A stretch of 28,091 bases of DNA, taken from positions 1 to 28,091 of IMG/VR virus record IMGVR_UViG_3300030102_001674, one strand, 5' to 3'. Every line of letters begins with the position of its first letter. Position 1 is the first letter of the stretch. Of the stretch, positions 1-28,091 are shown piece after piece. Below the pieces are notes generated by a model. That model did not search any database, was not told where the DNA came from, and saw nothing but the letters and a program-made list of their open reading frames with translations. This DNA comes from a virus. The translations under genes were made by a program, and so were the position numbers.

Positions 1-204
1 ACAGTTAAAATAAAATTTGCAACACCATCAGATGCAAGAGCAACTGTTGCAAAAGTAAAACGTGTTAACAAACCGTTTGCACGTAAAATACAAATACTAA
101 CAGTTATGGAACAACGGGCTAAAGTTATGGGTAAAAGTCAAGTTGCTTCTATTGCTAAGAAAGGAAAAGATGCAATTAGAAAACGTAATAAATCGACTGC
201 TTAA
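1..204 (+). CDS. 3' end of a basic phage protein (partial)
   Basis: The window opens inside an open frame that runs from base 1 to a TAA at 202-204, giving the last 67 residues. The fragment is strongly basic (many Lys and Arg, few acidic residues) and ends in a Lys/Arg-rich tail (KKGKDAIRKRNKSTA). No catalytic motif is visible. It reads directly towards the head genes, so it probably belongs to the packaging/head module, near a portal or terminase gene lying to the left, but that is inferred from order only. A small basic protein here could bind DNA or an acidic head protein. I do not recognise its function. The start codon is outside the window. Confidence 0.7.
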   Translation, partial: TVKIKFATPSDARATVAKVKRVNKPFARKIQILTVMEQRAKVMGKSQVASIAKKGKDAIRKRNKSTA

Positions 205-265
205 ATTTTTAAGAAATAGATTAGATAATTTATCTATATCAGTCACATCAGGAGGTGTTGACAAC

Positions 266-397
266 ATGGAAAATTATAAGTATATAATAGGACAGATAAA
301 CGCCCATGAGGCAACACTACAGGAACTCTCTAACCTGCTAGAAGATAAGGAGCAAAATGAAAAAGGAACAGTCATCGATATTAACACCAAAAAATAA
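266..397 (+). CDS. 43-aa conserved small phage protein
   Basis: The ATG at 266 has an excellent Shine-Dalgarno site (AGGAGGT at 250-256). The same frame is open upstream to an ATG at 143, but that start would overlap the preceding gene and has no ribosome site, so 266 is preferred. The 43-residue product is helical and acidic (MENYKYIIGQINAHEATLQE begins it), with heptad-like hydrophobic spacing compatible with a short coiled coil. Its end overlaps the co-chaperonin gene by 41 bases in another frame, so the two are probably translationally coupled. Function unknown; it could be a small head-assembly accessory. Confidence 0.6.
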   Translation: MENYKYIIGQINAHEATLQELSNLLEDKEQNEKGTVIDINTKK

Positions 398-761
398 ACT
401 TGTTGGTGTAGAACCTACAAAAGAAGAACCAAAATTACCAAAGCCAACAGGCTGGAGACTTTTAGTTTTACCTTTCAAGATGAAAGAAAAAACTAAAGGT
501 GGATTAGTATTGGCTGAAACAACTTTAGAAAAGCAACAAGTTGCATCTCAAGTTGGTTTAGTTATGGCCATGGGTCCGCAATGTTATAAGGATAAGGAGA
601 GGTATCCTGAAGGTCCATGGTGCAAGGAGAAAGATTGGATTATGTTCGCAAGATATGCGGGTAGTCGAATCAAGATAGATGGTGGGGAAATGCGTCTGCT
701 AAACGACGATGAAGTGTTAGCAACAATTGATAGTCCAGAGGACATCTTGCATGAGTTCTAA
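357..761 (+). CDS. groES: GroES-like co-chaperonin
   Basis: The 134-aa product carries a Cpn10 (GroES) domain at about residues 31-125 after a 30-residue extension. Visible hallmarks are the opening strand (GWRLLVLPFK), a mobile-loop segment KTKGGLVLAETTLEKQ (about 45-60) with an L-V-L tripeptide in the place of the Ile-Val-Leu with which bacterial GroES docks on GroEL, the middle G-x-V-x-A-x-G strand (GLVMAMGP), and a closing MRLLNDDEVLATI strand. Cellular GroES is about 97 aa; the excess here is the N-terminus plus insertions around residues 75-90. By analogy with T4 gp31, it would cap the host GroEL cage to help fold the capsid protein encoded 2 kb downstream. No GroEL gene is visible. AAGGAG at 347-352 supports this start. 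Confidence 0.88.
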   Translation: MKKEQSSILTPKNKLVGVEPTKEEPKLPKPTGWRLLVLPFKMKEKTKGGLVLAETTLEKQQVASQVGLVMAMGPQCYKDKERYPEGPWCKEKDWIMFARYAGSRIKIDGGEMRLLNDDEVLATIDSPEDILHEF

Positions 762-780
762 ACATAGGAAGGAGTAAACT

Positions 781-1791
781 ATGCCAGACGAAGATAAAAA
801 AATGGTACCCATCGATACATCGGGACCAGAAGTAGATATAAATCTACCTGAAGAAAAACAAGAAGAGACTGGTGGTATCGCAGATATCCAGGTTGAAGAA
901 ATAAAAGAAACAGAAACAACAGATAAAGAAACAGATAAAACATTTGAAAATGAAAGAGAAACAAAGTTAGAAGAAGGTGGTGAGGTAGAAAAAAAAGAGG
1001 ATAAAAAAGAAGACGACAAACTTGAGGATTACAGTAAAGGAGTTCAATCTCGAATCGCTAAACTTACTCGTAAAATGCGAGAAGCAGAGAGAAGAGAAAA
1101 AGCTGCTATTGAATATGCAAAAGCTGTCGAAGAAAAAAGAAAAACTACTGAAACAAAATTTTCAAAAGTAAATGATGATTATGTTAAGCAGTTTGAAAAT
1201 AGAGTCAAAGATGGTTTAGATTCTGCGCAAAAGTCATTAGCATTAGCAATAGAAAATTCTGATGCTGCTGCTCAAATAGAGGCACAGAAAAAAATCGCTG
1301 CTTTATCAATTGATGAGGCTAGACTTAACGCTTTAAAAGAGCAACAATCAACAACAAAAGAAGTGTCTGCGCCAAAATTATCTGACGCAAACACTCTTCC
1401 AGAAAGCACACCTCAAAACTTACCTACACCAGATCCTAAAGCGGAAGATTGGGCTGGTAGAAATACATGGTTTGGTAAAGATAGAGCCATGACTTTTACA
1501 GCCTTTGAAATTCACAAAGATTTAGTTGAAAGGGAGGGTTTTGACCCACAAACTGACGAATATTATGAGGAAGTTGATAAGAGAATAAAACTTGAATTTC
1601 CACATAAATTTGATACAAAGGAAACACAAACGTCAAAACCGACGCAAAATGTTGCTTCTGTCAAACGATCAGCTGTAAGACAAGGAAAGCAAACTGTGAG
1701 ACTCACTTCCTCTCAGGTAGCAATAGCTAAAAAACTTGGAGTGCCACTCGAAGAGTACGCAAAACAAATTAAACTCACGGAAGGAGCGTAA
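781..1791 (+). CDS. Capsid scaffolding-like protein
   Basis: The 336-aa product is highly charged. It has an acidic Glu/Lys/Thr-rich disordered N-terminus (about 1-85), a long coiled-coil-like helical stretch (about 90-200: KLTRKMREAERREKAAIEYA onward), a Pro/Thr/Gln linker (about 200-225) and a more ordered C-terminal segment (about 225-285: DWAGRNTWFGKDRAMTF onward), ending with a basic tail. This composition and its place upstream of the major capsid gene fit an internal scaffolding protein that nucleates procapsid assembly and then leaves. Scaffold sequences diverge too fast for a motif-based call, so identity rests on architecture and position. AAGGAG at 769-774 sets the start. It abuts the next gene. 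Confidence 0.65.
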   Translation: MPDEDKKMVPIDTSGPEVDINLPEEKQEETGGIADIQVEEIKETETTDKETDKTFENERETKLEEGGEVEKKEDKKEDDKLEDYSKGVQSRIAKLTRKMREAERREKAAIEYAKAVEEKRKTTETKFSKVNDDYVKQFENRVKDGLDSAQKSLALAIENSDAAAQIEAQKKIAALSIDEARLNALKEQQSTTKEVSAPKLSDANTLPESTPQNLPTPDPKAEDWAGRNTWFGKDRAMTFTAFEIHKDLVEREGFDPQTDEYYEEVDKRIKLEFPHKFDTKETQTSKPTQNVASVKRSAVRQGKQTVRLTSSQVAIAKKLGVPLEEYAKQIKLTEGA

Positions 1792-1792
1792 T

Positions 1793-2254
1793 ATGGAAAA
1801 AGATAATATAAAAACTTCTCGTGCGAGCCAAGACAGGTCCAAAACTGAAAGACCAAAAGTCTGGGTTCCACCATCTTCTCTAGATGCACCCCCTGCACCT
1901 GATGGATTCAGGTATAGATGGATAAGAGCAGAAAGCGTTGGCTTTCAAGATACGAAAAATATATCTGGACGTTTAAGAGAAGGATATGAATTAGTTCGTG
2001 CCGAAGAAGTCGAAAATGCATCTGATTATCCAGTCGTTGATGACGGCAAATACAAAGGGGTGATTGGGGTCGGTGGCCTTCTACTTGCAAAGGTACCTGA
2101 AGAGATTGCGAAACAACGTCAACAGTATATGACCGATAGGCATAAACAAAGAGACGAAGCAGTATCAAACGATCTTATGAAGGAGCAGGATAGTAGAATG
2201 CCGATCAATGTTGAAAGGCAATCTCGTGTGACCTTCGGTGGTACGAAAAAGTAA
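1793..2254 (+). CDS. 153-aa conserved phage protein, head module
   Basis: The ATG at 1793 follows AAGGAG at 1781-1786; an upstream in-frame ATG at 1736 lies inside the scaffold gene and has no ribosome site, so it is rejected. The product has a disordered polar N-terminus, a core of about residues 20-110 containing PDGFRYRWIRAES and GRLREGYELVRAEE, and a charged helical C-terminus. The core looks like a small alpha/beta domain with conserved Trp, Arg and Gly. I do not recognise a biochemical function. Its place between scaffold and capsid suggests a minor head or head-maturation protein, which is inference from order. Confidence 0.6.
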   Translation: MEKDNIKTSRASQDRSKTERPKVWVPPSSLDAPPAPDGFRYRWIRAESVGFQDTKNISGRLREGYELVRAEEVENASDYPVVDDGKYKGVIGVGGLLLAKVPEEIAKQRQQYMTDRHKQRDEAVSNDLMKEQDSRMPINVERQSRVTFGGTKK

Positions 2255-2283
2255 TTTTTTCAATCACTGAATTTATATAAACC

Positions 2284-2310
2284 GTACTGGAAGCCCTTCG
2301 GGGCAGGTAC
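2284..2310 (+). other. UUCG-tetraloop hairpin in the leader of the head-protein gene
   Basis: GCCC (2293-2296), a TTCG loop and GGGC (2301-2304) form a compact hairpin. A second outer helix pairs GTAC 2284-2287 with GTAC 2307-2310. No T-run follows, so it is a poor intrinsic terminator. It sits 16 bases before the ATG at 2327 and leaves the AAGGAG site free, so it could be a processing or mRNA-stabilising element. Confidence 0.5.
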
Positions 2311-2326
2311 ATAAGGAGAAACAACT

Positions 2327-2890
2327 ATGGCAAATAGAAACACACAAGGTTTTGGACTAATGCCTGCAGGAACGCTTGGATCAACTCCAGCGACTTCTGG
2401 TCAGGGTAAGTACAAAATCGATGCGGGTTCGACGACTACTTTATACAACGGTGGATGCGTTGCTTCTAGTGCTGGATATATTGTGGATGGTCAGACAACT
2501 GACGCACCTGTTTTGGGTGTCCTTAATGGAATATTCTATAACGACGCGACTACTTTAAAGCCGACGTTTGCGAATTTCTATAAGCAACCGATAACACCAG
2601 CGAACTCAGAAGACATCGACGCTTTTGTATTCGACAACCCTCAACAACAATACGTAGTAGCAACAGATGATTCTGTGGCACAATCTGGATATTTAGAAAC
2701 GTATGACATGAATACTTCTGCTGGTAGTGATACTACTGGTAAGTCTTCTGCTACACTAGATATCGGAGATACAAGTGCTGATGCAGCATCATGGAGATTG
2801 CTTCGATCTGCTGAAGATTCTGAAAACGATGAAAATGCGGCTTTCAGATCTGTAGTAGTAGTTGCTAATCTAATTGAGCTACAATCTTAA
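2327..2890 (+). CDS. Probable head decoration / minor capsid protein
   Basis: The 187-aa product is rich in Gly, Ser, Thr and Ala, with a beta-rich look and no Lys-rich helices. It starts MANRNTQGFGLMPAGTLGS, and its beta-strand pattern continues through TLYNGGCVASSAGYIVDGQ to the C-terminal VVVVANLIELQS strand. It lies between the scaffold region and the major capsid gene with its own AAGGAG site, a position often held by head decoration or stabilising proteins. I see no enzymatic motif. Similar-looking proteins occur in marine phage head modules, but the decoration role is inferred from position and composition, not shown. Confidence 0.55.
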   Translation: MANRNTQGFGLMPAGTLGSTPATSGQGKYKIDAGSTTTLYNGGCVASSAGYIVDGQTTDAPVLGVLNGIFYNDATTLKPTFANFYKQPITPANSEDIDAFVFDNPQQQYVVATDDSVAQSGYLETYDMNTSAGSDTTGKSSATLDIGDTSADAASWRLLRSAEDSENDENAAFRSVVVVANLIELQS

Positions 2891-2911
2891 GCTAGAATAG
2901 GAGAATAAAAA

Positions 2912-3823
2912 ATGGCTATATCACGATCACAACTAGTTAAAGAACTAGAGCCAGGCTTGAATGCACTATTCGGCTTGGAATATAAAAGGTATGAAAATCA
3001 GCATGCTGAAATTTATACTACAGAATCATCTGACAGAGCTTTTGAAGAAGAAGTAATGTTAAGTGGTTTTGCAAACGCACAAGTAAAAGGTGAAGGTTCA
3101 GGAGTTTCATTCGATGAAGCACAAGAAACTTTCACTGCGAGATACACTCACGAGACTGTAGCTTTAGCATTTGCTATCACAGAAGAAGCTATCGAAGATA
3201 ACCTCTACGATAGATTAGCTTCTAGATATACAAAAGCTTTAGCAAGATCTATGAGTAATGCTAAACAAGTAAAAGCTGTTGAATTATTAATCAACGGTTT
3301 ACCATCTACTGCGACTTTCAAGTCTGGAGATGGTGTTGCTTTATTTAGTACATCTCACCCAACGATAGCTGGTACTTTCAAAAATACTCTATCTACTCAA
3401 GCTGACCTTAACGAAACGTCATTAGAGCAGTCAATGATTGACATCTCTAAAATGACTGACGAGAGAGGTTTGAGAATTGCAGCTAGAGGACTAAAAATGA
3501 TAGTTCCTTCAGAAAATCAGTTCACAGCTGAGAGATTATTAAAATCTCAAGGTAGAACGTCTACAGCTGATAATGATATCAATGCAATCGTTTCAATGGG
3601 AATGGTTCCTCAAGGATACAGAGTGAACAATTACCTAACTGACTCTGATTCATTCTACATCATTACAGACGTGCCTAATGGCATGAAGATGTTCAACAGA
3701 GCTCCATTGACAACTGCAATGGAAGGTGACTTTGATACTGGAAACGTTAGATACAAAGCTAGAGAAAGATACTCATTTGGAGTATCAGACCCTAGAGGTA
3801 TCTTCGGCGTTGAAGGTGCGTAA
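2912..3823 (+). CDS. Major capsid protein, Mu gpT-like
   Basis: The 303-aa protein matches the Mu-like major head subunit (gpT) type of HK97-fold capsid proteins. An N-terminal region to about residue 60 is followed by the P-domain and spine helices (HETVALAFAITEEAIEDNLY, then a long helix through ARSMSNAKQVKAVELL). The typical GVALFSTSHPTIAG segment comes at about residues 143-156, and the C-terminus is a beta-rich axial domain ending RERYSFGVSDPRGIFGVEGA. It would form the icosahedral shell, several hundred copies per virion. A clear AGGAG lies before the ATG. A hairpin terminator 13 bases after the stop fits the need for high, separately ended expression. The co-chaperonin upstream is a plausible folding aid. 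Confidence 0.88.
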   Translation: MAISRSQLVKELEPGLNALFGLEYKRYENQHAEIYTTESSDRAFEEEVMLSGFANAQVKGEGSGVSFDEAQETFTARYTHETVALAFAITEEAIEDNLYDRLASRYTKALARSMSNAKQVKAVELLINGLPSTATFKSGDGVALFSTSHPTIAGTFKNTLSTQADLNETSLEQSMIDISKMTDERGLRIAARGLKMIVPSENQFTAERLLKSQGRTSTADNDINAIVSMGMVPQGYRVNNYLTDSDSFYIITDVPNGMKMFNRAPLTTAMEGDFDTGNVRYKARERYSFGVSDPRGIFGVEGA

Positions 3824-3835
3824 TCAATAAAATTT

Positions 3836-3863
3836 ATGAGGCGGCCTTAAAACCGCCTCATTT
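3836..3863 (+). terminator. Intrinsic terminator after the capsid gene
   Basis: ATGAGGCGG (3836-3844) pairs perfectly with CCGCCTCAT (3853-3861) across an 8-base loop, followed by a short T-rich stretch. The tail is weak (TTT then AC), so termination may be partial, which would still raise capsid mRNA relative to downstream genes. Confidence 0.75.
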
Positions 3864-3884
3864 ACAAAATAAACGGTGAGATTC

Positions 3885-4142
3885 ATGAAAAATTTTTTAG
3901 TAAATATTTGGGCTTATAATCATTATACAAAATTTAAAGTATTATCTGAAGATAATGCAGAATCATTAGAAAATGCAATCCTTGACAAACTTGGAGAAAA
4001 GAGTATAAAGTGGGAAGATCTTGGAATATCTTATGATGACAAGATTAATAGAATAACCTATGAGGAGGTTATAGATGATACAAGACCTATACAAACAAAA
4101 AAGGTCCTTGGAGTTGAAGTGGGAACAAGAGCATCTGTCTAA
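3885..4142 (+). CDS. 85-aa protein of unknown function
   Basis: The ATG at 3885 is preceded by GGTGAG at 3875-3880; an upstream GTG at 3876 in the same frame is possible but less likely. The product begins MKNFLVNIWAYNHYTKFKV and is acidic in the middle, with an apparent beta-alpha-beta pattern typical of small phage proteins. Its last 23 codons overlap the next gene in another frame. No family recognised. It lies between the capsid terminator and the 4333 promoter, so it depends on read-through of the terminator or an unseen promoter. Confidence 0.5.
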   Translation: MKNFLVNIWAYNHYTKFKVLSEDNAESLENAILDKLGEKSIKWEDLGISYDDKINRITYEEVIDDTRPIQTKKVLGVEVGTRASV

Positions 4143-4284
4143 TGGTAGATACACTCTTGACATGGTCAGAATTGATGACAAAATTAAAGGTGTCATCACA
4201 AAGATCAAGCTAGAAGAAGCAGCTATCGCCCACAAGCAAAACACTATTGAAGGTGCAGCTCCACAAGTTTCAGTAGCTACTTAA
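4075..4284 (+). CDS. 69-aa coiled-coil-like small protein
   Basis: The ATG at 4075 has one of the strongest ribosome sites in the window (GAGGAGG at 4062-4068), although it lies inside the preceding gene, which it overlaps by 68 bases. The product (MIQDLYKQKRSLELKWEQEH begins it) is helical with heptad-like hydrophobic positions through residue 55, then a short Ala/Pro tail. The strong site argues that this frame is translated. Function unknown; it could be a small oligomerising head or head-tail accessory. Confidence 0.55.
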   Translation: MIQDLYKQKRSLELKWEQEHLSNGRYTLDMVRIDDKIKGVITKIKLEEAAIAHKQNTIEGAAPQVSVAT

Positions 4285-4332
4285 TAAAAAGCTACATCGT
4301 TGGAAAAAATCCACTCCACATTACAGGCTCTC

Positions 4333-4361
4333 TTGCACTCTATTAAAAACTAGTATATAAA
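4333..4361 (+). promoter_or_regulatory. Sigma-70-type promoter
   Basis: TTGCAC (4333-4338) and TATAAA (4356-4361) are separated by exactly 17 bases. Transcription would begin near 4368, giving a leader of about 78 bases before the ATG at 4446. It lies in the largest gap of the window (4285-4445), soon after the capsid terminator. Confidence 0.55.
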
Positions 4362-4382
4362 ATATTTACTATACATATATTA

Positions 4383-4445
4383 GAATACTGACGCGTATAG
4401 TCGACGGCCTAGAGACAGTATTCGGAAAACTAGGAGGATAATACT
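4383..4445 (+). promoter_or_regulatory. Possible two-state RNA leader before the 172-aa gene
   Basis: GAATACTG (4383-4390) is perfectly complementary to CAGTATTC (4416-4423). The same middle segment (AGTATT, 4417-4422) is also complementary to AATACT (4440-4445), directly before the ATG. The second pairing would place the AGGAGG site (4432-4437) in a 17-base loop and block the start region; the first would free it. The two pairings exclude each other, as in translational switches. The upstream helix is longer and so probably the default, favouring translation. Regulation itself is inference. Confidence 0.4.
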
Positions 4446-4964
4446 ATGGCAACAACTACATTTTCGGGACCAGTAAAATCTTTAACAGGATTTATCACTG
4501 CAGGACCGAACGCGGTTGTAAACATCACATCAGAAACTACTTTAACTTTTGCTGCACACGCAGGTAAAGTTATCAAAGTAAATGATGCGGATGGTGCAAT
4601 CACACTTCCAACAATCAAAGCAGATAGCAACGGTGCTACAGCTGGAGACAATGACCCTAATGCAAATAATCAATTAGGTGCTGTTTACAAATTTTTTGTA
4701 GGCACAGATTGTACAGATTGTGATATTAAAACAGATGGAACTGACAAATTTGTTGGTCACGCAACTGTTGTTAATGTTGCAGACGGTACAAATAATACAT
4801 TTGCACCAGGAGCATCAAACGATGTTATCAGCATGAACGGTGGAACTACAGGTGGAGATAAAGGTAGTACAATTACTATTACTGCACTTGAAGACAATGT
4901 ATATTTAGTAGAAGCAGTGTTGATCGGTACAGGTACTGAAGCAACACCTTTTGCAGATAGTTAA
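4446..4964 (+). CDS. Probable virion structural protein (172 aa)
   Basis: The product is acidic, rich in Gly, Thr, Ala, Asn and Asp, and beta-rich. It starts with MATTTFSGPVKSLTGFITAG, a type of N-terminus I associate with virion proteins of marine phages. Two cysteines form a CTDC pair at about residues 89-92. No enzymatic motif is present. It has its own promoter, a structured leader and a strong terminator, so it is a single-gene unit probably expressed at high level, as expected for a decoration or head-fibre protein. The role is inferred. Confidence 0.55.
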   Translation: MATTTFSGPVKSLTGFITAGPNAVVNITSETTLTFAAHAGKVIKVNDADGAITLPTIKADSNGATAGDNDPNANNQLGAVYKFFVGTDCTDCDIKTDGTDKFVGHATVVNVADGTNNTFAPGASNDVISMNGGTTGGDKGSTITITALEDNVYLVEAVLIGTGTEATPFADS

Positions 4965-4973
4965 TAATTAATT

Positions 4974-5004
4974 AATGTGGGGCTTCGGCCCCACATTTAA
5001 TTTT
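4974..5004 (+). terminator. Strong intrinsic terminator with UUCG loop
   Basis: AATGTGGGGC (4974-4983) pairs perfectly with GCCCCACATT (4988-4997) around a TTCG tetraloop, followed by TAATTTT. The ribosome site of the next gene (AAGGAG, 5005-5010) follows at once, so read-through transcripts carry the hairpin directly upstream of that start. Confidence 0.85.
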
Positions 5005-5017
5005 AAGGAGAAAAAAT

Positions 5018-5320
5018 ATGGCAACATCAGACCAACAGTTTTCATGTAGAACTTCTGACGGTAGATTTGGTAGAGCAACAAACGCCAGTGATAATTTCAT
5101 TGGGCCAGCTAGAATAACTTATATTCAAGCTGAAGGAGTTGCTAACAGTAATATCAAAATCTATGATGGAACAAGTGATTCTGGAACTTTAGTATATGAA
5201 GCAAATTGTGGAACAGAAGGCATAGACGTTTATGTGCCAGGTAGCGGCATTAGATGTAGAACTGGAGTATATCTAGATTTAACTAATACTACTTCTGTCA
5301 CAATTGGTTATACTGGCTAG
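5018..5320 (+). CDS. Probable small virion protein (100 aa)
   Basis: The product is a short, beta-rich protein: ITYIQAEGVANSNIKIYDG, then a VPGSGIRCRTGVYLDL strand pair and a VTIGYTG ending. It has the look of a single beta-sandwich domain found in small virion proteins next to capsid genes. Three cysteines are present. AAGGAG at 5005-5010 gives the start. The TAG stop is part of the next gene's ribosome site (TAGGAG), so translation is tightly linked to the adaptor gene that follows. Function unknown beyond a likely structural role. Confidence 0.5.
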   Translation: MATSDQQFSCRTSDGRFGRATNASDNFIGPARITYIQAEGVANSNIKIYDGTSDSGTLVYEANCGTEGIDVYVPGSGIRCRTGVYLDLTNTTSVTIGYTG

Positions 5321-5328
5321 GAGTTTAA

Positions 5329-6081
5329 ATGGCTAATACTACTTCGGGAACTACAACGTTCGACAAAACTTTTGCTATTGAAGAAATAATAGAAGATGCT
5401 TTTGAACGTATTGGATTAACTAACGTTGCAGGTTATCAACTTAAATCTGCTAGAAGATCTCTTAATATTTTATTTCAAGAATGGGGTAATAGAGGTATTC
5501 ATTATTGGGAAATAGGTTCAACAAATTTAGATCTTATAGAGGGTCAGGCAGATTATGATTTTTTTAGATCAAGTGGTGATGGAACTTCAGCAACAACTAC
5601 AGATCCAGCTAGCGTGTTTGGAATATCAGACGTACTTGAGGCACAATTAAGAAATAATAGAACTCAAACTACACAATCTGACAGTCCGATGACAAAAGTA
5701 GACAGATCTACTTATGCTGGATTCTCAAATAAATTATCACAAGGAACACCTAATCAATATTGGGTAGAAAGATTTATTGATAAAGTGACAATACATATTT
5801 ATCCAACACCAGATTCAACAAATGCATCTAAAGATATGCATTTCTTTTTTGTAAAAAGAATTCAAGATGTTGGAGATTATACTAATGCAACAGATGTGCC
5901 ATTTAGATTTGTGCCTTGTATGACATCAGGACTCGCTTTTTACCTTGCACAAAAATATGCACCTGAAAGATTACAAGCAATGAAATTATTTTATGAGGAT
6001 GAATTAGCAAGAGCTCTTGCAGAAGATGGATCAGCTTCAAGCACTTATATCACACCAAAAGTTTATTACCCGGGAGCATAA
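5329..6081 (+). CDS. Head-to-tail adaptor-like protein
   Basis: The 250-aa product begins with an alpha-helical region (about 15-60: FAIEEIIEDAFERIGLTNVA, then KSARRSLNILFQEW), followed by a beta-rich insertion with the Trp/Tyr-rich core YWEIGSTNLDLIEGQADY and a C-terminal helix (about 205-235). Helical N-terminus, beta core and C-terminal helix resemble the adaptor (gatekeeper) proteins that dock under the portal of short-tailed phages, such as P22 gp4 and T7 gp11. It lies in the neck region ahead of other tail genes. A second adaptor-like gene is at 6811, so which of them contacts the portal is unclear. Confidence 0.55.
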   Translation: MANTTSGTTTFDKTFAIEEIIEDAFERIGLTNVAGYQLKSARRSLNILFQEWGNRGIHYWEIGSTNLDLIEGQADYDFFRSSGDGTSATTTDPASVFGISDVLEAQLRNNRTQTTQSDSPMTKVDRSTYAGFSNKLSQGTPNQYWVERFIDKVTIHIYPTPDSTNASKDMHFFFVKRIQDVGDYTNATDVPFRFVPCMTSGLAFYLAQKYAPERLQAMKLFYEDELARALAEDGSASSTYITPKVYYPGA

Positions 6082-6668
6082 TGGCAAAGTACGCAACAGG
6101 TAAACACGCAAAAGCAATATCAGATAGATCTGGTTTAGAATTTCCATATCGTGAAATGGTTAGAGAATGGAATGGTTCTTTTGTTCACGTATCAGAATTT
6201 GAACCAAAACAACCACAACTACAACCTAGACCATCAGGAGCAGATGCAATATCTTTAAGACACGTAAGACCTGATAGAATAGAACCTGCCACAACTGTTA
6301 GAATACCTGAAGATGGTTTTGAAACTTATGAAGCAGGTTCAAGAATTATAAATGTTTTTTCACCGGGTCATGGTTTGGTTAGTGGAACGACATATAGATT
6401 TAGAGGTCCACCAACTACTTCTGCAGGTGGAAATACTTTTCAATACTCTAATCCTGAAAGTTTTGATGGTATCACAGGGACTAATATCGCAAAATCAGCA
6501 GGTTATGCAATAACGACTGGATTATACAAAGATGATGCAGCAGTCACAACAGACTATGCAACATCAAATTATTTTCATTTTACAGTTGATACAGATACTG
6601 CTACAACTGGTAATATAAAAGGAGGAGGATACGGTTGTTCTGTTGGACCCGTGACTATAGAAGCATGA
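6081..6668 (+). CDS. Virion structural protein of a marine-phage type (195 aa)
   Basis: The start overlaps the previous stop by one base (TAATG), after GGGAG. The N-terminal 65 residues contain the conserved-looking block SDRSGLEFPYREMVREWNGS and a Pro/Gln-rich stretch. The rest is beta-rich, with VFSPGHGLVSGTTYRFRG resembling small beta domains repeated in tail proteins. I recall this N-terminal signature from neck/tail modules of marine podo- and myoviruses, but no function is established to my knowledge. It could bridge adaptor and tail. Its stop overlaps the next small gene (ATGA). Confidence 0.55.
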   Translation: MAKYATGKHAKAISDRSGLEFPYREMVREWNGSFVHVSEFEPKQPQLQPRPSGADAISLRHVRPDRIEPATTVRIPEDGFETYEAGSRIINVFSPGHGLVSGTTYRFRGPPTTSAGGNTFQYSNPESFDGITGTNIAKSAGYAITTGLYKDDAAVTTDYATSNYFHFTVDTDTATTGNIKGGGYGCSVGPVTIEA

Positions 6669-6811
6669 TTAAACATTTTTTAAATTGGATAAAAGGTTTA
6701 TTTACACCTAAATTAAAATTAAAAGAAGAGATCACAAAAGGTTTTTGTGAAGAGCATAATAAATATAAACATCGTTGTCCTAGATGTAGAGAACTAGCAG
6801 GAGTAGTATAA
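6665..6811 (+). CDS. 48-aa zinc-knuckle-like microprotein
   Basis: This short frame is locked to both neighbours: its ATG overlaps the upstream TGA (ATGA at 6665-6668) and its TAA overlaps the next ATG (TAATG at 6809-6813). The 48 residues comprise an amphipathic basic N-terminus (MIKHFLNWIKGLFTPKLKLK) and a Cys/His cluster, C28-x2-H31-x6-C38-x2-C41, which looks like a small treble-clef or zinc-ribbon knuckle. The exact stop/start overlaps and clustered ligands argue for a real gene. It could be a metal-stabilised neck peptide or a regulator; the function is unknown. Confidence 0.6.
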   Translation: MIKHFLNWIKGLFTPKLKLKEEITKGFCEEHNKYKHRCPRCRELAGVV

Positions 6812-7515
6812 TGGCTGGGTTAAGTGCATCAGGATTAAAAACACAAATTAGAAGTTATACTGAAACAGATTCTAATGTCTTATCAGATTCTGTTTTAGAA
6901 AATATAATATTAAATGCACAATATAGAATTTTTAGAGACGTACCAATTGATGCTGATAGAAAACAACAAATAGGTAATCTAGTCACTGGTCAAGAGTCTA
7001 TAAATGCTCCAGCAGGAGCAGTTTTTATTAGAGGTATACAGGTTTATGATTCAACATCAGCTACAACGGGTGCTAATGTTTGGTTAGAAAAGAAGGACGT
7101 CACTTACCTTCAGGAGTATATCTCATCAACAGAGTCAGCAAAGAGAGGACAACCAAAATATTATGCTATGTTTGGAGGGGCTACAGGAGAGTCTGACACC
7201 ACATCTGGAAGAATGATATTTGCTCCAGTTCCTGATACAACCTATAAATTTAGAGTGCATTATAATGCAGCTCCTGCTTTACTAGAAAATAACGATACTA
7301 ATTACATTAGTCTTAATTTTCCAAATGGTCTACTATATTGCTGTTTATCAGAGGCATATGGATTTTTAAAAGGTCCGATAGATATGTTGACACTATATGA
7401 AAATAAGTATAAACAAGAAGTACAGAAGTTCGCTATAGAACAAACTGGAAGAAGAAGACGAGACGATTACACTGACGGAACAGTTAGGTTTAAAATTGAA
7501 TCGCCTTCACCGTAA
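6811..7515 (+). CDS. Phage adaptor-like protein (second neck protein)
   Basis: The 234-aa protein has an N-terminal helical segment (about 5-50: LKTQIRSYTETDSNVLSDSV followed by ENIILNAQYRIFRDVP), a beta-rich centre where the surface-loop segment RGQPKYYAMFG leads into FAPVPDTTYKFRVHYNAAP, and a C-terminal helix (about 170-205, AYGFLKGPIDMLTLYENKYK). This layout matches short-tailed phage adaptor/connector proteins such as those placed below the portal in T7- and SU10-like phages. The basic RRRRDD segment near residue 213 is unusual and could contact DNA or a negatively charged partner. It is coupled to the microprotein by TAATG with AGGAG upstream. Confidence 0.6.
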   Translation: MAGLSASGLKTQIRSYTETDSNVLSDSVLENIILNAQYRIFRDVPIDADRKQQIGNLVTGQESINAPAGAVFIRGIQVYDSTSATTGANVWLEKKDVTYLQEYISSTESAKRGQPKYYAMFGGATGESDTTSGRMIFAPVPDTTYKFRVHYNAAPALLENNDTNYISLNFPNGLLYCCLSEAYGFLKGPIDMLTLYENKYKQEVQKFAIEQTGRRRRDDYTDGTVRFKIESPSP

Positions 7516-7528
7516 TAGGAGATAAGTT

Positions 7529-7966
7529 ATGGCAATATCATCGGCAATTTGTACAAGTTTCAAACAAGAAATTTTGGTGGGTACACACAATTTTACTGCA
7601 TCTAGTGGTAATACTTTTAAAATAGCTTTATACACAAGTGATGCATCCTTAGGTGCAAGCACAACTGCTTACTCAACTTCAAATGAAATTTCAAATACAT
7701 CTGGATCTGCATACAGTGCAGGTGGTGCAACTCTTACAAGCGTGACTCCAACAACTTCTGGAACAACTGCAATATGTGATTTTGCGGATGTTAGTTTTAC
7801 TTCTGCAACTTTTACAGCTAATGGTGCATTAATTTATAATGATACACAATCCGACAAAGCTGTTGCTGTAATAGCTTTTGGCGGTGACAAAACTGTGACA
7901 AGTGGAACTTTCACAATTCAATTTCCAACAGCAGATGCCTCTAACGCAATAATTAGAATAGCGTAA
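7529..7966 (+). CDS. 145-aa virion-associated protein of unknown role
   Basis: The product is a Ser/Thr/Ala-rich, beta-rich protein starting MAISSAICTSFKQEILVGTH and closing with a regular strand series (AVAVIAFGGDKTVTSGTF, then IQFPTADASNAIIRIA). This family, by my recollection, is common in marine phage tail-fibre neighbourhoods and lacks a proven function. AGGAGAT precedes the ATG. It lies between the neck proteins and the repeat-rich tail protein, so a tail or fibre-base role is likely. No cleavage, membrane or catalytic motif is seen. Confidence 0.6.
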   Translation: MAISSAICTSFKQEILVGTHNFTASSGNTFKIALYTSDASLGASTTAYSTSNEISNTSGSAYSAGGATLTSVTPTTSGTTAICDFADVSFTSATFTANGALIYNDTQSDKAVAVIAFGGDKTVTSGTFTIQFPTADASNAIIRIA

Positions 7967-7973
7967 GGAGTAG

Positions 7974-7989
7974 CAACGGATGTCCGTTG
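7974..7989 (+). promoter_or_regulatory. Start codon held in the loop of a small hairpin
   Basis: CAACGGA (7974-7980) and TCCGTTG (7983-7989) form a 16-base dyad centred on the ATG at 7980. As RNA, CAACGG and CCGTTG would form a 6-bp stem with the AUG in a four-base loop. The AAGGAG site (7965-7970) remains outside. It may tune initiation; it could also be chance. Confidence 0.35.
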
Positions 7990-9203
7990 ATAGAACATAC
8001 ACAGTCACGGTTGTTGGCGGCAACCCATCAGATCATCCATATTACAATCAAGGATCATCAAATAAATACGGAATAGACGGATCAACTGCTACGGCAGATG
8101 TGACTTTAACTTTAGTTGAAAGTGGAACTTTTCGCTTTGATCAATCAGATAGTTCTAATTCTGGACACCCTTTAAGATTTTCTACAACACCTAATGGCAC
8201 ACATTCTGGAGGTAGTGAATATACAACCGGTGTCACAACTAATGGAACTCCAGGTTCTTCTGGAGCATACACTCAAATAGAAGTTGCTGATGATGCACCA
8301 ACTTTATATTATTATTGTACCAATCACTCTAAAATGGGTTGGACAGCAAATACTGTTAATGAAGATGTATGGGGTGCAGGAAATTGGAGTGCTAATCGTT
8401 GGGGTATAAGTTCTGAAATTACAAGTGGTTGGGGTGCAAAAGCATGGGACTCTTCAGGATCTTGGGGAGACATGGGTGATGAAACAGTTAGTCCAACAGG
8501 TTTATCTACAACTTCATCCATAGGATCTGTCACTATAACCACTGAAATAAATTCAGGATGGGGTAGATCTACTTGGGATGCTGACGCTTGGGGTATTCAG
8601 GGAGATATATTATTAACAGGACAAGAAGCTACGGCAAGTGTTGGATCAATAAGTCCTGCAGATGTAATGGGATTAACAGGTATATCCGCAACAATTAGTA
8701 TTGGTTCACCTGTAATAATAGGAGACGTGACTCAATCACTGACTGGTATTTCTGCAACTACTAGTGTTGGATCTATAAGTCTTGATCAACAAACAGTGGG
8801 ATTAGGAGGTCAAGCAATAACTTCTAGTGTTGGAACAATATCTCCTGCTGATGTTATAGGACTTACAGGTATTTCTTCAACCATTTCACTTGGAACGGTT
8901 GGAACAACTAACAGTCCTGTTATAGATATAACTTCTCCTGGTGCCATGACTTCATCTATAGGTTCTATTGCTCCTGCTGATGTAATGGGTTTAACAGGTA
9001 TATCCGCAACCACTGCAGTAGGTTCTATTACTCCTGCTGATGTAATGGGTTTAACAGGTATATCCGCAACAATTTCTGTAGCTGAATTTGGTACTTCTTC
9101 AGGGTTTGGAATTCAAGCTTATTCAAGCGTTGACACTGGTTCAAATTCATCGTATACAAATGTTGCAACTGGATCAAATACAAGTTATACTGACGCTGCA
9201 TAG
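7980..9203 (+). CDS. Tail protein with cupredoxin-like domain and repeats
   Basis: The 407-aa protein has three parts. Residues 1-125 resemble a cupredoxin: His63 in NSGHPLRFS plus Cys113, His116 and Met119 in YYYCTNHSKMG. This is the type 1 copper ligand set, with the C-x2-H-x2-M spacing known from amicyanin. Residues 130-210 are Trp-rich, with two imperfect copies of a unit (SEITSGWGAKAWDSSGSWGD and TEINSGWGRSTWDADAWGIQ). Residues 211-370 are imperfect repeats built on PADVMGLTGISATIS, and the end carries a twin GSNxSYTxVA element. It lies among tail-fibre genes, so it is probably a fibre or tail-surface protein. Copper binding is inferred from spacing only; the fold could be kept without metal. 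Confidence 0.6.
   Translation: MSVDRTYTVTVVGGNPSDHPYYNQGSSNKYGIDGSTATADVTLTLVESGTFRFDQSDSSNSGHPLRFSTTPNGTHSGGSEYTTGVTTNGTPGSSGAYTQIEVADDAPTLYYYCTNHSKMGWTANTVNEDVWGAGNWSANRWGISSEITSGWGAKAWDSSGSWGDMGDETVSPTGLSTTSSIGSVTITTEINSGWGRSTWDADAWGIQGDILLTGQEATASVGSISPADVMGLTGISATISIGSPVIIGDVTQSLTGISATTSVGSISLDQQTVGLGGQAITSSVGTISPADVIGLTGISSTISLGTVGTTNSPVIDITSPGAMTSSIGSIAPADVMGLTGISATTAVGSITPADVMGLTGISATISVAEFGTSSGFGIQAYSSVDTGSNSSYTNVATGSNTSYTDAA
8961..9070 (+). repeat. 60-base tandem duplication inside the tail gene
   Basis: Bases 8961-9010 and 9021-9070 are identical except for one position (8970 G versus 9030 A), with a 60-base period that encodes a 20-residue unit (GSI-A/T-PADVMGLTGISAT). A diverged third copy begins near 8645. 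The near identity indicates recent in-frame duplication. Confidence 0.85.
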
Positions 9204-9213
9204 GAGATAAAAT

Positions 9214-10608
9214 ATGGCATCAACATACACCCCATTAGGGATAGAACTTCAGGCAACTGGTGAAAATGCTGGTACATGGGGTACAAAAACAAATACTAAT
9301 TTACAAATTATTGAACAAATTTCAGGTGGTTATTCCGCACAATCAATAGCAGGTGGTGCACAAACTACAGCTTTATCTGTTTCTGATGGATCAACAGGAG
9401 CTGTGATGTCTCACAGAATGATTGAATTTACTGGAACTATCACAGGAAATCAAATAGTCACTATTCCTTTAGATGCACAAAACTTTTATTTTTTAAGAAA
9501 TTCAACATCAGGTGCTTACACAGTTCAATTTAAATATACTTCTGGATCAGGAGATACTTTTACTTTTGGAACAACTGACAAGGGTGATCAACTGGTATTT
9601 GCTACAGGAAACGATGGAACTAACCCAGATATCTATACTTTAGGATTTGGTGATGGTGATGTGACACTTACAGGAACTCAAACTTTAACAAATAAAACTT
9701 TAACTTCACCTAAAATTGGAACTTCTATTTTAGACACTAACGGAAATCAACTTGCTTTACTTACAGCTACAGGATCTGCAGTAAATGAATTTACAATAGC
9801 AAACGCAGCTACAGGCGGTGATCCAACATTATCAGCAACTGGTGATGATTCAAATATTGACATAGCTATTAAACCAAAAGGAACTGGAGAAACTGTTGTT
9901 GGTACAGGAGGAGCAACTGCAACTATAACTTCTAGCGGTGCTTACGATCTAGTTTTAGACACAAATTCAGGAACAAACTCTGGAACAATTACAATTACAG
10001 ATGCAGCTAATGGAGATATAACTATAGCTCCTAATGGAACTGGAGTTGCTAAAGCAGTAGATGCTGGAGACAACACAGGTGCTATTAAAATCGCAGGTAA
10101 AGAAACTATTTGGGTTCCAGCAGTCGCTATGTATCCAAACACTACAAGTGGATGTGCAGATCTAGCTCAAGTTGAATTATCAAATGGTCCTGAAATTAAA
10201 ACTTTAGATTTTGATAAAGATTCAGATGAATTTGCACAATTCGCTGTTGCTTTTCCAAAATCATGGAACGAGAGCACAATAACTTTTCAAGCATTTTTTA
10301 CAGCAGACTCAACAAACACAGGGACTGTTTCATGGGGATTATCTGGTGTTGCGATTGCAGACAATGATAGTGTTAATACAGCTTTTGGTACACAAGTTGC
10401 ACCAACAGCAAAAGCTCATAGTGGAACAGCAAACGATTTAGATGTCACAGCAGAGAGTGGTGCCGTGACGATAGCGGGTTCACCTAGCACAGATGAACAG
10501 GTATTTTTTCAAATATCAAGAGACGTGTCAGAAGATAGTTTAACAGCTGATGCAAAACTATTGGGTATCAAACTATTCTTTACTACTGACGCTGCTAACG
10601 ACGCATAA
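9214..10608 (+). CDS. Tail fibre protein
   Basis: The 464-aa protein begins MASTYTPLGIELQATGENAG, an N-terminal signature I associate with marine phage tail fibres (virion anchor, about 1-40). A beta-rich shaft follows, with the fibre hinge motif LTGTQTLTNKTLTSPKIG (about 152-169) that recurs in trimeric phage fibres, and repeats of the NIDIAIKPKGTGETVVG / DITIAPNGTGVAKAV type (about 214-285). Residues 300-464 look like a separate globular beta domain (KTLDFDKDSDEFAQFAVAFP), a candidate trimerisation or receptor-binding tip. AGGAG precedes the start. With the glycine-rich protein that follows, it probably determines host attachment. Confidence 0.75.
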   Translation: MASTYTPLGIELQATGENAGTWGTKTNTNLQIIEQISGGYSAQSIAGGAQTTALSVSDGSTGAVMSHRMIEFTGTITGNQIVTIPLDAQNFYFLRNSTSGAYTVQFKYTSGSGDTFTFGTTDKGDQLVFATGNDGTNPDIYTLGFGDGDVTLTGTQTLTNKTLTSPKIGTSILDTNGNQLALLTATGSAVNEFTIANAATGGDPTLSATGDDSNIDIAIKPKGTGETVVGTGGATATITSSGAYDLVLDTNSGTNSGTITITDAANGDITIAPNGTGVAKAVDAGDNTGAIKIAGKETIWVPAVAMYPNTTSGCADLAQVELSNGPEIKTLDFDKDSDEFAQFAVAFPKSWNESTITFQAFFTADSTNTGTVSWGLSGVAIADNDSVNTAFGTQVAPTAKAHSGTANDLDVTAESGAVTIAGSPSTDEQVFFQISRDVSEDSLTADAKLLGIKLFFTTDAANDA

Positions 10609-10620
10609 TAGGAATAGAAT

Positions 10621-11688
10621 ATGAAAAAAGTAGACTCTAAACTTACATCAGGTAAGAACACAAAAACCATACAAAATAGAAAAGGTAAAAGTTTTGGTTA
10701 TCAGGTTCTTGGTTTCGGATCTGGTGGAGCTGCAGTTAAATTTGTAGAAGCATCAGGAGGAACAGTCACAACCAACGGAAATTTTAAAGTACACACTTTT
10801 ACAGGTAATGGTACTTTTACAGTAAGTGATCCAGGAAATGCTGCAGGATCAAATTCAGTACAATATTTAGTAGTGGCCGGTGGTGGCGGTGGAGGTGATT
10901 ATCAAGGCGGAGGCGCTGGTGCAGGAGGTCTTAGAACTAATTTTCCATCTCCAGCTACAGGAGGAACTGCTGTCACTGCACAAGATTATCCAATTTCAAT
11001 TGGTGGTGGCGGTGGTGGAGCAAACTTTCCAAGTTCAAGAGGTCCAAGTGGATCAACATCATCAGGTTTAGGTATAAGCAGTAGTGGTGGCGGTGGTGGC
11101 GGAGGATATAGTAATCCATTAAAAGAAGGTAATCCTGGAGGATCTGGTGGTGGTGGAGGTAGAAAAGAACCAGGTGGTCCAGGGGCTTCTGGAGCTGGTA
11201 ATGCTGGTGGATACTCGCCTCCTGAAGGAAACAATGGTGGTGGAGCTAATTATTCAAATAACCATGCTAGAGGTGCAGGTGGTGGCGGTGGCGCTGGAGC
11301 TGTTGGAGTTGCAGCAAGTCCTGGAGACAATCCTGGAGGTGCAGGAGGTGCAGGAAGTCAGGTTAACATAGATGGTAATAATTATTATTGGGCCGGTGGT
11401 GGCGGTGGTTCTTGTACTTATCCAGGTGGACCAAATAGAAGAGGAGGAAATGGCGGCATAGGTGGTGGCGGCGGTGGTGGAGCAAGAAGTTCAGCAAATC
11501 CACCTGATTCAACAGGTGGTGGATCAGCTATAAATTCAGGTGGTAATGGAACAGGAAGTTCATCAAGTGGTGCTGGTGGACAAGGTGGCGCAAATACAGG
11601 TGGTGGCGGAGGTGGTTCTTCTCATACTCCTGGCAACGCTGGTAGTGGAGGAAGTGGTATAGTAGTTATAACTTATAAATTTCAATAA
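10621..11688 (+). CDS. Glycine-rich adhesin-like tail fibre tip
   Basis: The 355-aa product has a basic N-terminus (1-40), a beta cap (about 45-85: FKVHTFTGNGTFTV), a glycine-dominated core (about 86-340) with many runs of five to eight Gly separated by Ser, Asn and Pro turns, and a closing strand GSGIVVITYKFQ. This matches the domain pattern of glycine-rich proteins in which Gly-rich segments pack as polyglycine-II helices, as described for the gp38 adhesin of T2/S16-type phages. It would sit at the fibre end and contact the receptor through variable loops between Gly runs. The Pro-, Ser- and Arg-containing turns (PGG, RKEPGGPG, PNRRGG) are exposed candidates for the modification enzymes encoded downstream; that link is speculative. 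Confidence 0.65.
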   Translation: MKKVDSKLTSGKNTKTIQNRKGKSFGYQVLGFGSGGAAVKFVEASGGTVTTNGNFKVHTFTGNGTFTVSDPGNAAGSNSVQYLVVAGGGGGGDYQGGGAGAGGLRTNFPSPATGGTAVTAQDYPISIGGGGGGANFPSSRGPSGSTSSGLGISSSGGGGGGGYSNPLKEGNPGGSGGGGGRKEPGGPGASGAGNAGGYSPPEGNNGGGANYSNNHARGAGGGGGAGAVGVAASPGDNPGGAGGAGSQVNIDGNNYYWAGGGGGSCTYPGGPNRRGGNGGIGGGGGGGARSSANPPDSTGGGSAINSGGNGTGSSSSGAGGQGGANTGGGGGGSSHTPGNAGSGGSGIVVITYKFQ

Positions 11689-11689
11689 T

Positions 11690-12139
11690 ATGGCACATTT
11701 TGCAAAAATAGATTCTGACAATAAAGTATTATCAATCATGAGAGTTAATGATGATGATATGAAAAATTCAGATGGAGTAGAACAAGAATCGATTGGGCAA
11801 CAACATTTAGAAACAAATGCTAATTGGCCTGCTAATCAATGGATTCAAACCTCTTACAATACCTTTGAAAATTCTCATAAATTAGGTGGAACACCTTTTA
11901 GAGGAAACTATGCAGTAGTGGGTGGATCATGGGATTCGGATAATCAAATATTTTGGAATGAAAAACCCCATGACTCTTGGATAAAAAATACATCTGAAGC
12001 AAGATGGCAATCTCCAGTTGGAGATCCTTCTCCTTTAACATCAGAACAACAATCGCAAAACGATGCTGGCACTCATTTTTGGGAGTATAGCTGGAATGAA
12101 TCAAATCAAATTTGGGATTTGACAAATACTAAACCATAA
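11690..12139 (+). CDS. 149-aa fibre-associated protein of a widespread phage family
   Basis: The product starts MAHFAKIDSDNKVLSIMRVN and contains WIQTSYNTFENSHKLGGTPF and a Trp-rich C-terminal half. I recognise this as a family found next to fibre genes in many marine podo- and myoviruses; no activity is established to my knowledge. The conserved aromatic pattern (SWIKNTSEARWQSP, then WEYSWNESNQIWDL) suggests a beta domain, possibly carbohydrate-facing. The start follows the adhesin stop by one base with no clear ribosome site, so it is probably coupled to it. It closes the fibre block before the accessory island. Confidence 0.55.
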   Translation: MAHFAKIDSDNKVLSIMRVNDDDMKNSDGVEQESIGQQHLETNANWPANQWIQTSYNTFENSHKLGGTPFRGNYAVVGGSWDSDNQIFWNEKPHDSWIKNTSEARWQSPVGDPSPLTSEQQSQNDAGTHFWEYSWNESNQIWDLTNTKP

Positions 12140-12143
12140 TTAT

Positions 12144-12172
12144 TTGACACACAAATAACAAAGATATATACT
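12144..12172 (+). promoter_or_regulatory. Near-consensus sigma-70 promoter of the accessory island
   Basis: TTGACA (12144-12149, perfect consensus) and TATACT (12167-12172, one mismatch) are separated by exactly 17 bases. The expected start at about 12179-12180 is only three to four bases before the ATG at 12183, so the transcript would be nearly leaderless. Confidence 0.75.
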
Positions 12173-12182
12173 TTCTATAGGT

Positions 12183-12977
12183 ATGTTAAGAAAGAAAATA
12201 CATTTTTTATGTAGTCTACCTCGTTCAGGTAATACTGTTTTTGGTGCTTTATTAAACAGCACTAATAAAATGTTAGTCACTCCTAATAGTTTAACTCCAG
12301 AGATTGTGTATCAATTACATTTATTAAAAAAAAATGATCTTTTTATAAATTTTCCTAATTATAAATCTTTAGATTATTTAATATCTGAAGCATTACAATT
12401 ATATTATCGTGATTGGAATAAGGAAATTATTTTAGATAGAGGACCATGGGGTATTAGAGATAATCTTTTTTTAACTAAAAAAATAAATAAAAATTGTAAG
12501 TATATTATTTTATACAGGCCCTTTTTAGAATGCCTTGCATCTATGGTTAGAATAAGTAAACCAGATAATGTAGAAGAGTATTGTAATTTCTTAATGCAAG
12601 ATAATGAGATTTTTGGTAAGAATTTAAAATCTATTATTAATCTAGTTGATAGTAAAAATAAGTTTAAAATTGTTTATTATAAAAAATTAATCTTAAACCC
12701 TATTAAAGAATTAAATTCTGTTTTTAAATATTTAAATATTAAATCTAATATTAAAAAAATAAAGTTAAAAGATTTTAGTATAAACAATATAAAATATGAT
12801 GATTCTTATCTAGGTGTAGACATGCATAAGATAGATCTTGATATTAAATCAACTAAAGAATATAGTAAAATAGATATAGAAAATTGTTTATCTAAAAAAA
12901 TTGTAAATAAATATAAAGAAATAGATAGCTTACTACAGGAGAAAATATATGGAAAAAGAGATACTATCTCAAATTAA
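12183..12977 (+). CDS. Sulfotransferase
   Basis: The 264-aa protein has the two PAPS-binding signatures of sulfotransferases. The 5'-phosphosulfate loop is IHFLCSLPRSGNT (6-18), with the LPRSGNT core; the 3'-phosphate motif lies at YIILYRPFLECLASMVR (107-123), with Arg112 and Ser120 eight residues apart, as in PAPS-dependent enzymes. It would move a sulfuryl group from PAPS to a hydroxyl or amine of a sugar, peptide or small molecule. Length fits a compact single-domain member. No signal peptide or membrane segment, so it acts in the host cytoplasm. It is the first gene of the AT-rich island, almost leaderless from the 12144 promoter and with no Shine-Dalgarno site. Acceptor unknown. Confidence 0.8.
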   Translation: MLRKKIHFLCSLPRSGNTVFGALLNSTNKMLVTPNSLTPEIVYQLHLLKKNDLFINFPNYKSLDYLISEALQLYYRDWNKEIILDRGPWGIRDNLFLTKKINKNCKYIILYRPFLECLASMVRISKPDNVEEYCNFLMQDNEIFGKNLKSIINLVDSKNKFKIVYYKKLILNPIKELNSVFKYLNIKSNIKKIKLKDFSINNIKYDDSYLGVDMHKIDLDIKSTKEYSKIDIENCLSKKIVNKYKEIDSLLQEKIYGKRDTISN

Positions 12978-13509
12978 TTTATATTATGGGCAGGTTAAAA
13001 TGCCAAAAGGATTTGAAATAGATTTAAAATCTTTGTCTGATAATATATTACAAAACGGGATTAAAAATTTATTTTATAATATTTTAAAATCAGAGTATAA
13101 ATATCCATCTAATAATGTTCTACAGTCTAGTTTTAAAAAAACTGAATTTTTATTTTCTAAAGCTTGGGATATGTTGTGCACTTATATTATGGAGTATATG
13201 CATGTAGACAATAAATTGATTGTAGAAAAAAGAGATACTTGGGGTGATATGTATGCTCCTGATGAAAAAAGTGAAATACTACATGATATTAAAAATCATT
13301 CTAACTATGTTTTATTATATGGGGTTAAAGTAGATAATTGTCTTGTAAAATTATTTTTTAAAGATAGTGAAGATAAAGAAAGAATATGGAACATACCTTT
13401 AATTAATAATAAATTTATTATGTTTCCTTCTAATGTTAAATATCAAATAATAAATAATCAAACAAATAACTTTAATATCATTCAAACAATAACCTATGAT
13501 TCTATCTAA
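12949..13509 (+). CDS. Degenerate 2OG-oxygenase-like protein
   Basis: The 186-aa product starts in the end of the sulfotransferase gene (29-base overlap) with AGGAG at 12937-12941, the only good ribosome site in the island. Its C-terminal half (about 95-183) follows the strand order of phage 2OG-Fe(II) oxygenase-like proteins: W98, LHDIKNHSNYVLLYGVKVD (111-129), then FIMFPSNVKYQI (156-167). In active relatives, including the neighbouring gene (FPSFVWHRV), the residue four after FPS is an iron-ligand His; here it is Tyr165. The protein is therefore either inactive, binding metal differently, or a partner subunit. The N-terminal 90 residues are helical and unassigned. The family assignment is moderate to weak. 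Confidence 0.45.
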   Translation: MEKEILSQINLYYGQVKMPKGFEIDLKSLSDNILQNGIKNLFYNILKSEYKYPSNNVLQSSFKKTEFLFSKAWDMLCTYIMEYMHVDNKLIVEKRDTWGDMYAPDEKSEILHDIKNHSNYVLLYGVKVDNCLVKLFFKDSEDKERIWNIPLINNKFIMFPSNVKYQIINNQTNNFNIIQTITYDSI

Positions 13510-14116
13510 TTATTATTGGTATTTTAAATCTGCATTAACACCTAAATTCTGTGATGATGTTATAGCTTATGCAAATTCAAAAAAAGAAGTCATGGCTAGA
13601 ACAGGTAATTATGGTCATAAAAAATTAAAGAAGCAAGAAGTTAAAGATTTAAAAAGAAAAAGAAATTCAGATTTGGTATGGCTTAACGATGTCTGGATAT
13701 ATAAAGAATTACATCCATATTTGCGTATAGCAAATAAAAATGCTGGTTGGAATTATGATTGGGATTGGTCTGAATCTTGTCAATTTACAAAGTATAAACT
13801 AAATCAATATTACGATTGGCATTGCGATAGTTGGCCTAAACCATATGAAGAAGAAGGACCCGAACAAGGTAAGATTAGAAAACTGTCTATGACTTGTCAA
13901 TTAACAGATGGTTCAGAATACACGGGTGGTGAATTAGAATTTGATTTTAGAAACAACGATCCACCTAAAATATCTAATATACAAAAATGCAAAGAGATTT
14001 TACCAAAAGGATCTATTGTTGTATTTCCTAGTTTTGTGTGGCACAGAGTTAAACCCGTGACATCAGGCACAAGATATAGTCTTGTGGTATGGAATTTAGG
14101 AAGGCCATTTAAATAA
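13496..14116 (+). CDS. 2OG-Fe(II) oxygenase, prolyl-4-hydroxylase type
   Basis: The 206-aa protein carries the full active site of the P4H/PKHD-like class. The iron triad is His109 and Asp111 in YDWHCDSW and His183 in VFPSFVWHRV, and Arg193 in SGTRYSLVVW is placed to bind the 2-oxoglutarate carboxylate. Between them are the expected RKLSMTCQLTDGSEYTGGEL strands. It would hydroxylate a peptide, amino acid or small molecule with release of succinate and CO2. The start overlaps the previous gene by 14 bases and lacks a Shine-Dalgarno site, implying coupled translation. Marine phages often carry such enzymes; a prolyl substrate is suggested by class only. Confidence 0.8.
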   Translation: MILSNYYWYFKSALTPKFCDDVIAYANSKKEVMARTGNYGHKKLKKQEVKDLKRKRNSDLVWLNDVWIYKELHPYLRIANKNAGWNYDWDWSESCQFTKYKLNQYYDWHCDSWPKPYEEEGPEQGKIRKLSMTCQLTDGSEYTGGELEFDFRNNDPPKISNIQKCKEILPKGSIVVFPSFVWHRVKPVTSGTRYSLVVWNLGRPFK

Positions 14117-14119
14117 TTA

Positions 14120-14764
14120 ATGACTAAAATAAGTAATTACATAAAAAAAGAAGATATTATTTATGATAAAGATATTAATTTTCAAGTGATGATGGAATGG
14201 GAAAAACCATATATGAAAAAATTAATTAATAATTTAAAACCTAGAGGTGATGTACTAGAGATTGGTTTTGGATTTGGTTTTTCAGCAGATGAAATACAAA
14301 AATATAATATTAAATCACATACAATTATTGAACCAATTCTTTTTAAAGAAGCTAAAAAATGGGCCTCAAAACAAAAACAAAAAGTAATTATAGTAAAAGG
14401 TTATTGGCAAGAAGTATTAAAAAAATTAGATACTTTTGATACAATATTTTTTGATGATGCACCCTCTAAAAGGTATAGAGACAAAACTAATACAAGAGTG
14501 TATAAATTTATTTATCAAGTTTTAAAAAATCATGTAAATAAAAATACAAAAATGTCTTGGTATTTAGACGAGTCTATTTATTGGTTGTGCCCTCCTCAAA
14601 CAAACTACAATATAAAATCTTTTAAAATAAAACCCCCTTTGCATTGTAAATACTATCAAGGAGATACAATGTATTTACCTTTGTTAAAATTTAATGAAGG
14701 TAAATCAAAAAGTAATTTAATAGAATTAGCTTTAGATGATAATTTAATGCTACAAAAAATATAA
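14120..14764 (+). CDS. SAM-dependent methyltransferase, guanidinoacetate/Rmt2-like
   Basis: The 214-aa protein is a class I methyltransferase. VMMEWEKPYM (23-32), VLEIGFGFGFSADEIQ (45-60, SAM loop), HTIIE (67-71, acidic end of strand 2), KVIIVKGYWQEV (88-99) and FDTIFFDDAP (106-115) match in order and spacing the blocks of guanidinoacetate N-methyltransferase and of the arginine delta-N-methyltransferase Rmt2. In that family the WE...PYM block and the Asp after strand 4 shape the guanidino pocket. I infer methylation of a guanidino group: free or peptidyl arginine, or a guanidino metabolite. The C-terminal third (about 150-214) departs from GAMT, so substrate is open. It follows the oxygenase by three bases, with no close ribosome site. 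Confidence 0.75.
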   Translation: MTKISNYIKKEDIIYDKDINFQVMMEWEKPYMKKLINNLKPRGDVLEIGFGFGFSADEIQKYNIKSHTIIEPILFKEAKKWASKQKQKVIIVKGYWQEVLKKLDTFDTIFFDDAPSKRYRDKTNTRVYKFIYQVLKNHVNKNTKMSWYLDESIYWLCPPQTNYNIKSFKIKPPLHCKYYQGDTMYLPLLKFNEGKSKSNLIELALDDNLMLQKI

Positions 14765-14765
14765 A

Positions 14766-15266
14766 ATGAATTATATGAAATATAATGTAATTGATGACTA
14801 TTTACCTAAAGATAAATTTTTAGAAATAAAAAATCAAATAGTAAATAATGAATACTTTCCTTGGTATTTTAATAACTATAAAAGTGGTAATGATAAAAAT
14901 AATTTTTTAGATTATCAATTTGTTCATAATTTTTTTAAAGACAATGCAGTTAATTCTCCTTATTTTAATAAATTAGACTGCTTAATTAAAAGATTAAAAA
15001 TTAAAAAATTGGTTAGAGCAAAAGCTAATTTAAATCCTATTTCTCATAAAATAATTAAATTTGAAAAACACCAAGACCTATATGAAAAAGGTTTTACAAG
15101 TGCTATATTTTATTTAAATACTAATAATGGTTATACTAAAATAGAAAATAAAAAAGTACAGTCAATAGAAAATAGAGTAGTTATATTTCCATCTGATGTA
15201 AATCATTTTGGAACCAATGCAACTAACCTATCTAATAGAATAGTAATAAATTTTGTTTATGTTTAA
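14766..15266 (+). CDS. 2OG-Fe(II) oxygenase (phage type)
   Basis: The 166-aa product shows the small phage-type 2OG oxygenase pattern: FPWYFN (31-36) and DYQFVHNFF (49-57) near the N-terminus, RAKANLNP (84-91), His102-Gln-Asp104 (KHQD) as the HxD iron pair, FYLNTNNGYTKIEN, the distal iron His147 (SDVNHFGT) and Arg158 in NRIVINF for 2-oxoglutarate. The complete ligand set suggests activity. The class differs from the genes on both sides. A second in-frame ATG lies four codons in (14775), and neither start has a ribosome site. One base separates it from the methyltransferase stop. Confidence 0.75.
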   Translation: MNYMKYNVIDDYLPKDKFLEIKNQIVNNEYFPWYFNNYKSGNDKNNFLDYQFVHNFFKDNAVNSPYFNKLDCLIKRLKIKKLVRAKANLNPISHKIIKFEKHQDLYEKGFTSAIFYLNTNNGYTKIENKKVQSIENRVVIFPSDVNHFGTNATNLSNRIVINFVYV

Positions 15267-15885
15267 AAAAAATAAATACACAATAATAAAAAATGCAATA
15301 TCAAAAGATCTAGCTATTTTTATAGCAAATTATTTTTTAATTAAAAAACAAGTTTATGATACCTGTCGTAGCACTAGATATATCTCCCCCTTTGAACAGA
15401 TACTAGGATTTTATGAACCTTCAAAAACTGGACAAGTTCCTGATACCTATGCTCACTATGCGGATATAGCTATGGAAACTTTATTACTTAAGTGTCAACC
15501 GGCTATGGAAAAAGCAACAGGATTAAAATTATACCCTGCATATACTTATGCAAGAATATATAAAAAAGGAGATGTTTTAAAAAGACATATTGATAGATTT
15601 AGTTGTGAGATATCTACAACTATGAATCTTGGTGGTGATCCATGGCCTATATATCTTGAACCATCAGGGAAAAAAAACAAGAAAGGTATTAAAATAGATT
15701 TAAATCCAGGGGACATGTTAGTGTACAGAGGTGAGGATTTAGAACATTGGAGAGAAAAATTTAAAGGCAAAGAATGCATACAGGTTTTTCTACACTATAA
15801 TAATAGCGAGACACCAGGAGCTAAAGATAATATGTTTGACAAACGTCCACATTTAGGTCTTCCTTCTTATTTTGGACGTGAATAA
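15259..15885 (+). CDS. 2OG-Fe(II) oxygenase, third type
   Basis: The 208-aa product contains YPAYTYARIYKKGDVLKRHI (92-111) with His110 and Asp112 as the HxD pair, a middle strand CEISTTMNLGG, the GDMLVYRGEDLEHWRE segment (151-166) with distal His163, and a closing QVFLHYNN strand. I do not see the usual Arg in the last strand; Gln175 stands near that place, as I recall for this phage subgroup. It would be a non-heme iron hydroxylase. ATG 15259 overlaps the previous stop by eight bases; a TTG at 15253 in the same frame is a less likely start. Its stop is part of the long hairpin that ends the island. Confidence 0.75.
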   Translation: MFKKNKYTIIKNAISKDLAIFIANYFLIKKQVYDTCRSTRYISPFEQILGFYEPSKTGQVPDTYAHYADIAMETLLLKCQPAMEKATGLKLYPAYTYARIYKKGDVLKRHIDRFSCEISTTMNLGGDPWPIYLEPSGKKNKKGIKIDLNPGDMLVYRGEDLEHWREKFKGKECIQVFLHYNNSETPGAKDNMFDKRPHLGLPSYFGRE

Positions 15886-15942
15886 GATTTTTAGATGGGG
15901 GCAGTACACCACCACATACCTACTGCTCCCTTCTAAAAATCT
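15885..15942 (+). terminator. Long hairpin closing the accessory island
   Basis: AGATTTTTAG (15885-15894) pairs with CTAAAAATCT (15933-15942), continuing inward through an A-T pair, one T-T mismatch and GGGGGCAGTA (15897-15906) with TACTGCTCCC (15921-15930, one G-T wobble), around a 14-base loop. The 22-position stem begins at the last base of the stop codon. No T-run follows, so it may be a terminator of unusual form, an mRNA 3' stabiliser or an RNase III site. Confidence 0.6.
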
Positions 15943-15943
15943 A

Positions 15944-15970
15944 TTGAAATAACCCATAATCTGATATAAC
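15944..15970 (+). promoter_or_regulatory. Possible extended -10 promoter before the tail nozzle gene
   Basis: TGATATAAC (15962-15970) is an extended -10 element, with a TTGAAA (15944-15949) at a short 15-base spacing. Transcription would start near 15977, just before the ATG at 15992. Together with the hairpin immediately upstream it would restart late transcription after the island. Confidence 0.4.
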
Positions 15971-15991
15971 ACCTGATAGTAGGAAAAACAT

Positions 15992-18199
15992 ATGCTTCAA
16001 AAAATAGGATTTCAACCAGGTATCAATAAACAAATTTCAGAAACTGGCGCTGAAAGTCAATGGGTTAATTGTGATAATGCTAGATTTCGTTATGGCGTAC
16101 CTGAAAAAATAGGTGGCTGGAATCAATTAGGTGGTGTTAATCAAAATGAATTGACAGGTGCAGGCAGGGGTCTTCATCATTTTATAAATAGTTTATCTAG
16201 AAAATATGCGATTATAGGAACTAATAGAATATTGTATGCTTTTTCTGGAGGTGTTTTTTATGATATACATCCCATACAATCTACAACAACTCTTACAAGC
16301 GCATTTACCACGACCAACGGATCACCTACTGTCACAATAACATATTCATCAGCTCATGGTTTAGCACCTGGTGACATACTTTTAATGAGCAGTTTTTCAA
16401 CAATTACAAATTCAAATTACAGTGCATCAGATTTTGATGACAAAAAGTTTATGGTTGCTACCACTCCTACTAATACTACAGCAACAATAACTATGCCATC
16501 TAATGAATCTGGTTCAGGGGCAACTACCTCTGGAGGAATAACAATAGAAAAATATTATACTGTTGGACCAGCAGTTCAAGCAAAAGGTTTTGGTTATGGA
16601 TTAGGATCTTGGGGTGGAGAAGATAGTTCTGCTATCACAACAACATTAAACGGTGCATTATTAGATGATACTGCAGGGACAGGTGGGTCAGGAACTTCTA
16701 TCACACTAACAAGCACAACAAACTTTCCTGATTCAGGAACAAACTTTATTCAGGTAGGAACAGAAGAAATATCTTACACAGGTGTTTCTGGAAATGATTT
16801 AACAGGTATTACAAGAGCAGTTAGAGGAAGCACACGAGCAGCACATTCTGATGGTGCTACAGTCACAAATTCATCTGATTATGTTGCATGGGGTGAAGCG
16901 GCATCTGGAGATTTAGTATTAGAACCTGGTATGTGGTCTATAGATAATTTTGGTGACAAAGCTATCTGTCTAATACATGATGGTCCTGTTTTTTCTTGGG
17001 ACTCATCTTTATCAAATGCAACATCAACAAGAGCTACAATCATATCTGGTGCACCAACCGCATCAAGACACATGGTCGTATCTACACCAGACAGACACTT
17101 AGTATTCTTTGGAACAGAGACAACTATTGGAACACCATCAACACAAGATAATATGTTTATCAGATTCTCGGACCAAGAAGACATAAACACATATGTACCA
17201 ACAGCAACCAATACAGCTGGCACACAGAGACTGGCCGACGGATCACAGATCATGGGAGCAATAAGAGGTAGAGATGCAATCTATGTTTGGACTGATACAG
17301 CTTTATTTACTCAACGTTTTGTAGGTCAACCATTTACTTTTGCGTTTGCACAGGTTGGGACCAACTGTGGACTTGTAGGACAGAATGCATGTGTAGAAGT
17401 TGATGGTGCTGCATACTGGATGTCAGAGAATGGTTTCTTTAGATATGCTGGTAGACTAGAATCATTACCATGTTTGGTAGAGGATTTTGTTTACGATGAT
17501 ATAAATCTAGCGTCTGGTAATCAGATGGTATCAGCTGGATTAAATAATTTGTTTGGTGAAGTTATATGGTTCTATCCAAGTGCTTCATCTTCTGTTGTTA
17601 ATAAACAGGTCACATATAATTATTTTGATTCATCTCCGCAAAGACCTGTTTGGACAATAGGTACACTAGCAAGAACAATGTGGAGAGATTCTGCAGTATT
17701 TGGTTTACCGCATGCTTTAGAGTATGATGCTAGCACAGACACATCTTTTGATGTTGTGGGTAATACAGAAGGTAGAACATCATACTATGAACACGAAACA
17801 GGGACTGATCAAAATAGAAATGGAACTATAACTGCAATCACAGCTAACATAGAATCAGGAGATTTTGATATTACACAACAAAGATCATTACAAGGTCAAA
17901 CAACAGGTGTTGCAACATTTAGAGGTGATGGAGAGTTCTTAATGAAGATAAGAAGATTTGTTCCTGACTTTATAAATCAAACAGGAACAACAAGAATAAC
18001 GCTACAATTAAAAAATTATCCTAATAGCTCACAAGCTAGTTCACCTCTTGGACCATTTGATATAACATCTTCTACAACTAAAATAGATACGAGAGCTAGA
18101 GCTAGAGCAATCGCTTTAAAAGTAGAAAACACAGGTGCCTCTCAAACTTGGAGAATAGGAACTTTTAGATTAGATATACAACCGGACGGTAGACGATAA
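15992..18199 (+). CDS. Tail nozzle / DNA-stabilisation protein, P22 gp10-like
   Basis: The 735-aa protein begins MLQKIGFQPGINKQISETGA and continues WVNCDNARFRYGVPEKIGGW, the recognisable opening of the P22 gp10-type packaged-DNA stabilisation proteins, which are related in role to the T7 gp12 nozzle. The central part is beta-propeller-like with repeated strand pairs (YAIIGTNRILYAFSGG; GDKAICLIHDGPVFSWDSS; YWMSENGFFRYAG). A small inserted beta domain at about 230-290 (NFPDSGTNFIQVGTEEISYT) is widespread in phage virion proteins. It would form the distal tail tube below the adaptors. It is split from the adaptor genes by the fibre block and the accessory island. Confidence 0.75.
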   Translation: MLQKIGFQPGINKQISETGAESQWVNCDNARFRYGVPEKIGGWNQLGGVNQNELTGAGRGLHHFINSLSRKYAIIGTNRILYAFSGGVFYDIHPIQSTTTLTSAFTTTNGSPTVTITYSSAHGLAPGDILLMSSFSTITNSNYSASDFDDKKFMVATTPTNTTATITMPSNESGSGATTSGGITIEKYYTVGPAVQAKGFGYGLGSWGGEDSSAITTTLNGALLDDTAGTGGSGTSITLTSTTNFPDSGTNFIQVGTEEISYTGVSGNDLTGITRAVRGSTRAAHSDGATVTNSSDYVAWGEAASGDLVLEPGMWSIDNFGDKAICLIHDGPVFSWDSSLSNATSTRATIISGAPTASRHMVVSTPDRHLVFFGTETTIGTPSTQDNMFIRFSDQEDINTYVPTATNTAGTQRLADGSQIMGAIRGRDAIYVWTDTALFTQRFVGQPFTFAFAQVGTNCGLVGQNACVEVDGAAYWMSENGFFRYAGRLESLPCLVEDFVYDDINLASGNQMVSAGLNNLFGEVIWFYPSASSSVVNKQVTYNYFDSSPQRPVWTIGTLARTMWRDSAVFGLPHALEYDASTDTSFDVVGNTEGRTSYYEHETGTDQNRNGTITAITANIESGDFDITQQRSLQGQTTGVATFRGDGEFLMKIRRFVPDFINQTGTTRITLQLKNYPNSSQASSPLGPFDITSSTTKIDTRARARAIALKVENTGASQTWRIGTFRLDIQPDGRR

Positions 18200-19011
18200 T
18201 GGATTTTATTTCATTATATAGAGGTGAACCTTTGTTTGGTGAATCTCGTTATTTAAAAGCCTTAAACCAAGGCTTACCTTCACCTGGTTCTAGTTTAAAT
18301 CTTAGTAAAAAAGATCTTTCAAAATTAGCTGGTCAATATTTTTCTAAAAGTCTAGGCACTGCTAGTACATATGCAGGACCTTTTGGTAAAATAAAATCAA
18401 TGACTATTCCATCAGATTATTTAGATAAATTTAGTAAGTTTGAAAAATCAGTCGTAAACTTACCTTCTGGTAAATTTACTCAAGCCGGAGCTGGGGGAGG
18501 CAGTAATTATTTAGTTCCCAAGTACGCTTTAAAAAATTTTAATCCTTCGGTAAACTACGAAAAAACATTAAAAAATATGATTACAAATAATCCTTTTTCT
18601 CAAGGATTAGGGGGATTTATAGATGATGTAAAAATGCTTTATCCAAGTTATATGGGTGAAGGATATACAAAACTTGATAAAGCATTAGCGTTAGGAAGAA
18701 ATGTTAGTGATATGGGTTTAGGTTTTTTAAAACAAAATGCATTAAGAACATTAGCTATGTTAGGAACTTTACCAGTTCAAGCAGGTATTATGGCTTTAAC
18801 TCCTACAAGAATGGGTAATGCAGAATTACCACAAATGCCTAAAGCACCACCACGTATAATAAATCCACAAGACAGAATAGATAGAGGTGATTTTGGATCA
18901 CCAACTCCTACGTCACAAGATGATAGAAGAGGTGGTCAATATGATGAAGGCATGGGTAGTATATCAGCAGGATTTAATCAAGGAGAAAGGGGAGGATCAC
19001 AAGGAAGATAA
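18199..19011 (+). CDS. Internal virion protein with possible ADP-ribosyltransferase fold
   Basis: The 270-aa product starts FISLYRGEPLFGES and continues with GQYFSKSLGTASTYAG (45-60), IKSMTIPSDYL (65-75) and NYLVPKYAL (103-111). The order 'YRG', then a 'YFSxS..A..YAG' strand-helix, then a 'VPK' strand resembles R-S-E ADP-ribosyltransferases, with Arg8 and Ser49/Ser51 in place; where a catalytic Glu is expected, Asn103 stands. Residues 183-200 are hydrophobic and could insert in a membrane. The C-terminus is Pro/Gly/Arg-rich and disordered. A one-base TAATG overlap links it to the nozzle gene, so it may be packaged and ejected. The fold call is weak. Confidence 0.35.
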   Translation: MDFISLYRGEPLFGESRYLKALNQGLPSPGSSLNLSKKDLSKLAGQYFSKSLGTASTYAGPFGKIKSMTIPSDYLDKFSKFEKSVVNLPSGKFTQAGAGGGSNYLVPKYALKNFNPSVNYEKTLKNMITNNPFSQGLGGFIDDVKMLYPSYMGEGYTKLDKALALGRNVSDMGLGFLKQNALRTLAMLGTLPVQAGIMALTPTRMGNAELPQMPKAPPRIINPQDRIDRGDFGSPTPTSQDDRRGGQYDEGMGSISAGFNQGERGGSQGR

Positions 19012-19012
19012 T

Positions 19013-19177
19013 ATGGCAAAAATAGTACAAGTAATAACTAGACCGGAACAGGAATATAATCTACAAGTAGCTGAAGCTCAAGTTAGAGATCTTGATGCAA
19101 TTGTAGAAAAATTAAACTCAACATATCAAGAGGAATTGAAAGAGGAGATAGAAGCATTTAACTTATTTATTAACTAA
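19013..19177 (+). CDS. 54-aa coiled-coil small protein
   Basis: The ATG at 19013 follows AAGGAAG (19001-19007). The frame is open further upstream inside the previous gene, but this start has the ribosome site and gives a product that begins with the familiar MAKIVQVITRPEQ. The remainder is a heptad-patterned acidic helix (residues 17-48), typical of a short coiled coil. The TAA overlaps the next ATG (TAATG). It could be a helper of the ejection proteins; no function is recognised. Confidence 0.55.
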   Translation: MAKIVQVITRPEQEYNLQVAEAQVRDLDAIVEKLNSTYQEELKEEIEAFNLFIN

Positions 19178-19506
19178 TGGCTAATCAATTTAAATTTGCA
19201 GGTATAGATAATAGCACGACAGGAAGTGCATTAAGTCCTTTGGGATCAGGCAATCCTCTGGTAAGTGAGACCTATGTTATTAAATCTATACTGGTCACAT
19301 CAGCTGGCACACCAACAGTGACCGTCACTAATAACAGTATTACAGCTATTAAATCTGCTGCTTTGACAGCAAACGTCACAACTGAATTATTATCCCAACC
19401 TTTGGTGGTTGAGGGGGGAGATACTTTTACAGTGCTATCAAGCACAACAGATTCATTTGATGTAGCTGTAAGCTACCTAAACATTAAAAAGGAGATAACG
19501 ACATAA
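19177..19506 (+). CDS. Probable small virion protein (109 aa)
   Basis: The product is a beta-rich, Thr/Ser/Val-rich single domain: KSILVTSAGTPTVTVTNNS, then LLSQPLVVEGGDTFTVLS and a closing FDVAVSYLNI strand. The design resembles the 100-aa protein at 5018-5320 in length and strand pattern, although the sequences are not obviously alike. It overlaps both neighbours by one base and has no ribosome site of its own, so it depends on re-initiation. A role as a small tail or decoration protein is inferred from composition and place. Confidence 0.5.
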   Translation: MANQFKFAGIDNSTTGSALSPLGSGNPLVSETYVIKSILVTSAGTPTVTVTNNSITAIKSAALTANVTTELLSQPLVVEGGDTFTVLSSTTDSFDVAVSYLNIKKEITT

Positions 19507-19676
19507 TGCAAGTAATAAAACCAGCAAAAGTAGAAACAACATATAGACACAAAGAAACAGGGGAACTTTTTAAGGAAAGAAAAGACTGGGAATCTAAAGG
19601 TTATAAAGAAGAAGACATGGCTCAAGATGTAAATGTTATAATGCCGAGCCTTGATTTATTTGGAAAAACAAAATAG
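19506..19676 (+). CDS. 56-aa hydrophilic small protein
   Basis: A short open frame begins at the ATG that shares its A with the preceding TAA (TAATG at 19504-19508), with AAGGAG upstream inside the previous gene. The 56-aa product is charged (MQVIKPAKVETTYRHKETGE; ERKDWESKGYKEEDMAQDV) and ends PSLDLFGKTK. Acidic and basic residues balance, and one Trp sits in the middle. The ribosome site and exact overlap support translation. Family not recognised with confidence; similar small proteins sit among the ejection genes of marine phages. It may be a chaperone or connector for the internal proteins. Confidence 0.55.
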   Translation: MQVIKPAKVETTYRHKETGELFKERKDWESKGYKEEDMAQDVNVIMPSLDLFGKTK

Positions 19677-19685
19677 AATAGTACA

Positions 19686-21431
19686 ATGGCCATAACTAGA
19701 ATGCAACAACCCAGACAATTATACGGACTTGGAAGCTTTGTTAAAAAAGCTACTAATAAAATTACAAGACCTTTTACAAAAGTAGCAAGCAAAATAGTAC
19801 CAAAAGAGATAGCAGGTATCATGAGAGTAGCTGCACCTTTCTTGCCGCCAGTATATAGACAGGCAGCATACTTACTAGGTACAGCAAAACAGACTGGTAG
19901 AATTAGTCCTATAGATTTAGCCTTGACTGCAGCTCCTACCTTTTTTAATAAAACAAATTTAGGTCAAGGTATAGCTGATAGAGTAGGTAATCTAAGAATA
20001 CCAGGTATAGATAGAAATTTAAGACAAATAATGTTTGGAACACCGAAAGCTACATCTGTTAGACCAACCTCAGTAGGAAGTATAATACCAGGAGATGCAG
20101 TAGCCGGTATAGGAGACACAGGAATTGCTACAGAAACTATAGCTAGACTTCCTGCATTTGAAAGAGGAGAAACAGTAGAAGCTACATCTGGTTTGTTTGG
20201 TAAGGGTGGTAAAATGTTTCAACTTGGTAAAGATGATGTTGGTATATTTGATACTAAAGTAGGACAAACTTTGTTTGGTAAAGAAAAAGATGGAGAATTT
20301 GTACCAAGTTTCACTAAACTAGGATCAATGGGAATATCAGCACTATCATTAATACAGGATGCAAAAACACCAGATGAGGCAGGAACTGCACTAGCAGCAG
20401 CCACAGGAGATTCTGATGATTATGAAAGAGGCTATCAATTATTCTCACAACTAACACCAGAATTATTTGAAGTGCCAGAACAATTTAGAGCAGCTAATGG
20501 TGGTAGAATAGGATTTAGTGAAGGTGGTGGCAAAGACATGGGTGAAAAAGTTAAAGAAACTTTTCTTTTTGATGATGAATTTTTACCCAAAGATTTCCCA
20601 CTAGACTTTAAAAAATTTATGAATGAATTTGAATTTGAAAATGAAAGAGGAAGAAGAGAACAACTTTTAGAAATGTTTAAAAAATATATGCAAAGTCAAA
20701 GAACTCCAATATTAGAAGCTAAAAATGGTGGTATAATGAGAACTAATTATTCAAGAGGCACAGATGACAAAGGTGTTGTTAATCCTTTTCAACCAAAACC
20801 ACAAGGACCCGTATTACCAGACGATGATAAACCATTTACACCAAAACCGTTAAAACCAATAAAAATGGCTGAGTCTGGTTTAAAAGATTATATGGAAGAA
20901 TTTGAAAGAGTGTTTCCTGAAATGATAGAAAAAAGAGGAACTCAAGAATACATGGATATGTTAGAAGAATACTTTAAAGGATTAGCATCTAAAGATAAAC
21001 AAGGTATTATGATGGCTTCTGCTCCAGATACTATGGATTCATTAAATGACTTATCTCAAATGTTATTTAATAAAAATTTAGATCAACTTACTGACGAAGA
21101 ATATGATGCTTTACAAGATGCAGCTAGAGATAATCTAGCAGCGGGAGGTAGAGCAAACCTGGCTCTTGGATCAAGGCCCACGGCTGAAGAAAGTGGTCTA
21201 GGAGGGCTTCCAATTGAGGCAGATATGAGGTATACAGGAGGCTTCATGCCATACGGCGCAAAAGAAAAAGCCGATGACGTGCCTGCTAGATTAAGCAAAA
21301 ACGAATTTGTATTTACTGCCGATGCTGTAAGAGCAGCAGGTGGTGGTAGTGTCAACGAAGGTGCTAAAAAAATGTATCAAGCTATGAAACAATTAGAGAA
21401 AAAACCTGAAGCGAAAGGAATGATAGCATAA
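19686..21431 (+). CDS. Internal virion/ejection protein with GGR motifs (581 aa)
   Basis: The N-terminal 90 residues are basic and partly hydrophobic (IMRVAAPFLPPVYRQAAYLL), followed by a variable, disordered middle. Short glycine motifs recur: NGGRIGFSEGGG (about 271-282), NGGIMRTNYSRG (about 347-358) and AAGGRANLALGSR (about 483-495). The end carries TGGFMPYGAKEKADDVPARL, then KNEFVFTADAVRAAGGGS, a block I know from many phage structural proteins. By place, after the nozzle and before the giant protein, it fits one of the proteins stored in the head and ejected with the DNA, like T7 gp14/15. No clear ribosome site precedes the start. No enzymatic domain is visible. Confidence 0.55.
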   Translation: MAITRMQQPRQLYGLGSFVKKATNKITRPFTKVASKIVPKEIAGIMRVAAPFLPPVYRQAAYLLGTAKQTGRISPIDLALTAAPTFFNKTNLGQGIADRVGNLRIPGIDRNLRQIMFGTPKATSVRPTSVGSIIPGDAVAGIGDTGIATETIARLPAFERGETVEATSGLFGKGGKMFQLGKDDVGIFDTKVGQTLFGKEKDGEFVPSFTKLGSMGISALSLIQDAKTPDEAGTALAAATGDSDDYERGYQLFSQLTPELFEVPEQFRAANGGRIGFSEGGGKDMGEKVKETFLFDDEFLPKDFPLDFKKFMNEFEFENERGRREQLLEMFKKYMQSQRTPILEAKNGGIMRTNYSRGTDDKGVVNPFQPKPQGPVLPDDDKPFTPKPLKPIKMAESGLKDYMEEFERVFPEMIEKRGTQEYMDMLEEYFKGLASKDKQGIMMASAPDTMDSLNDLSQMLFNKNLDQLTDEEYDALQDAARDNLAAGGRANLALGSRPTAEESGLGGLPIEADMRYTGGFMPYGAKEKADDVPARLSKNEFVFTADAVRAAGGGSVNEGAKKMYQAMKQLEKKPEAKGMIA

Positions 21432-22390
21432 TGGCAAACGGAGATGTGACCCAAACAACCATACAACAAGCACCAGATTATTTACAACCTGGTATAGAAA
21501 AATTTTTAGAGTTGTCGACAGCGCAAGCTGCACAACCAATGGATACATCTAAATTTGCACCATCCGTAGTAGGATTAAATGCATTACAACAACAAGCACA
21601 ACAACAGGCAGCATCACAAGCTGGTCTTGGTACACTACAATTTGATCCAACATCAGGAGCAGTGTCTGGCGTTCAGGGTACAGGTGTTGCAGGGTTTCAA
21701 CCTTTTTTAGATACAGCACAAACTACTTTAGGTGGTGTGTCACCAATGATTACAGCAGCTGCATCGAGAACAGGTCCAACCGCATTTCAAGCGTTTGAAT
21801 CCCCATATCAATCTGCAGTAAGAGATGCAACTCTTGCACAGTTTGACGAACAAGCACAAATAAGACAACAAGGTATTAGAGATCAAGCAGCTCAATTAGG
21901 AGCATTGGGTGCAGGTAGAACAGGTGTTCAACTAGCAGAGTATGATAGAAAATCTGATATGGACAGAGCATTATTACAGGCACAATTAAATCAGGCAGGA
22001 TTTACACAGGCTAATCAATTAGCTGCACAAGCATTTACACAACAAGGACAGTTAGCAGCATTACAATCAGGACTTGCTAATCAACAACTTGGTTTTGCAA
22101 CAACACAACCACAGTTAGCAGCTGGTGCAATTGGTATGTCACAAGGTCTAGGACAAGGTGATCTAGCATACAGACAAGCCCTACAGGATGCACAACAAGG
22201 TGCAAATAGAATGGAAGCGTTTGAGCCAATTGAAAGACTTGCGAGATTTGGACAAGGGTTAGCAGGAGTGGGTGGTCTGTTAGGCTCAGTGCAAACTCAA
22301 ACAGGACCAGCAGCGCCAACACCAAGTCCTTTGTCAAATGCTTTAACAGCAGGAATAGGAGCATTTAGTTTAGGTAAACTATTTGGATAG
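21431..22390 (+). CDS. Gln/Ala-rich internal virion protein (319 aa)
   Basis: The product is exceptionally rich in Gln and Ala, with long low-complexity amphipathic helices (LQQQAQQQAASQAGLGTLQF; QLGALGAGRTGVQLAEYD; ALLQAQLNQAGFTQANQLAA), a Pro/Gly break in the first third and a hydrophobic C-terminus (ALTAGIGAFSLGKLFG). This pattern is usual for small ejection proteins that line or anchor the trans-envelope channel of short-tailed phages (T7 gp14-like role). The assignment rests on composition and order. It overlaps the previous stop by one base with AAAGGAA upstream. The terminal hydrophobic stretch could associate with membrane. Confidence 0.55.
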   Translation: MANGDVTQTTIQQAPDYLQPGIEKFLELSTAQAAQPMDTSKFAPSVVGLNALQQQAQQQAASQAGLGTLQFDPTSGAVSGVQGTGVAGFQPFLDTAQTTLGGVSPMITAAASRTGPTAFQAFESPYQSAVRDATLAQFDEQAQIRQQGIRDQAAQLGALGAGRTGVQLAEYDRKSDMDRALLQAQLNQAGFTQANQLAAQAFTQQGQLAALQSGLANQQLGFATTQPQLAAGAIGMSQGLGQGDLAYRQALQDAQQGANRMEAFEPIERLARFGQGLAGVGGLLGSVQTQTGPAAPTPSPLSNALTAGIGAFSLGKLFG

Positions 22391-22392
22391 AT

Positions 22393-23487
22393 ATGAATTA
22401 TAAAGTTATGCAAAGACCTATGTTTAAATTAGGGGGCAAAGCTGCCTCGCAGGGCACAGGTATTACATCAGGTTTAGATGAGAAAGTAAACATGGCCATT
22501 GGTGGTGGAGTAATCAAAGGAGATAATCTTGGTGCAAGAGAAGGTTTTCAATCACCAGATTATAGTGGAATGTCAATTGAGGATTTAGTAAATCTACAAC
22601 AAGAAAATTATAATAAATCTATGTCACGTCTTGGAGACATGAGAGACATAGTTAAATTACAAGCTCTTGGCAATATTGCAACTAACGTATTACCAAACAT
22701 CGAAAGAGGTGGATTAAGTGGTGTTGTAGATTTTTTTCAAGACCCAGCGACAACACAAACAGCTATAGGTGGTCTAACTGGTCTAAAAAAAGTAGATCTT
22801 AAAGAAAAAGAATTACAGGGTAAAGGTTTAGATAGATTAATAAGTGGTAAAATAGCTCTTAAAAAATTAGACATAGATGAAAAAAGAGCACTTGTTCAAA
22901 CAGCAACTCAATTAAAATTAAAAGCTGGAGAGGATTCAAGAGAATTAATAGAAAAATATGGCTCTATCAAAGACATGCCAAATAACATTAAAAAAGAATA
23001 TTATGATTTAAGAACTATTTTGGGTGATTTAAGTCCTAGTAAAGCAAGACAATTAGCAGTAAATCAAATTGAAAAACAAAATTTAGAAAACGCTGATGGT
23101 GCGGGTAGAGTTTATAAAAGAGGAACTGAAGAGTATAATGAAGCAATTAGACTTTTAACAGAACAATATTTAATGGATTTTACTTTTTCTGAAGGTGGTA
23201 GAGTTGGAAGACAAATGGGATCACCTATGATGGGTGAGCAACCGATGGCAAACCCTATGGCTGTAGAACAACAAGATGTAGCTATGGAAACTAAAGGTCA
23301 AGGCAACGACGCATACGCCATGTTAAGAGCTAGACTACCACAAGAAATACCAGACGATGTTGTAAAATTAATTGCATACAACAAACAAGCTTTTGCAGAT
23401 TTTGCAAGCATTAAAAACCAAGAAGACGTATCATCATTTAACCAGAAATACGGTGTCTCAATGAACATTGATGTGTCTACCGTGTAA
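22393..23487 (+). CDS. Internal virion protein (364 aa)
   Basis: The first 60 residues are Gly-rich with MQRPMFKLGGKAASQG. A long helical region follows (about 60-250) with many charged heptads, and a glycine motif FSEGGRVGRQMGSPMMG (about 265-281) echoes the GGR motifs of the 581-aa protein. The tail is Met/Gln-rich and then a helical segment (ARLPQEIPDDVVKLIAYNKQ). No enzyme motif is seen. It stands immediately before the giant protein, so it is probably a core or ejection protein (T7 gp15-like position). The start two bases after the previous stop follows GGATAG, a weak ribosome site. Confidence 0.5.
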   Translation: MNYKVMQRPMFKLGGKAASQGTGITSGLDEKVNMAIGGGVIKGDNLGAREGFQSPDYSGMSIEDLVNLQQENYNKSMSRLGDMRDIVKLQALGNIATNVLPNIERGGLSGVVDFFQDPATTQTAIGGLTGLKKVDLKEKELQGKGLDRLISGKIALKKLDIDEKRALVQTATQLKLKAGEDSRELIEKYGSIKDMPNNIKKEYYDLRTILGDLSPSKARQLAVNQIEKQNLENADGAGRVYKRGTEEYNEAIRLLTEQYLMDFTFSEGGRVGRQMGSPMMGEQPMANPMAVEQQDVAMETKGQGNDAYAMLRARLPQEIPDDVVKLIAYNKQAFADFASIKNQEDVSSFNQKYGVSMNIDVSTV

Positions 23488-23495
23488 GGAGACCA

Positions 23496-26400
23496 ATGGA
23501 CGAGAATAAAAGATCACAGATACAACCTTTTCTACAAACAGCTTTAAACAAAGATCCATTAGATAGAAGTTTTTTAGAAAAACTAGCTGTTGGAATTTAC
23601 AATCCTGAAGGAAGAGAAGATGCAAATAAACCAGCAGCTGTATTAAGCGATGAATACCAAAAGTTTGTATTAGATTTACCAGGAGAGGTACAGGCTGATG
23701 TAGAAAGATATCTAAATATATTTAGAAATAACCCACAACCTGTATTAAATTTTTTAGATGAATATCAAAAAGAAGGATTTTCAAATTATTTTGATAGTGT
23801 TAAAAATTTTAAAGACATAGCAGATGAAAAAGATCTTGGTAGATTTGCAGATTTTAATTACCTTGGCAAAGGTTCATACGACGCTTTATACAGAAAAGAT
23901 GAGACGGGTGATAAAGCTAGAAAAAAAGTTATGGACTCTAAACTTACTCAAGCTTTGGCTATTGGTCCAGCCACTGGTATATATACAGGAGTAAGAGGAA
24001 CAGCAGAATTATTTTCTGCGTTATCAGATTTATATTTAGATACAGAAACATTGGATAATGTTCAAAAAGCATTACCTGAAATGAATCTTGATGATATTTA
24101 TGGTGAAGATGAAGGCGGTGTTGCAAAATTTACCTCACTACTAACACAATACGGTACAGGTTTTTCAATTGCACAGAAGATAGCAAAAAATTTATTTGGT
24201 AAAAAAATAAAAAGAAAACTCGCAGAAAAAGCTGCAGCTATTGCAGCTACTAATAAAGCAGCTAATTACGGGGTTAACCTTGCAAAGTATGGTTATTATT
24301 GGGTGTTGCCTGCTTTTGCAGCTGATACTACAGTTTCTGCTACAGGACAAAGATCTGTTGGAGATATATTTGGAGATGAAAGTGGTAATTTTTTAGAGAG
24401 AGCTTTAGCTAACACGAAACTTGAAAGTCTAGAAGGTATTACAGATCCAAAAGAATACGCAGCTGCTGTATTAAGAAACAAATTAAAATTTGGTACAGAG
24501 GGCACAGCATTTTTAGGTGCTCTTAAATTAATTGGCCCATCTATGAAAATGATGTCTACAGGATCTGGTGTTATACTATCTAATGTAGTTGACCCTGCAT
24601 TAACTGGAATGACAAAAGTATTGGCTAGTGAAAAAAGTCAGATACCTAGATTATTTAGAACTGTAAGTAAAGCTGCAGATACAGTTCTAACAAAAGCTGG
24701 TATACCAAGATCAGATCTTTGGAAATATTCTGAGTATGGTTCTGGAGTTAAAACCACTATATTACGAGCCATAGATCAGTTCACACAAAATTTTAAATCT
24801 GGTGGACCATTTAATGTGCAGGCCAGAAACGAACTTAAAAAATTAGATGGGTTAAATCGATCTGCAAAAAAATCTACAGATATATTTATAAAAGATCTAG
24901 ATAGGCAGATGTATAAATTAGCGGAGGCTGGGTTTAATGATATATTGTTTAACACTAATACGGCTAATCAGGCACTAAGGTACTGGTCTGATGTTTTAGA
25001 ATTTATGCGTGGAAATGTTAAAATAAATAAATTACCAGAATCTTTACAATCTTCTTCTTTTGCGATTAGAAAATTAATTGATGATTACTCAACAGAACTA
25101 TCACCAATATTAAAAGGTATGAATGTTAAAGATGATATTATAAAAAATATGGGTAGATATTTACACCAGGGCTATGAGATATTTAAAAATAATAAATACA
25201 GAGCTCCAAAAGAAATATACAATAACGCCATAGATTATTTTGTAAAACTACAAAAATCTTTTAATAAAAATATATCACCTTCTGATGCAAAAATAGAGGC
25301 TACAGCAATGGTAAATAGAGTTCTTGCAATAGGCAGATCAGAGGGATCTACACCTGCACAAAGATTAAAAGCCATAGCAAATGCGGCACAAGAATTAAAA
25401 ATACCAAAAAATACATTTAATAAATTTTTTAGTGACGAACAACTTTTACCAGATGCAATAGCTAAACTAATGGGTAAGGTAGAAGATCCAAAACAGATTA
25501 TTATGGACACTATTGTTGAGATGGCACATACAGCAAACAGTGTAAAAGCATACAAAGAGATAGCTGACTTTGGTATGAATAATTTTATATTTAGAAATAG
25601 AAGAGAGTACATAGAATTTGCAAAGAAAAACGGTATTCAATCACCAAGAGATTTAGTAGAGATAACAGTTGCTAAACCATACAATCTAGATCTACAAAAA
25701 ATATTTACAGTGGGTAAAGACAAAATGTTGACATTGCCCGAAATAGCAAAAGCCATGAAAGATAATACACTAATCATGGATCAACTATTAAAACTACCAT
25801 TTATGAAATCTGCACTTGCAATTAAAGCGGGTATACAGATGAACAAAACAGTTTTATCTTTAATGACACAAATGCGTAATATAACTACAGCTGCTATGTT
25901 TGCAACAGCAAATGGGCATGTAGGGTCTGGTGCGTCGGTTGCAGATAATTTTAGAATATTGTTTGATGATCTCCTTGGTAAAACAAAAGATCCAAAAAAA
26001 TTAAAAGAAGTTTTACAAGAGGCTTTGGATAATGGTGCAATAGATTCCTCTACAATTGCACAAGAACTTGAACAGATGATACCAGAACTTATGGGTCCGA
26101 CTAGTTTTAATTTAGGAAAAACTAAAGGTACAACTATTGTTCAAGGTACAACCTCTGATAATATACTTGCACATCTTTTTTCAAACAAAGGAGCTTTAGG
26201 TAGGGTTGTTGGTAAGTCCATGGAGGCATATCAATTAGGTGATAATCTTTGGAAACTATTTGGTTATAATTATGTTAAATCACAATTAAAACCAGCATTA
26301 AGAAACATAGATGATGTTAAAAAATATTTTAGAGAAATATATAAATATGAATATAGACCTGTTAGAGCTGATGGCACTAAAAAATCTTTGGATGATGCTA

Positions 26401-27992
26401 TCAAAGAGATATCTGGTATCGAGATAAGAGATACATATCCAAACTATTCTATGATACCAACGTTCGTGCAAAACGTTAGAAAATTTCCATTTTTTGGAAA
26501 TTTCGTTGCATTCGTATCAGAGATGTACAGAAATTCTTTTCAGATAGTAAGAGGTGGAATGCGTAAGATGCAGTCTGAAAATCCATATATAAGACAGATT
26601 GGTGCAAGACAATTAATAGGTTGGACAACAACTGTTAAAATAACAACTCCTGTTGTTATGAGTTCTGCACAGAAACTGACTGGTATTACAGAAGAGATGT
26701 ATAATGCATACAAAGATAGATTTGCAGCACCATATGAAAAAGCATCTGATCTTATACCTGTCTCACAACAACAAGAAGATAGATCATGGAAAGCAAGTAA
26801 TTTTTCATACCTTGTACCATATGCAGATGTGGTCGCACCATTTAAAGCTGCATTACAAACATTTAGACAAGGCAAAGACACAGATGAGAATACAGCTATG
26901 TTATTTGCTAAATCTTTAAAATCTTTTATAATGCGATCTACCGAAGCCTTTTTATCACCATCAATTTCAGCTGAACTAGCATTAGAATTAACTCCAGGTG
27001 AAGATGGAATATTTAGAACTAAACAAGGTGGTGTTATTGCAGATATGAAAAATGATCCTGACTGGTTTTCTAAGATTATGTATCATTCATATAGAAAAGC
27101 TACACCTACAACTATAAGAAGTGCTGAAGAGATATCACAAGCTTTAGGTAAAGACTTATCTAAATCTGCAATTAAAAGAGATCTGTTTGATACAGTATTA
27201 AAAGTATTTACAGGATTTAGTATAACCAAACAAGATCCATACACATCAATGAGATTTAAACTTGGCACATACTCTGGATTATTATCTGATGCAAGAAGTG
27301 CATTTACTAGAGATGTCAATAATGCAAGCAAATTACAAAATGATGCTAGGTTAATTAAAAGCGGATTAGAGGCAGAGACTATTGCAACTGAGTTTGATAA
27401 ATTACAATCAAACAACTACAGAGTATTATCTGAAGTATACAAAGATGTGCAAGCATTACGTATATTAAATTTTACTGAAAAAGAAATAAAAGATTTGTTA
27501 AGAGGTAGAAGAGCTTTGTCAGATAAAGATGTTAATTTGGTAATGTCGGGTATATATAATCCAGAAAATTTACCAAACTTTAAAAAAGATTCTTCAATAA
27601 GAAATACAATTAAAAATATAAATAGAGAACTTGAAACAGATTACAAAATAAATGATTTTGTTAATAGACAGAAATTAATAGAAATAAGAAATAAATACAG
27701 AAACATACCTTTAGGTTTATCTGAAGAGGATAGAAAAGAATTTTTAGAATCAACTATGGAAAGAAAAATGAACATTAAGGATAAAAAAATTGAAGAACGA
27801 TTTGACTTACAAGAAAGTCAAGATCAAAGTAGCTTACCTCAACCAGTTAAACCAGCTGCTCCTTTTTTACCAGACCCAGAAATAGCTAATATGTTTGCGT
27901 CTAAGATAGATCCAACATCAGGCTTGACACAGACGGAGTCTGCATTACTATCACCCGAAGAACAGATTATTGCAAAAAGGTTAAGAACATAA
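23496..27992 (+). CDS. Giant internal virion / DNA-ejection protein (1498 aa)
   Basis: This is the largest gene in the window and a mainly helical protein. The N-terminal 260 residues are soluble and charged. Hydrophobic stretches occur at about 262-285 (YWVLPAFAADTTVSATGQ) and 335-365 (LGALKLIGPSMKMMSTGS). A very long charged helical body follows, ending in a Pro-rich linker (PQPVKPAAPFLPDPE) and a short helix. Size and last position after the other internal proteins match the large core proteins (T7 gp16, 1318 aa) that are ejected to form a channel. I do not see a transglycosylase (SLT) signature at the N-terminus, a difference from T7 gp16. AAGGAG fixes the start. Confidence 0.6.
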   Translation: MDENKRSQIQPFLQTALNKDPLDRSFLEKLAVGIYNPEGREDANKPAAVLSDEYQKFVLDLPGEVQADVERYLNIFRNNPQPVLNFLDEYQKEGFSNYFDSVKNFKDIADEKDLGRFADFNYLGKGSYDALYRKDETGDKARKKVMDSKLTQALAIGPATGIYTGVRGTAELFSALSDLYLDTETLDNVQKALPEMNLDDIYGEDEGGVAKFTSLLTQYGTGFSIAQKIAKNLFGKKIKRKLAEKAAAIAATNKAANYGVNLAKYGYYWVLPAFAADTTVSATGQRSVGDIFGDESGNFLERALANTKLESLEGITDPKEYAAAVLRNKLKFGTEGTAFLGALKLIGPSMKMMSTGSGVILSNVVDPALTGMTKVLASEKSQIPRLFRTVSKAADTVLTKAGIPRSDLWKYSEYGSGVKTTILRAIDQFTQNFKSGGPFNVQARNELKKLDGLNRSAKKSTDIFIKDLDRQMYKLAEAGFNDILFNTNTANQALRYWSDVLEFMRGNVKINKLPESLQSSSFAIRKLIDDYSTELSPILKGMNVKDDIIKNMGRYLHQGYEIFKNNKYRAPKEIYNNAIDYFVKLQKSFNKNISPSDAKIEATAMVNRVLAIGRSEGSTPAQRLKAIANAAQELKIPKNTFNKFFSDEQLLPDAIAKLMGKVEDPKQIIMDTIVEMAHTANSVKAYKEIADFGMNNFIFRNRREYIEFAKKNGIQSPRDLVEITVAKPYNLDLQKIFTVGKDKMLTLPEIAKAMKDNTLIMDQLLKLPFMKSALAIKAGIQMNKTVLSLMTQMRNITTAAMFATANGHVGSGASVADNFRILFDDLLGKTKDPKKLKEVLQEALDNGAIDSSTIAQELEQMIPELMGPTSFNLGKTKGTTIVQGTTSDNILAHLFSNKGALGRVVGKSMEAYQLGDNLWKLFGYNYVKSQLKPALRNIDDVKKYFREIYKYEYRPVRADGTKKSLDDAIKEISGIEIRDTYPNYSMIPTFVQNVRKFPFFGNFVAFVSEMYRNSFQIVRGGMRKMQSENPYIRQIGARQLIGWTTTVKITTPVVMSSAQKLTGITEEMYNAYKDRFAAPYEKASDLIPVSQQQEDRSWKASNFSYLVPYADVVAPFKAALQTFRQGKDTDENTAMLFAKSLKSFIMRSTEAFLSPSISAELALELTPGEDGIFRTKQGGVIADMKNDPDWFSKIMYHSYRKATPTTIRSAEEISQALGKDLSKSAIKRDLFDTVLKVFTGFSITKQDPYTSMRFKLGTYSGLLSDARSAFTRDVNNASKLQNDARLIKSGLEAETIATEFDKLQSNNYRVLSEVYKDVQALRILNFTEKEIKDLLRGRRALSDKDVNLVMSGIYNPENLPNFKKDSSIRNTIKNINRELETDYKINDFVNRQKLIEIRNKYRNIPLGLSEEDRKEFLESTMERKMNIKDKKIEERFDLQESQDQSSLPQPVKPAAPFLPDPEIANMFASKIDPTSGLTQTESALLSPEEQIIAKRLRT

Positions 27993-28091
27993 TGCCAAAC
28001 GGAGATAAGATTAGACCTAAAAATACAAGAGAGCATTTACTTGCTATCTATGGATATATTACCGGATTAAAAAAAGACGTTAAACATATGC
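27992..28091 (+). CDS. 5' end of a small conserved phage protein (partial)
   Basis: The ATG shares its A with the preceding TAA (TAATG). Thirty-three residues are visible (MPNGDKIRPKNTREHLLAIY, then GYITGLKKDV). The ThrArgGluHisLeu...TyrGlyTyrIle...GlyLeuLys pattern is one I have seen in short phage proteins near lysis genes, with a helix that often leads to a coiled coil. The window ends before any stop, so length and function are open. Confidence 0.5.
   Translation, partial: MPNGDKIRPKNTREHLLAIYGYITGLKKDVKHM

Follow-up and report, generated by a model that had tools for sequence, protein, structure and literature searches.

A reassorting cluster of oxygenases and other tailoring enzymes beside the glycine-rich tail adhesin of a pelagiphage, with the adhesin as a possible substrate

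We analyzed a viral window of 28,091 nucleotides (the whole of the stretch taken from IMG/VR record IMGVR_UViG_3300030102_001674), the source of which is an HTVC023P-type pelagiphage, a SAR11-type marine phage. The window contains an island of six genes, which we suggest is a reassorting cassette for post-translational tailoring of a receptor-binding adhesin, most likely the glycine-rich adhesin encoded upstream (probability roughly 0.45). Two of the six, a pseudo-oxygenase (gene 2) and a P4H-fold oxygenase (gene 6), vary together with the presence of a Pro-Pro motif in this adhesin, an association that is new here and that most other island enzymes lack. Gene 6 would hydroxylate adhesin prolines, notably at Pro-Pro, gene 3 would probably join in, and gene 2, an iron-less P4H-fold protein, may assist in recruiting these enzymes to their substrate. 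Genes 1, 4, and 5 would be exchangeable extras that contribute sulfate, a methyl on a guanidino group (e.g., of arginine), and further hydroxyls. Swapping of single extras between related phages could then alter the chemistry of the host-contacting surface.

Oxygenase clusters in such phages have already been described, and earlier proposals for them include nitrogen signalling, DNA repair, haem, and secondary metabolites. Comparisons over hundreds of related viral contigs suggest that the target may be the recognition protein itself. If the adhesin is the target, this would be a new way of varying phage host binding and a chemical counterpart to sequence-diversifying host-range systems. Phages that modify their own host-recognition surface by enzyme swaps would therefore have a host range that is unpredictable from the adhesin sequence alone. 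The proposal yields a specific prediction, a +16 Da shift on the Pro-Pro motif of the adhesin in virions. It is also conceivable, though less likely than not, that marine phages chemically diversify their receptor-binding tips, with swappable enzymes modifying the glycine-rich adhesin and the pseudo-hydroxylase as adaptor. The enzymes in question are hydroxylases, sulfotransferases, methyltransferases, halogenases, and carbamoyltransferases.

Table 1. Island genes and neighbouring features, with positions in the window
Feature	Position	Strand	Evidence
Glycine-rich tail adhesin (proposed substrate), 355 aa	10621..11688	+	PHROG 2295 at 2e-41
Candidate modification site GNAGGYSPPEGNNGG in adhesin	11197..11241	+	residues 193-207
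Conserved 149-aa companion of adhesin	11690..12139	+	PHROG 7759 at 1e-29
Sigma-70-like promoter, TTGACA-17-TATACT	12144-12172	+	11/12 consensus bases
Gene 1, PAPS sulfotransferase (accessory, exchangeable)	12183..12977	+	Pfam PF00685 at 7e-7
Gene 2, pseudo-oxygenase, 2OG/P4H fold, no iron ligands (core)	12949..13509	+	AlphaFold pLDDT 90
Gene 3, P4H/PKHD-like 2OG-Fe(II) oxygenase (core)	13496..14116	+	Pfam PF13640 at 9e-16
Gene 4, GAMT-like SAM methyltransferase (accessory)	14120..14764	+	phmmer 8e-17 to rat GAMT
Gene 5, 2OG-Fe(II) oxygenase (accessory)	14766..15266	+	Pfam PF13640 at 2e-4
Gene 6, P4H-fold 2OG-Fe(II) oxygenase (core)	15253..15885	+	AlphaFold pLDDT 93.7
Long hairpin without T tract	about 15885-15942	+	-29.3 kcal/mol, z -8.6
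Border gene, virion structural/stabilisation protein	15992..18199	+	PHROG 3287 at 2e-96

The island (12183-15885) is one operon of six ORFs, all on the + strand and head to tail (264, 186, 206, 214, 166, and 210 aa in operon order). The junctions overlap or leave a gap of at most 3 nt, and the ORF list thus bears out the arrangement described in the first-pass annotation. The near-consensus promoter claimed there sits in the gap preceding gene 1; it is the top-scoring of 35 sites in the scan (34 are expected by chance) and is largely retained in five relatives. The long hairpin reported behind the island is also present and, lacking a T tract, does not qualify as a standard intrinsic terminator. 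A new promoter was said to follow it, for which the scan found no strong candidate before the next gene. Independent expression had been proposed, and we judge a separate transcription unit likely. The G/C counts given as a sign of unusual composition are exact (13 in 12661-12780 and 48 in 3601-3720), and the GC content is 24.8% in the island and 36.5% in the remainder of the window. Third-position GC resembles that of the neighbours (0.09-0.19 in the island and 0.12-0.26 around it), and the AT-richness thus stems from the amino-acid composition of the encoded proteins; a recent foreign origin read from it is rejected.

The border gene served as an island-neutral anchor for a census of relatives. 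At least two oxygenases occupy the slot in 50 of 52 contigs picked irrespective of the island, and the slot is therefore a near-fixed feature with changing members, for which the earlier term "moron" is too weak. The oxygenases per slot beside adhesins number 2-11 and are varied. All six genes co-occur, among the loci examined, only in one near-identical contig (L007). The methyltransferase is missing from the next-closest relatives, L028-L031, two of which (L028 and L031) carry a distinct 2OG-like gene at a neighbouring position. We therefore reject the fixed multistep pathway first proposed for the six genes. The location beside the adhesins and the shared theme of modification, both read from the letters, are supported. 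Similar clusters follow tail fibres in pelagiphages and cyanomyophages, several of them with a glycine-rich protein and the 149-aa protein, which adjoins the cluster in podoviruses and myoviruses.

Single genes are gained or swapped among close relatives, part of the pattern that the first-pass annotation had set as the mark of a hotspot of unrelated cargo. The exchange is real, but the cargo is functionally coherent: 2OG-fold or other tailoring enzymes are encoded by 266 of the 283 island genes (94%). The slot is also near-fixed and present in several phage types, and the five island genes that could be tested, of six, are all under purifying selection. A hotspot with unrelated cargo is thus very improbable.

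The proposed substrate also matches Pfam Gly_rich_2 (1e-5) and evolves fast (dN/dS about 0.4-0.6). It resembles the S16 gp38 and Pam3 gp24 adhesins in having a glycine-rich domain and variable distal loops, and a small gene of similar size comes next in those phages as well (the chaperone gp25 in Pam3), a likeness of size and order; the excerpted text of PMC9608196 mentions no tailoring enzymes. The Pro-Pro of GNAGGYSPPEGNNGG lies at adhesin residues 200-201. The predicted +16 Da shift would fall on prolines of GNTPPVSPPQGN-type motifs; in HTVC023P, the glycine-rich tail proteins are gp59-62.

Gene 6 co-occurs with glycine-rich adhesins (40/43 versus 3/9, p = 3e-4), and three loci carry gene 6 without such an adhesin. 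The Pro-Pro motif is found in 0 of 14 loci with neither gene 2 nor gene 6, in 24 of 51 with gene 6 only, and in 58 of 67 with both (p = 2e-5 with adhesins clustered at 65% identity). The association persists among backbone-matched pairs, with ratios of 23:3 (gene 2) and 8:0 (gene 6). No other enzyme family reaches significance in these pairs, and gene 5, ox5, and P4Hb have no clear association with the motif. The motif test is post hoc, because it replaced, on the same data, a test of adhesin proline content that had weakened. Proline content separated perfectly by gene 6 in a first set in which two of the five "negatives" (L002 and L008) actually carry gene 6; with more loci the medians are 7.2 and 5.1 and the distributions overlap (p = 0.003). 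Residue composition of the adhesin and the 149-aa protein gave null results for Trp with halogenase, Tyr with sulfotransferase, Arg with methyltransferase, and Ser/Thr with carbamoyltransferase, and the idea of enzyme-specific residue enrichment in either protein was dropped.

The motif association may instead be genetic linkage, with the adhesin and its neighbours travelling as a block and the enzymes acting elsewhere. The genes for the adhesin and the 149-aa protein sit next to genes 2, 3, and 6, and the strongest correlate, gene 2, is usually the closest enzyme gene. However, gene 5, ox5, and P4Hb usually lie between genes 3 and 6 and are not clearly associated, whereas gene 6, which is farther away, is associated. 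Block exchange could account for part of the association; that it accounts for the association entirely, we consider unlikely.

The enzyme families named from the letters (sulfotransferase, degenerate oxygenase, P4H-like oxygenase, and GAMT-like methyltransferase) are all upheld by Pfam, phmmer, or AlphaFold. Gene 6 has the double-stranded beta-helix fold and HxD...H iron triad of P4H-type enzymes (H112, D114, and H165 are invariant across 152 homologues), and its top PDB match is a bacterial prolyl-4-hydroxylase (2e-9). Its database label is "ferrochelatase", an assignment that we reject since fold, motifs, and Pfam are all against it: each of the top 50 structural matches in the PDB is a 2OG oxygenase or a P4H, and no ferrochelatase family is among the Pfam matches of 41 members. 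Gene 5 matches PHROG 274 (2e-38), labelled "DNA endonuclease V" in PHROGs, and retains H102, D104, H147, and R158 in 95-99% of 107 homologues. We argue that both labels are wrong for these families. Gene 3 has a PiuC-like PDB match (4e-5) and keeps H109, D111, H183, and R193 in 97-100% of 180 homologues. Genes 3 and 6 are putative prolyl hydroxylases, as judged from fold and the motif association.

The "ferrochelatase" label has shaped one published interpretation. The island has the same slot and core as the gp64-67 2OG cluster of HTVC023P-type pelagiphages, in which gp64, gp65, and gp67 are syntenic with genes 2, 3, and 6 (PMC9599517, as excerpted). That text describes 2OG-Fe(II) oxygenase and "ferrochelatase" partner genes and takes the gp67 type as real ferrochelatases, whereas we assign them to the P4H-fold oxygenases; the excerpted parts mention no sulfotransferase, methyltransferase, or adhesin target.

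The gene 2 model has a double-stranded beta-helix and matches 2OG and PHD2 structures in Foldseek (rows from annotated phage records were left out of the AlphaFold input alignments). The HxD...H triad is absent, with no Fe-ligand pattern in 90 homologues, and Y165 occupies the distal-His position. The gene is under purifying selection by dN/dS (0.10-0.17). Compared with P. putida P4H (on EF-Tu) and PHD2, gene 6 shares fold and iron triad and gene 2 the fold without the iron ligands, at an identity of only 10-16%.

The P4H crystallised with EF-Tu is the top structural match of gene 6, which raises the alternative that the targets are host proteins or metabolism, for example through hydroxylation of prolines in EF-Tu or in ribosomal proteins, RMT2-like arginine methylation, or lowering of 2-oxoglutarate. 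Cyanophage 2OG proteins have been proposed to act in 2OG signalling and DNA repair (PMC3037559), and the gene 6 homologue of S-P4 is located among replication genes. P4H-fold similarity alone, however, does not name a substrate, and a conserved host target would predict neither the variable set of oxygenases beside adhesins nor the motif association. We regard host targets as quite improbable.

Halogenase, carbamoyltransferase, and related genes occur in the island's relatives. Together with sulfotransferase and 2OG enzymes, they belong to the usual repertoire for tailoring metabolites or glycans, and the chemistry differs among close relatives. The enzymes may modify a polymer on the host surface or produce a small molecule (for superinfection exclusion or as a secondary metabolite). 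In that case they would lie by the adhesin either because host contact places both under common selection or because insertions are tolerated there. A cyanophage cluster of like make-up (2OG oxygenases, cupin-like proteins, halogenase, carbamoyltransferase, and methyltransferase) has been read as a system for secondary metabolites or capsule (Iyer et al., PMC7824862); that paper discusses no pairing of genes 2 and 6 and no adhesin link. Against this, the island genes examined include no glycosyltransferase, NRPS/PKS, or scaffold-building gene, and the tracking of Pro-Pro by genes 2 and 6 alone is left unexplained. We consider a polymer or metabolite target somewhat unlikely. Of the three targets first suggested, the adjoining adhesin thus gains new circumstantial support, and the host polymer and the metabolite stay as its rival.

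The two remaining accessory genes would supply other chemistry to the adhesin cassette. Gene 1 has the conserved 5'-PSB and 3'-PB motifs of PAPS sulfotransferases, with R14, T18, R112, and S120 kept in 41 of 41 homologues that have a residue there, and a dN/dS of about 0.25. Gene 4 combines a SAM fold with E28 and D112, invariant across 18 homologues, which we take to be the guanidino-binding Glu and Asp of GAMT; its substrate is probably a guanidino group, judging from these residues. It differs from GAMT in a C-terminal part that is barely matched and in being phage-borne and adjoining tail genes. The only close cellular relatives found for it are two Chlamydiae MAG contigs.

The island beside the adhesin encodes a set of predicted modification enzymes. 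Gene 1 is a PAPS sulfotransferase and gene 3 a P4H/PKHD-like oxygenase, whose homologues keep H109, D111, H183, and R193. The AlphaFold model of gene 2 (pLDDT 90) has a 2OG-oxygenase fold and matches 2OG/PHD2 structures in Foldseek. Iron ligands are absent among its 90 homologues, yet a dN/dS of 0.10-0.17 indicates purifying selection, so gene 2 is a conserved pseudo-oxygenase. Gene 4 is GAMT-like (8e-17); the Glu and Asp with which GAMT holds the guanidino group do not vary across 18 homologues. Gene 5 is a 2OG oxygenase. We ruled out gene 6 as a ferrochelatase: the best structural match of its model (pLDDT 93.7) is a prolyl-4-hydroxylase (4iw3, 2e-9), the HxD...H triad is invariant across 152 homologues, and 0/41 family members matched a ferrochelatase model. 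The PHROGs labels of genes 5 and 6 sit on 2OG-Fe(II) oxygenases, as assigned by motif for both families and also by fold for gene 6, and they recur in many cyanophage records.

Coordinates of features in the window and in other phages
Sequence	Feature	Position	Strand	Remark
window	adhesin	10621-11688	+	355 aa
window	Pro-Pro motif copy	adhesin residues 193-207		GNAGGYSPPEGNNGG
window	149-aa protein gene	11690-12139		
window	island, six ORFs head to tail	12183-15885	+	ORFs overlap or lie no more than 3 nt apart
window	gene 5, "DNA endonuclease V"	14766-15266	+	PHROG 274
window	gene 6, "ferrochelatase"	15253-15885	+	PHROG 2954
window	border gene (virion structural/stabilisation protein)	15992-18199	+	
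window	1498-aa ORF	23496-27992		downstream of tail region
L015 (viral contig)	APS-kinase-like gene	1779-2171		in island with gene 4 homologue
syn9	two tryptophan halogenase genes	32965-36070		directly after tail fibre assembly gene, ahead of oxygenase cluster
S-P4 (NC_048102)	gene 6 homologue	99775-100374		among replication genes

The contig is an HTVC023P-type pelagiphage (best blastn matches HTVC023P and 023Pt_psg01, ~73%). A sequence scan found a promoter-like TTGACA-17-TATACT site in the intergenic gap before gene 1, mostly kept across five relatives, and a strong hairpin without a T tract lies 3′ of gene 6. What the first-pass annotation had observed was confirmed, and its G/C counts for the island and the capsid gene were exact on recount. 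The AT-richness is an amino-acid effect, reflecting enzymes versus Gly/Ser/Thr-rich virion proteins, because GC3 is alike in the island (0.09-0.19) and neighbouring genes (0.12-0.26). Island GC is below border-gene GC in 87/87 relatives, the same drop as in the window.

The same annotation had proposed one multistep pathway, or unrelated cargo should the genes be exchanged singly. Among ~140 loci from IMG/VR scans with genes 4, 1, and 2 as queries, the complete set occurs elsewhere only in a near-identical contig (L007), which argues against a fixed six-gene pathway. The nearest relatives after it (L028-L031) have genes 1, 2, 3, 5, and 6, and the methyltransferase gene is absent from their islands. 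Gene 5 abuts gene 3 in L030, and differing 2OG-like genes occupy the slots between genes 3 and 6 in L031 and L028. Accessory members are therefore exchanged singly. Island content did not bias a census of 52 contigs that show the slot, as these were picked by the border gene alone; it covers only phages close to the clade of the window. At least two oxygenases are present in 50 of the contigs (median 4, maximum 11); gene 3 types occur in 50, gene 6 in 43, and gene 2 in 12. Pfam identities of representatives place 266 of the 283 non-adhesin ORFs with a length of 100 aa or more among the 2OG-fold or tailoring enzymes: 217 2OG, 12 gene-2 type, 8 DUF6445-type, 9 carbamoyltransferases, 8 Trp halogenases, 7 sulfotransferases, 3 cupin/JmjC, and 2 methyltransferases. 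Neither a fixed pathway nor unrelated cargo fits these results; the island fits a coherent, reassorting tailoring cassette, and the first-pass interpretation is borne out in part. In 14 loci (L094, L095, L101, L105, L108, L115, L117, L119, L127, L137, L143, L158, L162, L169) the oxygenase genes are opposite in strand to the tail genes in an unchanged slot, often ordered gene 3 - gene 6 - gene 2.

Gene 6 associates with Gly-rich adhesins in the census (40/43 vs 3/9, p 3e-4; 25/26 vs 2/7, p 5e-4 after thinning). Gly-rich tips form the receptor-binding part of S16 gp38 and Pam3 gp24 (PMC9608196). Total adhesin proline content separated perfectly by gene 6 in a first set and more weakly with more loci. 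A motif (GN-T-PP-x-S-P-x-QGN or Y-S-PP-EGN), chosen by inspection on the same data after that test weakened, has its Pro-Pro in 0/14 loci with neither gene 2 nor gene 6, 24/51 where gene 6 occurs without gene 2, and 58/67 where the two occur together (loci with the site). Genes 2 and 6 point the same way in border-gene-anchored and oxygenase-anchored subsets, and p is 2e-5 after clustering adhesins at 65% identity; two seeming exceptions there (L002, L086) have gene 6 outside the search span. Gene 4 is marginal (7/7, p 0.048). Across all loci, no clear Pro-Pro association emerges for gene 5, ox5, P4Hb, oxC2, sulfotransferase, halogenase, or carbamoyltransferase (p at least 0.066); ox5 and P4Hb reach p 0.015-0.021 inside single subsets, opposite in direction to genes 2 and 6. 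Matching loci into pairs by border-gene identity corrects for ancestry only in part; within such pairs, the member with the enzyme is the sole one to have the motif 23 times vs 3 for gene 2 (p 9e-5) and 8 vs 0 for gene 6 (p 0.008), and no other enzyme family reaches significance. L163 and L331 have border genes 97% identical, yet neither gene 2 nor the motif is shared between them. Block exchange of the adhesin with its neighbours could produce some of the association. Speaking against pure linkage, no positive association is seen for enzymes whose usual place is between genes 3 and 6, whereas the more distant gene 6 has one.

Alongside the observed folds, active sites, synteny, and co-variation, we infer a substrate, reaction, and biological effect for the cassette. 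Gene 6, together with gene 3, would hydroxylate prolines of the adhesin, gene 2 would present the substrate, and genes 1, 4, and 5 would attach further groups. We give this mechanism a probability of about 0.45.

The oxygenase clusters themselves are already known. In HTVC023P-type phages, 2OG oxygenases lying together with "ferrochelatases" are on record in PMC9599517, which takes the latter as real, whereas gene 6 here has a prolyl-4-hydroxylase-like fold. A cyanophage carbamoyltransferase/halogenase/2OG cluster was read as capsule decoration or secondary metabolism (PMC7824862), nitrogen signalling or DNA repair was suggested for cyanophage 2OG proteins (PMC3037559), and PHD-like structures were reported for marine phage 2OG proteins (PMC12774648). 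Our literature search, covering few subscription papers or preprints, found no publication proposing own-adhesin modification by these clusters; this specific, testable reading is new here.

Like enzymes and gene 6 homologues occur in tail-gene regions of pelagimyophages (HTVC008M, Mosig) and cyanomyophages (S-SSM5, S-SM1, syn9). A Gly-rich protein is present at the HTVC008M, S-SSM5, S-SM1, and Mosig clusters, the first three also with the 149-aa protein; no Gly-rich protein was found in the stretch examined of syn9 and S-RIM32. No natural substrate is known for phage halogenases related to those of syn9. As an exception, the S-P4 gene 6 homologue lies outside any tail region, flanked by DNA methyltransferase and clamp-loader genes. 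Gene 4 homologues lie beside tail genes in L024 and adjoin a Gly-rich protein in L027; that of L022 is not beside tail genes, and those of L012, L013, and L014 are placed outside the adhesin slot, with capsid genes on one side and tail genes on the other. The APS-kinase-like product of L015 could supply PAPS, but a sulfotransferase was not detected alongside it in the island. Only two gene 4 relatives were found in the cellular collection, on Chlamydiae MAG contigs (L385, L386). Upstream of the cassette, HTVC023P (gp59-62; L002) and the L034 group have 2-4 tandem Gly-rich adhesin genes.
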